Below are positions 1-51,430 of a DNA stretch of 51,430 nucleotides, piece by piece; the first letter of the stretch is position 1, and each line of letters starts with the position of its first letter. This DNA comes from an uncultured Lacticaseibacillus sp. (GTDB lineage Bacteria > Bacillota > Bacilli > Lactobacillales > Lactobacillaceae): assembly GCA_934370925.1 (NCBI GenBank), contig CAKRNG010000013.1:1-51430 (forward strand). Reading direction: 5' to 3'. A model generated the notes under the pieces. It was not told where the DNA came from and searched no databases. It saw nothing but the letters and a program-made list of their open reading frames with translations. The position numbers and the translations under genes are program-made.

Positions 1-23
1 GAAAGGTGTTGGTTGACCGCCTA

Positions 24-69
24 AAACCTACATTTTTAAACCGCCATAAACCTGCATTTCAAAACCGCC
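24..69. repeat. Pair of 24-bp tandem direct repeats
   Basis: Two near-identical units occur at 24-45 and 48-69. They share the core AAACCTxCATTT followed by AAACCGCC and have a 24-bp period; a third partial copy of the CCGCC end may lie at 17-21. They abut the point where the transposase reading frame loses its expected N-terminus. This may be an unrelated repeat into which the insertion sequence was rearranged. No function is recognised. Confidence 0.45.
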
Positions 70-75
70 CTTGAC

Positions 76-1464
76 ATGTGGGCTCTGGACGACGGAAGTA
101 CTTTGTCGTTGTTGCTGAATTGACGTACACGCTCACGCGCTGCCCTGAGTGCGGGTTAGAGGCGTTGTACCGTAACGGCCACATACTTACCCACATCCAC
201 GTTGACGGGCCGACAGACCAGCCTGCTGTCTTAGCGTTAAACAAGCAACGTTGGCGCTGCTCAAACTGCCATCACACCTGTACCGCAACGACGCCTGTGG
301 TCAAGGCGAACCACGCCATCGGGCACAATTTAGCGATGCACGCACTGAAGCTGGCCAGTAAATCCCTTCCCGAGAAGACCATCGCTGACTTTATTGGAAT
401 TTCCACGAACTCCGTCCAACGGATTATCGACGCTAACCTTCATCCACATGCTAACCGGAATCTGCCTGAGAACCTGTGCTTTGATGAGTTCCGATCCACC
501 AAGGGTTCGATGTCATTTATCTGTATCGATGCGGATACCCACCGGGCTGTCACAGTCCTGAGCGGGCGGCTTAATAAGGACATCAAGGACTTCTTTATTA
601 ACCAGTACAGTGCGAAGGAACGTGCGACCGTCAAGCGCGTTGTGATGGACATGAACGCCGTCTACCAGCGAATTGTGCACGAGGTATTCCCCAATGCCAT
701 CATCATCATCGACCGCTTCCACATCATCCAGTTGGTTGCTCGGTCAATGGACCAGCTTCGCGTTCAATGCCTCAAACAGCTCGATGTTCATAGCCGTGAA
801 CACAAGGTCCTGAAGTCACTCTGGAAACTGTTCCACAAGGCCAATCCAGACGCGAAGAAGTCGCACTACCTGTTCGGCCTCAATGAGTGGTCAACTGAAC
901 AGAACGCCATCGACATCGGTACTAGTGCCTCAGCCGCCTTCAAGACCGCCTACGAGACCTACCTCGAGCTACACGAGGACCTGATGGGCGGACACTACCG
1001 CAAGCTGAAGACATTGATAACCACCTACAAGCGCAACGGCACCGTTCTGGACACCGCGATGTCAACGCTACGCAAGAACCTCCGTGGCGTCATAACCGCC
1101 GCCAAATCCTCCTACTCCAACGGCCCCATTGAAGGCGTCAACCGTAAAATCAAGGAGCTAAAGCGAACGTGTTATGGCTTCTCCAATCAAGCAAACATGT
1201 TCAAACGTATCTACCAGCTCATCGCCTAGTCTTAGCTTTCCTCAAGTTCCATCGCACCACCACTTGGCCTTCCACAAACGCCATCACTTGGTAGGCCTGT
1301 TTAGGTTACCCTTAAGCCCAGAACCATCAATCCACCAAGAACCACCAACCGCACTCCCTGTCTTTTCCACCAAATACCACCCATAAATAACAAAGAAGCC
1401 CCCTCAATTAAGAGGAGACTTCTGAGGAACCATTGCCGGTTTCAACACCATTTGACAAAGTCCC
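76..1464 (+). mobile_element. 5'-truncated ISL3-family insertion sequence
   Basis: The element holds one transposase gene and ends in a right terminal repeat at 1438-1464, whose reverse complement begins GGGACTTTGTCAAATGG as in lactobacillar ISL3 elements. No matching left terminal repeat is visible upstream of the gene, so the left end has been lost or lies outside the window. The 200 bases between the transposase stop and the right repeat carry no gene. The copy is probably immobile. Confidence 0.6.
78..1229 (+). CDS. ISL3-family transposase, N-terminus probably missing
   Basis: The protein has 383 residues. It begins with a zinc-binding module (CPECG near residue 22, CSNCH near 62), then a helix-turn-helix region around residues 95-115, then the DDE catalytic domain. 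Candidate acidic residues are Asp in CFDEFRS, Asp in VVMDMNA and Glu in GPIEGVNRK near the C-terminus, so the catalytic triad looks intact. ISL3 transposases are usually 400-440 residues and have about 40 residues before the zinc finger. Here the frame opens only at a GTG (78) just after an in-frame TGA at 72, with no ribosome binding site. I therefore read it as a 5'-truncated gene whose C-terminus is complete. Confidence 0.85.
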   Translation: MGSGRRKYFVVVAELTYTLTRCPECGLEALYRNGHILTHIHVDGPTDQPAVLALNKQRWRCSNCHHTCTATTPVVKANHAIGHNLAMHALKLASKSLPEKTIADFIGISTNSVQRIIDANLHPHANRNLPENLCFDEFRSTKGSMSFICIDADTHRAVTVLSGRLNKDIKDFFINQYSAKERATVKRVVMDMNAVYQRIVHEVFPNAIIIIDRFHIIQLVARSMDQLRVQCLKQLDVHSREHKVLKSLWKLFHKANPDAKKSHYLFGLNEWSTEQNAIDIGTSASAAFKTAYETYLELHEDLMGGHYRKLKTLITTYKRNGTVLDTAMSTLRKNLRGVITAAKSSYSNGPIEGVNRKIKELKRTCYGFSNQANMFKRIYQLIA

Positions 1465-1507
1465 TTTTTCTTTAACTCGGCAACATGGTTTACTTAGAGC
1501 GAAACGC

Positions 1508-1535
1508 AAAAAAGCAACCAAGGTCGGTTGCTTTT
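1508..1535 (-). terminator. Intrinsic terminator after tRNA-Arg
   Basis: An inverted repeat with stem AAAAGCAACC / GGTTGCTTTT and a 4-nt loop ends in a T-run on the minus strand. It lies about 60 bases downstream of the tRNA gene. The 1230-1596 interval otherwise holds only the insertion-sequence end. Confidence 0.7.
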
Positions 1536-1596
1536 CGGGGAAGTCCGTTGTAGTTTCGTTATCCGTGCCGTATCGGACACACGCAAATCATCCTTA

Positions 1597-1670
1597 TGCG
1601 ACAGGCGAGACTCGAACTCGCTACCTACAGTTTAGGAAACTGTTGCTCTATCCAGGTGAGCTACTATCGC
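1597..1670 (-). tRNA. tRNA-Arg (anticodon CCU)
   Basis: A full cloverleaf can be drawn on the minus strand. The acceptor stem is GCGATAG/CTGTCGC, the D arm is closed by GCTC/GAGC, and the anticodon stem ACAGT/ACTGT encloses the loop TTCCTAA. The variable region has 5 nt and the T arm is GCGAG-TTCGAGT-CTCGC, followed by discriminator A. CCA is not encoded. The CCU anticodon reads the rare arginine codon AGG. The gene is isolated, between the ISL3 remnant and pgi. Confidence 0.93.
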
Positions 1671-1769
1671 ATTACCGTTCAATTTTACGGCATATGGGCG
1701 CGTTGAGCAAGATTAAATAGCTGTGTCTGGAAACAAAAAAGCACGTGTCTACATCACACGTGTTTCTCG

Positions 1770-1818
1770 GTCAACAATAAAGGCCCTCGCGAATTATGCG
1801 AGGGCCTTTATTGTTGAC
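1770..1818. terminator. Bidirectional terminator downstream of pgi
   Basis: A perfect 21-bp stem with a 7-nt loop contains GGCCCTCGC / GCGAGGGCC flanked by AATAAA / TTTATT. It lies 69 bases beyond the pgi stop on the minus strand. A smaller hairpin (CACGTGT / ACACGTG) sits just left of it at 1742-1762. Confidence 0.85.
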
Positions 1819-1886
1819 TTTTGTCGAACTTCAAACCGGAGTGGCTTCACTTCACCAAAAGTACCAAATCCCTCAACCCCGCACCA

Positions 1887-3227
1887 TTACAGGCGTGCGT
1901 TGAGTTCCTTTGTCTTTTCTTCGTAGCCAGGACGGCCAAGAAGGGCGAACATGTTAGATTTGTAAGCTTCAACCCCTGGCTGGTCGAATGGGTTAATCCC
2001 GTTCAAGTAACCAGAAACGGCAACAGCTGCTTCAAAGAAGTAGATCATGTAGCCGAGTGTGTAAGCGTCCTGCTTAGGAATGGAGACGGTCATAACTGGC
2101 ACGCCACCATCTGTGTGGGCAAGAACAACCCCTTCGTAGGCCTTCCGGTTAACTTCAGCCATGGTCTTGCCTTCGAGGTAGCCAAGGCCGTCCAGGTTCT
2201 TTTCGTCAGCAGGAATCGCAACGTCGTGGTTAGGCTGGTCAACCCAAACAACGGTTTCCATCAAGTTACGACGACCTTCTTGGATGTACTGGCCAAGACT
2301 GTGGAGGTCCGTACTGAAGTTAGCAGAAGATGGGTAAATCCCCTTCTGATCCTTACCTTCAGATTCACCCATGAGCTGCTTCCACCATTCGCCGAAGTAC
2401 TGAAGACTTGGTTCGTAGTTTTCAAGCAGTTCCGTCGTGTAACCCTTCCGGTAAAGGATGTTACGGAGTGCAGCATACTGGTAAGCTTCGTTCTTGCTCA
2501 GGTCATCGGAGCTGTATTCAGTGCGGGCATCAGCGGCACCTTCCATGAGGGCGTCGATGTCAAGGCCAGCAACGGCGATTGGCAACAACCCAACAGCGGA
2601 GAGAACGGAGAAACGACCACCCAAATCGTCAGGAACAACGAATTCTTCGTAACCTTCAGCGTCAGCTTCAACCTTGAGGGCACCCTTTGCACGGTCAGTC
2701 GTTGCGTAGATGCGCTTGTTGGCTTCTTCCTTACCGTACTTATCAATCAGCTTTGCCTTCAGAACACGGAAAGCGATGGAAGGTTCGGTTGTGGTACCGG
2801 ACTTACTAATGCAGTTAATGGAGAAGTCACGGTCGCCAATCACGTCAAGCAAATCAGCAAGGTAGGTACTGCTGATGGAGTTCCCTGCGAAGTAAACTTC
2901 TGGAAGCTTCAGGGAAGGATCTGCGTTGCGGAACGTGTGGCTAAGGAAGTCGATTGCTGCACGGGCACCGAGGTATGAACCACCAATCCCGATTGCAACG
3001 AAGACTTCGGAGTCCTGCTGAACCTTCTTAGCAGCTGCCTTAATGCGGGCGAATTCGTCCTTGTCATAGTTCACTGGCAGATCAAGGAAACCGCGGAAGT
3101 CATTACCGGCACCGGTACCTTCACGCAATTCCTTGTCAGCAGCCGTCACAAGTGCTTGCATCTGGCCAAGTTCGTTATCGTTAACAAACTTGCCCAACTT
3201 AGATGAATCAAAAGAAATGTGAGCCAT
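1887..3227 (-). CDS. pgi: Glucose-6-phosphate isomerase
   Basis: This cytoplasmic enzyme interconverts glucose 6-phosphate and fructose 6-phosphate. The 446 residues match the short Gram-positive form of the SIS-fold family. Landmarks are the phosphate-binding motif [11 protein letters not shown] near residue 80, SKSGTTTEP near 140, the catalytic region [10 protein letters not shown] near 285 and [11 protein letters not shown] near 307. The ATG is preceded by AGGAGG at good spacing (about 3236-3242), which fixes the start. It is monocistronic, with its own promoter and a strong terminator. Nothing is anomalous. Confidence 0.97.
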
Positions 3228-3266
3228 TATTTAGGTTCCTCCTAATTTTCACTAAAACCACCATTA

Positions 3267-3295
3267 ACTCTATCCGCAAAAGGGCAAAAAATCAA
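3267..3295 (-). promoter_or_regulatory. Promoter of pgi
   Basis: On the minus strand TTGATT (3290-3295) and TAGAGT (3267-3272) are separated by exactly 17 bases, about 40 bases before the pgi start codon. It is a sigma-A-type match by pattern only. Confidence 0.5.
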
Positions 3296-3358
3296 GTGAA
3301 CAGCGCATAGAGAACAACAATTTTCTAAATTTGTACATCCTTATGAAGAAACATTTAA

Positions 3359-3392
3359 AACGGGGCTGACGCCTATCTGCATCAACCCCGTT
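3359..3392 (-). terminator. Terminator downstream of the glcU-like gene
   Basis: The hairpin AACGGGGxTGA / TCAxCCCCGTT is followed on the minus strand by TTTTAAA. It lies about 100 bases after the glcU-like stop codon. Confidence 0.6.
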
Positions 3393-3495
3393 CCATTTTC
3401 ATCATTTTCTGACAGGCCTAACTGGTATGGTGCGAACGAACAAAGCAAACACTTTCATGATTGGTCGTCTTTTCGCCACCATTTTCAGTTAATCA

Positions 3496-4359
3496 CTAGG
3501 CTTTCATAATCCCGAAGATGACCCCACCAGCGATAACCAGCAGGCTCCCTACAGTCACATACACCATCTCGCGACGTGTTTTGTGTTCGCCGAGGAAGAA
3601 AATACTCCCGAAAGTTGAAATGACAATCCCCATCTGGGAAAGGGAGAATGCCACGGCCAAACCGACTTCCTTGGTTGCCATCAGCATGAAGATGTTCCCA
3701 ACACCCCAGAAAAGTCCGGTGATAATGTTCTTGGCCGTTGCCTTTGCGATTGGTTCGTGCTTTGCGGCAAACAGAATTGCCCCGATAAGCATCCCAATAC
3801 TCTGTGGCAACACAACCGCCGTTGCATCAAGTCCTGCCCACGTGTAAACAATCGTGTAGCCGGCGTACCCAATCGTGGAAATAATGAGCGCTTGAACCCC
3901 TTGTGGCATGTTGAAGTTCGTGTTCACTGCTGCACCCGCATCAACCTTATCGCGGTGTGACGTGAGCGTTGCCCCAACAATAAGAACAACAACAGCAAGC
4001 AGTCCAAGAGAAACGTCGTGACCCGTCTTCCATTCGTGGAACAGAAGTGCACCCGCCAAGGCATTCGCAACCAGCTGCAACCCGGTTGAGACGGGTACCG
4101 CCATAGATACACCCACGAACTTCATGGAACGGAACTGGTTTGCCTGACCCAATGCCCAGAACAAACCAGAAACAATCCCGAAGATCCACGTGTTGGTGTC
4201 AATGACTGGGTGGGCAAAGATCAAGGTGCCAATCCCGAACAGGAAAGCCCCGACTGTCATCCCCAACGTCTGCTGGTAGGCATTCCCGCCTAGCTTCCCA
4301 CTAACAAGTCCAATTGATCCCCACGCAATTGCAGGAATCAACGCAATCAAAATAGCCAT
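3496..4359 (-). CDS. glcU: GRP-family sugar uptake protein (glucose/ribose type)
   Basis: This membrane carrier of the DMT-superfamily sugar-uptake group takes up glucose or ribose, probably driven by protons and independently of the PTS. The 287 residues form about ten hydrophobic segments. Family signatures are AIAWGSIGLVSGKLGG near the N-terminus, the repeat-like SMKFVGVSMAVPVSTGLQL near residue 90, and FWGVGNIFMLMATKEVG near residue 215. The start chosen is the ATG at 4359, 12 bases after AAAGGAAG. A TTG four codons upstream abuts that site and cannot use it. The gene is single, divergent from the aldolase gene. Substrate is inferred from the family. Confidence 0.85.
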   Translation of the reverse strand: MAILIALIPAIAWGSIGLVSGKLGGNAYQQTLGMTVGAFLFGIGTLIFAHPVIDTNTWIFGIVSGLFWALGQANQFRSMKFVGVSMAVPVSTGLQLVANALAGALLFHEWKTGHDVSLGLLAVVVLIVGATLTSHRDKVDAGAAVNTNFNMPQGVQALIISTIGYAGYTIVYTWAGLDATAVVLPQSIGMLIGAILFAAKHEPIAKATAKNIITGLFWGVGNIFMLMATKEVGLAVAFSLSQMGIVISTFGSIFFLGEHKTRREMVYVTVGSLLVIAGGVIFGIMKA

Positions 4360-4664
4360 GTGTTTTATCAACTTCCTTTACTAAAAATGGTTGTATAAAC
4401 GCCATTCACATAAAAATTTGTCCAAAAACGTGCAAAGAAAACATTTTTACGAACTTTTGCGCACAATTGTACACATTTTGATTTCGTATGCGGTTTCAGA
4501 ACCGTATATGCAAATGCATGTGATTCAAGCGCGTGATACGGGGCACCTTGTTAACCGCGCCCCGTTTAATCGTCTGATTGAATCCGACAAGTTATTCTAT
4601 CTGACTTTTTGAAAACGCGCAACCCGTAAATGGTACCGGTGCCACAATTTGTTCCGTTTTTTCG

Positions 4665-4678
4665 TGAAAGCGTTGATT
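4665..4678 (+). promoter_or_regulatory. Possible catabolite-responsive (cre) site
   Basis: TGAAAGCGTTGATT matches 12 of 14 positions of the CcpA-site consensus TGWAANCGNTNWCA. It lies between the divergent glcU-like and aldolase genes, about 80 bases upstream of the aldolase -35. The sugar functions on both sides fit, but evidence is pattern match only. Confidence 0.4.
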
Positions 4679-4700
4679 CTATCGCTATAGTAACATGATA

Positions 4701-4730
4701 GTGCTTTCTGAATCACAAAAGAAAGCGCAC
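4701..4730 (+). other. Hairpin with T-run upstream of the aldolase promoter
   Basis: GTGCTTTCT pairs with AGAAAGCGCAC with a 2-nt bulge, and TTTTG follows. It resembles a weak terminator that would insulate the aldolase promoter from read-through. Apart from the cre-like site and the promoter, 4360-4819 shows nothing else. Confidence 0.4.
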
Positions 4731-4745
4731 TTTTGTTCATTTGAC

Positions 4746-4774
4746 TTGATTATAGCGGTTACATTTTGTACAAT
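4746..4774 (+). promoter_or_regulatory. Promoter of the tagatose-bisphosphate aldolase gene
   Basis: TTGATT (4746-4751) and TACAAT (4769-4774) have an exact 17-base spacer, giving a predicted transcription start near 4781. Because the -10 covers the upstream in-frame ATG at 4766, that codon cannot be the translation start. Confidence 0.75.
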
Positions 4775-4819
4775 GTGGTTGTTAAATCAATTGATTCAAT
4801 CTCTGGAGGGATTATTCAT

Positions 4820-5869
4820 ATGTCAAAAAAAGTCATTACTCGCGGTAAGTTTGATAAGATGCAGCAGTTGTCCAACAAGAGTGGCGTTATCGCCGCTCTG
4901 GCAATTGACCAGCGTGGCTCCATGAAGAAGATGATGGCAGCCGCTGATGAAAAGGCTGGAACCGAATACAGTCTTGAACAGATTTACACGTTCAAGGAAC
5001 TCGTTTCTAAAGAACTCACCAAGTACGCTTCCTCCATCCTCACCGATGAAGAACTGGGCTTCAAGGCAATGACCGCGAAGGACCCTAGCTCTGGTCTGAT
5101 TCTCTCCTACGAAAAGACAGGTTACGACGTGAACACAGTCGGCCGTTTCCCTGAACTGCTTCTTGACGAGAGTGTTGAACGCCTTGCTGAAAAGGGCGCT
5201 GACGCCGTTAAGGTTCTGGTTTACTACAACCCACACGACAAGCCTGAAATCAACAACATCAAGCACGCCTTCGTAGAACGTCTCGCTAACGAAACTCGCG
5301 GCGCAGACATGCCATTCTTCCTTGAAGTGGTTACCTACGACGATGCGATTCCTGATGCTAAGAGCTACGAATACGCAAAGGCAAAGCCAGCCCTTGTGAT
5401 TGACGCCATGAAGGAATTCACCAAGGACAAGTACGGTGTTGACGTCATCAAGGCTGAAATCCCAGTTAACTGGGCATTTGTTGAAGGTCACACTGCAGAA
5501 GGCGTTAAGCCAGCTTACACCGAAGCTGAAGCTGCTGACATCTTCCAGCAAGTTAACGATGCCGTTGACCGCCCATTCATCTACCTCTCCGCTGGTGTTC
5601 CAGCTGAAACCTTCCGTGAAGAATTGACCTTTGCGGGTGAAGCTGGCAACAAGTACAACGGGATTCTCTGTGGCCGTGCAACCTGGAAGGATGGTATCCA
5701 GGTTCTCGCTGATGGTGGTGAAGAAGCCCTCACCCAGTGGCTTGAAACAACTGGTAAGGAAAACGTTGAAGAACTCAACAGCATCCTCGACAAGTACGCT
5801 AAGCCTTGGTACAGCTGGTACGGTGGTCTCGACAACATTGAAGTTGTTGACTCTGTTGTCACCAAGTAA
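4820..5869 (+). CDS. lacD: Tagatose 1,6-bisphosphate aldolase
   Basis: This class I Schiff-base aldolase of the LacD family splits tagatose 1,6-bisphosphate (and related ketohexose bisphosphates) into dihydroxyacetone phosphate and glyceraldehyde 3-phosphate. The 349 residues fit the family. Visible landmarks are AALAIDQRGSMKKMM near residue 25, AVKVLVYYNPH near 130, and the predicted Schiff-base lysine in VIKAEIPVN near 205. The ATG at 4820 follows CTGGAGGG by 10 bases. The gene is monocistronic and not in a lac operon, so it may serve general glycolytic aldol cleavage or a dispersed tagatose route. Codon choice is strongly biased, which suggests high expression. Confidence 0.92.
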   Translation: MSKKVITRGKFDKMQQLSNKSGVIAALAIDQRGSMKKMMAAADEKAGTEYSLEQIYTFKELVSKELTKYASSILTDEELGFKAMTAKDPSSGLILSYEKTGYDVNTVGRFPELLLDESVERLAEKGADAVKVLVYYNPHDKPEINNIKHAFVERLANETRGADMPFFLEVVTYDDAIPDAKSYEYAKAKPALVIDAMKEFTKDKYGVDVIKAEIPVNWAFVEGHTAEGVKPAYTEAEAADIFQQVNDAVDRPFIYLSAGVPAETFREELTFAGEAGNKYNGILCGRATWKDGIQVLADGGEEALTQWLETTGKENVEELNSILDKYAKPWYSWYGGLDNIEVVDSVVTK

Positions 5870-5931
5870 ACAAATCGCTTAGAAAAATCTAACGTCTGTT
5901 CACCGTATTCACGACAGATATTAAAATAAAA

Positions 5932-6092
5932 GAGGCTGCGCCAGAAGACGGTTTGGCCCCGGTATATAAAGCAAGGTACGCGTAAATCCCGAACTTAGGA
6001 TTTATGCGTGCCTTGCTTTATATGTGAGGGGACAGTCTTCTGGCGCGCGACTGGATGTAACGTTCGTGTGCCTTGAACTTATGGCGCACCCA
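5932..6092 (+). repeat. Family-1 hairpin repeat, copy a (downstream of lacD)
   Basis: A nested inverted repeat. The outer arms GCGCCAGAAGAC / GTCTTCTGGCGC enclose TATATAAAGCAAGG...CCTTGCTTTATA with apical AAATCC/GGATTT around CGAACTTA. A conserved tail (GCGCGACTGGATGTAACGTTC) runs to GGCGCACC near 6092. It lies in sense 60 bases after the lacD stop. Related copies are at 25131-25262 (minus), 9291-9352 and 11274-11329. Stem bases differ between copies while pairing is kept. Confidence 0.75.
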
Positions 6093-6122
6093 CTTTTTTG
6101 TCCTACTAAAAAAAGATGCCCA

Positions 6123-6770
6123 TCATCTGTGCATCTTTTCTCCCTGATTCTGCCGTCGAAATTGTAAGTGAATTTGATGCCCCACCACGTAAATTAACGC
6201 GCCGATGAACGCCCCCGTCGTATTGAAGATGACGTCATCAATATCCGCAATCCCCGTGTGCATGTAGAATTGCAGGCATTCAATGCACATTGATAGCAGT
6301 AACCCATAGATAATGACGTGCAACGCCTTGTGCTTGGTTCGCAACATTAAGGGTAAAATTAACCCAAACGGGATAAACCACACCACATTTCCTAATGATT
6401 GGTAATAAAAATCAAAGTGGGATAATCCTAACCGTAATTTCCACGTCTCTGCGAGCAACACCGTATTCGCTTCGTGCCAATTACGCCCCCAATCCATGGT
6501 GATCTGCCACGGAAAGTACGCGTTACGAAAGACCGTCAGAAACAGTAGCAACATCACGTATGCCGCAAATAGCAGAACCAGTAGTTCATGTCCGATTCGC
6601 ACCCGCTTCTGTCGTCGCCACACCCACAAACCGCGCAATACCGCGAAGAGGAGTAGGTAGAGAATGGTTTTATCAACGCTATATGTAACGAGACGAATGA
6701 GCGGAAAATGATTAATGCGCGTTGCGTAATTCGTTTCCAGCCACGTATAGACTGGTCCAAGAAATATCAT
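6123..6770 (-). CDS. VanZ-family membrane protein
   Basis: This 215-residue integral membrane protein belongs to the VanZ-like group, named after the teicoplanin-resistance accessory protein; most members have no known biochemical role. About five hydrophobic segments are visible. The family core NVVWFIPFGLILPLM lies near residue 128, followed by SMCIECLQFYMHTGIADIDDVIFNTTGAFIG, rendered here as a landmark in two parts: SMCIECLQFY and DIDDVIFNTTGA near 165-185. The ATG at 6770 follows GGAGGT by 8 bases. It is divergent from the LTA-synthase-like gene, which fits an envelope role. A paralogue lies at 24506-25036. Confidence 0.85.
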   Translation of the reverse strand: MIFLGPVYTWLETNYATRINHFPLIRLVTYSVDKTILYLLLFAVLRGLWVWRRQKRVRIGHELLVLLFAAYVMLLLFLTVFRNAYFPWQITMDWGRNWHEANTVLLAETWKLRLGLSHFDFYYQSLGNVVWFIPFGLILPLMLRTKHKALHVIIYGLLLSMCIECLQFYMHTGIADIDDVIFNTTGAFIGALIYVVGHQIHLQFRRQNQGEKMHR

Positions 6771-6910
6771 CCTACCACCTCCATGAATATTGTACCAAAG
6801 GCATCCCCATTTCGTTCCCGGGATTCGATAATTTTAGGATGTTTTAGAATGTTTCGGTGCACACCAGCCACCCGAACCTTTTTCTTTTCCTTAATGGTAC
6901 CCAGTAAAAG

Positions 6911-6939
6911 TTGGCGCTCCCTTAAAAAGGCGGTAAAAT
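6911..6939 (+). promoter_or_regulatory. Promoter of the LTA-synthase-like gene
   Basis: TTGGCG (6911-6916), a 17-base spacer and TAAAAT (6934-6939) lie about 30 bases before the GTG start. TGGAGG at 6956-6961 is the ribosome binding site. Confidence 0.6.
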
Positions 6940-6968
6940 GTTAAACAGTACATACTGGAGGTTCTGTC

Positions 6969-9218
6969 GTGAAGGCAAGATTGCACAAACTCACACACAC
7001 GCGCACTGGATTCCTTGCGCTTTTGATTTTTTTAATATGGGCTAAAACAGTTTTTGCCTACTTTATTGATTTCAGCCTCGGTCCCGAGGATATTTTGCAG
7101 TACATCTTAATGTTTGTTAACCCACTCGGCGCAAGTATTATCTTCCTGTCGATTGCGACTTACATCAAGCGGCCCCAGCGCTTTCTCATCACGAGTTATT
7201 TACTCTACACCGCGCTCTGTGCCCTACTGCTCGCAAACGCCCTTTATTATCGTGAATTCACGGACTTCATTACGGTGAACACCGTGCTCGCCTTACCGAA
7301 AGTCATGCAAGGACTCGGTGCGAGTGGCTCATCCATGATGGCGTTCAAGGATATTCTGTTACTTCTAGATCAATTCATCGTTGTGGGTGTCTTCGTTCTG
7401 TACGGGCTGCGAAACATCGCCCGTTACCTGCACCAACAGCCGCTCATTTGGCCCACATTCGGCATTCACCTTTCCGAAGAAACACCACACTACCGCACCC
7501 CACTGGCCACAACCATCGTCGGGGTGGCCGTCTTCATGGTGACCCTTGCTGTGAGCGAAATGAACCGGCCACAGCTTCTGACCCGGACGTTCGACCGCTC
7601 CTACATCGTCAAGTATCTCGGTTTGGCCCCTTTCAGCATTTATGACGGGGTTAAGACGGCACAAACGAATCAAGTTCGCTCACAAGCCGACAGTGCTGAT
7701 GCGGATAAGGTGCTGAAGTACGTTAAGTCTAACTACGCAGCGCCAAATGCCAAGTACTACGGCGTGGCTAAAGGCAAAAATGTCATTATCATTCACCTTG
7801 AGAGTTTCCAGCAGTTTTTAATTGGCCAAAAAATTAACGGCCAGGAAGTCACACCTTTCCTGAATTCCCTCATCAAGGATAAGAACACGCTGAGTTTTAG
7901 CAATATCTTCAACCAGGTTGGGCAAGGTAAAACCAGTGATGCGGAAAACCTGCTGGAGACCAGTACCTTTGGCGTCAGCTCCGGCTCCCTTTTCACCACA
8001 CTTGGCAGTAATAACACCTTCCAGGCTGCACCCGCAATTCTTGGGCAGACGTCCGGTTACACGAGTGCCGTCATGCACGGTGGGCGTGGCTCATTCTGGA
8101 ACCGCAGTGATACTTACAAGAGTCTGGGGTATAACTATTTCTTCGATGAAGATTATTACCACCACAGTACTGACATGAACACACAGTACGGGATTAAGGA
8201 TAAGGTCATGTTCGCGCAGAGTGCCAAATATCTGGAGCACCTGCAACAGCCGTTCTACACCAAAATCATCACAACCTCGAACCACGATCCGTATACCATC
8301 ACGAGTGAAGATTCCGACTTTCCTGATGCTGGTACGTCAGACACCACCGTCAACAATTACTTCAAGACGGCTAACTATCTGGATTCAGCCCTGAAAGAAT
8401 TCTTCGCCTACCTGAAGCGCTCTGGTTTATACGACAATTCCATTATCATGATGTACGGGGATCATTATGGTCTCAGCAACTCCCGAAATAAGGTTGTGGC
8501 GTCATTACTCGGAAAAAACGCCGAAACCTGGTCTGATTACGACAACGCACAAATGCAACGCGTTCCCCTCATTTTCAACATGAAGGGGCTCAAAGGCGGC
8601 CAGAAAACAACTTACGGTGGCGAAGTCGATGTGCTACCGACCCTCTTGCACCTTCTTGGCGTTAACACCAAGAATTACGTTCAGTTCGGGACGGACCTTC
8701 TGAGTAAGGATCACTCCCAGGTTGTTGCCCAACGAAACCACAACTTCATCACGCCAAAATACACGGTCATCAGCGGGACACCTTACGTGAATAACGGTAC
8801 TGATGCTGGACGTGAAGCAACGAATCTAACCGCAAACACGAAGAAGCAGCTCGCCCGTGATCAGAAGAAGGTCAATAAGACGCTCAGCTTGTCCGACATG
8901 CTCGCAAGTGAAAACCTATTACGCTTCTACACACCAAACGGGTTTACACCTGTGAACGGTGATGACACAGATTTCAGCACGAGCCTCAAGCGGATGTTAA
9001 CCATCGAGCAAAACGCCGGCGCCGCAAGCACCAGTCAGTACAGCCAAGATGATGACAAAGACACCGCGGCAGACTACGAATCTGATTCACCAGAACTCGC
9101 AAAGAATCGCAGCATTTTAACCACCTATCCAAGCGATGTGCGTCAACAGGCCAACGTGAATGGTTTAAACGACGCATTGACGAATACATCGAGTTCAGAG
9201 TCCAGTGCCACCAAATAA
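6969..9218 (+). CDS. LTA synthase family protein (sulfatase-fold glycerolphosphotransferase)
   Basis: It is a membrane-anchored extracytoplasmic enzyme of the LtaS family, expected to transfer glycerol phosphate from phosphatidylglycerol to lipoteichoic acid. The 749 residues comprise about five N-terminal membrane helices (residues 10-200), a linker, then the alkaline-phosphatase-like domain. Metal and catalytic landmarks are HLESFQ near residue 277 and GQGKTSDAEN, whose Thr322 is the expected nucleophile. Further landmarks are MHGGRGSFWNR near 370 and MYGDHYG near 495. It is about 100 residues longer than Staphylococcus LtaS because of a polar, Ser/Asp-rich C-terminal tail from about residue 640. 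The start is GTG after TGGAGG. Whether it is the primary polymerase or a primase-type paralogue cannot be told. Confidence 0.92.
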   Translation: MKARLHKLTHTRTGFLALLIFLIWAKTVFAYFIDFSLGPEDILQYILMFVNPLGASIIFLSIATYIKRPQRFLITSYLLYTALCALLLANALYYREFTDFITVNTVLALPKVMQGLGASGSSMMAFKDILLLLDQFIVVGVFVLYGLRNIARYLHQQPLIWPTFGIHLSEETPHYRTPLATTIVGVAVFMVTLAVSEMNRPQLLTRTFDRSYIVKYLGLAPFSIYDGVKTAQTNQVRSQADSADADKVLKYVKSNYAAPNAKYYGVAKGKNVIIIHLESFQQFLIGQKINGQEVTPFLNSLIKDKNTLSFSNIFNQVGQGKTSDAENLLETSTFGVSSGSLFTTLGSNNTFQAAPAILGQTSGYTSAVMHGGRGSFWNRSDTYKSLGYNYFFDEDYYHHSTDMNTQYGIKDKVMFAQSAKYLEHLQQPFYTKIITTSNHDPYTITSEDSDFPDAGTSDTTVNNYFKTANYLDSALKEFFAYLKRSGLYDNSIIMMYGDHYGLSNSRNKVVASLLGKNAETWSDYDNAQMQRVPLIFNMKGLKGGQKTTYGGEVDVLPTLLHLLGVNTKNYVQFGTDLLSKDHSQVVAQRNHNFITPKYTVISGTPYVNNGTDAGREATNLTANTKKQLARDQKKVNKTLSLSDMLASENLLRFYTPNGFTPVNGDDTDFSTSLKRMLTIEQNAGAASTSQYSQDDDKDTAADYESDSPELAKNRSILTTYPSDVRQQANVNGLNDALTNTSSSESSATK

Positions 9219-9290
9219 TTGTTCAACCCTAAACGAACTTCAGTGTGATGCGCCATTTGTAGTTGCATCACAAAAAACGGTCGCCCTGCA

Positions 9291-9352
9291 AATATAAATT
9301 AACGCCCGTATAAATCCTGAATTAGGACTTGTACGGGCGTTAATTTATATTA
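9291..9352 (+). repeat. Family-1 hairpin repeat, copy c (downstream of the LTA-synthase gene)
   Basis: A stem of about 27 bp (AATATAAATTAACGCCCGTA with its complement) has an apex, AATCCTGAATTAGGACTT, matching the apex of the other family-1 copies. The flanking ACGGTC at 9277 resembles the ACGGTTTGG of copy a, but the outer GCGCCAGAAG arms are absent. It is in sense about 70 bases after the gene stop, so it may act as a 3'-UTR hairpin. Confidence 0.55.
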
Positions 9353-9393
9353 ACAGAATCTATGTACTTTCTTGTACAGTCTTGGTCTTTTTT

Positions 9394-9435
9394 ACGCAGT
9401 CTCTTCATATTTTATTCACGATTGGTCACTATAAT
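9394..9435 (+). promoter_or_regulatory. Promoter with shared response-regulator-type box, site A
   Basis: ACGCAGTCTCTTCATATTTT (9394-9413) continues to TTCACG at 9420. It contains TTCATA and TTCACG repeated with an 11-bp period, and is followed by a perfect TATAAT at 9430-9435. The usual -35 position has no good hexamer, as expected for an activator-dependent promoter. The same box, at the same distance from a -10, precedes the permease at 33265-34758. Confidence 0.6.
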
Positions 9436-9459
9436 TAGAATTACTAAGGAGGATGAACA

Positions 9460-10323
9460 ATGCGGTTTTTAGAACGAATCATACTGGGCTTACGTTATCA
9501 TTATAAAGCCCATCTCATCACAGCCGGATTAACCGTATTGTTCACGGTACTCGGCCTATTTCTAATGACGAACTTAACGGTTGAGAACCAGGCCGAATCA
9601 ACCTTCAACTCCCGTATTTCCCAGCTCTCAGGAACCGGTAAGGAAAGCAAATCCGGCACGCAAGATACTGCACCATCCATGCAGTCATCGCAAGGAAACA
9701 GCATCCCAGATAAGACTGCACCTAGTGATACGGGCAAGAATCTGGCGATGACGACCACCAAGAAGCATGCGGTCACAACACACATCGCCAAAATTTATAA
9801 ATCTCAGGCAAGAATCTACAACATTAGTTTTTGGGTCGTGGTCGGCCTGTTCACGTTAACCATGGTGATTATCGCATTCCGCTTCGCCAAACGGAATCGT
9901 AACGAAACGCGCGCCCTCATGTTGGTGGGCAAGAATCCCGCAACCATTGCGGCACAGGCAGGAATCGAAAGCTTCGTGACGTTCGGTGCCACCTTCTCCG
10001 TGGTCACCCTGTTCTCGCTACTCTTCACTACGCCCATTCTCAACCTCATTCAGTCGCTGAATCGTTCACTATTCATTCGCGTCGTCATTAGCCGCATCGG
10101 CAAATCACAAGCTACGATTGAAACCACCCTGAAGGCCATGTTCAGCAAACGGTTTACGGATTTCACGTGCCGTTCCCTCCTGATGGGCCACGATCTTGGC
10201 GGTTATACACTCAGCGCCCTCGCTGGTTACAGCTTTATCTTCCTCTTCGGCGCAGTCGTCATCTTGTTAACCTACTTCACTGCCACGCTCTGGCAGGCAC
10301 GAATTGTTCGCCAAACACTATAA
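9460..10323 (+). CDS. Reduced FtsX-like ABC permease
   Basis: The protein has 287 residues. It shows one N-terminal membrane helix (about 17-40), a polar extracytoplasmic stretch rich in Ser, Thr and Lys (45-115), and three C-terminal helices (about 122-142, 165-190, 255-280). This is the FtsX/MacB permease layout without the large extracytoplasmic domain. Its N-terminus (MRFLERIILGLRYHYKAHLI) parallels that of the 497-residue permease near 34 kb. The ATG follows AAGGAGGATG. It is followed after 37 bases by an ATPase-like partner that has lost its catalytic motifs. The pair may sense or regulate rather than pump; transport function is not assured. Confidence 0.75.
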   Translation: MRFLERIILGLRYHYKAHLITAGLTVLFTVLGLFLMTNLTVENQAESTFNSRISQLSGTGKESKSGTQDTAPSMQSSQGNSIPDKTAPSDTGKNLAMTTTKKHAVTTHIAKIYKSQARIYNISFWVVVGLFTLTMVIIAFRFAKRNRNETRALMLVGKNPATIAAQAGIESFVTFGATFSVVTLFSLLFTTPILNLIQSLNRSLFIRVVISRIGKSQATIETTLKAMFSKRFTDFTCRSLLMGHDLGGYTLSALAGYSFIFLFGAVVILLTYFTATLWQARIVRQTL

Positions 10324-10360
10324 TCCACACAACCCTAAAAACGTTAAGGAGGTGTCATCC

Positions 10361-10921
10361 ATGTTCTTCAAGCCTAAATCAGCACCCATCCCCGTGGTCA
10401 CCCCCGCACTCGCGGCACCAGGCCTCCACCTAATGTTGACCCCCACCGGTAACACCACATTCTCCGACTATGCGAAAACGGTGATGCGCACCTCTCTACG
10501 TGGCAAAACGGGAATCATCAGCCGCACAAGCGCCATCGTGCCGTACTTAACCGTTCGTGCCAACATCTACATTGATGGGCCTGAGCACGATCTCGCGTTG
10601 CTTCCCCCAGAAGTGCGCAACGATACGGATTTCCTAGACAGTCCCGCTACGAAAATCGGTCAGCTCCAACGCCTCTACATCGAGTTCTTCAGAAGCGTTC
10701 TGGCAGACAAAAAGTACATCCTCATCGCGGACGTCTTCGCCACACTGAGCGGTCCCGAAACAAGGCGTTTCCTCACCGTCGTCAATGAAGCAACCGCCAA
10801 ACATCAAGTGAGCGTCATTATTCTAACAGAGGATGCCACGCTCACCACAGAGTTTAACGAGGTCGCAATGCCACTTGAAAAAGACTTGGTATTGCAAGCT
10901 GTGACGGAAACTGATAATTAG
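10361..10921 (+). CDS. Degenerate ABC-ATPase-like protein (pseudo-ATPase)
   Basis: The 186 residues follow the ABC-ATPase order but lack its chemistry. At the Walker A position stands LTPTGNTTF (residues 26-34), with no GKS/T lysine. The Q-loop region is GIISRTS followed by the typical PYLTVRANIYI. The LSGGQ signature position reads TKIGQLQR (97-104). Walker B is YILIADV (119-125), with the catalytic Glu replaced by Val125. The H-loop His is Glu in IILTED. The frame is open and the ribosome binding site AAGGAGGTG is strong, so it is a maintained gene rather than a random remnant. It probably partners the preceding permease. ATP hydrolysis is unlikely. Confidence 0.7.
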   Translation: MFFKPKSAPIPVVTPALAAPGLHLMLTPTGNTTFSDYAKTVMRTSLRGKTGIISRTSAIVPYLTVRANIYIDGPEHDLALLPPEVRNDTDFLDSPATKIGQLQRLYIEFFRSVLADKKYILIADVFATLSGPETRRFLTVVNEATAKHQVSVIILTEDATLTTEFNEVAMPLEKDLVLQAVTETDN

Positions 10922-10933
10922 CCAGATAATAAA

Positions 10934-10977
10934 AAAGCGAACCCCCGACATCAATTTTGACGTCGGGGGTTTGCTTT
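10934..10977. terminator. Bidirectional terminator
   Basis: AAAGCGAACCCCCGAC pairs with GTCGGGGGTTTGCTTT around a short loop. It closes the permease/pseudo-ATPase operon and separates it from the convergent minus-strand genes. Confidence 0.9.
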
Positions 10978-10999
10978 ATCTCAGGCACATTTCACCCTA

Positions 11000-11254
11000 T
11001 TATTGACTAATCTTATCAACACTAATTGATGGAATTGTAATATCGCCACCCATCGTTGATTCGTACGTGATTAACCCCTCCGAAACACCATAAATCGTAA
11101 TCGTATCATCTTCCAAAACACGTGAGGAGACACTACTACTATCCCACTCACACAAAAGCATATTGTCATAATCACCGTTAACGGCTAAACGCGCCTGGAC
11201 TTTATCCGTGTCACTATCTGCCATTATTTGCGCAACTTCACCAGTAAATTTCAC
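11000..11254 (-). pseudogene. C-terminal fragment of a Lactobacillales extracytoplasmic beta-domain protein
   Basis: The 84 residues contain FTGEVAQ, YDNMLLCEWD, RVLEDDTITIYG, TYESTMGGDITIP and SVDKI. From memory this pattern is the C-terminal domain of longer lactobacillar lipoprotein or zinc-ribbon proteins. Here it starts at a GTG with no ribosome binding site. The frame continues upstream without a start codon into the family-1 repeat remnant at 11274-11329, meeting a TAG beyond it. The signal peptide and N-terminal part are therefore missing. I read it as a gene truncated at the repeat junction, not a complete small protein. Confidence 0.55.
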
Positions 11255-11273
11255 CTTTTCTGCGTAATAACTA

Positions 11274-11329
11274 TCTGGCGCGCGACTGGATGTAATGTTC
11301 GTGTGCCTTGGACTTATGGCGCACCCCCA
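11274..11329 (+). repeat. Family-1 repeat remnant (right end only), copy d
   Basis: About 55 bases beginning TCTGGCGCGCGACTGGATG match the tail of copy a (6039-6092) with only two or three differences. The hairpin half is absent. It forms the junction with the truncated gene at 11000-11254. Between it and the histidine kinase gene lie two small hairpins (around 11379-11417) and a terminator. Confidence 0.7.
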
Positions 11330-11442
11330 TCTGTCAGCCTATTACATCTAATCTTCGCGGTCGAGCATGTCGCATAAATCGAGGCACATACCTCGAACCC
11401 GGTGCACGTTGCCGGGTTCTTCCGTTTCACTTAGCCACAACA

Positions 11443-11480
11443 AAAAACGTCCGGCAAAAGTCAATTTGCCGAACGTTTTC
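11443..11480 (-). terminator. Terminator of the two-component operon
   Basis: The stem AAAACGTCCGGCAAA / TTTGCCGAACGTTTT, with one wobble position, lies 10 bases after the kinase stop and has a T-run on the minus strand. Confidence 0.85.
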
Positions 11481-11489
11481 TATTTCACC

Positions 11490-12905
11490 TTATTCATCAG
11501 GGAACGTTAACGTGAAGGTTGTGCCCTTGTTGAGTTCAGAATCAACTTTAATTGTGCCACCGTGCTGCGCCACAAGTTGGTGCACGATGGCTAGTCCGAG
11601 ACCGGATTCGCCATATTTCGTGTTCTTACGTGATGGGTCGGCCTTGTAGTACCGTTCCCAGATATTTTTCACCTGATCTTCAGTCATCCCAATACCCGTA
11701 TCTTGAATGACGTACTCAGACTGGTGGAACCCACGCCGACCAGTCACGGTGATGGTCCCGTTCTGGGTGAACTGAATGGCATTTTGCATGATGTTGAAAA
11801 TGACCTGAACGAAACGGTCATGATCCGCAAAAACGGTTAAGTTATCAGGTGCATCCACCGTCAACGTATCACCCGCCTCACTCGCCTTCTTCTCAAGCTG
11901 ACTTGCCACATTCGTTAAGACCTGCTTCGCATCGAACGTCTGCTTTTGCAAGATAATCTGACCGGTACGAATCTTTTCGTAATCCAGATTTTCGTTCACA
12001 AGGCGAATCAGTCGGTTTGTTTCGTTGCGCATCAAATCAATACTCTGTGCCTGCATGTCTTCAGGAATGGCGTCATACGCAAGTCCCTCCAACAGGCCAT
12101 TAATCGTTGTCAGTGGAGTCCGCATTTCGTGCGCGGCATCCGCCATGAACTGTCGCCGCCGATCTTCCTGGCGCTCAATTTCTTTCTCACTTGCCTGAAG
12201 CGAATTCGTCATGTCATCGAAATCGGAGGCAAGTTCGCTAATCTCATCGCGTCCATGGGTATCCAGTTCAACATCGTAATTGCCTTGTGCAATCTCGTGG
12301 GTCGCATTCCGCAGCCGGTTGATGCGTTTCACCTGTCGTCGTGCCACGAAATAACTGATGACAATCGCGGCAAGTGCCGAAATCACGAAGGCGATAAAGA
12401 TACTCTTCTGCGTTTTATTGATGGCCGCCTGAATCGTTTCAACCGGTTCAACCGCCGCAATGACATACAGCAACTTACCGGAATAGAAAACGGGACGGTA
12501 ATAAACAGAACTATTCTGCGTCTTCGTCGACCCCGAGCGTGTCGGAATTGTGATTGTGGTGCGCAGACTAACACTTTCACCCTGCTTCAACCGTTTCCAG
12601 TATTTCGTGGGAATCCCCTGACTCGACTGAAATGGGTAACGTTGCTCGTTTGAAGAATTGTAAATGGAGAAGTTAACGTGTTGCCCACTCAGGATATTCT
12701 GACTATTCTCCAAAAACGCGGTATTAATCGTCATGTCAGACAAAACCGCGTTCTGCTCCAGCGTTTCTGTGTAACTGGACAGTTGCCGGAAGTTCGTATC
12801 CCAAGCATTATTTGTCGTAATCTGCACGAAAAGAAGTGAGACCACTGAGAGCACCACGATGATGAGGGCTAAAAACCCCAGCATCTGTTGGTAAATTAAC
12901 TTCAT
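11490..12905 (-). CDS. Sensor histidine kinase
   Basis: This is the membrane sensor of a two-component system, 471 residues. A first helix (about 8-30), an extracytoplasmic sensing region (31-165) and a second helix (168-187) precede HAMP (190-245). The HisKA dimerisation domain has phosphoacceptor His259 in ADAAHEMRTPL. The HATPase domain has the N box (NIMQNAIQF), the G1 box (QDTGIGM), the F box (IWERYYKADPS) and the G2 box (GLGLAIV). The ATG follows the regulator stop directly (TAAATG), so translation is coupled. The signal is unknown. Neighbouring envelope genes and a shared promoter box point to a cell-envelope cue. Confidence 0.93.
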   Translation of the reverse strand: MKLIYQQMLGFLALIIVVLSVVSLLFVQITTNNAWDTNFRQLSSYTETLEQNAVLSDMTINTAFLENSQNILSGQHVNFSIYNSSNEQRYPFQSSQGIPTKYWKRLKQGESVSLRTTITIPTRSGSTKTQNSSVYYRPVFYSGKLLYVIAAVEPVETIQAAINKTQKSIFIAFVISALAAIVISYFVARRQVKRINRLRNATHEIAQGNYDVELDTHGRDEISELASDFDDMTNSLQASEKEIERQEDRRRQFMADAAHEMRTPLTTINGLLEGLAYDAIPEDMQAQSIDLMRNETNRLIRLVNENLDYEKIRTGQIILQKQTFDAKQVLTNVASQLEKKASEAGDTLTVDAPDNLTVFADHDRFVQVIFNIMQNAIQFTQNGTITVTGRRGFHQSEYVIQDTGIGMTEDQVKNIWERYYKADPSRKNTKYGESGLGLAIVHQLVAQHGGTIKVDSELNKGTTFTLTFPDE

Positions 12906-13625
12906 TTAGTCGAGCCCTGAATCGTCGAACTTGTAACCCACACCCCAGACGGTCTGAATCACTTGTGCGCCGACCTTTTCAATCTTCTGCCGTAATTTCT
13001 TGATGTGGGCGTCCACGGTCCGCTCGTCCCCGTAATATTCGTACTCCCAAACAAGCTGCAACAGCTGTTCACGGGAGAAGACCTGCTTTGGACTCTGTGC
13101 AAGTGTCCGTAAAAGGTCGAATTCCTTAGGGGTAAGTCCCTCAATCTGCTGATCATCGAGGTAGGCTTCGCGCGTCTTCGTGCTCAGCTTGAAGTGAGAC
13201 GTGATCACATCAAAGTCGGCATTGCCCTCACTCGCAACAGAGGCGTCCGTGCCCTGAATATCAGCGCGACGGTGGAGCGCCTTAATCCGCGCAATCAACG
13301 TGATGGGTGAAAATGGTTTGGTAACATAATCATCCGCCCCAATATCAAGGCCAAGCACCTGGTCACTTTCAGTATCACGTGCGGTCAACATAATGAGCGG
13401 AATGCTCGTGCTAATTTCACGAATGTGCGTTGCCACTTCCATTCCATCCATTTTTGGCAAGTTCAAATCAAGGGTGATAAGGTCAAAATCATCTGGACTT
13501 TCCTTGAAAATGGCAAGCCCTTCTTCACCGTCATAAGCGTTCGTGTAGTCCCACTGTTCTTTTTGGAAAAACATGCCCATCATTTGTGCGACGGACTGGT
13601 TATCTTCAATCATTAGAATTTTCAT
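12906..13625 (-). CDS. OmpR-family response regulator
   Basis: The 239 residues comprise a receiver domain with acidic pocket IEDN near residue 7, phosphoacceptor Asp53 in TLDLNLPKMDG, Thr in LTARD and Lys in VTKPFSP. A winged-helix DNA-binding domain follows (about 140-235) with the typical LTPKEFDLL and ERTVDAHIKKLR motifs. The ATG follows AAGGAAGG by 8 bases. It is first in a two-gene operon with its kinase. A weak version of the box found before both FtsX-type permease operons lies in its own upstream region, suggesting autoregulation. Confidence 0.95.
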   Translation of the reverse strand: MKILMIEDNQSVAQMMGMFFQKEQWDYTNAYDGEEGLAIFKESPDDFDLITLDLNLPKMDGMEVATHIREISTSIPLIMLTARDTESDQVLGLDIGADDYVTKPFSPITLIARIKALHRRADIQGTDASVASEGNADFDVITSHFKLSTKTREAYLDDQQIEGLTPKEFDLLRTLAQSPKQVFSREQLLQLVWEYEYYGDERTVDAHIKKLRQKIEKVGAQVIQTVWGVGYKFDDSGLD

Positions 13626-13707
13626 TGATTCGTACCTTCCTTACTCTGCAATCGATGACGCCTCCGCCAACTCCATTCTTGATTTTACTATGTTTACCGC
13701 CCCATTG

Positions 13708-13740
13708 TGTGAATAAAAATAGGAATTATGAAGATGAATA
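13708..13740 (-). promoter_or_regulatory. Possible response-regulator box upstream of its own gene, site C
   Basis: On the minus strand TCTTCATAATTCC and TTTTTATTCAC repeat the two halves of site A, but with extra bases between them. The match is weaker than sites A and B. A possible -10 (TAAACA) lies just downstream. Confidence 0.35.
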
Positions 13741-13742
13741 TA

Positions 13743-14425
13743 TATTTTTTTCGAAAAAGCAATGATTTCTAGCAACCATCACCGCTATTCACGATTAAGC
13801 AACGTGTCGCGGAATCAACAAGTAAAAAAAGCACCCACAATATGAGCGCGTGTCCGTGCTGGTCATGGATAATTTTAGTTCAAACTCAAAAGGCATCGAC
13901 TTCCAATCAGCACAATATTCATCCAAAAAGGTACAGACATACGATGATTAACGTACGTCGTTCCTTAATTATTTTTTATCTGGGCAGCATACAAAGAACG
14001 AACTAGCAGCACCATTGGAGTAACTCATTAAGGTTCTATTTTGCTCATCAAAAAAGATCACGCTTTCGGAAATGGGCCTATTTTTGTGTGAATCAAGTTG
14101 GATACTTGAAACAGATTCGTAAGGTAATCAAACAAACCGTAAACGTAAGCAATCCGATAACACCGGCATTTCGAACGATAATCACGGGCAATTCAAATGA
14201 TTGTCGAACAATTCGGGGATACTGCCCGGACAAACCGGACACCATAAAGTCAAAAAAGTATTCAACGATTTCGGAGACGTTAAAAAAGAAAAGCAGATGA
14301 AGATAATTCACGCGACACTACCACTGATTCCGGTTATACTGGACGAAGCAGAAAAGTTGAATGAGCGGTTGGCAAATTCTTTCATGAGGTGGGTGGTGCG
14401 TATGACGCATTCACAAAATCTAAGT
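13743..14425. other. Gene-poor AT-rich interval (prophage or island scar)
   Basis: No convincing gene, RNA or repeat was found here on either strand. Short open frames lack ribosome binding sites and recognisable sequence. The interval lies between the two-component operon and the toxin/integrase/tmRNA cluster. It is most simply decayed island DNA left after loss of an integrated element. Confidence 0.4.
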
Positions 14426-14442
14426 GAAGGGAGGTGCCTTTA

Positions 14443-14562
14443 TTGTCCGTTGCGGATGCGCTGGGACTGATGATTGCGTTTGGTACGTTTGTACTAAGCC
14501 TAGTCGGAACAGTCGTGGCCATCGTTGTAGCAATTTTAGACAATAAAAAAGACCGTCACTAA
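14443..14562 (+). CDS. Putative holin-like (type I) toxin, small membrane peptide
   Basis: The 39-residue peptide starts at TTG, 7 bases after GGGAGGT (14429-14435). It begins MSVADALGLMIAFGTFVLSL, has one strongly hydrophobic helix (about residues 7-31) and ends in the charged tail DNKKDRH. This is the pattern of the Firmicutes holin-like toxin family, whose known relatives are type I toxins held off by antisense RNA. Two structured hairpins lie just downstream, where an antisense RNA is usually encoded. It sits in the gene-poor scar next to the integrase remnant, so it may be a leftover stabilisation module. Activity is inferred from the family. Confidence 0.72.
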   Translation: MSVADALGLMIAFGTFVLSLVGTVVAIVVAILDNKKDRH

Positions 14563-14591
14563 ACTTTTTGGCGAAGTGATGACGGGCTTTT
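14547..14591 (+). terminator. Hairpin overlapping the toxin 3' end
   Basis: AAAG and CCGTC at 14547-14556 pair with GACGG and CTTT at 14581-14590, with small internal mismatches. The hairpin overlaps the toxin stop codon and could terminate its transcript or take part in antisense pairing. Confidence 0.5.
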
Positions 14592-14639
14592 AAAGTCTAT
14601 TCGATTCATTATGCCAACCGTTCTTAAAGCGGTTCTGCT

Positions 14640-14676
14640 AAAGGGGTGCTGGTATCTCACTACCGGTGCCCCTTTT
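14640..14676 (+). terminator. Second terminator-like hairpin after the toxin
   Basis: AAAGGGGTGCTGGTA pairs with TACCGGTGCCCCTTT over 15 bp. Several G-U wobbles favour the plus-strand RNA as the folded species, and TTTT follows. A smaller hairpin (AACCG/CGGTT) is at 14616-14634. Confidence 0.65.
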
Positions 14677-14699
14677 GTATACCTAATTTTAACACCCAA

Positions 14700-14875
14700 C
14701 CGGAACGCCTGGCAACACGTTTCATTGTCACTGATTAACATTGAGTGCTGAAATGAGGAGCAAACGCCTCGGCCACAGCAATATCCGCATCACAATGAGC
14801 GTATACAGTCACCTTTTGAATTCAAGCAAAAATGCTCAAGAAGCACTGACATTAAAGGCACTAGCTAACCTCTAA
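14700..14875 (+). pseudogene. Remnant of a tyrosine-recombinase integrase, C-terminal end
   Basis: From 14753 the frame reads MRSKRLGHSNIRITMSVYSH (20 residues), then LLNSSKNAQEALTLKALANL and a stop at 14873-14875. GHSNIRITMSVYSHLL is the classic C-terminal motif of phage and island integrases, including the catalytic Tyr. Upstream, fragments such as TFHCH and LTLSAEM resemble the usual FHxLRHTHASLLLSAGV region but are broken by a TGA (14732) and deletions. The tandem AGGGTCCAAA pair just after the stop is typical of sequence between such integrases and attL. The gene points at tmRNA, a common integration site. Confidence 0.75.
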
Positions 14876-14998
14876 AAGGGTCCAAAAAGGGTCCAAATGG
14901 TTGGTAAATCTACAGAAAACAACGGAAAACAAAAACCCAAAAACGCTTATAAATCAACGTTTCGGGGTATCTAAAGACAGCTACAGAATGCTATATTA

Positions 14999-15358
14999 TG
15001 GAGATGAGGGGAATCGAACCCCTGTCCATCAACCCTGCCAACACGCAGATCTACACTCATAGTTGACTTACTTGTTTTTGACACGCAGGGAGCGCCAGTC
15101 AACAAGGCTAACCCCCACGTGCGAACCCACTATCTCTTATAATCGCCTCGGGTCGCAACGATTACCGTAGTCCAATGATTTGAGACCTGGCTCCGAGCCT
15201 TGGACGAACCCGGACAGATCACGTCAAGCTACTTTAGGCAGCGAGAGCGTAAGAGTTGTTGTTTTTTGCAGTTAATAAACTGTGCCGTTGATGACGGAGC
15301 CGAGCCCTCCGGAGTGCACCACATGCGCAAAAATCAATGTCGAGACCATTACATCCCC
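14999..15358 (-). ncRNA. ssrA: Transfer-messenger RNA (tmRNA)
   Basis: Ribosome-rescue RNA of about 360 nt. The tRNA-like ends pair (GGGGATG at the 5' end, CATCTCC then A at the 3' end), CCA is encoded, and the T arm reads CAGGGGTTCGATTCCCCTC. The resume codon region encodes AKNNNSYALAA followed by TAA, a tag of Lactobacillaceae type. Several pseudoknot stems are visible between tag and 3' domain. The 3' end adjoins the integrase remnant and so probably served as an attachment site. 15359-15582 upstream shows no gene. Confidence 0.95.
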
Positions 15359-15582
15359 GATACTCCTCAAGCTTATCATCGCGGTTACAAATTGTAAAGA
15401 TTTGCCGGACACCAAGACGTTTTTATCCGTTTTAACGTTAACCAATCGCTATGTATCTCTCAGATTCAATTTGCCACATTTCCTCGCCAATCACCCGTAA
15501 CTAAATTGTTAACGCAATTCCATTGAAACCGTTCTCTGTCTGCGGTATTTTGAAACATATCAATTTAAAGAGGTTCGCGAAG

Positions 15583-15900
15583 ATGAAAAAAAGAAAACGT
15601 CCTACCCTAAACCGAATTCTAGCAATCGGGATGTCCGTATTTGTCGCTGGTTACATTTTGCTGCACCTAACCCCCACCATCGCCGTTCGCACTCACCTAT
15701 TTTACACGGGTCATCACGTTGCCGCGTTTACGAGTAAAGTTGTGGCGACTGGAAAACATGACGCACCTTACTGTGAACTTTACCGCGTTTCGCCAAAGAT
15801 TTCGCCAACAACCGAAGAAGTGCGCTACGGGATGAATCTTAAAGAGGTTGAGGTTAAACAGTGGCTTCTTAGCTGGGCCGATTATGCATGGCCAATTTAA
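15583..15900 (+). CDS. Small membrane-anchored protein of unknown function
   Basis: The 105 residues have a basic N-terminus (MKKRKR), one hydrophobic segment (about residues 11-30) and an extracytoplasmic or lumenal remainder with no recognised motif. I chose the ATG at 15583 because AAAGAGG lies 8 bases before it; an upstream in-frame ATG at 15523 lacks a site. I do not recognise the family. The next gene (GNAT) is on the same strand over 300 bases downstream, and the space between holds only a terminator. It could be a recently decaying gene. Confidence 0.5.
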   Translation: MKKRKRPTLNRILAIGMSVFVAGYILLHLTPTIAVRTHLFYTGHHVAAFTSKVVATGKHDAPYCELYRVSPKISPTTEEVRYGMNLKEVEVKQWLLSWADYAWPI

Positions 15901-16133
15901 CTTGGCACGCCACAACTTTTTACAGAAACCAATTTTCGTAGTGTTAGCCATTCTCACAACTAGTAACACCTGTTTGACGAATTTTACCCATTCTTTACCT
16001 TCACAATTGCCCACCCACTGGCATTTATCTGGGCGGTCACCTATAATGAGGAGTATAAACAGCATGTTCCTTTTGCTGAAATCAACGTTCAACGTGTATC
16101 TCAATACGGGATACTTCTATCGTCCTAATGTAA

Positions 16134-16187
16134 CGCCACGCAAAACGCCGGACGCCGTTGAACGGAAACCGGCGTTTTTGTGTGGCG
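16134..16187 (+). terminator. Terminator-like hairpin before the GNAT gene
   Basis: AAAACGCCGG pairs with CCGGCGTTTT, extended by CGCCAC/GTGGCG. The stem closes the upstream small-gene region and ends 28 bases before the GNAT start, so it may also act as a leader hairpin. 15901-16133 holds no gene. Confidence 0.6.
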
Positions 16188-16214
16188 CAACCAATCTTGA
16201 GAAATGGAGTATTT

Positions 16215-16766
16215 ATGTTAACCAGTGAATCAATTGATGCCAATCATCCGGACTTGCCCCTGATACGAAACTTGTATGAGCAAGCTTTCCCAGCTATTGA
16301 ACGAATCCCGTTCGCCGAGGAGTTTGAAGAGACACCGAACTACACCAATCAGGTCATTGCGTTCTATGATGACCACGAGTTCGCCGGCTTCATTACCACC
16401 AGCGCACGCGAAGATATCGTTCTGATTGACTACTTTGCCGTTGCCCCCACCATGCGTGGGCGCGGTATTGGCTCCGCAGTTCTAACCCAATTACAGCAAC
16501 AGTTTTCCGGTAAGCGAATTGTCCTTGAAATTGAAGTTTTGGATCGCAACGCCGCTAACTACAGCCAACGTCTCCACCGCCGTAATTTCTACATGCGCAA
16601 CGGCTTCACCATGACGAACATCAGTTACAAGGCTTATGGTTGCCCTTTTAGCGTGATGATTAGTGGTGGTCAAATTAGCGCCGCGGAGTATCACCGATTC
16701 TATGACCCAACGTTGCCAGTTAGCGAAATGCAGCCATACGTTGCACCACGTTTGCAAACTGCTTAA
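16215..16766 (+). CDS. GNAT-family N-acetyltransferase
   Basis: The 183 residues carry the Gcn5-related acetyltransferase fold. The acetyl-CoA-binding motif A is YFAVAPTMRGRGIGSAVL (residues about 80-97), and the downstream RNFYMRNGF segment is typical of strand 5 and helix 4. The substrate is not evident. The ATG at 16215 follows AATGGAG by 5 bases; upstream starts lie inside the preceding hairpin. It appears to be a single gene closed by a strong terminator at 16784-16840. Confidence 0.88.
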   Translation: MLTSESIDANHPDLPLIRNLYEQAFPAIERIPFAEEFEETPNYTNQVIAFYDDHEFAGFITTSAREDIVLIDYFAVAPTMRGRGIGSAVLTQLQQQFSGKRIVLEIEVLDRNAANYSQRLHRRNFYMRNGFTMTNISYKAYGCPFSVMISGGQISAAEYHRFYDPTLPVSEMQPYVAPRLQTA

Positions 16767-16783
16767 CTGAGCCACTAAAAAAC

Positions 16784-16840
16784 GCACAAGGGGGCACCCA
16801 CCAAAATCCAATTAGGGATTTTGGCGGGTCCCCCTTTTTT
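16784..16840 (+). terminator. Terminator of the GNAT gene
   Basis: AAGGGGG, CACCC and CCAAAATCC pair with GGATTTTGG, GGGT and CCCCCTT around AATTA. A run of six T follows on the plus strand, and the stem is long enough to work both ways. Confidence 0.88.
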
Positions 16841-16895
16841 GTCGCCGTAATAAAAATCGCCCCACCCATACGGCGAGACGACATGTCTAATTCAA

Positions 16896-17357
16896 TTACG
16901 GTTGAATCGATATTTTTGTTTTGGGTGCGTGCTGCTGAATAAACGCCACCAATTCCGCTTGGTCCTGCTTGAACGTCAAGCGATTCACCCGAATGCTACC
17001 GACATAAGCTTCCAGAAGAACGACGCCTTTATCTGCCTTCGTCGTGAGGTCAATCACCGTGATAGCATCCCAAATACGGGTCGCACCCAATCCAGCAATC
17101 ACGCCCCATTTGGTGAGCCCTTGACGCCAGAGCGCAAAGCACAACATCAAAACCGTGATAAAGTAGCCAATAATTTTGGCATGTTGACCAATTGGTAAGG
17201 TGATTGAAACGACCAGAAAAACGGCCGCAATCAGCAGAAAAAAGGACCGGCGAATCCAACGTGCCCGCGCTGGCACACGGACATTAATCGCACCAATCAG
17301 CGTCACGATAACGGCAACGACCGCCGTAATGATGTATAACCACTCTATTCCAGACAT
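16896..17357 (-). CDS. Four-helix membrane protein of unknown function
   Basis: The 153 residues have four hydrophobic segments (about 5-22, 36-56, 60-80 and a weaker one near 85-100) and a soluble C-terminus with alternating strands (GVVLLEAYVGSIRVNRLTF), resembling a small PH-like beta domain. I do not recognise a named family. The ATG at 17357 lies within the last 13 bases of ackA, so translation is probably coupled to acetate kinase; a TTG five codons earlier is an alternative. It is last in the ytxK-ackA operon. Confidence 0.7.
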   Translation of the reverse strand: MSGIEWLYIITAVVAVIVTLIGAINVRVPARARWIRRSFFLLIAAVFLVVSITLPIGQHAKIIGYFITVLMLCFALWRQGLTKWGVIAGLGATRIWDAITVIDLTTKADKGVVLLEAYVGSIRVNRLTFKQDQAELVAFIQQHAPKTKISIQP

Positions 17358-18544
17358 TGACCTACTTCGCAAACATCACGCGCAATCATTAATTCTTCGT
17401 TCGTTGGCACAACCATAACGCGTGCAGAACTGCCGGTCGCCGTGATGTCTTGCTCCCCCTTAACCGTTTGATTAAGTTCAGTATCCACCTTTATGCCAAA
17501 AACAGCTAGTCCTTCGACAATTCGTTCACGCATATCCGCATCTGCCTCACCCATGCCCGCCGTGAAGACGATGGCCTCCACGCCGCCCATTTCAGCGATG
17601 TAACCCGCAACATACTTCACAATCCGGTTCACGAAGATATCAATCGCGAGCTGGGATTCTGGACGTGTTGTCCGCGTTGCCTCGATTTCACGCATATCTG
17701 GAGACAAGCCAGAAAGTCCTTTGACCCCGGACTTGTTATTCAGCAAACTAATCACGGCGTCTGGGTCCGTCAAATTCAGCTTCTTCATCAACATCGCAAC
17801 CAATGATGGGTCGATATCACCACTTCGCGTACTCATGGTGACGCCAGAGACGGGTGTGTAACCCATGGACGTATCGAAACTAACACCGTCCTTAACCGCC
17901 GTCACGGAGACACCACTCCCCATGTGTAAGACAACCATCCGCACATCCGCAATTGGTTGATTCAGGAGTTCCGCCGTTCGTCCGGAAACGAAGCGAACGC
18001 TCGTACCGTGTGCTCCATACTTACGTAACCCGTACTGCTTGTAGTACTCGGTTGGGATACTGTAGAGGTAGTTCATTGCGGGAAGAGACGTATGGAAAGA
18101 CGTGTCAAACACACCCACCTCAGGAACATTCGGGAGTGCATGCATAAAGGCCGCAATCCCACGTGCTTCTGCTGGGTTATGGAGTGGCGCCAACTCGGCT
18201 AAATCCATGATTTGACGCAGGCCTGCCTTATCGATTAGTGCGGAGTTCTTGAACACTTCGCCCCCCGCAACAACACGGTGACCAACTCCATTAATTTCAC
18301 TATAATCCGCAATAATCTTCAGTTCGAGTAACTTATCGAGGAGTAACTCAACAGCCTCATCTGCCGTCTTAATTTCACAATCAAGACGGAATTCCTGGCC
18401 TTCCCCGTAACTAATCTTGACTTTAGAGCTTGGCAGACCCAAACGATCCACCATTCCGCCCGCAATCACAGTTTCTTCGGGCATCTGGAAAAGTTTCCAC
18501 TTCAGCGTTGAACTACCGGTGTTAACTGCAAGTATCTTGGCCAC
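17345..18544 (-). CDS. ackA: Acetate kinase
   Basis: The enzyme interconverts acetyl phosphate plus ADP and acetate plus ATP, giving ATP from the phosphoketolase or pyruvate routes. The 399 residues match the ASKHA family. The N-terminal nucleotide motif is KILAVNTGSSTLKWKLF, the substrate region HNPAEA lies near residue 123, and DTSFHTSLP lies near residue 148. GAHGTSVRF, MGSGVSVTAV, DTSMGYTPVSGVTMSTRSGD and FTAGMGE are all present. I chose the GTG at 18544, preceded by GAGG, over earlier frames that overlap the upstream gene. It follows ytxK by 10 bases and overlaps the next gene. Confidence 0.96.
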   Translation of the reverse strand: MAKILAVNTGSSTLKWKLFQMPEETVIAGGMVDRLGLPSSKVKISYGEGQEFRLDCEIKTADEAVELLLDKLLELKIIADYSEINGVGHRVVAGGEVFKNSALIDKAGLRQIMDLAELAPLHNPAEARGIAAFMHALPNVPEVGVFDTSFHTSLPAMNYLYSIPTEYYKQYGLRKYGAHGTSVRFVSGRTAELLNQPIADVRMVVLHMGSGVSVTAVKDGVSFDTSMGYTPVSGVTMSTRSGDIDPSLVAMLMKKLNLTDPDAVISLLNNKSGVKGLSGLSPDMREIEATRTTRPESQLAIDIFVNRIVKYVAGYIAEMGGVEAIVFTAGMGEADADMRERIVEGLAVFGIKVDTELNQTVKGEQDITATGSSARVMVVPTNEELMIARDVCEVGQCLE

Positions 18545-18554
18545 AATAAATACC

Positions 18555-19565
18555 TCATTCCATGTTGTCACGTTGCCAGCTTGCAACGTCAGCGATGAAT
18601 TGTTTAAAAGCGGTGGTGTCATTTAGGTCAGGGAACTGGCCCAATAAAATCTGCTTTGCTTGCTTCGCCCCATTACCTGGCTTCTGCAAAACTAAGAGCG
18701 ACTTCTGGGCGGACTTAGTTGCAAAGAAGTTCTCCGGCAGTGTCAATAATCCCTGGAAGAAGGCAGTCTTTGCAAGCCATTCCGTTAATCCCTTTGCTTC
18801 ATCCGTCGTGAACACACTACTTGGCACGTAAAACAGGCCCAGCCCGCCTGGCGCCAGCACGTTTACCGCCTGCTCAATCAGAAGGTGGTGCGCGTAAGAA
18901 TGTCCCGTCTCTGCAGCCGTCGCAAATTGCTTGGCCCGTTCATCAACTGGATAATACCCAACTGGTAAGTCTGAGACCACAACGTCAACATTCTTAAATT
19001 GGAGTGCATCCAACGCATCCTGATGGTAAAGGGACACATCTTGCTTTTGTAGGGCTGCGCTCACACTCGCAACAGCCAATTGGTCCTCATCGTTATCCAC
19101 TGCAAATCCGTGAACCGCCACTTTCTTTGCGGCGTGCAATTGATTCATCACCGCGTAAAGCAGGTTTCCGGTACCGGCTGCGATATCCGCAATTGTCAGT
19201 TCTTCTGGCAACACCTTAAACATCGTGGTCACCATATAACTCACGAGGCTCGCCAGCGCGTCCGGTGTCACCTGCTTGTTTGGTTCAATCTGATCCGCAG
19301 AAATCGCACGAACCAAGACGAGTTGTAACGCCTGCCGAATCTCTTCGGCAGAGAAGTCCTGCAAATGCACGGGCTTCAACAATGCCGTTAGTTTCTCAGT
19401 GGTCACATCATCAGGCAACCCATCTTCGCGTGTTATTTCGCCAGCAGCAAGGTCTTCCCCCGCCTCCACCAGCGCTGAAATTGTGGTTGTCTTTAAGTTC
19501 TTCTGTAGCAAGCTCGTTGCCTGATTAAGAACCTCATACAACTGCTCCATATGCTCGTTGGCCAA
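18555..19565 (-). CDS. ytxK: Class I SAM-dependent methyltransferase, YtxK type
   Basis: The 336-residue protein has an N6-adenine-methyltransferase-like Rossmann core: SAM motif IADIAAGTGNLLYAV near residue 150 and SDLPVGYYP near 218 in place of the canonical NPPF/Y. The target is unknown. In many lactobacilli the gene lies between comG and ackA, as here. TTG at 19565 is the likely start because AGGGGG lies 8 bases upstream; ATG at 19550 is the alternative. It heads an operon with ackA. Confidence 0.85.
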   Translation of the reverse strand: MANEHMEQLYEVLNQATSLLQKNLKTTTISALVEAGEDLAAGEITREDGLPDDVTTEKLTALLKPVHLQDFSAEEIRQALQLVLVRAISADQIEPNKQVTPDALASLVSYMVTTMFKVLPEELTIADIAAGTGNLLYAVMNQLHAAKKVAVHGFAVDNDEDQLAVASVSAALQKQDVSLYHQDALDALQFKNVDVVVSDLPVGYYPVDERAKQFATAAETGHSYAHHLLIEQAVNVLAPGGLGLFYVPSSVFTTDEAKGLTEWLAKTAFFQGLLTLPENFFATKSAQKSLLVLQKPGNGAKQAKQILLGQFPDLNDTTAFKQFIADVASWQRDNME

Positions 19566-19596
19566 GGATATTGCCCCCTACTTTTATAATGATTAC

Positions 19597-19625
19597 AGTG
19601 TAACGGGGATTCATGACCAAATCAA
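19597..19625 (-). promoter_or_regulatory. Promoter of ytxK-ackA
   Basis: On the minus strand TTGATT (19620-19625) and TACACT (19597-19602) are spaced by 17 bases, about 30 bases before the ytxK start. A short perfect inverted repeat (TCGCTT/AAGCGA, 19632-19648) just upstream of the -35 could be an operator. Confidence 0.55.
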
Positions 19626-19790
19626 GAGCTTTCGCTTTAGGTAAGCGATGACTTATAGACCTACATATAAAATAACCGCATTAGACCGCGATTCAGGGAC
19701 GTTACAGCTGTTTTCACATGTTTGTTAATTTTTATTTAACGCACAGGTTCTGTAAAGGCAACTAAGCCCCTACTGACGTCGTTCAACGCG

Positions 19791-19819
19791 AAAAAGCAAG
19801 GTCTCCGCTTTAACCTTGC
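19791..19819 (-). terminator. Terminator of the comG operon
   Basis: GCAAGGT/ACCTTGC is followed by five T on the minus strand, 10 bases after the comGG stop. Confidence 0.7.
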
Positions 19820-19828
19820 CCGCTCACC

Positions 19829-20017
19829 TTACTTTGCATCCTCATCGCTCAGCTTTTGCGTCGTGCCCACCGCTTGAATCAACTGCACATCCGCTGCGCG
19901 CTCTGCACGGTAAGATTGACGCCATTCTGCGCAGCTGACCGCGATGCCAGTGCAACACACCCCCACCACAATCAACACCATCAGTGCGCACGCGAGCGCA
20001 CTTCCTGACCGTCTCAA
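19829..20017 (-). CDS. comGG: ComGG-like competence pilus protein
   Basis: This 62-residue protein has one N-terminal hydrophobic helix (residues 8-28) and a charged tail. Assignment rests on position as the last comG gene and on the pilin-like layout; it is much shorter than typical ComGG (about 100-125 residues). The TTG start overlaps the comGF stop (TTGA), and GGTGGATGATG within comGF supplies a binding site. It may be a minimal form or a C-terminally shortened one. Confidence 0.6.
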   Translation of the reverse strand: MRRSGSALACALMVLIVVGVCCTGIAVSCAEWRQSYRAERAADVQLIQAVGTTQKLSDEDAK

Positions 20018-20475
20018 GTCACATCATCCACCTTTCCGGACAAAACACCCACAAACTGATTGCCCGACGCCATTTCTAACGTAAACTCAACTACCCCCGG
20101 TGCAACAAGACGTACCGATAATTTCTTCACGCGTCGGATAATCGGCATAAATCCACCCGCACTCGTACTAATCCGCAACAATTGCCCGCTTGTCGCGGAC
20201 GAAAAAGCCGTGGCGAGATACGTCTTACCTTCATCCGTTGTGATTGTCATCGTTCGTTCGTCTTTCATACCGACCTGACCGTCTTTTGCGAGCAATTCCA
20301 TCTCTCGGACACCGGCTAATATTCCCGTTGTTTCCTCGTCTGAAGATCGTAACGACTGCGCAGTTTGAACAATCGGTTGCCACAGCAAGAGCACAAGTGC
20401 AAAGACAAGGAGTGCGGCAAGGCATTCAACGAGCGTGAAGCCCGGTCGTGAATGTCCACTGATTCTTCGACCCAT
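20014..20475 (-). CDS. comGF: ComGF competence minor pseudopilin
   Basis: The 153 residues start with the type IV prepilin cleavage region RPGFTLVECLAAL followed by a hydrophobic helix (residues 13-35). The C-terminal part contains the beta-rich segment typical of ComGF. It is a minor pilin of the DNA-uptake pilus, processed by ComC and exported through ComGA/ComGB. The ATG follows AGGTGA by 6 bases and lies within the end of comGE. Confidence 0.85.
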   Translation of the reverse strand: MGRRISGHSRPGFTLVECLAALLVFALVLLLWQPIVQTAQSLRSSDEETTGILAGVREMELLAKDGQVGMKDERTMTITTDEGKTYLATAFSSATSGQLLRISTSAGGFMPIIRRVKKLSVRLVAPGVVEFTLEMASGNQFVGVLSGKVDDVT

Positions 20476-20758
20476 CCATCGTCACCTCAATCTGTCCATT
20501 CGTTACCTGACTCGTAAACTGATTATGCCCCATCAGATAGTGCGTCTTTGCCGTCCCCGTTGCGGCATAAACTCGCGCCGTGTTCAGAGCAACCTGCGCA
20601 GCGTACGCGGCATTACGTTCTGGCGAGACGAATTGTCGGTGAACCTGGGCTACCGTGACGATACTCGCACTGGCACAGCCGATGACGGCCAGTGCCGCCA
20701 AATGTTCAACAATTAGTCCACCACGTCGCCGTTTTTCTTGATTACTAATCGCGCCCAC
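20426..20758 (-). CDS. comGE: ComGE competence minor pseudopilin
   Basis: The 110 residues have a basic N-terminus (EKRRRGGLIVEHLAALAVIG) resembling a prepilin peptidase site followed by a single helix (about 15-38). The GTG start lies 46 bases inside comGD and its end overlaps comGF by 50 bases, so the genes are tightly packed. Sequence divergence is normal for ComGE; the call rests on order and pilin layout. The exact start is uncertain. Confidence 0.72.
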   Translation of the reverse strand: MGAISNQEKRRRGGLIVEHLAALAVIGCASASIVTVAQVHRQFVSPERNAAYAAQVALNTARVYAATGTAKTHYLMGHNQFTSQVTNGQIEVTMDGSKNQWTFTTGLHAR

Positions 20759-21180
20759 CCCATTTCAAAAGTCAATTCATACGTATTACCCAGGTCGGAT
20801 TGCAGTAACATCTTCTTGGGCTGCGTGAAGAAATACTTTGATTGACGCGTCACGCTCATGCTACTCGCAACTTGAATGGTCTCTGGATATGGAACACGTG
20901 CAGTCATCTGTTCTTTTGACGCCGCGCCCACCGTAAACGTGACGTGATTCGAATCTGGATGTCCGGGCGACCACCACGTCATCTTGTAGGGCTGTCCGTC
21001 AGTTTGCATCTCTGCATGCATTGCCGAATGGTTCCAATCCGTTTCAATTCGGTGGAAAAAGGCCATTTCTTTCTGTTCAAGCACCCAGTGTCGGCCGACA
21101 ATTACTCCAATCGTCATCATCGCCGTAACAATGATGAGTGCGACTAACACTTCGATGAGCGTGTATCCTCCCCGTCGCAT
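20713..21180 (-). CDS. comGD: ComGD competence minor pseudopilin
   Basis: The 155 residues carry the prepilin signature GGYTLIEVLVALIIV at the extreme N-terminus, followed by one helix and a soluble domain. It starts directly after the comGC stop with no gap, implying coupled translation. It is expected to be part of the transformation pilus. Confidence 0.88.
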   Translation of the reverse strand: MRRGGYTLIEVLVALIIVTAMMTIGVIVGRHWVLEQKEMAFFHRIETDWNHSAMHAEMQTDGQPYKMTWWSPGHPDSNHVTFTVGAASKEQMTARVPYPETIQVASSMSVTRQSKYFFTQPKKMLLQSDLGNTYELTFEMGWARLVIKKNGDVVD

Positions 21181-21519
21181 TTATTTTGCCTGTACAACGG
21201 GTACCCCATCTTCAACGGACACGGTCGCCTTAATCTTAGACAACTGATCATACTGCTTCGTACTGATGAGCCCATCGTCAAGCAAATCCCGTACCTTCTT
21301 CACTTCGCCCAAATCCGCCAGCGACTCGTCGTCAAGCTGCACTTCCACCTGGGCATTCACACTTTCGACTAACAAATGATTGTCCTTCTTGTGTGCTTGC
21401 TCCACCTGCCCCTTAACCATCAAAATGAGTGCTAAGGTCAAAACCACAATAATGGCCAATGCGGCAAGCACCTCAATCAACGTAAAACCTGGTCGGCGCT
21501 TCTTCAACTGCTTTTTCAT
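21181..21519 (-). CDS. comGC: ComGC, major competence pseudopilin
   Basis: The 112 residues start with a basic leader (MKKQLKKRRP), then the prepilin site GFTLIEVLAALAIIV (residues 11-25), where cleavage is expected after the Gly and the Glu is conserved, then a helical stalk. This is the major subunit of the DNA-uptake pilus. It lies 2 bases after comGB. Confidence 0.93.
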   Translation of the reverse strand: MKKQLKKRRPGFTLIEVLAALAIIVVLTLALILMVKGQVEQAHKKDNHLLVESVNAQVEVQLDDESLADLGEVKKVRDLLDDGLISTKQYDQLSKIKATVSVEDGVPVVQAK

Positions 21520-21521
21520 CC

Positions 21522-22487
21522 TTAATATCCCCCTACTACTGAATAAAGTGGCAACAACAATCGTGCATACATCAAAACAATCTGAACCCCAATCACCATG
21601 AACATTACTGGCTGCACAAACGCCAGTAATTGATTCATCCGTACCTGCAGTCCCTTAAATAGGGTACTTGCGAATGTATTCACCGATTGCGCGAATAGTG
21701 CGGGTTCTTGTCCCAGTGACATCAAGTGAATGAGCCCCGTCGGTACTAACGGATTCACAAGGGCCGTTTGTAGTGGCACCCCCGCAAGCAACTGATTCGT
21801 CACAGAAACTCCCACCGTTGCGAGTGGGCCTGCTGGTGTCTGAACGAGATACGCACAGTACGCCCCCAAATCACGACCGACTGCGAGAAAGCTTGCCGCA
21901 CCAATCATGAATTCATATTGGTAATAAGTCGTCATTAACCGTCCTACAATCGGTACGTGGCGTAATAGGGCATACCGCTTTTGCGTTGTCTGCCCTTTAA
22001 GAAACAGCATTACCAGCAAAATGGTACAGAGACATCCCCCGATAATAATGGGTTGTCGGTCTAGCGCACCATTCGTCCCTGCCTGCAGTTGTGGGAGTAC
22101 CCAATAGATAATCCCCATCTGCATCACCGTTAATAGAATTACCAGCGTCAGCGGATAAGCAAGCAACTGCCACATCCGCGTCCGCGCCTCTTGCCTCAGA
22201 CTTAAGTAACCCGAGACTTCATTTAATGCTCCCTCTAAATTCCCGTGCGAATCTGCTAACCCAACTTGCGTACAAATGACCGGCGCAAATCCGCCCCGTT
22301 CAAAAGTAGCTTCGACGGCAACCCCGTTCGCCAAATCAGCACGCATGCGCGTCAAGGTGAGCTTCATCTGTGGTAACTGAACCATGATGAATTGAAGTGC
22401 GTCGTCTAACCGAAACCCTGATTGGAGTAGCACCCCCAACGTTTGACAGCAAGTAACCTGTAACTTCACCGGAACACGCTTAGGCAT
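21522..22487 (-). CDS. comGB: ComGB, pilus inner-membrane platform protein
   Basis: The 321-residue protein of the GspF/PilC family has two repeated domains, each with a helical cytoplasmic part and membrane helices (about 130-150, 170-185 and 295-318). It anchors the assembly ATPase ComGA. The start overlaps the end of comGA; of two adjacent ATG codons the second (22487) has better spacing from GGGGTG. Length is slightly short of the usual 340. Confidence 0.88.
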   Translation of the reverse strand: MPKRVPVKLQVTCCQTLGVLLQSGFRLDDALQFIMVQLPQMKLTLTRMRADLANGVAVEATFERGGFAPVICTQVGLADSHGNLEGALNEVSGYLSLRQEARTRMWQLLAYPLTLVILLTVMQMGIIYWVLPQLQAGTNGALDRQPIIIGGCLCTILLVMLFLKGQTTQKRYALLRHVPIVGRLMTTYYQYEFMIGAASFLAVGRDLGAYCAYLVQTPAGPLATVGVSVTNQLLAGVPLQTALVNPLVPTGLIHLMSLGQEPALFAQSVNTFASTLFKGLQVRMNQLLAFVQPVMFMVIGVQIVLMYARLLLPLYSVVGGY

Positions 22488-23445
22488 CATGTTCACCCCG
22501 CTTTTGCAGCATCGAGACCGTCGCCTTCGCTGCCATCTGGGGATACACATCAATGCCCGCGTGCACCTTGGCGGCTTGTACCGCTAACGTGTCGGTGCAC
22601 CGTCTCCCTTTGCCGGCTTGCCATGCCCAAACTTCCACGATTGGCCGGACAGGTCTAGTGGGAACGAGTTGACACTGCGCCGCCACCCGCAACGCATCCG
22701 TCACAAGCGTTGCGGGCACACCGAGGCTCACTAACCTGGCAGGCACATCCCGCGGTGAACGGGTATGTACCGTTGCGAGGACGATATGTCCCGCTAACGC
22801 CGCTTCACACGCTGCCCGTGCCGTCTCCTCATCGCGAATTTCGCCGATGATGACCACATCTGGCCGGTGACGCAACGCCGCCTTAAGTAGGCTGGCATAC
22901 GTCTGGCCGGACGCCTGATTGACCTGTAACTGTAGAAAGAGGGGTTCGCTGATTTCCACGGGGTCTTCAATCGTCATGACGACACCCTCACGTGCCAACT
23001 GTTGCGCGAGCTGATACAGCAGCGTCGTTTTTCCCGATCCTGTTGGGCCGCAAACCGTCAGTAACCCCTTCTCCCTGACCCGCTGCATTAAATCGGCAAT
23101 GACGGGTTGCGTTTCGGCCGTTATCGCGGGCACTGGCGCAATCAAGCGAATAACCAGCGACTCCCGGTTCTGATAATCCCCCGCAGAACTGAGGCGAACA
23201 AACCGCTTGATGACCCCCATCCAGAGCGCCCCCTGTTGCACGCGTCTGTGCTCGGCAAGGTTCATCCCCGCCTGATACTTCAGATAATTAATCCACCGTT
23301 GCGCCTCGTCTGGTGGAATTCGCTTCGCCTTCCCAATCACACCTGGCTGACGAACGACCAAGCGATAATCCCCTGCGCCAGGAAACAAATACACATCACT
23401 TGCATCATCACGCGCGGCATCCTTCAAAACCGTTTCTATATCCAC
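22480..23445 (-). CDS. comGA: ComGA, competence pilus assembly ATPase
   Basis: This cytoplasmic secretion ATPase of the GspE/PilB family powers pseudopilus assembly during transformation. The 321 residues contain Walker A CGPTGSGKTTLLYQL near residue 132, the Asp box VVMTIEDPVE, Walker B PDVVIIGEIRDEETA near 195, and the His box GHIVLATVHTRS near 220. The GTG at 23445 (VDIETVLKDA) follows GGGGGTGAG; an upstream ATG lacks a site. All seven comG genes are open, so the locus looks functional. No convincing competence sigma-factor box was found upstream. Confidence 0.93.
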   Translation of the reverse strand: MDIETVLKDAARDDASDVYLFPGAGDYRLVVRQPGVIGKAKRIPPDEAQRWINYLKYQAGMNLAEHRRVQQGALWMGVIKRFVRLSSAGDYQNRESLVIRLIAPVPAITAETQPVIADLMQRVREKGLLTVCGPTGSGKTTLLYQLAQQLAREGVVMTIEDPVEISEPLFLQLQVNQASGQTYASLLKAALRHRPDVVIIGEIRDEETARAACEAALAGHIVLATVHTRSPRDVPARLVSLGVPATLVTDALRVAAQCQLVPTRPVRPIVEVWAWQAGKGRRCTDTLAVQAAKVHAGIDVYPQMAAKATVSMLQKRGEHDA

Positions 23446-23513
23446 CTTCTCACCCCCACAGCAATACATTGCGTAAAAAGACCGCAAAACCCCGCGACCG
23501 ACTGATTTTTTCG

Positions 23514-23553
23514 AAAAAAAAAGGGCGCCCCGCAGTATTAACTGCGAAGCGCC
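23514..23553 (-). terminator. Terminator of yebC
   Basis: GGCGC and CGCAGT pair with ACTGCG and GCGCC around a small loop, followed on the minus strand by nine T. It separates yebC from comGA. Confidence 0.88.
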
Positions 23554-23591
23554 ATGAGTTTGCTGGAACGCAAACACATTGCTTAATTTAA

Positions 23592-24320
23592 TTAGTTAGC
23601 CCATTCAGCGCTGGTGTAAACGTCAGTTACATCGTCGTTTTCATCCAGTGCATCCAGCATGTTCTGGAAAGTTTCTTCCTTTTCAGCTGGGAGTTCAATG
23701 GTGTTCTGTGGAATCATTGCCAAGTCAGCAGATTCGAACTTGAAGCCTGCTTCTGCGAGTGCATCACGTACTGCTGTGAATTCCTTAGGGTCGGTGAGGA
23801 CGGTGAATTCGTCGTCATCCGTCTGCAGGTCTTCTGCACCGGCTTCAAGTGCTGCTTCGAGCATGTCATCTTCGGTCGTGTCGAGGTCTTCACGGTTAAT
23901 CGTGATTTTACCCTTACGATCAAACATGAAACCAACCGCACCGGCACCCGCCATGGTTCCGCCGTGACGGGTAATGGCAACGCGGACGTCAGAGCTGGTC
24001 CGGTTCTTGTTGTCGGTCATTGCTTCAACAAGAATCCCAATCCCATTAGGACCGTATGCTTCATATGTCACTTCGTCATAGTTCGTCTTGTCACCGGATT
24101 CAGCCTTCTTGATGGCCCGGTTCATAACGTCCTTTGGCATGTTGGCAGCGCGTGCCTTATCCATCATCAGACGGAGACCTGGGTTACCACTAGGATCAGA
24201 ACCACCTTGCTTTGCAGCCATGAAAAGCTCACGGGAGATTTTCTGGAAGATTTTTCCTCGCTTGGCATCCTGAGCATTCTTACGGCCCTGGATGTTATGC
24301 CATTTACTGTGTCCTGACAT
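23592..24320 (-). CDS. yebC: YebC/PmpR-family protein
   Basis: The 242 residues are the full length of the family. They start with [20 protein letters not shown] and contain [12 protein letters not shown] near residue 38 and [21 protein letters not shown] near 87 (given as [10 protein letters not shown] and ILVEAMTDN). The family has been described as transcription regulators and, for some members, as translation factors easing ribosome stalls at proline stretches. The ATG lies 11 bases after GGAGG. It is single, with its own terminator. Confidence 0.95.
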
Positions 24321-24505
24321 TGTTAACTCAGCCTCCGTTCGCGCGGTTTTAACGCGCTTTATAATAAATTATTTTTAGGAACAAGGAATCGCGTAAATGC
24401 GACACGAATTCCAAACAATCGCAATTATACACAAAAACGCCACAACTTTAAACCTTGTCGCGTTTTTTTCTAATGATATTACCTTTAAAATTTATAGAAC
24501 ATTGC

Positions 24506-25036
24506 TCAGGCTTGCTGCACATCCACAGCGGATTGCTTACGACGATGCTTTGCCCACAACCATTCCACTAAGAGGACAATCACTGTTGCAGTCAACGCAC
24601 CGCACATATCCAGCACAACATCCTGCACCATGGGCGTGCGGTCGCCCGTAAACATTTGGTGAAGCTCATCTAGCGCCGCAAATCCCCCAACCGTCAATGG
24701 CACGAGAGGTAACCGAAGCCATGCCGGTTGCACATGTTTCCGCAGTCCAGACGTTAGAAACCAGCCCAGCAAGAAGTAGGTACTGAAATGGGCAATTTTG
24801 CGCACGATGAATTCCAGCACCTGAAAGTACGTGTCTTGCGGCATTCCGATTATCTCGCCTTGACCATAATTGATATGAATCCGCGCAACCAAGTCCGCAT
24901 ACGGCTGATTCGCTAAAACACGTTCCAGAAAGGGTACACTAGTCTGTTGCTTGTACGTCATGGAGCTACTCCCAAAAAGCACCAACAACACCAAAATTGC
25001 GAGTAATAGCCACTTGTACCGTAATATTTTTCGCAT
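24506..25036 (-). CDS. VanZ-family membrane protein (second copy)
   Basis: The 176 residues have four membrane segments (about 7-25, 85-102, 108-128, 150-168). The family core is RKIAHFSTYFLLGWFL near residue 78 and ALDELHQMF-TGDRTPMVQDVVLD near 125. It differs substantially from the paralogue at 6123-6770. The function is unknown. It is followed at 24321-24505 by an AT-rich spacer that holds the yebC promoter region but no gene. A family-1 repeat lies between it and glmS. Confidence 0.85.
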   Translation of the reverse strand: MRKILRYKWLLLAILVLLVLFGSSSMTYKQQTSVPFLERVLANQPYADLVARIHINYGQGEIIGMPQDTYFQVLEFIVRKIAHFSTYFLLGWFLTSGLRKHVQPAWLRLPLVPLTVGGFAALDELHQMFTGDRTPMVQDVVLDMCGALTATVIVLLVEWLWAKHRRKQSAVDVQQA

Positions 25037-25130
25037 AAATTCCTCCGCCTTACTCGAATCAGCTTACCATACGCCATCAGCCTTGCGTGGCGGTTTCTGA
25101 AAACTTAAAAGCATTGAAATAAACGTGATG

Positions 25131-25262
25131 AACGTTACATCCAGTCGCGCGCCAGAAGACTGTCCCCTCACATACAAGGCAGGCCCGACAGAAATCCTAA
25201 GTGCGGGATTTTCGCCGGGCCTGCCTTGTATACCGGGGCCAAATCATCTTCTGGCGCAGCCT
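25131..25262 (-). repeat. Family-1 hairpin repeat, copy b (directly after glmS)
   Basis: Read on the minus strand it begins at the glmS stop codon with GGCTGCGCCAGAAGA. It shows the same nested inverted repeat as copy a: outer GCGCCAGAAGA/TCTTCTGGCGC, inner TATACAAGGCAGGCCCG with its complement, apex around CGCACTTA, then the tail GCGCGACTGGATGTAACGTTC. Many stem positions differ from copy a with pairing kept. Confidence 0.78.
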
Positions 25263-27072
25263 ATTCCACCGTCACCGACTTCGCCAGATTGCGCGGCCGG
25301 TCAACATCATAACCCCGGTCAAGACTCGCATAGTAAGCCAACAACTGACTTGGCACCACGGTCACCAGTGGCGTCAGCAAAGCATCTGTTTCTGGCACAA
25401 CGAGGTCATCCCCTGACTGCGCCAAATCCTTGGTGACAATACGTAGAACGGATGCGCCACGTGCTTCAACTTCGGTAGCGTTGGCTCGCGTATGCGCCGC
25501 CGTCACCGGATCACTGATGATGGCAACGACTGGGGTGTTCTCCTCAATCAGCGCGATGGTGCCATGTTTCAGTTCACCCGCCGCAAATCCTTCTGCCTGG
25601 ATATAGGAAATTTCCTTCAACTTCAGCGCGGCTTCAAGGGACAAGTAGTAGTCGCTTCCCCGCCCGATGTAAAAGGCATTGCGGGTCGTCTTGAACATCC
25701 GCGTGGCGAATTCGTGGATTTGTTCCTTCTCATCGACAAGCTGTTGCTGCGCCGTTGCGATGAGGGACAGCTTGTGCGCCACGTCAAATGCTTGTGCCGC
25801 TGCGTTGCCCCGCGCGACCCCAAACGCCTCTGCCAGCAGTGCGCATGTGGCAACTTGTGCTGTGTAAGCCTTGGTGGATGCCACCGCAATTTCTGGACCA
25901 GCATGCAAACTCAACGCGAAATCTGCTTCACGCGCCAACGTTGAGGTCGGCACGTTCGTGATGGTCAAACTCGGTAACCCCTGTGCCTTGACCTTCACCA
26001 GTACCTGCCGAATATCCGCTGTTTCCCCACTCTGCGTTAGGAAGATAAAGAGTGGTTTCTGGGACAAAATCGGCATGTGGTAACCGAATTCGGAAGCCAG
26101 GGCAACGGTGACGGGAACGCCCGCGAGCTGTTCAAAGATTGGTGCGGCCACCAAGCTGGCGTGATAACTCGTCCCTGCCGCCACAAAGTACAACCGGTCA
26201 GCCTGCTGCAGTGCGTCCAGGAGTGCTTTCGGCATAACGACCTCGCCAGCTTCGTTGGTGTAGCTAGACAGGAGACGGCGTAATACAACGGGCTGTTCGT
26301 CAATTTCCTTCAGCATGTAGAACGGATAGGTGCCCAAATCGCCGTCACCTTCAGACATGTCCACCTTGTAGCTGTCACGCTGCTGCGTTGTCCCTGCGAG
26401 GTCCTCAATTGTGACATCCGTGGCCGTGAGCACAACTAATTCCTCATCGTGTAGCTCCAGGAATGTATCCGTCTGGTCAAGTAGTGCCAACGCATCACTC
26501 CCAACCGCGTTGAAACCATCCCCCAGGCCCACCAATAATGGCGACTTGTTCTTCGCGACATACAAGGTCTGATCGTCTTCCTTATCACTTAGCGCAAAGG
26601 CATAGGATCCTTCCACAAGCTGCATGACGTGGCGCAAGGCTTCCTTCGTGCTATCACCATCACGAACAAACTTCGCAATCAGCTGAACAGCCACTTCTGT
26701 ATCGGTATCACTGGCAAAAGTGACATCCATCAAATACTGGTCCCGCAACGTCTGCGCATTCGTCAAGACGCCATTATGTACCAGGTAAAAACGACCATCA
26801 TTTGAAACGTGTGGGTGTGCATTTGCCTCAGTTGGCTTACCGTTCGTTGCCCAGCGTGTGTGGCCAATGCCAAGCGTTCCGGCAAGGGTTGCTGGTACCG
26901 CTGCGTTCAATTCACGAATACGCCCGACGCGCTTAATGAGGATACCGTCAACACCTTGACCATTCACAAAAATTCCGGCCGAGTCGTATCCCCGATATTC
27001 CAACTTTGCTAAGCCATTTAGCAGCACTTTGGTTGCATTCACATTCCCAACGACACCAACAATTCCACACAT
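25261..27072 (-). CDS. glmS: Glutamine-fructose-6-phosphate aminotransferase
   Basis: The enzyme makes glucosamine 6-phosphate from fructose 6-phosphate and glutamine, the first step to UDP-GlcNAc and peptidoglycan. The 603 residues comprise an N-terminal Ntn glutaminase domain (catalytic Cys2 in MCGIVGVVG, GHTRWATNG near 73) and two SIS sugar-isomerase domains (AAGTSYHASL near 303, FLTQSGETADIRQ near 350). The C-terminus is NLAKSVTVE. The ATG at 27072 follows GGAGGA by 7 bases, and cleavage of Met would expose the Cys. No glmS ribozyme is seen upstream; operator-like repeats are present instead. Confidence 0.97.
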   Translation of the reverse strand: MCGIVGVVGNVNATKVLLNGLAKLEYRGYDSAGIFVNGQGVDGILIKRVGRIRELNAAVPATLAGTLGIGHTRWATNGKPTEANAHPHVSNDGRFYLVHNGVLTNAQTLRDQYLMDVTFASDTDTEVAVQLIAKFVRDGDSTKEALRHVMQLVEGSYAFALSDKEDDQTLYVAKNKSPLLVGLGDGFNAVGSDALALLDQTDTFLELHDEELVVLTATDVTIEDLAGTTQQRDSYKVDMSEGDGDLGTYPFYMLKEIDEQPVVLRRLLSSYTNEAGEVVMPKALLDALQQADRLYFVAAGTSYHASLVAAPIFEQLAGVPVTVALASEFGYHMPILSQKPLFIFLTQSGETADIRQVLVKVKAQGLPSLTITNVPTSTLAREADFALSLHAGPEIAVASTKAYTAQVATCALLAEAFGVARGNAAAQAFDVAHKLSLIATAQQQLVDEKEQIHEFATRMFKTTRNAFYIGRGSDYYLSLEAALKLKEISYIQAEGFAAGELKHGTIALIEENTPVVAIISDPVTAAHTRANATEVEARGASVLRIVTKDLAQSGDDLVVPETDALLTPLVTVVPSQLLAYYASLDRGYDVDRPRNLAKSVTVE

Positions 27073-27138
27073 ATCTAATTCCTCCGTTTTTATTGGACTA
27101 TATACATTCAAGATGGTTAATCCCGAGTCAATAACGGT

Positions 27139-27168
27139 ATATTAGCCTTTCGACGGTGAAATAGTCAA
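27139..27168 (-). promoter_or_regulatory. Proximal promoter of glmS
   Basis: On the minus strand TTGACT (27163-27168) and TAATAT (27139-27144) have an 18-base spacer, ending about 70 bases before the glmS ATG. Confidence 0.6.
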
Positions 27169-27179
27169 GTGCCGTTTCG

Positions 27180-27213
27180 AATTGGTATACCCTAATTTAA
27201 AAAATTGGTACAG
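27180..27213 (-). promoter_or_regulatory. Two AATTGGTAYA operator-like sites near the glmS promoter
   Basis: AATTGGTATACC (27180-27191) and AATTGGTACAG (27203-27213) are 23 bases apart, just upstream of the proximal -35. The half-site equals the ATTGGTATAG element bound by GntR/HutC-type N-acetylglucosamine regulators (NagR/YvoA) in Bacillus, which fits control of an amino-sugar gene. Two further copies lie at 27307-27350. Confidence 0.5.
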
Positions 27214-27222
27214 CTAGTTCAA

Positions 27223-27261
27223 AAGGCGGTATTTGTCAGTAATCCTGACAAATACCGCCTT
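27223..27261 (-). terminator. Perfect 17-bp hairpin in the glmS upstream region
   Basis: AAGGCGGTATTTGTCAG pairs perfectly with its complement around 5 nt, and the minus strand continues with TTTT. It lies between the distal and proximal promoter candidates, so it could terminate or attenuate distal transcripts before glmS. Confidence 0.65.
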
Positions 27262-27306
27262 ATTAGAAAACACCATGCAAATGCGACATTAGCGGCTGGA
27301 GATAAA

Positions 27307-27350
27307 CTATACCAATTTAACAAAAATAAAAAATTTAAATTATACCAATT
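27307..27350 (-). promoter_or_regulatory. Distal operator-like sites overlapping an extended -10
   Basis: On the minus strand AATTGGTATAAT (27341-27350 and flank) and AATTGGTATAG (27307-27317) repeat the amino-sugar-regulator half-site in the same orientation, 33 bases apart. The first contains TGGTATAAT, an extended -10 promoter, so a bound repressor would block it directly. Confidence 0.45.
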
Positions 27351-27441
27351 GTCACAAGCAACGATGTGTCTACCGGTCAAATCGGAACCCGGCGCGCCCT
27401 ACGCCGGGTTCTCACGTCGCCTTTAAGAAATCCCACCAAAC

Positions 27442-27472
27442 AAAAAAGGACCGTGCAAAATTCACACAGTCC
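27442..27472 (-). terminator. Terminator of glmM
   Basis: GGAC and GTG pair with CAC and GTCC, followed on the minus strand by TTTTTT, 17 bases after the glmM stop. A second strong hairpin (GAACCCGGCG/CGCCGGGTTC) lies at about 27386-27412. Confidence 0.75.
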
Positions 27473-27488
27473 CCTTCATCAAGCAAGT

Positions 27489-28841
27489 TTACTTTCCCAT
27501 TTCCTGTTCAACGACGGCGACAATCTGGTCCACATAGTCGTTAACCAGGTCTTCCGTCTTTGCTTCTGCCATAACCCGGAGCAGGGATTCCGTACCGCTT
27601 GGCCGCACAAGCACACGCCCATCGCCTGCCATCTTCGCTTCAACCACCGCAATGGCCTCTGTGATAGCTGGGTAGTTCTTCCATGCGTTCTTATCGGTTA
27701 CAGGCACGTTCACCAGTTTCTGGGGGTACGTCTGCACGGGCGCCGTCAGTTCGGACAGCTTCTTGCCCGTTGCGGCCATCACGGACAACAACTGAATCCC
27801 TGTCAACATGCCATCCCCAGTATTGTGGTGGTCAAAGAGAATCACGTGTCCACTCTGTTCCCCACCGATGTTGTAACCTTCCGCACGCATTGCTTCAACC
27901 ACGTGCCGGTCACCAACAGCCGTCTGCACAGACTTCATGCCGTTTGCTTCAATGGCCTTGTACAATCCGAGATTACTCATCACGGTGGTGACAATCGTGT
28001 CCTTCTTGAGGCGCCCCTGGGACTTCATGTAGTTCCCCAATACGAACATAATCTGGTCCCCATCCACGATGTTGCCCAGTTCGTCAACGGCGATACAACG
28101 GTCACCGTCACCGTCAAAGGCAAGGCCGACCTGCGCGCCCTTTTCAACAACGAAATCAGCGAGGCCTTCTGGATGTGTGGAGCCAACGCCCGCATTGATG
28201 TTAATCCCATCAGGACTCGTTGCCATGGTGGAGAAATCAGTATCAAGATCGCCAAACAGACGGCTGACAAGGTTACTTGTTGCCCCATTTGCGGCGTCAA
28301 TTGCCACACGCAAACCAGACAAATCTTCGGTGACCGTCTGCTTCAGGAACTGGGTGTACTTCTGCGCCCCTTCAGGATAGTCCGCAGCTGTGCCCAAGCC
28401 CTTAGCACTTGGCCGTGGCAAGGTGTCGACTGGTGCGTCCAGATAAGCTTCGATTTCCTCTTCCGTTTCGTCAGAAAGCTTGTAGCCGTCTGGACCGAAG
28501 AACTTAATCCCGTTGTCTTGTGCAGGGTTGTGGGAAGCTGAAATCTGAATACCAGCCGCTGCACCTTGCACCTTAATCAAGTAAGCAACAGCGGGTGTTG
28601 TGATAACACCTAGGTTGAGCACTTCAATCCCAACGGACAGAAGACCAGAAATCAGCGCGTCCCCAAGCATTTGGCCAGAGATACGGGTGTCGCGTGCGAC
28701 AAGAACCAGGGGTGCCTTATCGCCCTGCTGGTGCTTGGTGAGCACATACCCACCCGCACGACCCAAGCGAAAAGCCAGTTCTGGGCTCAAATCCTGATTT
28801 GCGACCCCACGAACACCATCTGTACCAAAATATTTCGTCAT
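27489..28841 (-). CDS. glmM: Phosphoglucosamine mutase
   Basis: The enzyme converts glucosamine 6-phosphate to glucosamine 1-phosphate, downstream of GlmS. The 450 residues are typical. Landmarks are the N-terminal [10 protein letters not shown], the catalytic phosphoserine loop ISASHNP (Ser103), the metal loop DGDGDR near residue 240, the sugar loop GGEQSGH near 325, and the phosphate-binding [11 protein letters not shown] near the C-terminus. The ATG at 28841 has the better site (GGGGA 8 bases upstream); an ATG five codons earlier is possible. It is third in the cdaA-cdaR-glmM operon; GlmM is known to bind and inhibit CdaA in Gram-positives. Confidence 0.97.
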
Positions 28842-28871
28842 TATCTTGTTCCCCATTCCTATTTCTACGTT

Positions 28872-29876
28872 TTATTTCGAGCTCATGTCTGACGTTTCGT
28901 CCGCAACGGATTTCGTATTCGTCACCTTCACCGTCACGTTCGCAGAAGTTGGCGATACCTTCGTCAACTTCGTGTTCACCTTACTCAAATCAACCGTCTT
29001 CTTCACGGTCTTGTCGATATCCGTCACGTCAATCGGCACTTCAAAACTATCCACATCGTCAAGCACGGACTGTTTACCGTACACCTTTACCTCGTTAACA
29101 CTCGATTTGAACGTATACGTCCGGCCGGATGCTGCCTTTCCCGTCTGTTTGTACGTAATCGGTACCGTCTTGCTTGGTAAACTGATTGGTAACTTCACCC
29201 GCACCGTTTGTGGCGTAATCACCACATCCAGCGTGTGCCCGTTACTATCCAAAGCCTGTAGCGTCACGGTTTGCGTGATGTTACTGTTCGTGTTCCGCGA
29301 CAGCGCCAAGCTTGCTGAAACTTCATAAATACGTTCAACTTCGCTCCGTGCCCCCGTCACCTGTGCATTAGCGGTGGAAAGCACTGGCGATCCTGCCGTA
29401 TAGCCAGTCGCAATTGCGTCCTTATTGTAGTCCACTTGGATTGCCATTGTCTTGCTAATTCGGTTCTGGATGTTAACTTTTATGGTCGAAGGTGTAATTT
29501 TGTAGGTCAAATTCTTATTTAACCCCTCCTGCGTCAACTTAACGGTGTGGTCCCCGACGCCCAATTTACGTAGGTTCGCCGTTACACGGAAGTTCTGCGT
29601 ATTGGTCACAGCCGTCACGAGTGCAGCGTTCCCCTCAACACGTACCTTCACGTTTTCGGGATATCCGGTAATGAAGTACTTATCAGTGTCCGCATTTAAC
29701 TCCAACGGGACCGTAATGGTGGCCGTCTTCATTGCTAGAATGGCACTGTCATTATTCTTGCTGCTACTACTGATTGTATTATTGATATTTTCAGCATTAA
29801 CGTACGCAAACAAACCAACCGCGATTAATAAGGAGAGAATCCGGTAAACCCATGGGCTATCCCAAAACTTGCTCAT
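28872..29876 (-). CDS. cdaR: CdaR (YbbR-domain regulator of CdaA)
   Basis: The 334-residue membrane-anchored protein has one N-terminal helix (about 10-26) and three or more extracytoplasmic YbbR repeats. Each repeat has the pattern hydrophobic-V-T-V-P-hxL or KTVPITY and is seen around residues 45-115, 130-215 and 225-320. CdaR modulates the diadenylate cyclase in other Firmicutes. Its ATG overlaps the cdaA stop by 4 bases (ATGA). Confidence 0.93.
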   Translation of the reverse strand: MSKFWDSPWVYRILSLLIAVGLFAYVNAENINNTISSSSKNNDSAILAMKTATITVPLELNADTDKYFITGYPENVKVRVEGNAALVTAVTNTQNFRVTANLRKLGVGDHTVKLTQEGLNKNLTYKITPSTIKVNIQNRISKTMAIQVDYNKDAIATGYTAGSPVLSTANAQVTGARSEVERIYEVSASLALSRNTNSNITQTVTLQALDSNGHTLDVVITPQTVRVKLPISLPSKTVPITYKQTGKAASGRTYTFKSSVNEVKVYGKQSVLDDVDSFEVPIDVTDIDKTVKKTVDLSKVNTKLTKVSPTSANVTVKVTNTKSVADETSDMSSK

Positions 29877-30727
29877 CGTTTGCCCCCCTTTTTACCAAAA
29901 CCAGCAATAATGCCCACCAAGAATTCGCGAACAGGATTCGTCTGTTCCTCTTCTTCAGGCACAAGTTGTGCATTCAGAAACTTGAGGTAATCATCGCGCG
30001 TCATGTCAATCATGAGGTTATTGTTGCAGGTCAGCGTCACCCCACCTGTTTCTTCGGAGACAACAACGGTTACCGCATCAGTCACTTCTGAAATCCCCAC
30101 GGCAGCGCGGTGCCGCGTTCCCAGCGACTTAGGAATCGCACTGGATTCGGACAGAGGCAAGTACGCCGCAGCGACCGCAATGCGATTATCACGGATAATC
30201 ACCGCGCCATCATGCAGTGGCGTGTTGGGGATGAACGTGTTGATTAGGAGCGCATCCGTAATTTCCGCATCCATCTTAATCCCGGTTTCGATATAATCCT
30301 CAAGCCCCGTATTGCGTTGAATCGTAATGAGTGCCCCAATGCGTCGTTTACTCATATACTGGACCGCTTTGTCGATTGCTTCCACCATCCGTAATTGTTG
30401 TTCACGCTGATTGTTCCCAGAACGATTGAACAATCCGCCGCGGCCAAGGTGTTCCAACCCCCGTCTGATTTCTGGCTGGAAGATAATCACAATGGCAACG
30501 ACTGCCCAACTGATTACCTGGTCGATAATGTACGCCACCGCGTGCAATTGCATATACCACGCAATAACACGGATGACGACAATCATCAGAATCCCCCGAA
30601 ACAGTTGGACGGCCTTGGTTCCCCGCACCAACATGATTAAGCGATAAAAGAAGTACCACACAACCAAAATATCGATGAGGTTCGTCACGGTCGACCAGTT
30701 CCAGAGGCCCGCAATAAGATCCTGCAT
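29873..30727 (-). CDS. cdaA: Diadenylate cyclase CdaA
   Basis: It makes cyclic di-AMP from ATP. The 284 residues comprise three N-terminal membrane helices and a cytoplasmic DAC domain. The catalytic motifs are HDGAVIIRDNRI near residue 175 and LGTRHRAAVG near 207. The ATG at 30727 follows GGAGG by 7 bases. It is first in the conserved cdaA-cdaR-glmM operon that links osmolyte and potassium control to wall-precursor synthesis. Confidence 0.97.
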   Translation of the reverse strand: MQDLIAGLWNWSTVTNLIDILVVWYFFYRLIMLVRGTKAVQLFRGILMIVVIRVIAWYMQLHAVAYIIDQVISWAVVAIVIIFQPEIRRGLEHLGRGGLFNRSGNNQREQQLRMVEAIDKAVQYMSKRRIGALITIQRNTGLEDYIETGIKMDAEITDALLINTFIPNTPLHDGAVIIRDNRIAVAAAYLPLSESSAIPKSLGTRHRAAVGISEVTDAVTVVVSEETGGVTLTCNNNLMIDMTRDDYLKFLNAQLVPEEEEQTNPVREFLVGIIAGFGKKGGKR

Positions 30728-30760
30728 AGCGTTTCCTCCGTCTTCCAATTTATCCCCCGA

Positions 30761-30766
30761 TTATAC
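30761..30766 (-). promoter_or_regulatory. Extended -10 promoter of cdaA
   Basis: On the minus strand TGTGGTATAAT places TG one base before a perfect TATAAT, 34 bases upstream of the cdaA start. No good -35 is seen; the position where it would lie falls in the 62-bp tandem repeat. Confidence 0.6.
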
Positions 30767-30780
30767 CACAGTGTCTGGTG

Positions 30781-30956
30781 CCGGGGTGGACTTGTGTGGG
30801 TACAAGGCCGGTGCGCTCAGGCGGTCTCCGTTGCGGGCTTATGAGGGCCGGAATGTGGTGTGGTACAGGCCGGTGTACTCAGGTGGTCTCCGTTACGGGC
30901 TTATGAGGGCCGGAACGTGGTGTGGTACAGGCCGGTGCACTCAGGTGGTCTCCTAC
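30781..30956. repeat. 62-bp tandem repeat, about 2.8 copies
   Basis: Units begin at about 30781, 30848 and 30910 and contain CCGGAAxGTGGTGTGGTACA, then GGCCGGTGxxCTCAGGxGG, then TCTCCGTTxCGGGCTTATGA. Copies 2 and 3 are almost identical; copy 1 is more diverged. The 62-bp period is not a multiple of three and stops fall in all frames, so it is not coding. A degenerate pair of similar 60-bp units lies at 43394-43500. Confidence 0.8.
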
Positions 30957-30989
30957 ATAGAATTATGGGGAGACTCCTCTTTTTGGGGA

Positions 30990-31153
30990 GAGGTAAAACC
31001 CTTTTCAGGCAGGACATTCGCGGCTGCGCGCGAATGTCTTATCGAGGTTAGGTTTGCTCACTAAAGTTTGATTTACTGACACTGCACATCCGAGTTCCAA
31101 CATAATCAACCAGCAAACGGATGCAACGCAAGGAGCGACAGCGACGTTGCGTC
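30990..31153 (+). repeat. Family-2 repeat, copy a
   Basis: It begins GTAAAACCCTTTTCAGGCAG and contains the perfect 10-bp hairpin GACATTCGCG / CGCGAATGTC followed by TTATCGAG. After a variable middle with TCCGAGTT it ends in AACGCAAGGAGCG and AGCGACGTTGC, which can pair. The same modules in the same order occur inverted at 46551-46704. It lies antisense to the flanking genes. Confidence 0.75.
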
Positions 31154-31197
31154 AATATCTTTTCATTCAAACATAAAGATGATTAGCGGCGAATGTA

Positions 31198-31428
31198 GGC
31201 AGTTGCGGGGGAAAGTTTGGCGGAGGTTTTGGGGTGCGGAAGTGGTGAAAGTTTCTTGGCGGTTTACCGCCTTAGAAACGGGACGACTTTGAGACTGGCA
31301 GGCAATTTTCCTGACAGGCTCAAAGCGAGGTGGAATAACTTCAGCCGGGCTTTGGCTGAAGTTATGGAACCGTGCCCCACCACTGGAGACACCCCAAAAC
31401 TGGAGCCGAACTTTTCCCCACAACTGCC
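31198..31428. repeat. Family-3 branched structured element, copy a
   Basis: Terminal arms 31198-31221 and 31405-31428 pair over 24 bp with one mismatch and two G-U pairs. Inside them GTTTTGGGGTG pairs with CACCCCAAAAC and AGTGGTG with CACCACT. The enclosed region folds as three hairpins: 31251-31279 (GGCGGT/ACCGCC), 31288-31325 (TTTGAG/CTCAAA) and 31335-31365 (ATAACTTCAGCC/GGCTGAAGTTAT). No open frame is credible. It may be a structured RNA or a MITE-like element. Confidence 0.7.
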
Positions 31429-31438
31429 GGCCTGGTCC

Positions 31439-31480
31439 ATTAAAAAAGCCGTCCCAGCGAACCGGAACGACTTTTTTAAT
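31439..31480 (-). terminator. Terminator of the ABC-ATPase gene
   Basis: ATTAAAAAAG with CCGT pairs with ACG and CTTTTTTAAT around a GC-rich apex. It starts at the ATPase stop and has a T-run on the minus strand. Confidence 0.8.
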
Positions 31481-31481
31481 G

Positions 31482-32162
31482 TTAAGCCGTTACCACTTCA
31501 GGTTGTTTCTCCCAAGTGAACGTCTTTTTTGCAAGGCGGATGACGCCGTCGCACTTTGCCGCGACGTCTGGTTCGTGGGTCACGATGATGACGCACTTGC
31601 CCTGTTCATGCGCAATCTGTTGGAACAACGCGATGACTTCATTCGTGTTGGTTTCATCCAGGTTCCCCGTTGGTTCGTCCGCGACCACGAGGGGGGCGTC
31701 ACACACCATCGTTCGGGCGATTGCGACACGCTGTTGCTGACCACCGGAGAGCTTCTGGACGTTTTTGCCCATCTGCTCATCAGTCAGGCCTAACTTCCGC
31801 AACATATCTTGCGCAAAGGTCTTGTCACCCTTGTGCTTCGCGTCCGTAATGGCCATCGCCGTCATCAGGTTTTCTGTGGCGGACATGTACGTGAACAGGT
31901 TGTACGCCTGGAAAACGATTGCGACATCGTGACGGCGGAAGTTCGTCAGACCAATTTTGTTCAGATCCATACCGTTCAGTTCAATGGCACCCGCTTTGGG
32001 TTTGTCCAAACCTGCAAGCAAGGAAACGAGCGTGGTCTTACCGGAACCAGACTGGCCCACAATTGCGTATGAGTGTCCCGCTTCGAAGCTTAAATCAACG
32101 TCCTTAAACAGGTAGTCCTCTTCGTGGGTGTACCAGTAACCAAGTTTATTAGTGGTTAACAT
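31482..32162 (-). CDS. ABC transporter ATP-binding protein (MacB/LolD type)
   Basis: The 226 residues show every catalytic motif: Walker A VGQSGSGKTTL near residue 36, Q-loop VFQAYNLF near 87, signature LSGGQQQRVAIARTM near 138, Walker B PLVVADEPTGNLD near 158 and H-loop IIVTHE near 197. It should energise the FtsX-type permease encoded 1.1 kb upstream on the same strand. The two are now separated by a tnpB element. The ATG has only a weak AGG upstream, so expression may have suffered from the insertion. Confidence 0.93.
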   Translation of the reverse strand: MLTTNKLGYWYTHEEDYLFKDVDLSFEAGHSYAIVGQSGSGKTTLVSLLAGLDKPKAGAIELNGMDLNKIGLTNFRRHDVAIVFQAYNLFTYMSATENLMTAMAITDAKHKGDKTFAQDMLRKLGLTDEQMGKNVQKLSGGQQQRVAIARTMVCDAPLVVADEPTGNLDETNTNEVIALFQQIAHEQGKCVIIVTHEPDVAAKCDGVIRLAKKTFTWEKQPEVVTA

Positions 32163-33264
32163 TTAACATTGCCTGCTATATAAAATGTGGAAGAATGTCT
32201 TTTCGACACCAATAAAGGTTTATATATTTCCTTTCTTGATTTACACTCTGCATTTTGTTTAGTTCCGTCATCATCAGTATTCCCACGTAGATAAATATCT
32301 TTGCGACATTGACTGACTCTTGAACTTTAAGGTACTAGCCATACCCTGAATGATTAATTTATTTCTGCGTATTGAATTAAGTTCTCAACCGCATTTTGGT
32401 CGCGGTGCATCACTGCCCCACATTCATAACACACATAGTCATCATGCCCTGTACGATGAATCTGATTGCCCGCTAAGCCAACCTTATCGGCACCGGTTTT
32501 AACGAATCCGCATTTAGAACACCGTTGTGTACTTGGGTAGAAGCGGTCAGCCATAATCAGCTTAACGCCATGCCACGCGCGCTTATACTGCATGAGCACT
32601 TTGAACTTACCAAACAGCGAACGGTGAAGATTTTTCGCTAGGTGCTTGTTCATGCGCATGTGCAGGTTGTCCAAGCGCAATTTATTACCAATTACCTTAG
32701 CTCGGTCCGTCTTGAAACTGTTTTTAGACCGTTTCTTTGATTTGAACTGTGGTTGCGCATGATTCGGCATTTGGGGGTCGAAATAGTTCTGCCAGGCTCT
32801 CGCTAAATCATTAACCGCCAATTGTAAAACTCTGGCTGATTGCGCATATTGCCAATCTTGCTTGTCATTTACCAGTTCATTACGCACCTTGCGCTCATTT
32901 GGCCGTAATGTTTTGTCTGCCATCACAACGGACGCGTCATACATCTCGTTCCAAATTTCAAGGGCTTGGTTATAACAATACCGGCGATAAGCGAATAGCC
33001 GCGTGAGCACCAGACGCATTGTTGCGTTGGGTTACATTTTGATTTTGTGTGTTTTAATCATTTGGGTTCACCTCTTTTCCTAAGTCAATTATACAACCTA
33101 GCCTGGTTTTGGCTAGCGATTTCAATCAACTTAACTAGAGGTGAACTGGCTAAAAATGAGCCTACTTCCAACCAATTATTTAGACTCAAGATACCCGTTG
33201 TTACGTACTATTCCATATTTTCGATTACAGTTTTAGACCTCCTATCTCGTTTAACGGTGCCCGA
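32163..33264 (-). mobile_element. IS1341-like (tnpB-only, IS200/IS605 group) element remnant
   Basis: It contains a disrupted tnpB and no tnpA. The left region has a perfect hairpin CTAGCC/GGCTAG (33098-33116) inside a larger inverted repeat GTTCACCTCT/AGAGGTGAAC (33065-33074 and about 33137-33146), as expected of single-strand-transposed ends. About 190 bases follow tnpB and hold no gene; the guide (omega) RNA end of such elements normally lies there. The exact outer ends are uncertain. It lies between the permease and ATPase genes of one operon. Confidence 0.6.
32354..33061 (-). pseudogene. tnpB: Broken tnpB (RNA-guided nuclease of IS200/IS605 group)
   Basis: The original start is the ATG at 33061 after GAGGTG. 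It gives MIKTHKIKM, then an in-frame TAA where a Tyr is expected, then PNATM and a 221-residue open remainder. That remainder has the normal N-terminal region (AYRRYCYNQALEIW) and the C-terminal zinc finger (CSKCG, CYECG). The central part with the first two RuvC motifs is missing: the frame jumps from NLHMRMNK to HLAKNLHRSLFGKF, well short of the usual 370-400 residues. The third RuvC motif reads HRDQNA instead of DRDxNA. Nuclease activity is not possible. Confidence 0.85.
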
Positions 33265-34758
33265 TTAACCAATCAGGACCTTCTTTGGCTGTAGTCGCAG
33301 GATACCACCGGCCCCGGCGAGAATTGCAATCAAAATGATTAACAACCCAAGTCCGAACAGAATCCCCATGTCGGCCACTGTAACCTTCGTTGTCAGCTTA
33401 GCCTGGGCTTGCTGACGGTTCGTCATCTTGCTGCTAGAGCCACTCATTTGGCCACTGCCACTTGGTGCACTCTGGCCGCTTGGTGCGCTACCGCCGCCTT
33501 GGCTGCCGCCCCGCATGCCGCCGCCCATTTGACCGGTGCTGCTGGTTGACGTTGTGGTCGTCTGTGTGGATGTGATGAGTTGCTGTCCGAGTTTGTCCCC
33601 GACGAACTTCCCACCGATACCAGCCACACCAACCCCGATTAACAGGATGACGAGCAATTCAGTGAAGAACTGTGCGATAATCTTGCCCCGTTTTTCACCG
33701 AGTGATAACAGTACCCCGATTTCAAAGCGACGTTCGCGGATCATCAAGATGACAATCAATGCCAGGATGATGGTGCCGGCAATCGCGACGAGCCAGACAA
33801 TCTTGTTGGCAAAAGCCGTGACGGTCTTCATGGAGGACTTCACCGTCTGGTAGGTTGCGTCATCCGCGCTGAGGCTGAACTTGCTGCTGTTGATCAGCTT
33901 CTTGGCCGCCTTCTTCACGCTTGCCACCTTACCCGGTGCGCTCACGTTGAAGGTCACAGCGTCTGCGGTACCCGCATACTTGGTGCCCTTCAGCTTGTTG
34001 GCGAAGGTGTAGGACGTGTAAACCGTGTTACTTGGATCAGACTGACCAGGACCCATCTGTGCGGAAGAGCTGCTCTTCGCCTTGTAAATCCCAACAATCT
34101 TCAGTGCGTAGGTCTTATTGGTCCCCGTCGTCGCCTTCAGCTTAACGGTATCGCCCACCTTAAGTGAGTTTTCGGTTGCCAGTTCAGATTCGATAACGAT
34201 GTTGCTTGTCCCGATATCCTTGCTGGTCAATCCGCGACCCGACTTAATGCTGTATGTGCCATCGCTGAAGCTGGAATCACTCGTCGTGCTCGTCACCCCA
34301 CTAACGGTAATATCACCGCTACTGGAACTAGAGCTGCTTCCTGGCATATCGCCACCACCGAAGCTACTGGAGCTGCTGGTTTCGATTGCGTCAAAACCCT
34401 TTGCGTTCGCAGAGGTTGAAACGGTTGCCGAGTAACTTTCAACGTTGCTCAACTTAGCAATCTTCTTAGCGTCACTCAGCTTAACGGGTGACATTGACAA
34501 GCTTGGTTTTCCACTCGGTTTGCTGTTAGAGCTAGATGAGCCCGAACGCATTTTCTTGAACGCCGCAGAACGATTGGCACTCAACGTCAGCGTTGCACCA
34601 ACGGAGTCCTTTGCGTTTTCTGTCGCCGTCGTGGCCGCGCCGCGAATCAAGATGCCGGCAAGAACAAAAAGCATAATGGCTGACGTCACCAGAATCAAAA
34701 GCGCCGTACGCCCCTTCTTCGCAATGAGGTTTAGCCATGCACGTTTGGCAAAATTCAT
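33265..34758 (-). CDS. FtsX-like ABC transporter permease (MacB type)
   Basis: The 497 residues comprise one N-terminal helix (about 15-38), an extracytoplasmic domain (40-330), and three C-terminal helices (about 325-350, 370-395, 465-485). The extracytoplasmic parts have striking Ser/Gly/Met-rich low-complexity stretches, around residues 70-85, 130-155 and 410-445 (for example QMGGGMRGGSQGGG). The ATG at 34758 follows GGGAG by 8 bases; an ATG five codons upstream is an alternative. The ATPase partner lies beyond the tnpB element. The promoter shares its box with the reduced permease near 9.4 kb. An export or envelope-defence role is inferred. Confidence 0.88.
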   Translation of the reverse strand: MNFAKRAWLNLIAKKGRTALLILVTSAIMLFVLAGILIRGAATTATENAKDSVGATLTLSANRSAAFKKMRSGSSSSNSKPSGKPSLSMSPVKLSDAKKIAKLSNVESYSATVSTSANAKGFDAIETSSSSSFGGGDMPGSSSSSSSGDITVSGVTSTTSDSSFSDGTYSIKSGRGLTSKDIGTSNIVIESELATENSLKVGDTVKLKATTGTNKTYALKIVGIYKAKSSSSAQMGPGQSDPSNTVYTSYTFANKLKGTKYAGTADAVTFNVSAPGKVASVKKAAKKLINSSKFSLSADDATYQTVKSSMKTVTAFANKIVWLVAIAGTIILALIVILMIRERRFEIGVLLSLGEKRGKIIAQFFTELLVILLIGVGVAGIGGKFVGDKLGQQLITSTQTTTTSTSSTGQMGGGMRGGSQGGGSAPSGQSAPSGSGQMSGSSSKMTNRQQAQAKLTTKVTVADMGILFGLGLLIILIAILAGAGGILRLQPKKVLIG

Positions 34759-35133
34759 ATTATTAGCTCCCATCGATATTTTCCCCACCTCTGTGGGTCT
34801 GATATCAATCTACCGGCGAATTTCGTATAAAGTGTGAAGAGACTGCGCCTAAATTCGGCTCAAGTTGGCACTTTTCTGCGTGGATATCTACTAATTTCCG
34901 GTTAACATCCCCGCATTTTTATAGAAGAAAGTCATCTTGGCATATCAACCGTTCTATTTCCCGTGCAACACCCTCACGTCATTTTCCGAGGTCAAACGTC
35001 ACAAAAAGTCACGATTAGGCCACCAAAACCCGCGCCAATGCATTCATTCAACATCCCGTCTATGGTAAACTTTGTCTGTAAATTGCCCACGTATTTAACG
35101 TATCCTTTCAGAAAAAAGAAAGAGGTTTTACAG
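34759..35133. other. Intergenic region between divergent operons
   Basis: It holds the permease promoter with box B (34807-34850) on the minus side and a possible promoter for the amidase gene on the plus side: TTCATT (35043-35048) and TAAACT (35066-35071) spaced by 17 bases with TGG before the -10. No gene or repeat was seen in between. Confidence 0.45.
34807..34850 (-). promoter_or_regulatory. Promoter with shared response-regulator-type box, site B
   Basis: On the minus strand GCGCAGTCTCTTCACACTTT (from 34848) and TATACG match site A at 9394-9420 in most positions. The -10 candidate TAGATT (34807-34812) begins 26 bases after the first T of TTCACA, exactly the distance found at site A. The usual -35 hexamer is absent in both. 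Confidence 0.6.
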
Positions 35134-35883
35134 ATGACTAAGCCACGTATTGCTATTACCGCGGACGCCTTCGTTGACGTTACGCCCAACATGCCTGATA
35201 ACTACCCCGCTTTTGCCCCACACGACGTCAAAGAAGGCGTGTTTGCGGCCGGCGGAATTCCCGTTATTCTGCCGTTCCCTGATAATCCTGCCCACACGGA
35301 TGAAGCCGTTGCGGACATGGTTGACTTGTTCGACGCACTAATTATCCCCGGTGGTCCCGACGTGGATCCAACCACGTATGGTGAACAGCCTATTTTTGAA
35401 ATTGGGGATACGTACTACCCCAAGGATGCATTTGAACTCGCCCTCATTAAGGCAACCCTAGCAGCCGGTAAACCGATCTTCGGAATTTGTCGCGGCATTC
35501 AGATTATCAACGTTGCCATGGGCGGAACCGTCTACCAAGACACCCACGCCCAGAATCCCGATAGCTATATTCGCCATCCCCAAGTTGCACCGGGCCACTT
35601 CCCAACGCACAACATTGCGATTGAGAAGACGAGCCGGTTGCACGAAATGCTCGGCGACACAAGTTACGTCAACTCCCGCCACCATGAAGCCGTTCGGGAG
35701 TTGGGTACCGGCCTGACCGCCACGGCAGTTGCCCCTGATGGAATTGTTGAAGCCGTCGAATCCACGGAGAACGACCTCATCCTCGCCGTTCAGTGGCACC
35801 CAGAAAACATGTGGATGCACCACCCCGAACAATTCGCGTTCTTCACGGATATCGTGGCGCGCGCAGACAAGTACCGTCAGTAA
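35134..35883 (+). CDS. Gamma-glutamyl-gamma-aminobutyrate hydrolase-like C26 amidase
   Basis: This class I glutamine-amidotransferase-like hydrolase of the PuuD family cleaves gamma-glutamyl amide bonds. The 249 residues contain GGPDVDPTTYGE near residue 73, the nucleophile Cys119 in FGICRGIQIINVAMGG (FGICRGIQ), SRHHEAVR, and the catalytic His-Glu in VQWHPENM near 220. The ATG follows AAAGAGG by 8 bases. It is first in a four-gene cluster with a glutamine-synthetase-like ligase 14 bases downstream, which strongly suggests that it removes a glutamyl group added by that ligase. The exact substrate is unknown. Confidence 0.88.
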   Translation: MTKPRIAITADAFVDVTPNMPDNYPAFAPHDVKEGVFAAGGIPVILPFPDNPAHTDEAVADMVDLFDALIIPGGPDVDPTTYGEQPIFEIGDTYYPKDAFELALIKATLAAGKPIFGICRGIQIINVAMGGTVYQDTHAQNPDSYIRHPQVAPGHFPTHNIAIEKTSRLHEMLGDTSYVNSRHHEAVRELGTGLTATAVAPDGIVEAVESTENDLILAVQWHPENMWMHHPEQFAFFTDIVARADKYRQ

Positions 35884-35897
35884 GCGAGGCAAACTCG

Positions 35898-37259
35898 ATG
35901 ACTTTAATTCCTGATTCCACCCGCGCACAGCAGGTCATTGACGACCTCACGAAGGCCGGGGTCCAGCTCGTTGAATTTATCTACGTGGACTACGACAACA
36001 TTGCACGCGGGAAGACTGTGAACATCAAGGGGCTCGCCCACTACATTGTGGACGGTGTCGGCTTGACGCTTGCCCAGTTCGCGGCAACTGCCCGTGATGA
36101 AGTGCTCGATGTCCCCAACATGACGGCGGTCGGCGAATCCCGCATGGTGCCCGATTTAGACACCGTACGTATCTTGCCCCACGAACCACGCGTGGCCACC
36201 ATGATGGTGAATCACCTCACGCAGGATCAAGCCCCCTACGTCGCTGATCCCCGGGTTGCGCTCCAAACCGTTGTGGCACACGCACACGAAATGGGGTATA
36301 CGCTCAAGGTTGCCTTCGAGAACGAGTTCATGCTGCGCAACAGCACGACCGGTGTGCCCGCGAACGACAATCTGTTCGCCTCAACCACAGCCATGGACTT
36401 CGGCTACGTTTTTATTTTCGACATCCTGAATAACCTCGAAGCCATGCAGATTACGGTGGATAAATACTATCCCGAAGCCGGCACGGGCCAACACGAGCTC
36501 CCCCTACGTCCACAAAGTGCCTTACGCGCGGCGGACGAAGAGGTCTGGTTCCAGCGCATCGTGAAGGCGACCGTCAAGCAGCACGGCATGACGGCAACTT
36601 TCGCACCAAAACCGCTGCTCAATACAGAGGGCAGTGGGTGCCACATTCACTTATCGCTTTGGGATGCGCAGGGACAAAACGTGTTTGCCGACGCGACGGA
36701 CGCGCAGGGGCTCAGTCAAACAGGCTACCAGTTTGTTGCGGGCGTACTTGATCATATTCGCGGTTTAATGGCACTCACAGCTGCGAGCGTTAATTCCTAC
36801 CAACGCCTCCAACCAGGCGAATGGAGTTCTGCTTACGCCACGTTCGGCCGGGACAACCGCGAAGCTGCCATTCGCATCCCCTCTGCGCAATGGCACGATG
36901 CAACCGGTACCAGCAATATTGAATTGAAGGCAAGCGACGGGACCGAGAACCCTTACCTCGCACTTGCTGGCTTCATCGCGGCCGGACTGGACGGTATTTC
37001 CCGCCAGCTCGAACCCCGTACACCCGTTGACGTAGATCCCGCAACGCTGACGGATGCTGAACGAGCAGCACTCGGCGTCACACGGCTCCCTGAGAATCTG
37101 GCGGCCGCCATCTCAGCGCTCAAGACGGACGATTTCTTCACGAAAACGTTCGGACAGACACTGATTGCCGCCTACGCAACCGTCAAAGAGCGTGAAGTGG
37201 CCGTTTACGCAAACATGTCGCCGGTTGACATTGCGACCACACACGCATCGATTTATTAA
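35898..37259 (+). CDS. Glutamine-synthetase-family ligase (gamma-glutamyl-amine ligase type)
   Basis: The 453 residues keep the GS active-site motifs: FENEFMLR near residue 140, GTGQHELPL near 196, GSGCHIHLSLWD near 247, FGRDNREAAIRIP near 315 and KASDGTENPYLALAG near 345. The adenylylation loop of housekeeping GlnA is not evident. Pairing with a PuuD-like amidase and an amine/amino-acid permease suggests it glutamylates an amine rather than ammonia, like PuuA or IpuC. The ATG at 35898 follows GCGAGG. An adjacent amidohydrolase gene recalls fungal FluG, in which the two domains are fused. Confidence 0.87.
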   Translation: MTLIPDSTRAQQVIDDLTKAGVQLVEFIYVDYDNIARGKTVNIKGLAHYIVDGVGLTLAQFAATARDEVLDVPNMTAVGESRMVPDLDTVRILPHEPRVATMMVNHLTQDQAPYVADPRVALQTVVAHAHEMGYTLKVAFENEFMLRNSTTGVPANDNLFASTTAMDFGYVFIFDILNNLEAMQITVDKYYPEAGTGQHELPLRPQSALRAADEEVWFQRIVKATVKQHGMTATFAPKPLLNTEGSGCHIHLSLWDAQGQNVFADATDAQGLSQTGYQFVAGVLDHIRGLMALTAASVNSYQRLQPGEWSSAYATFGRDNREAAIRIPSAQWHDATGTSNIELKASDGTENPYLALAGFIAAGLDGISRQLEPRTPVDVDPATLTDAERAALGVTRLPENLAAAISALKTDDFFTKTFGQTLIAAYATVKEREVAVYANMSPVDIATTHASIY

Positions 37260-37272
37260 GGAGACTTTGAAC

Positions 37273-38457
37273 ATGTCCATTGCGGATTATGTACACGAAC
37301 TACCATTAATTGACCATCACGCGCACTTCTTGATTCGTGGCGATGTTCCGAACCGTGCGGAACGTCTCCTGCGCGTCAGCAGTGAAGCCGACAGCCAATA
37401 TCCGATTCAGGACACTGCAAATCGACTGGCGTGGGCAGCGTTTCAAGCGGAAGCTGGCCGGCTCGATTCACAAACTGGCGCAGCATTTGCGGCCGGTCAG
37501 ACACCCGAAAAAGCCTTAAAGCCCATGGACGCAGCCACTTACGCCCGTTACAATCAGCAGGCATTCGCACGCGACAACTTCCAGGCCATGTTCATCGACA
37601 CCGGATTCGTTCCCGATGACGCCATCCTCGACTTAGACGAAACGGCGACCATCACGGGCCTCACGATTCGCCCCATTTTCCGGATTGAAACACAGGCTGA
37701 ACACTGGTTACGCGAAGTTGGGCAAGACGGCTTCACCCCTTGGTTGGCGGCGCTAACCCAAGAAGTCGCCGAAGCACGTGCACATGGGTTCGTCGGCTTC
37801 AAATCAATTGCGGCTTACCGTTTCGGGTTAAAGTTGATGCCCGTTACCCAAGCAGACGCACTTGCCGCCTTCACCAACTGGCAGGCCCACTATGCCGCAA
37901 CTGGCGAGTATCGACTGACAAACGCCACGTTGATTTCATACATTCTCTGGCAACTGGCGCCCATCCTCATCGACACCCAAATGCCCCTTCAATTCCACGT
38001 GGGGTACGGCGATGCGGATACGGATTTGTACGCCGGAAACCCACTCCTGTTACGCACGTTCCTTCAAGCCTTCACCGCTAAAGGGCTCAAAGTGGTGCTG
38101 CTCCACTGCTACCCTTACCAACGCGAAGCTGGTTACCTTGCGAGTGTGTTCGCCAACGTGTACTTCGACATTTCGCTGGCCGACACCCTCGCGCCATCCA
38201 GCATGCCCCGCATCTTCGAGGAAGCCCTCGAACTGGCGCCCCACTCCCGTTTCCTATTCGCGAGCGACGCCAGCACGTACGTCGAAATGTACACGGTCGC
38301 AAGCCGCCTCTTCAAGAACGCCCTCATTCAACACTTAGACGCCCTCACCGACGTCCCCAATGTACAAAAAGAAGCTTGGGCGCGAATGCTTTGCTACGAG
38401 AACGCCGAGAAGGTTTATGGGGTGAAGGTAAACCAGAGTGGCGCAAAGCGGGTATAA
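37273..38457 (+). CDS. Amidohydrolase-superfamily metal-dependent hydrolase
   Basis: The 394-residue TIM-barrel protein has metal ligands DHHAHF at residues 13-18, a likely bridging Lys in GFKSIAAYR near 178, HVGYGD near 242, HCYPYQREAGY near 278 and SDAST near 337. It resembles the amidohydrolase half of FluG-like proteins. The ATG lies 8 bases after AAGGAGA, and only 13 bases separate it from the ligase gene, so the two are co-translated. It may act on the carried moiety while it is glutamylated; the reaction is not known. Confidence 0.85.
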   Translation: MSIADYVHELPLIDHHAHFLIRGDVPNRAERLLRVSSEADSQYPIQDTANRLAWAAFQAEAGRLDSQTGAAFAAGQTPEKALKPMDAATYARYNQQAFARDNFQAMFIDTGFVPDDAILDLDETATITGLTIRPIFRIETQAEHWLREVGQDGFTPWLAALTQEVAEARAHGFVGFKSIAAYRFGLKLMPVTQADALAAFTNWQAHYAATGEYRLTNATLISYILWQLAPILIDTQMPLQFHVGYGDADTDLYAGNPLLLRTFLQAFTAKGLKVVLLHCYPYQREAGYLASVFANVYFDISLADTLAPSSMPRIFEEALELAPHSRFLFASDASTYVEMYTVASRLFKNALIQHLDALTDVPNVQKEAWARMLCYENAEKVYGVKVNQSGAKRV

Positions 38458-38533
38458 AGTGAGGATTAACTCACAATCATTTCCACATCAGCTATATTTT
38501 GTTGTTACTTATTTGTTTTAAGGAGAAATTATT

Positions 38534-39871
38534 TTGCAAGAAAAGAAGAAACTGTCCCTGCTAGAGGTTTTTGCCCTCTCCATCGCGATGGTCGCACCTA
38601 CTGGGGCAATGGCGTTCAATACCGCCGGCGCAGCCACGATGTCCGGGATTCACATGCCAATTGCCTTCATCCTTGGAGGAATTGGGGTTTTGTTCTCAGG
38701 CATTTCATTTGTTGAACTCGGACGCCAGATCCACGGCGAAGGTTCCGCTTACGCCTACAACCGCGCTGCTTTAGGTGAAAAAGCCGGCTTCGTCTCCGGT
38801 TGGGCACTCATCTTGACGTATATCACGTTCACGATGAGCAGTTCTGCCATTGTGGGGAACTTCCTCAATGTCTTCCTCGGTCATTTTGGCATTCACCTGC
38901 CAATCCCGCTGTACATCATTGCCGCCCTTTTGCTTTCAGGCTGGCTGAGTCACCAGGGAATTGAGTTCTCCACCCGTTTTGCCTTAACGCTAGAAATCAT
39001 CGCGGTCATCGTTCTGGCAATTCTCACCGTCGTTATTCTCACGCACGGTGGGGACGCTGGTAACACAACGGCACCGCTCAACCCAAGTCACGCGTCCCTT
39101 GGTCAACTTGGGGGTGGGATGATTTTCGCCCTCATGTCCTTTGCTGGCTTCGAAGGTGCGGCCACCATCGTGCCACGCGCCAAGAAACCCGCTAAAGCCA
39201 TTCGCGTTGCCCTGATTGGCGCCGTTGTTTTCGGGATGATTTTCTACTGCATCGTCAGTTACGCTGAAGTCATCGGATTTGGGACGGCCAACATCAGCAA
39301 ACTCGCTGGTTCAAGCGCACCCCTGAACTACCTGGCAACCCGTTATGTTGGTGGCTGGATGGCCATCTTCATCGACTTCGCTTCCTGCACCAGTTACTTC
39401 GCCTGCTTCTTCGGCGCTCTAAATGCTGGGGCCTTCATCATGGAAGCCATGGCCAAGCAAGGCTACATGCACCCTTGGCTCGGTGAACTCAAGGGAAACA
39501 AGCAGACCCCAACGCACGCACTCGACTTGATTACGGGTCTGTCCATCGTGTTCTACATCCTTTTCGGTATCTTTGGTCACATCGACGCAGCAAACTACTA
39601 TAACTACTTTGGCACAATCGGCATGTACCCGCTTTTGCTGGTGTATGTGCTCGTCAACTTAGGCGTCATCGTGTATTTTGCAAAGCACCGGGAAAACTTC
39701 TCTGTGTTTAAGCATGTCATTTCACCAACAATCGGGCTGCTGGTCATGCTCTTCCCAATTTACAGTAACCTTTGGCCCGTACCCGCATATCCTTACAACT
39801 TATTCCCATACGTCCTCCTTATCTGGCTTCTCGCCGGCATTTGGGTGTACAAGGTTCGAAAGGGAAAGTAA
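38534..39871 (+). CDS. APC-family amino acid or amine permease
   Basis: The 445-residue integral membrane protein has about 12 helices. The N-terminal family motif is LSIAMVAPTGAMAFNTAG (residues 16-33), and the consensus stretch FALMSFAGFEGAATIVPRA lies near residue 200. The TTG start is supported by AAGGAG 8 bases upstream. It ends the four-gene cluster and probably imports the substrate of the ligase. Specificity cannot be inferred from sequence. Confidence 0.9.
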   Translation: MQEKKKLSLLEVFALSIAMVAPTGAMAFNTAGAATMSGIHMPIAFILGGIGVLFSGISFVELGRQIHGEGSAYAYNRAALGEKAGFVSGWALILTYITFTMSSSAIVGNFLNVFLGHFGIHLPIPLYIIAALLLSGWLSHQGIEFSTRFALTLEIIAVIVLAILTVVILTHGGDAGNTTAPLNPSHASLGQLGGGMIFALMSFAGFEGAATIVPRAKKPAKAIRVALIGAVVFGMIFYCIVSYAEVIGFGTANISKLAGSSAPLNYLATRYVGGWMAIFIDFASCTSYFACFFGALNAGAFIMEAMAKQGYMHPWLGELKGNKQTPTHALDLITGLSIVFYILFGIFGHIDAANYYNYFGTIGMYPLLLVYVLVNLGVIVYFAKHRENFSVFKHVISPTIGLLVMLFPIYSNLWPVPAYPYNLFPYVLLIWLLAGIWVYKVRKGK

Positions 39872-39960
39872 GCTGGTGAATGGGACAGTCGACTAACGCG
39901 CACAAAGCACACACTAGGCAACACAAGACGTATGCACGTAACGTTGGTCAAAATTAGCAG

Positions 39961-40000
39961 CACAAAAACACCCCGCAATTTTCTGCGGGGTGTTTTTGTG
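39961..40000. terminator. Bidirectional terminator
   Basis: CACAAAAACACCCCGCA pairs with TGCGGGGTGTTTTTGTG around a 6-nt loop. It ends the permease cluster and also lies 15 bases beyond the convergent minus-strand gene. Confidence 0.92.
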
Positions 40001-40014
40001 TGATTGCATCTGTT

Positions 40015-40309
40015 TTAATACGCCGTCATGCCCGTTGCTAACTTTAGGTTTGCCTTGACGCGATTGTAGCCGTCTTTTTTGTAATCTTCTTGATTGTAGA
40101 ATACGCCGGACGAACCGGTATTTGGTATGCTGGCGCCAATAGTTTTGCCGAAAGCTGCGTTTAGCCTGCCAAATTTGGTTTGGAAAGACTTCTTTGTGCG
40201 CCGCCAATTGAATTTGCTCAAGCTGACGGTTTAGGCGCCATTCAAGCACTGCCGCGACAATCACTGCAATGATGAGTATAACTGCCAATATTGTAAATAA
40301 GATGGTCAT
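40015..40309 (-). pseudogene. Small membrane protein gene with an apparent frameshift
   Basis: From the ATG at 40309, 5 bases after GGGGGG, one frame encodes a membrane helix (MTILFTILAVILIIAVIVAA) and a basic segment. That frame then runs on through the terminator with non-protein-like sequence. A second frame takes over around 40200 with protein-like sequence (LNAAFGKTIGAS, NQEDYKKDGYNRVKANLK) and stops at 40015, just before the terminator. A +1 shift joins them into a protein of about 97 residues. It is a frameshifted gene, a sequencing error, or, less likely, programmed shifting. The family is not recognised. Confidence 0.45.
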
Positions 40310-40441
40310 GGTTCCCCCCACTGAACGTTGCATCACGACAAGTCATTTGTTGACAAGGTACCCGTTTTGCGTACAATTTGCAAGGCGCATTCACAGCTAA
40401 ATGGCTATCGTGTCAAAAAATTAACACCATGTACCATCAAC

Positions 40442-40487
40442 AAAACACCGACATCAACGTTCAAATGGACGATGATGTCGGTGTTTT
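40442..40487. terminator. Terminator of the argH-glnHP operon
   Basis: AAAACACCGACATCA pairs perfectly with TGATGTCGGTGTTTT across a 16-nt loop, 24 bases after the transporter stop. Confidence 0.88.
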
Positions 40488-40511
40488 ATTGATGCTTTAC
40501 GTTTCCGTCAT

Positions 40512-41981
40512 CTAGACTGATGCGCTCGACTTACCGAAATGCTTCTCCGTCAGCGTCAGCACGCGGGTTAACCCAAACGTGAGGATGAAGTAGATGCCGG
40601 CACTAATCATGAGGGGTAAGAAAGCCCGGAATGACGCCCCTTGCACCACAGAGGTTTGAAAAGTTAATTCGCCGACTCCAATCACGGAAACAACGGATCC
40701 TTCCTTGATGACCGAAACGAACTCATTCCCAAGCGCGGGTAAGATTGTGCGCAGTGTTTGGGGCAGAATGATTAACTTCATCGTCTTGCTTCGGCTCAGG
40801 CCAAGTGAACGCGCAGCTTCTTCCTGTCCTTTAGGTACCGCGTTCAAACCCGACCGGATGATTTCAGCCACGTACGCCCCTGAATTCAGGAACATCGCAA
40901 TCGCCCCAGAGACGAACCCGGACACGGATAGCCCAACCATTTGCGTCCCAAAGAACACGATGAAGACTTGAATGAGTAGCGGTGTGCCCCGAATAAATTC
41001 AATATAAACATTCGCGATGGCCTTCAATATCCACAGCTTGGACCGCTTCATGAGTGCTAGTAACGTCCCGAGAACGAAGCCCAGCGCCACCCCAACAACG
41101 GCAAGCCCCAATGTGTATTCGGTTCCCTTCACAAAGTACGGGCCGTATTCCTGCCAGAAGGAGGTCTTGTGCACCATCTGCTTAATCGCCGCATCCCGCC
41201 ACTGCTTGATGGGCTTGCCGATGACTTCTGTTTTCAGGATTTGGTTCAGCTTCGCCTGCAACACCGTTGATCCTTCTGGTAGAACGACGGCTGATTCGCC
41301 CCCACCACCGGGAATCTTGGCGGGCGCAACGGCAAGGCTGCTGTCTTGCAACATGTAAGCCTTGGCCGTGGTGGTTGGCACCACAATGCCATCTAACTTG
41401 CCCTGGGTCAGTTGCGCCACTTCATCCGTGACTTTCTTCAAAGACGTCACGGTCGCGCCCTTCAGGTACTTCTTGGCCTGATCTTCCTGAATGGTGGTAA
41501 TCTGCGCACCAATTTTGGCCTTCTTGAAGTCATTGAGCGTCTGATATTGCCCTTTATCCGCCTTATTCACGAGGACCACGTTCGGATCGTTGAAGTACGG
41601 CACGGTGAAGTCAACCACCTTGTCCCGTTCCGTCGTGGGCGTAATACCGGAAACAACGAGGTCAACTTTCCCCGATTCCAGCGCCGACAATAGTGCGTCG
41701 TTGCTCATCTCGACGATTTTTAACTTAACACCCAACCGTTTGGCAATCAGACGGTCCATTTTCAGGTCGAAACCGACAATTTTGTCCTTACCACCCACCG
41801 TACTGTGGAATTCATAGGGCGCATAATCCGCAGACAGTCCGATTCGAACCACGCCCGCCTTCTGTATCTTCGTCAACGTCGCGTCCGTTTTCGTGGCGGC
41901 GTTGCTCATATGTACAGGTGACCCTGCCACCAACGCAATGCTAGCGAGCAGGGCCACCCCAAATTGCTTCAATAATTTCAT
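40512..41981 (-). CDS. Amino acid ABC transporter, fused substrate-binding and permease protein
   Basis: The 489 residues comprise a signal-like N-terminus (residues 1-28), a solute-binding domain of SBP family 3 (about 35-265, with IGLSADYAPYEFH, GFDLKMDRLIAKRLG and DLVVSGITPTTERDK), then a HisM-type permease domain (about 275-480) with the EAA-loop motif EEAARSLGLSRSKTM. It is the GlnPH type of lactic acid bacteria. It overlaps argH by one base (TAATG), so translation is coupled. No ATPase gene is adjacent, so it must use one encoded elsewhere. Arginine, citrulline or glutamine are likely cargo by context. Confidence 0.9.
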   Translation of the reverse strand: MKLLKQFGVALLASIALVAGSPVHMSNAATKTDATLTKIQKAGVVRIGLSADYAPYEFHSTVGGKDKIVGFDLKMDRLIAKRLGVKLKIVEMSNDALLSALESGKVDLVVSGITPTTERDKVVDFTVPYFNDPNVVLVNKADKGQYQTLNDFKKAKIGAQITTIQEDQAKKYLKGATVTSLKKVTDEVAQLTQGKLDGIVVPTTTAKAYMLQDSSLAVAPAKIPGGGGESAVVLPEGSTVLQAKLNQILKTEVIGKPIKQWRDAAIKQMVHKTSFWQEYGPYFVKGTEYTLGLAVVGVALGFVLGTLLALMKRSKLWILKAIANVYIEFIRGTPLLIQVFIVFFGTQMVGLSVSGFVSGAIAMFLNSGAYVAEIIRSGLNAVPKGQEEAARSLGLSRSKTMKLIILPQTLRTILPALGNEFVSVIKEGSVVSVIGVGELTFQTSVVQGASFRAFLPLMISAGIYFILTFGLTRVLTLTEKHFGKSSASV

Positions 41982-43366
41982 TAATCTTCCTCAAGTTGCG
42001 CCTTGGCTGTGGCAATCTGTGCCTTCACGGAATCAAAACCCGTGCCACCAAAACTTGTCCGGCGCACCACAGCATTGTATGGATCCAGCACCGCAAACAC
42101 GTCGTCTTCAATCAAGTCACTGGCAGCTTGTAACTGTGCAAGGGGCATCTCTTGCAGTGCCGTTTGGGTTTGAATCCCCGTCAGCACCAACTGGCCGACG
42201 ACGGCATGTGCCTGGCGGAAAGGTAAGCCCTTGGTTGCCAGGTAGTCTGCCAATTCCGTCGCGTTACTGAAGTCTTTCTGCACGGCTGCCTTCATGTTCG
42301 CGTCTTTGATTTGCAGCGTCGCCATCATCCCGGTCATCACGTGGAGTGACCCCAAAATGGTGGTTGTGGCATCAAACACACCCTCTTTATCCTCTTGCAT
42401 GTCCTTGTTGTAAGCAAGTGGCAGCCCCTTCATCACGGTCAGTAAGCTAGTCAGATCACCGTAAACACGGCCAACTTTTCCCCGCACGAGCTCCGCGTAA
42501 TCCGCGTTCTTCTTCTGCGGCATAATGGATGAGCCCGTGGAATAGGCGTCATCGAGTTCGACATACTGGTACTCGTAGCTTGCCCAAATGATGAGCTCCT
42601 CGGACAGCCGGGACAGGTGCATCATCAGCATGGATGCATTGCTCAGGTACTCGATGGCAAAATCACGGTCGGACACGGCATCCAGTGAGTTGTTATAGAC
42701 GCTGGTAAAACCAAGCAAATCCGCGGTCTGCTGCCGGTCAATCGGGAAAGTGGTGCCCGCAAGCGCCGCCGCCCCCAGTGGACTAATGCTGGCGTGCTGC
42801 AGGTTAAAGGTAAAGCGTTCCTTATCCCGCTGCAACATGGAATAGTACGCCATGAAGTAGTGCCCGAGCGAAATAGGCTGTGCGTGCTGCAAGTGTGTGG
42901 TCCCCGGCAGAATCGTTTCGATGTGTGTCTCCGCTAAGTGCAAGAGAACGGACTGAAGCTTCTCAATCGCCGCGGTCACTTCAGGCAACCGGTGGCACAC
43001 CCACAAGTGAAAATCGGTCGCAACCTGATCATTCCGGGAACGCGCCGTGTGCAATTTCCCAGCGACGGGGCCAATCTTACTGGTCAAAATGGATTCGATG
43101 TTCATGTGAATATCTTCATTCGCAACATCAAACGTCAATTGCCCCGCTTCAAGTTCCTGTTGAATCTCTTGAAGCCCAGCCTTGATGGTATCCGCGTCCG
43201 CTTGGGGGAGAATCCCGGTCGTCCCCAACATGGTCACGTGTGCGATAGAACCTTCAATATCTTCGGCGGCCATCACCTGGTCAAAACTGATGGATGCCCC
43301 AAATTCTTGTGCAAACTCTGGGCTAACGGCGGTAAAACGCCCACCCCACATTTTCTTAACTGCCAT
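41981..43366 (-). CDS. argH: Argininosuccinate lyase
   Basis: It splits argininosuccinate into arginine and fumarate. The 461 residues contain MWGGRFTA at the N-terminus, [20 protein letters not shown] (TARSRNDQ near residue 110), [13 protein letters not shown] near 158 and the family signature [10 protein letters not shown] near 280 with its catalytic Ser. The ATG follows AAGGAGG by 9 bases. It is upstream of and coupled to the amino acid transporter. The 530-base gap to argG holds structured repeats. Confidence 0.97.
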
Positions 43367-43393
43367 CCGATTGGTCCTCCTTAGATTTCTTCT

Positions 43394-43500
43394 GCCGGCT
43401 TGGTGCGCGGCGGATTTTGCTACGTGACTTTTGGGCCGGAACGGGGTGCAGTCCGGCCGGTGGTGCGCGGGCTGAACTTGCTCCGTGGTGTTTGGGGCTG
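43394..43500. repeat. Degenerate 60-bp tandem repeat related to the 30.8-kb repeat
   Basis: CCGGCTTGGTGCGCGG, TTGCTACGTG and TTTTGGGCCGG (43395-43440) recur as CCGGTGGTGCGCGGGCTG, TTGCTCCGTG and TTTGGGG (43457-43498). The sequence GGGCCGGAACGxGGTG is shared with the 62-bp repeats at 30848-30956. The second copy forms the left arm of family-3 element b. Confidence 0.5.
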
Positions 43501-43717
43501 GATCGCAGTGTGGCCGACACTGACGATGGCCATAGTTCTAGGCGGTGAACCGCTAAGAACTTCTGGCTTCATCCGCTGACGCGTATTACGCCTAGATGTG
43601 AAGCCTCGGCTCGCTGCGCTCCCACGAGTCTCCCCATCTGCCAGTCTGACCAAAACCCGGTCAGACTCCCACTGCTGAGCCCCACACCACTCCGCAAGTA
43701 CAGCTCGTACACCACCG
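43458..43717. repeat. Family-3 branched structured element, copy b
   Basis: The left arm 43458-43510 and right arm about 43668-43717 pair over some 50 bases: CGGTGGTG with CACCACCG, ACTTGC with GCAAGT, GTGGTG and TTGGGGCT with AGCCCC and CACCAC, and GCAGTG with CACTGC. Enclosed hairpins are 43533-43561 (AGTTCT, GGCGGT/ACCGC, AGAACT), 43564-43604 (GGCTTCAT/GTGAAGCC) and 43643-43667 (AGTCTGACC/GGTCAGACT). The layout matches copy a at 31198-31428. No gene is present; the rest of 43367-43896 is a terminator and AT-rich spacer. Confidence 0.68.
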
Positions 43718-43844
43718 ATGTTGTGTCAGCTTATATATGTGCACCCTTTTAAGGTCAATAACTCTCTATATTATGTAAACGACTCGCAAATACGAGCCGC
43801 TTTACTGCCTTAAAACCAAATAAATCTGACGAGGACTAGTACCC

Positions 43845-43875
43845 AAAAGTCTTCCCGGTTTCTGGGAAGACTTTC
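43845..43875 (-). terminator. Terminator of argG
   Basis: AAAGTCTTCCC pairs with GGGAAGACTTT around 7 nt, 22 bases after the argG stop on the minus strand, ending in TTTT. Confidence 0.85.
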
Positions 43876-43896
43876 CGTGTCGCCCTTGCCCTTAGC

Positions 43897-45117
43897 CTAC
43901 TTGTTCAACGTAACGTCCTTTGCGTTTTTTCCATTGACCTGGGAATACACCGTGCTTGGTAAGCTCCACAGTTTGATGAAGCCGACTGCCGCTTCCTGAT
44001 CGAAGGAATCCGCCGACGTGTACGTTGCCAGGTTTTCGTCGTACAGGGAGTTGTCAGACTTACGTGCCACCGCCGTTGCGACACCCTTGTACAGCTTCAT
44101 CTTCACGACCCCATTCACAACCTTCTGCGTGTCGTCGATGAAAGCGTTCAGTGAGTCCATCAATGGGGAGTACCAGAGACCGTTGTAAATGGTGTTGGTC
44201 AGTTGCTGTTCGATGATTGGCTTGAAGTGTGCCACATCACGTTCGAACGTCAGGTCTTCAAGGTCCTTGTGCGCGGTCATGATGACTGCAGCTGCGGGTG
44301 CTTCGTAGATTTCACGTGACTTGATTCCGACAAGCCGGTTTTCGATGTGGTCAATCCGCCCAATCCCGTGCGCACCGGCAATCTTGTTCAACGTCAGAAT
44401 CAAGGTGTGCAGTGGCATTTCGTCACCATTAATGGCAACTGGCAGACCTTCCTTGAACGTCAAATCAACGAATTCAGCTTCGTTTGGCGCATCTTCTGGT
44501 GCAACCGTCAACGCATAGGCATCTTCTGGCGCCTGGTTCCATGGGTTTTCGAGAACGCCACATTCATTGGCACGTCCCCAAAGATTCTGGTCAATGGAGT
44601 ATGGGGACTTCAAACCGATTGGCACTGGGACGTTGTGTTCCTTTGCGTATTCGATTTCCTCTTCACGGCTCCAGTGGAATTCACGAATGGGTGCTTCGAT
44701 TGCCATGTTTGGATCCAGTGCGTGGATGGCAGCTTCAAACCGAACCTGGTCATTCCCCTTCCCGGTTGATCCGTGCGCAATGGCGACCGCACCGTTCTCG
44801 TGGGCAATATCCACGAGCTTCTTGATGATAAGTGGCCGAGAGAGTGCAGACACAAGTGGGTATTCACCTTCGTACAATGCGTTGGCCTTAATGACGGGGG
44901 CCACATAGTTCGCGGCGAATTCTTCCATCCCGTCAACGGCGTAACTGGCGATGGCACCAATCTTCAACGCCTTTGCCTTAATGAAGTCGATATCCTTATC
45001 AACCTCACCAACGTTCAAGTTGACGCAAATCACGTCGTAGCCTTTATCCTTGAGCCAAGGAATTGCCACAGATGTATCCAAGCCGCCTGAGTAAGCCAAA
45101 ACAATTTTCTTCGTCAT
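43897..45117 (-). CDS. argG: Argininosuccinate synthase
   Basis: It condenses citrulline and aspartate with ATP to argininosuccinate. The 406 residues contain the P-loop-like [16 protein letters not shown] at residues 8-23, [14 protein letters not shown] near 115, and [17 protein letters not shown] near 170. The ATG follows GGAGG by 9 bases. It has its own terminator and is read divergently from argF across a region with ArgR-type boxes. Confidence 0.97.
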
Positions 45118-45266
45118 AATGTATATCCTCCGTTTTTATATTCATTTTATTAGGGGTTAAAATTTGTATTTATTAACTCGATGAATGTATCATAGCACCT
45201 GCTCAGCCAAAAATAAACACCTAATATGCACTTTTTTGCTATTTTTCACAATTTTTTGTCAAATTA

Positions 45267-45294
45267 TTGCATATTCTTACATTTAGCGTATACT
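45267..45294 (+). promoter_or_regulatory. Promoter of argF
   Basis: TTGCAT (45267-45272) and TATACT (45289-45294) are separated by 16 bases; ArgR-type boxes follow immediately. On the opposite strand TTGACA at 45257-45262 is a candidate -35 for argG, though no clear -10 was found. Confidence 0.55.
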
Positions 45295-45299
45295 GCATT

Positions 45300-45340
45300 T
45301 ATGAATAAAAATAAGAATTCGTCTTTTATAAGTATTCACA
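45300..45340. promoter_or_regulatory. Pair of ArgR-type operator boxes
   Basis: TATGAATAAAAATAAGAA (45300-45317) and, on the minus strand, TGTGAATACTTATAAAAG (45323-45340) each match about 10 of the 12 fixed positions of the ARG-box consensus TNTGNATWWWWATNCANA. They are 23 bases centre to centre and overlap the predicted argF transcription start. A weaker box is at 45266-45283. Arginine repression of both divergent genes is likely. Confidence 0.55.
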
Positions 45341-45504
45341 TGATTCCTATTTCAATCATGTAGACGCGGCGATATAAGGATGTCACCTATTGTTGGGCAC
45401 CAAAAAGCAACCATGTATACCACGTATCGCAATCGCAACCAAGACGCTTTCTTCTATATAAGTAACGCAAACAATCACATCAACACATTCAGGAGGACAT
45501 CATT

Positions 45505-46527
45505 ATGTTGGCACATTTCCAGGGAAAATCATTATTGGCTGAAAAGGACTTCACGGGCGCAGAACTCTACACGCTCATCAAATTTGCGGAGCACCTCAAG
45601 TATCTAAAGAAGAATAATATTGAACATCACTACCTTAATGGAAAGAACATCGCATTGCTGTTCGCCAAGACCTCCACGCGGACCCGCTCCTCCTTCACCG
45701 TGGCTGCCACCGACTTGGGCGCACACCCAGAGTTCCTAGGCGCTAACGACATCCAATTCGGCAAGAAGGAATCACTGGTCGATACGGCAAAGGTTCTAGG
45801 TTCAATGTACGACGGCATCGAATACCGTGGTTTCGATCAATCGATTGTTGAAGGACTCGCTGCGAATTCCGGCGTCCCCGTCTGGAACGGGCTGACGGAT
45901 CAGTGGCACCCCACGCAGATGCTCGCAGACTTCATGACGATTGATGAAGTTTTCGGCCACATCAAGGGCATCACGCTCACCTACCTTGGGGACGCCCGTA
46001 ATAATGTTGCCAACTCCCTCCTCGTCACGGGGGCAATGCTCGGAGTCAACATCCACCTCGTCGGCCCCGCCACCCTCCAACCCACGCAGGCTGTTCAGGA
46101 ACTGGCGCAGCAATTTGCAGAAAAGTCTGGTAGTGAGCTGCTAATCACGGATGACTTGGACAAGGGACTGGCAGGTAGCGACGTCCTTTACACCGACATC
46201 TGGGCATCAATGGGTGAAGAAGACCAGTGGGCGGACCGCATCAAACAACTCCAGCCATACCAGCTCAACATGGTAGCGGTAAAGAAAACTGGCAAAGACA
46301 GCACCATCGTCATGCATGATTTACCCGCCTACCACGATCTCAACACCAAGCTGGCGCAGGACATCCATGATCAATTCGGCTTAACGGAACTCGAAATCAC
46401 GGACGAGGTTTTCAGCGCCCCCTTCGCCAAACAATTCCAGCAGGCAGAAAACCGCATGCACACAATCAAGGCAATCATGGCCGCAAGTCTGGGCAACATC
46501 TTCCTCCCCGCCCTGGCAGAAGAATAG
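45505..46527 (+). CDS. argF: Ornithine carbamoyltransferase
   Basis: It makes citrulline from ornithine and carbamoyl phosphate. The 340 residues contain the carbamoyl-phosphate motif STRTRSS at 57-63, DQWHPTQ near 133, the ornithine loop DIWASMG at 231-237, and a C-terminal arginine-containing helix. The usual HCLP motif reads HDLP here (Asp272 for the conserved Cys), which is unusual because that Cys contacts ornithine. The ATG follows AGGAGG by 8 bases. It lies upstream of carAB in the same direction, so an anabolic arginine role is favoured over a catabolic one. Confidence 0.92.
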
Positions 46528-46550
46528 GCAACGTCGCGGGGAAAAACGAA

Positions 46551-46704
46551 GCAACGTCGCTAACGCTCCTTGCGTTTCACCATTTCGATAACGACGCCAT
46601 ATCACAACTCGGAGTCGACAAATCGGTCCACAGTGAACAATCCCCGCTCGATAAGACATTCGCGCGAAGCCGCGAATGTCCTGCCTAAAAAGGGTTTTCT
46701 CCTC
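46551..46704 (-). repeat. Family-2 repeat, copy b
   Basis: Read on the minus strand it begins GAGAAAACCCTTTTTAGGCA, then the perfect hairpin GACATTCGCG/CGCGAATGTC and TTATCGAG, a variable middle with TCCGAGTT, and ends with AACGCAAGGAGCGTTAGCGA and CGTTGC. It matches 30990-31153 in module order. The apical bases differ between copies (CTGCG against CTTCG). It lies antisense between argF and carA, and 46705-46761 carries only the carA ribosome binding site. Confidence 0.75.
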
Positions 46705-46761
46705 AAACAAGGAAGAAATCACCAACAACACATAAAGTTTAGAAAGTAAGGAAGTACAGCT

Positions 46762-47853
46762 ATGCAACGTTATCTAGTTCTCGCAAACGGCAAAGTGTTC
46801 CCTGGCACCGCATTCGGTAGCTCCAAGTCAATCTCTGGCGAAGTCGTCTTCACCACCGGCATGACCGGCTACCAGGAAGCCATCACGGACGCCTCCTACA
46901 AGGCCCAAATTCTCACCTTCACCTACCCCCTCATCGGTAACTACGGGGTTAACCTAGAAGACAATGAATCAGGTGCGGCCAAGCCCAGTGCCATCGTGTG
47001 CCACGAGATTGCGCGCCGTCCTTCCAACTGGCGTTCTGCCATGAGTCTCGCTGATTGGGCAACCCAACAAGATTTGCCCGGCATCACGGACGTCGATACA
47101 CGGCAGCTCACCCGCGAAATTCGGGAAGCTGGCGTGATGCAAGCAATGCTCGTGGATGAACTCACACCAAATGTTTTCACCCAAGCTGCTGCACTCACAG
47201 GCGTCACGGATCAGGTTGCGCAGGTGACGAATCAGATCTTGCCCGCACAGATTCCCGTGCCCGCGGACGCCCCACGCGTTGCGGTGCTAGATTTCGGTCT
47301 CAAGGATTCGATTTTACGCGCGCTCCAAGAACGGGGGCTGAACACCCTCGTCTTTCCGGCAACCACCGACGCCGCCACAATTCTAGCCAACGATGTGCAA
47401 GGTGTCATGCTATCAAACGGCCCGGGGAACCCTGAATCCTTACCCGATGTGTTGCCCGTTATTCGTGAGCTTGAGGACAACCTGCCCCTGATGGCAATTT
47501 GCCTGGGTCACCAGTTATTTGCACTGGCAAACGGCGCGGCCACGTTCAAGATGAAGTACGGCCACCGTGGCTTTAACCATGCCGTTCGCGACCTGCAACA
47601 CCACACCATTGGCTTCACCTCACAGAACCACGGGTACGCCGTTAATCGAGACTCCCTGACCAACACGGCATTAACCGTCACGCACGAAGAAATCAATGAC
47701 CACACAGTTGAAGGCCTTCAACTGGCGGGACACAATGCCTTTTCCGTTCAATTCCACCCAGACGCCGCGCCTGGGCCACATGATTACGTTGCCCTTTTCG
47801 ACCAGTTTAAGGCCAACATCGTTTCGTTCCAGAAGGAGGCCCAGCATGCCTAA
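46762..47853 (+). CDS. carA: Carbamoyl-phosphate synthase small (glutaminase) subunit
   Basis: It releases ammonia from glutamine for CarB. The 363 residues comprise the N-terminal CPSase domain ([20 protein letters not shown] split as [11 protein letters not shown] and YQEAITD near residue 28) and a C-terminal class I glutaminase with Cys247 in [15 protein letters not shown], and the His in [12 protein letters not shown]. The ATG follows AAGGAAG. The position next to argF and the ArgR boxes suggests the arginine-dedicated synthase rather than the pyrimidine one. Confidence 0.96.
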
Positions 47854-50800
47854 ACGTACTGATATCAACAAGATTCTCATTATTGGTTCTGGCCCCATCA
47901 TTATCGGACAGGCCGCCGAATTCGATTACTCTGGGTCGCAAGCCGCCATTGCGTTGCGCGAAGAAGGCTACAATGTCGTGCTCGTGAACTCGAATCCCGC
48001 CACCATCATGACGGACGCGGAGATGGCGGACAAGATTTACATTGAGCCCCTCACCCTCGACGCACTCAAGCCGATTTTGGAAAAAGAACGGCCGGATGCG
48101 ATTCTGCCAACAATCGGCGGGCAAACGGGGCTCAATCTTGCGCGCGAATTGGCTGAATCTGGCATTCTGGATCAGCTACATATTGAATTACTCGGCACGA
48201 AGATGAGTGCGATTGCTGAAGCGGAAGACCGGGAACTTTTCAAAGAGCTCATGGCGCGGTTGAACGAACCCGTCCCCGACTCCCTCGTGGTCACAACCGT
48301 GGACGATGCCCTCACCTTCAGTAACCGGATTGGCTACCCCGTGATTGTGCGGCCCGCGTACACCATGGGCGGCACGGGTGGCGGGATTGCGGCGAACGCA
48401 ACGGAACTCACTGCCATCACGACAAACGGCTTGGATTTATCACCCGTCACGCAGGTGCTGATTGAAAAATCAATCGCGGGGTATAAAGAAATTGAATTTG
48501 AAGTGATGCGTGACAGCCATGACAATGCGTTGATTGTGGCCTCCATGGAGAACTTCGACCCCGTGGGCATTCACACCGGCGACTCCATTGTGGTGGCGCC
48601 CGTGCAAACGTTGTCCGACCGGGAATTGCAGATGATGCGTGACGCCGCACTCAAAATCATCCGCGCCCTCAAGATTGAGGGGGGATGCAACATCCAGATG
48701 GCGCTCGACCCCGAGAGCTATACCTACAACATCATCGAGGTCAACCCGCGTGTTTCCCGGTCCAGTGCGCTTGCGTCCAAGGCAACGGGCTACCCAATTG
48801 CGAAAATGGCCGCCAAGATTGCGGTTGGCCTCACGCTGGATGAAATCACGAACCCCGTCACCGGTGCCACCATGGCTGAACTGGAACCCGCCCTCGATTA
48901 TGTCGTCTGCAAAATTCCGCGCTGGCCATTTGACAAGTTCACCACCGCAGACCGGACACTCGGGACCCAAATGAAGGCAACCGGGGAGGTCATGGCGATT
49001 GGCCGGAACCTCGAAGAAGCCATCAACAAGGCCGTTCGTTCCCTCGAAATCGGCGTGAGTGGCTTGGTCGACAAGCGGTATCCCGATATGAGTACGGACG
49101 ACTTGCTCGCTGACCTCATGCCGGCCAAAGATGACCGGTTATTCGAAATCACCGAACTCCTGCGTCGTGGCGTTTCCATCGACACACTGCACGCCGAAAC
49201 ACTGATTGATGAATTCTTCCTCGACAAACTGTTGCACATTACGGAAATTGAGGACGACCTCCATCAAGCAACGACCCTAAATAGCGACCTGCTTAAAAAG
49301 GCCAAGAAGTATGGCCTCGCCGACATCACGATTGGCGCACTCACGCATCAGTCGGCCCACGCAATCGCCAAGGCCCGGACGGAAGCTGACATTCAGCCCG
49401 TCTACAAGATGGTCGATACGGTGGCCGCTGAGTTCGCCTCCAGCACCCCCTACTTCTACAGCACCTATGACCAATTCACCGAATCCACGCCGTTAACCAA
49501 GCCATCCGTTCTGGTGCTTGGTTCCGGCCCCATTCGAATTGGTCAGGGCGTCGAATTCGACTACGCCACGGTGCACGCGGCCAAAAGCATCCGCCAAGCC
49601 GGATTTGCGGCGATTATCATTAATTCCAATCCAGAAACGGTCTCCACGGATTTCTCCGTGTCCGACAAGTTATACTTCGAACCCCTGACATTCGAAGACG
49701 TCATGAACGTCATTAAATTTGAGCACCCCATTGGCGTCGTGGTTCAGTTCGGGGGCCAAACGGCGATTAATTTAGCTGGCAAACTCGAAGCAGCCGGCGT
49801 GACGATTCTCGGCACGACCCTCACCGATTTAAACCGCGCGGAAAATCGTGAAGAATTCAACCAGGTCATCAAGAAGTTGCACCTGCCCCAGCCAGAGGGG
49901 AAAACCGCGATGACGCGTGATGAAGCCATCGCCGCGGCGGACGCTCTTGGTTATCCCGTTCTCATACGGCCATCCTACGTGCTTGGTGGGCGTGCAATGG
50001 AAATCGTGCATAACGAATTCGAACTGCGCGACTACATCGACCGTGCCGTACAGATTTCGGATCACCATCCCGTTCTGGTGGACTCCTACTTAACCGGTCA
50101 GGAAGCCGAAACGGACATCATTTCGGATGGTAAAACCGTCGTCATCCCCGGAATCATGGAACACATCGAGCGTGCTGGTGTGCACTCCGGGGACTCCATG
50201 TCCGTTTACCCACCCCAAACGCTGTCACAAAACGTGCAGGATCAGATTGTTGCCGCCGCGATTGCTTTGGGCAAGGAGTTGCACACAGTCGGCATCATGA
50301 ACGTCCAATTCGTCATCCATAACGAAACGGCGTACGTCATTGAGGTCAACCCACGTGCTTCCCGAACGGTACCTTTCATCTCCAAGGTAACTGGCATTCC
50401 AATGACACAGCTCGCAACTGCTGCCATGCTGGGGGCGAAGTTAGCCGACGCTGGTTACACAACCGGTCTTGTACCCCCAACTGGTCAAATTCACGTTAAA
50501 TCCCCCGTCTTCTCCTTCACGAAGTTGCCGGGCGTGGATCCACTCCTCGTGCCCGAAATGAAGTCGACAGGTGAGGTGATGGGTAGTGGCGCCACCTATG
50601 CGGACGCACTGGCCCGGGCATTTGCGGGCGCCAAGAAAACGGTCAACGCAATGCCTGGGACGGCTTACCTGAGCATTGACGCCCACGACTTGCGCGAAAG
50701 CGTCCCGTTAGCAACCCAACTCCAAGCGGCGGGTTATACACTCACGGCCGACCACGACACCGCAGCCACGCTGGCCGTTGCGGGACTCAGCGCCCCCGTT

Positions 50801-50995
50801 TGTGCGGCGCCACTGGGTGAAATCAAGCAGGGCAAACTCAGCCTCATTGTCAGCACGGTACCAGGCGAAGAAGCGAGCGCCGTCACACTACGCGCACTCG
50901 CAACCGCCCATAAAGTTCCCCTGTTCACGGCGCTCGACACCATCAACGCGTTCCTGATTGCACGAAGCGACGCACCCGCACTCGTGACGCAATAA
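47846..50995 (+). CDS. carB: Carbamoyl-phosphate synthase large subunit
   Basis: It makes carbamoyl phosphate from bicarbonate, ammonia and two ATP. The 1049 residues show two homologous ATP-grasp halves. Each starts with a GSGPIxIGQxxEFDY motif (near residues 15 and 560) and has conserved GGQT (near 92) and [12 protein letters not shown] (near 708). The oligomerisation region lies around 400-540 and the MGS-like allosteric domain after about 930. The ATG at 47846 follows AAGGAGG and overlaps carA by 8 bases; an upstream in-frame ATG lies deep inside carA and is rejected. Confidence 0.97.
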
Positions 50996-51001
50996 AAAAA
51001 C

Positions 51002-51031
51002 GGGCCAACACCCTGCGACAAGTGTTGGCCC
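51002..51031. terminator. Hairpin directly after carB
   Basis: GGGCCAACAC pairs with GTGTTGGCCC around 10 nt. The A-run before it makes it a good terminator on the minus strand, with seven T; on the plus strand it lacks a T-run and would only stabilise the carB 3' end. Confidence 0.6.
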
Positions 51032-51067
51032 ATTATGGCTCGTAGCCTGATTTGTGTATGTCGCGTA

Positions 51068-51095
51068 ACGCACGGACCCCACCGTGCGTTTTTTT
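51068..51095 (+). terminator. Terminator of argF/carAB
   Basis: ACGCACGG pairs with CCGTGCGT around 6 nt and runs directly into seven T. Confidence 0.85.
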
Positions 51096-51153
51096 GCTGC
51101 CTTTTTGTGGGAATCATTGGTTGCAAACTGTTCATAAGCGAGAATCTTGACGC

Positions 51154-51186
51154 AAAAAGGCCACGGCAAAGTTCGCCGTGACCTTT
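51154..51186 (-). terminator. Terminator of the HAD remnant gene
   Basis: AAAGG and CACGGC pair with GCCGTG and CCTTT, ending in five T on the minus strand, 12 bases after the HAD stop codon. Confidence 0.75.
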
Positions 51187-51197
51187 CACTACATCCA

Positions 51198-51389
51198 TCA
51201 TTGATTTAACACCCCCACCGAATCAACGCGAATATCACTTGGAAAATCTACATCTTCTTGTTGAAGTTGACCAAGACCTTGAAGTACACGAATGGTGGTG
51301 AAACCTAATTTCTTTGCGGGAACAATATCATTATCAACCCGATCACCGATATAAGTGGTGGTAAGGTCATATGTGAGACAAGGCCTCTC
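51198..51389 (-). pseudogene. C-terminal fragment of a HAD-superfamily phosphatase
   Basis: The 63-codon minus-strand frame encodes TYIGDRVDNDIVPAKKLGF followed by TTIRVLQGLG and ends SVGVLNQ. IGDRVDNDIVPAKKLG is the last HAD motif (motif IV plus the following helix) of YjjG-like phosphatases. Upstream the frame meets a TGA at 51390-51392 and the sequence no longer resembles the family, so about three quarters of the gene is missing or lies beyond an insertion. The junction is near 51375-51390. Confidence 0.7.
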
Positions 51390-51430
51390 TCAAGTATAAT
51401 GACTTCCATAGAGGAATGAAGCACGGAGGG
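51376..51430 (+). mobile_element. Possible left end of another insertion element
   Basis: The HAD frame breaks here and is replaced by GAGACAAGGCCTCTCTCAAG, a promoter-like TATAAT (51395-51400) and CACGGAGGG, a strong ribosome binding site, at the very end of the window. This is what the start of an insertion sequence with its transposase gene would look like. The element itself is not visible, so the family is not named. Confidence 0.35.

Follow-up and report, generated by a model that had tools for sequence, protein, structure and literature searches.

A dispersed foldback family of Lactobacillaceae looks more like mobile DNA that keeps its fold than like a working RNA

Two branched foldback units lie in the window, a 51,430-nucleotide stretch of an uncultured Lacticaseibacillus genome: copy a on the plus strand (31198-31428) and copy b, whose family orientation is minus (43458-43717). 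We propose that both are probably members of a single Lactobacillaceae family of dispersed, non-autonomous foldback DNA elements, about 200-330 nt long including an upstream hairpin, which would be moved in trans and whose stems would be kept mainly by processes at the DNA level. In the stems both arms change sequence at once, which fits mobile DNA with a retained fold better than a functional RNA. The preliminary description had offered a choice between a new structured RNA class and an old MITE-like family; dispersed copies, their presence or absence at matching sites, the lack of a promoter signal and nearly strand-symmetric pairing lean towards the MITE-like half of that choice and away from the RNA class. 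A mobile element is favoured over an RNA gene because the element is absent, flipped or trimmed at orthologous sites, because at three of five aligned loci a native terminator has the unit between its two arms, and because there is no promoter signal and G-U pairs are about equally many on both strands of 55 examples. Neighbouring L. pantheris copies stand head to head in all 18 pairs compared. Against it stand the strand preference of the fold and two pair columns with a G-U consensus, both of which fit an RNA, together with strand-specific conserved loops; moreover, no transposase was found (Y1, PF01797, in genomes G005 and G012) and no target-site duplication was established.

Copies a and b in the window

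By sequence, the window's Lacticaseibacillus lies near L. sharpeae, L. zhaodongensis and L. songhuajiangensis, to which its CdaA shows best-segment identities of 85%, 80% and 78%, respectively. Copy a is flanked by an ABC ATPase gene and cdaA, and copy b by argG and argH. Both are intergenic and 3' of minus-strand genes, as first described, with the ABC ATPase gene ~53 nt from copy a and argG ~180 nt from copy b. When both strands are considered, copy a is the strongest fold of the window (240-nt scan in 40-nt steps), at -136.3 kcal/mol (z -11.5; 0/200 shuffles as good). Copy b folds at -132.7 kcal/mol on the plus strand (z -9.0; 0/200 shuffles as good) and at -135.2 kcal/mol on the minus strand (z -8.3).

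The predicted fold of copy a bears out the architecture drawn earlier for 31198-31428: a closing stem of 8+15 bp and an inner stem of ~12 bp plus 7 bp enclose three hairpins. The 5' strand of the closing stem spans 31198-31240 and pairs with ~31387-31428, and the inverted repeat 31198-31236/31390-31428 is 82% complementary. Hairpin 1 (31251-31279) reads GGCGG-TTTA-CCGCC with a T/TT internal loop and carries the signature GCGGTTYACCGC. Hairpin 2 (31284-31327), drawn by the fold and by our second covariance model (R2), has a conserved A.G mismatch (GAGACTG/CAGGCTC), and hairpin 3 (31329-31371), a perfect stem of 12-13 bp, stands where L. pantheris copies have their third hairpin. Upstream, a weak candidate hairpin, hp0, spans 31120-31153 (z -1.6; 13/200 shuffles as good). 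All these features read on the plus strand. The unit scores 73.3 bits with our first covariance model (R1) and 71.0 bits with R2, although the training alignments of both include copy a.

Judged on shared motifs, copies a and b are related and lie in opposite orientation, a on the plus and b on the minus strand. The signature GCGGTTYACCGC occurs exactly twice in the 51,430 bases, on the plus strand at 31259-31270 (copy a) and on the minus strand at 43542-43553 (copy b), where 0.01 occurrences are expected by chance. Copy b's hairpin 1 (43534-43561, minus; R2 model positions 19-46, 8.5 bits) reads AGTTCT-T-AGCGG-TTCA-CCGCC-T-AGAACT, and the flanking core, CTCAGCAGTG...CACTGCGATCCAG, reads on the minus strand too. 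Its 5' half is CTCAG-CA-GTG (43670-43679), a pattern that by itself is expected 1.2 times in the window; its 3' half is CAC-TG-CGATCCAG (43498-43510), one mismatch from CACNNCGTTCCAG, a pattern with four other one-mismatch places in the window. This core counts as evidence because both halves are placed together with hairpin 1. Copy b also has a perfect hairpin, GTCTGACC/GGTCAGAC (43644-43666, minus), drawn in the folds of both strands, and an upstream terminator-like hairpin, its hp0, at 43777-43801 (minus; z -3.9); by reading, L. zhaodongensis has a terminator-like hairpin at the corresponding place.

Copy b is a divergent member, since neither covariance model finds it with significance: even at E up to 5, R1 has no match at this place, and R2 gives 8.6 bits (E 1.5) on the plus and 12.2 bits (E 0.19) on the minus strand. 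By blastn against 30 genomes of the genus it yields short hairpin matches only, the best with E 9.7e-5, 1.8e-4 (G029) and 6.8e-4 (G020). Its membership of the family, read from the sequence, rests on hairpin 1 and the core motif. The opposite orientations also change how the two copies compare. What stands of the plan first drawn for 43458-43717 is the long closing stem and the several hairpins (0/200 shuffles); the shared TTTGGGG strand and the matching of first, second and third hairpins with those of copy a are not homology. The earlier claim that pairing had been kept through many base changes between a and b loses its support as drawn, because the copies had been aligned in opposite orientations, while change on both sides with pairing kept does hold family-wide.

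The surroundings hold further repeats. Next to copy a, a 62-nt tandem repeat (30794-30953; 2.5 copies, 91% matches) carries the minus-strand sequence CACCACGTTCCGG, which differs from the family core at one position, and 43436-43448, adjoining copy b, likewise has one mismatch to that core. A second foldback family is present at 5933-6048 and 25148-25261 as near-perfect hairpins of ~114 nt with conserved ends CGCCAGAAGAC/GTCTTCTGGCG, whose inner stems differ in sequence from one copy to the other while staying almost fully paired within each. The interval that separates copies a and b encodes, at 32354-33019, the 221-aa C-terminal part of a TnpB-like RNA-guided nuclease.

A many-copy family with a constant core

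A blastn search with copy a reached one L. pantheris element (E 1e-9, over unit positions 47-128), and that element in turn 26 strong places in L. pantheris, itself included. R1, built from 28 sequences, matches 18 of 30 genomes of the genus at E ≤0.01 with 148 candidates scored per genome; it finds 120 copies in L. pantheris (G005), 41 in G032, 29 in G012 (which we take to be the L. casei ATCC 393 chromosome, hence our label "L. casei-type") and 23, 23, 22 and 22 in the next genomes. R2, which has three hairpins, finds 107 copies in L. pantheris and matches in 18/30 genus genomes at E ≤0.1. For L. sharpeae, L. zhaodongensis and L. songhuajiangensis, R1 gives no match and R2 zero, two and one weak matches, in that order. 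Across the Lactobacillaceae, 96 of 397 sampled genomes match R1 at E ≤0.001 (11 candidates scored per genome). Taken over all searches, matching genomes have between one and more than 100 copies. CGTTCCA stands 3' of the branched part in 13 of 14 folded loci from 13 of these genomes. Like a MITE family, the elements form many dispersed non-coding copies per genome.

The preliminary description had named a lack of covarying homologues and a match to an Rfam family as findings that would count against it; homologues with covarying stems were found in large number, and the units match no Rfam family. At the gathering threshold in the window, and at E up to 5 around both copies, Rfam returned nothing credible (the best sub-threshold score was PsiU2-55, 23.2 bits against a cut-off of 55), and 20 further family loci gave no match. 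Among 72,556 plasmid records, neither copy a nor a G155 element has a match; an L. casei-type element matches four, all from Lactobacillaceae, in two of which no common mobilising gene was seen. A G155 element found no match in phages, nor did the strict core pattern in IMG/VR.

The conserved core consists of CTCAG-NN-GTGAAA, AAGGCCGA and CAC-N'N'-CGTTCCAG, and joins two or three hairpins and the closing stem, all of which vary with compensatory changes. Between the core halves the order is hairpin 1, AAGGCCGA, hairpin 2. In 55 distinct diverse examples, a regular-expression set chosen by a loose form of the core and hence no fair sample of divergence, CTCAG is present in 54 and both GTG and CGTTCCAG in all 55; in 51, the two free positions next to GTG form Watson-Crick matches with their partners. 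Many copies have a T.T mismatch and a TTYA-like loop in hairpin 1, and most an A.G mismatch in hairpin 2; a third hairpin is found in L. pantheris copies and copy a. Terminal inverted repeats take the forms AGTGCCAA...TTTGGCAC, GTGCCGGCAAAG...CTTTGCCAGCAC and AGTCC...GGAC.

Covariation was measured in 83 distinct L. pantheris sequences, where 93.9% of cells pair, against 83.1% in shuffled and 31-42 in slid controls. Change on both sides is seen at 32 of 47 pairs, against 19.2 shuffled, and 7 of 8 helices contain such pairs; these figures, which are uncorrected for the relatedness of copies, exceed those of all 500 shuffles and of every slid version.

Two sets of similar-looking loci stand apart. 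Matches to copy a positions 8-46 (L045, L047, L050-L053, near 1434-1560) were rejected as family members: they belong to another conserved motif, CCTAAACTTACACTCCCCAAAAAAGTTCCCCCAAACTTTCC, which several Lacticaseibacillus genomes have next to terminator hairpins, and appear unrelated. Large branched intergenic units that differ in their inner hairpins also occur in other Lacticaseibacillus genomes (L185, L206, L188, L190 and L207); of these, L185 and L206 have a TCGCTGCGCTC stretch in common with copy b.

Mobile DNA or working RNA

Orthologous sites are filled in one genome and empty in another. The gap between the ABC ATPase gene and cdaA measures ~150 nt in L. zhaodongensis against 733 nt in the window, and that between argG and argH ~230 nt against 530 nt; copies a and b, respectively, are absent there. 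At copy b's place L. zhaodongensis has a different, simpler foldback between argG and argH (L002:1471-1703). Nine L. casei-type loci were searched in six genomes, with calls mostly made within 330 nt of the right flank and partly by eye. G032 has an insert-sized gap at all five loci with both flanks found. The element is absent at three, flipped at two and trimmed at one of six sites read in G013; absent at three and flipped at one of four in G023; and absent at three of three in G026. In the genus of G155, five loci could be aligned with relatives: at three the insert lies between the arms of the terminator read at the empty site, at one it lies just behind the terminator stem, and the fifth is ambiguous. 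At one of these loci G219 has lost the branched part exactly between GGAAT repeats, and at another its copy is without hairpin 1, and hairpin 2 is a different one. The empty sites of these five loci reveal no constant target-site duplication, and the element ends are fuzzy.

Insertion into terminator loops is not general, since a flanking-arm test gave no clear excess over mismatched controls: 7/20 copies reached the threshold in G155 (two with a T/A tract) against 13/60 controls, and 1/17 in G012 against 7/51. A rule that units always sit inside terminator loops was rejected on the G155 counts. Terminator-like hairpins lie within 150 nt upstream of 15/20 G155 copies and within 150 nt downstream of 10/20; for G012 copies the figures are 15/17 and 3/17.

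The strongest rival, which we consider unlikely, is a structured RNA family, its copies transcribed from their own promoter or by read-through as, for example, 3'-end stabilisers, sponges or small RNAs, and its stems covarying by selection on the RNA fold. The double-sided change in 7 of 8 helices and the unpaired core residues conserved across the family fit it, as does strand preference: compared with the reverse strand, the fold is better in the family orientation in 64/82 L. pantheris rows (two elements counted twice), 37/44 other copies and 2/2 window copies, all non-independent. In G012, moreover, the gene upstream is co-oriented with the copy in 14 of 17 cases by a simple ORF scan, so that these copies lie 3' of it. 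Yet a terminator-like hairpin precedes 15 of the 17 within 150 nt upstream (3/17 have one within that distance downstream), the genes on either side of G155 copies are unbiased in orientation (11:9 and 9:11), and copies turn over between relatives. Sigma-70-like promoters do not rise above shuffles, and an own promoter was rejected for that reason.

Wobble pairs give a mixed picture of selection on an RNA. Of the 55 diverse examples, 36 fold better in the family orientation (mean -61.5, reverse strand -60.5). G-U pairs in this set are nearly balanced, with 66 on the family strand and 69 on the other. With two G-U-consensus columns left out, the model-fitted alignments have 59 G-U and 37 A-C cells in A3, a moderate excess, and two of each in A4; in the omitted columns, both from L. 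pantheris, G-U leads with 38 and 32 cells. For comparison, 53 distinct tRNAs drawn by ARAGORN contain 54 G-U and 0 A-C, the zero arising partly by construction because ARAGORN draws mainly allowed pairs; folded with RNAfold, the same tRNAs have 95 G-U on their own strand and 60 on the reverse. The G-U counts imply that single-step wobble changes are little favoured, a pattern that joint change of both arms at the DNA level would produce.

A second rival, distinctly improbable in our judgement, makes the copies co-opted boundary elements, bidirectional transcription insulators at gene borders that would persist beside gene ends and terminators. Whichever way the neighbouring gene points, 19 of 20 G155 copies have an ORF 42-193 nt from the 3' side of their core, the remaining copy at 473 nt, and copies are placed in or beside terminators. 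Neighbouring copies also stand head to head, in 18/18 distinct pairs (19/19 rows) at the fetched L. pantheris loci and in 10 of 12 pairs at 20 loci of other genomes, the other two being tandem; most head-to-head L. pantheris gaps lack long ORFs, and several contain small ORFs in a scan at 60 aa. Against insulation, several sites where the element is missing still have an ordinary terminator-like hairpin in the orthologous gap. By eye, the G155 copy list shows no replication-strand bias.

Group IIC introns target terminators. An RNA-mediated (retro) element acting in that way would account for terminator hairpins as sites at some loci and for the fold's strand preference, but it is very improbable, as neither the window nor 20 loci match an Rfam group II intron and the unit is a mere 200-330 nt.

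Proposed mobility and relation to known repeats

For the favoured mobile DNA element, we infer that a putative enzyme acts in trans and would use the conserved core to recognise the branched hairpin in its extruded or single-stranded form; the core would itself be under selection for mobility. Stems may stay complementary mainly by arm-to-arm template-switch correction; whole hairpins may also be swapped between copies, again maintaining complementarity, and units may nest inside existing hairpins. An autonomous partner was sought as a large insert between core halves in five genomes (the 3' half was found in four of the five and the 5' half in five); places where both halves match have them ~80-100 nt apart, and no such insert turned up among these pairs. 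The Y1 transposase is present in 13/30 genus genomes; its absence from G005 and G012 led us to reject REP/RAYT as the driver.

A bolder and more tentative proposal, to which we give a minor chance, is that the whole family targets DNA hairpins: moved as a branched single strand or cruciform via its unpaired core, it would insert into hairpin loops, in terminators as well as in other members of the family, leading to nested foldbacks, and templated replacement of both arms would drive the evolution of its stems, giving covariation without selection on RNA.

REP sequences are far shorter than the present units. Like REP/BIME repeats with RAYT, as described (PMC2817692), the family consists of high-copy extragenic palindromes, often in alternating orientation; unlike them, it is branched as well as longer, and G005 and G012 lack the Y1 transposase. 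The BOX and RUP repeats of Streptococcus pneumoniae are described as short and dispersed, with inverted ends pairing in a tight fold; BOX is modular, with boxB absent or repeated in some copies, and both are over-represented between convergent genes and suspected of mobilisation in trans (PMC3049150). Compared by description, the present family is likewise short, dispersed, folded, modular and suspected to move in trans, but it spans many genera, keeps an unpaired core while both stem arms vary, and forms head-to-head pairs. It shares with prokaryotic MITEs, in the account consulted (PMC10969869), non-coding dispersed copies, inverted ends and a stable predicted stem-loop transcript, and differs in the G+C content of its cores, 54-66% in L. 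pantheris although several other genomes go down to 33-38%, and in stems that diverge with compensation. With group IIC introns it has a structured DNA target in common (PMC10190682), but it is far shorter and without a group II intron model match.

In rRNA genes, a single template-switch event is described as altering both stem arms without a G-U intermediate (PMC8794818). Both arms are proposed to change at once here as well, in dispersed DNA repeats rather than rRNA genes. In the available part of a survey of stem-loop families, L. johnsonii is the only lactobacillus listed (PMC2267715), and we found no description of the present foldback family in the literature searched, which lay largely outside subscription journals.

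Covariation is the standard proof of a conserved RNA. Many-copy repeats with strong double-sided change and few G-U intermediates would offer a natural test of whether templated mutation at the DNA level mimics that signal. If our reading is true, it would also add an abundant class of repeats, set beside transcription terminators, to the genome descriptions of food and probiotic bacteria.
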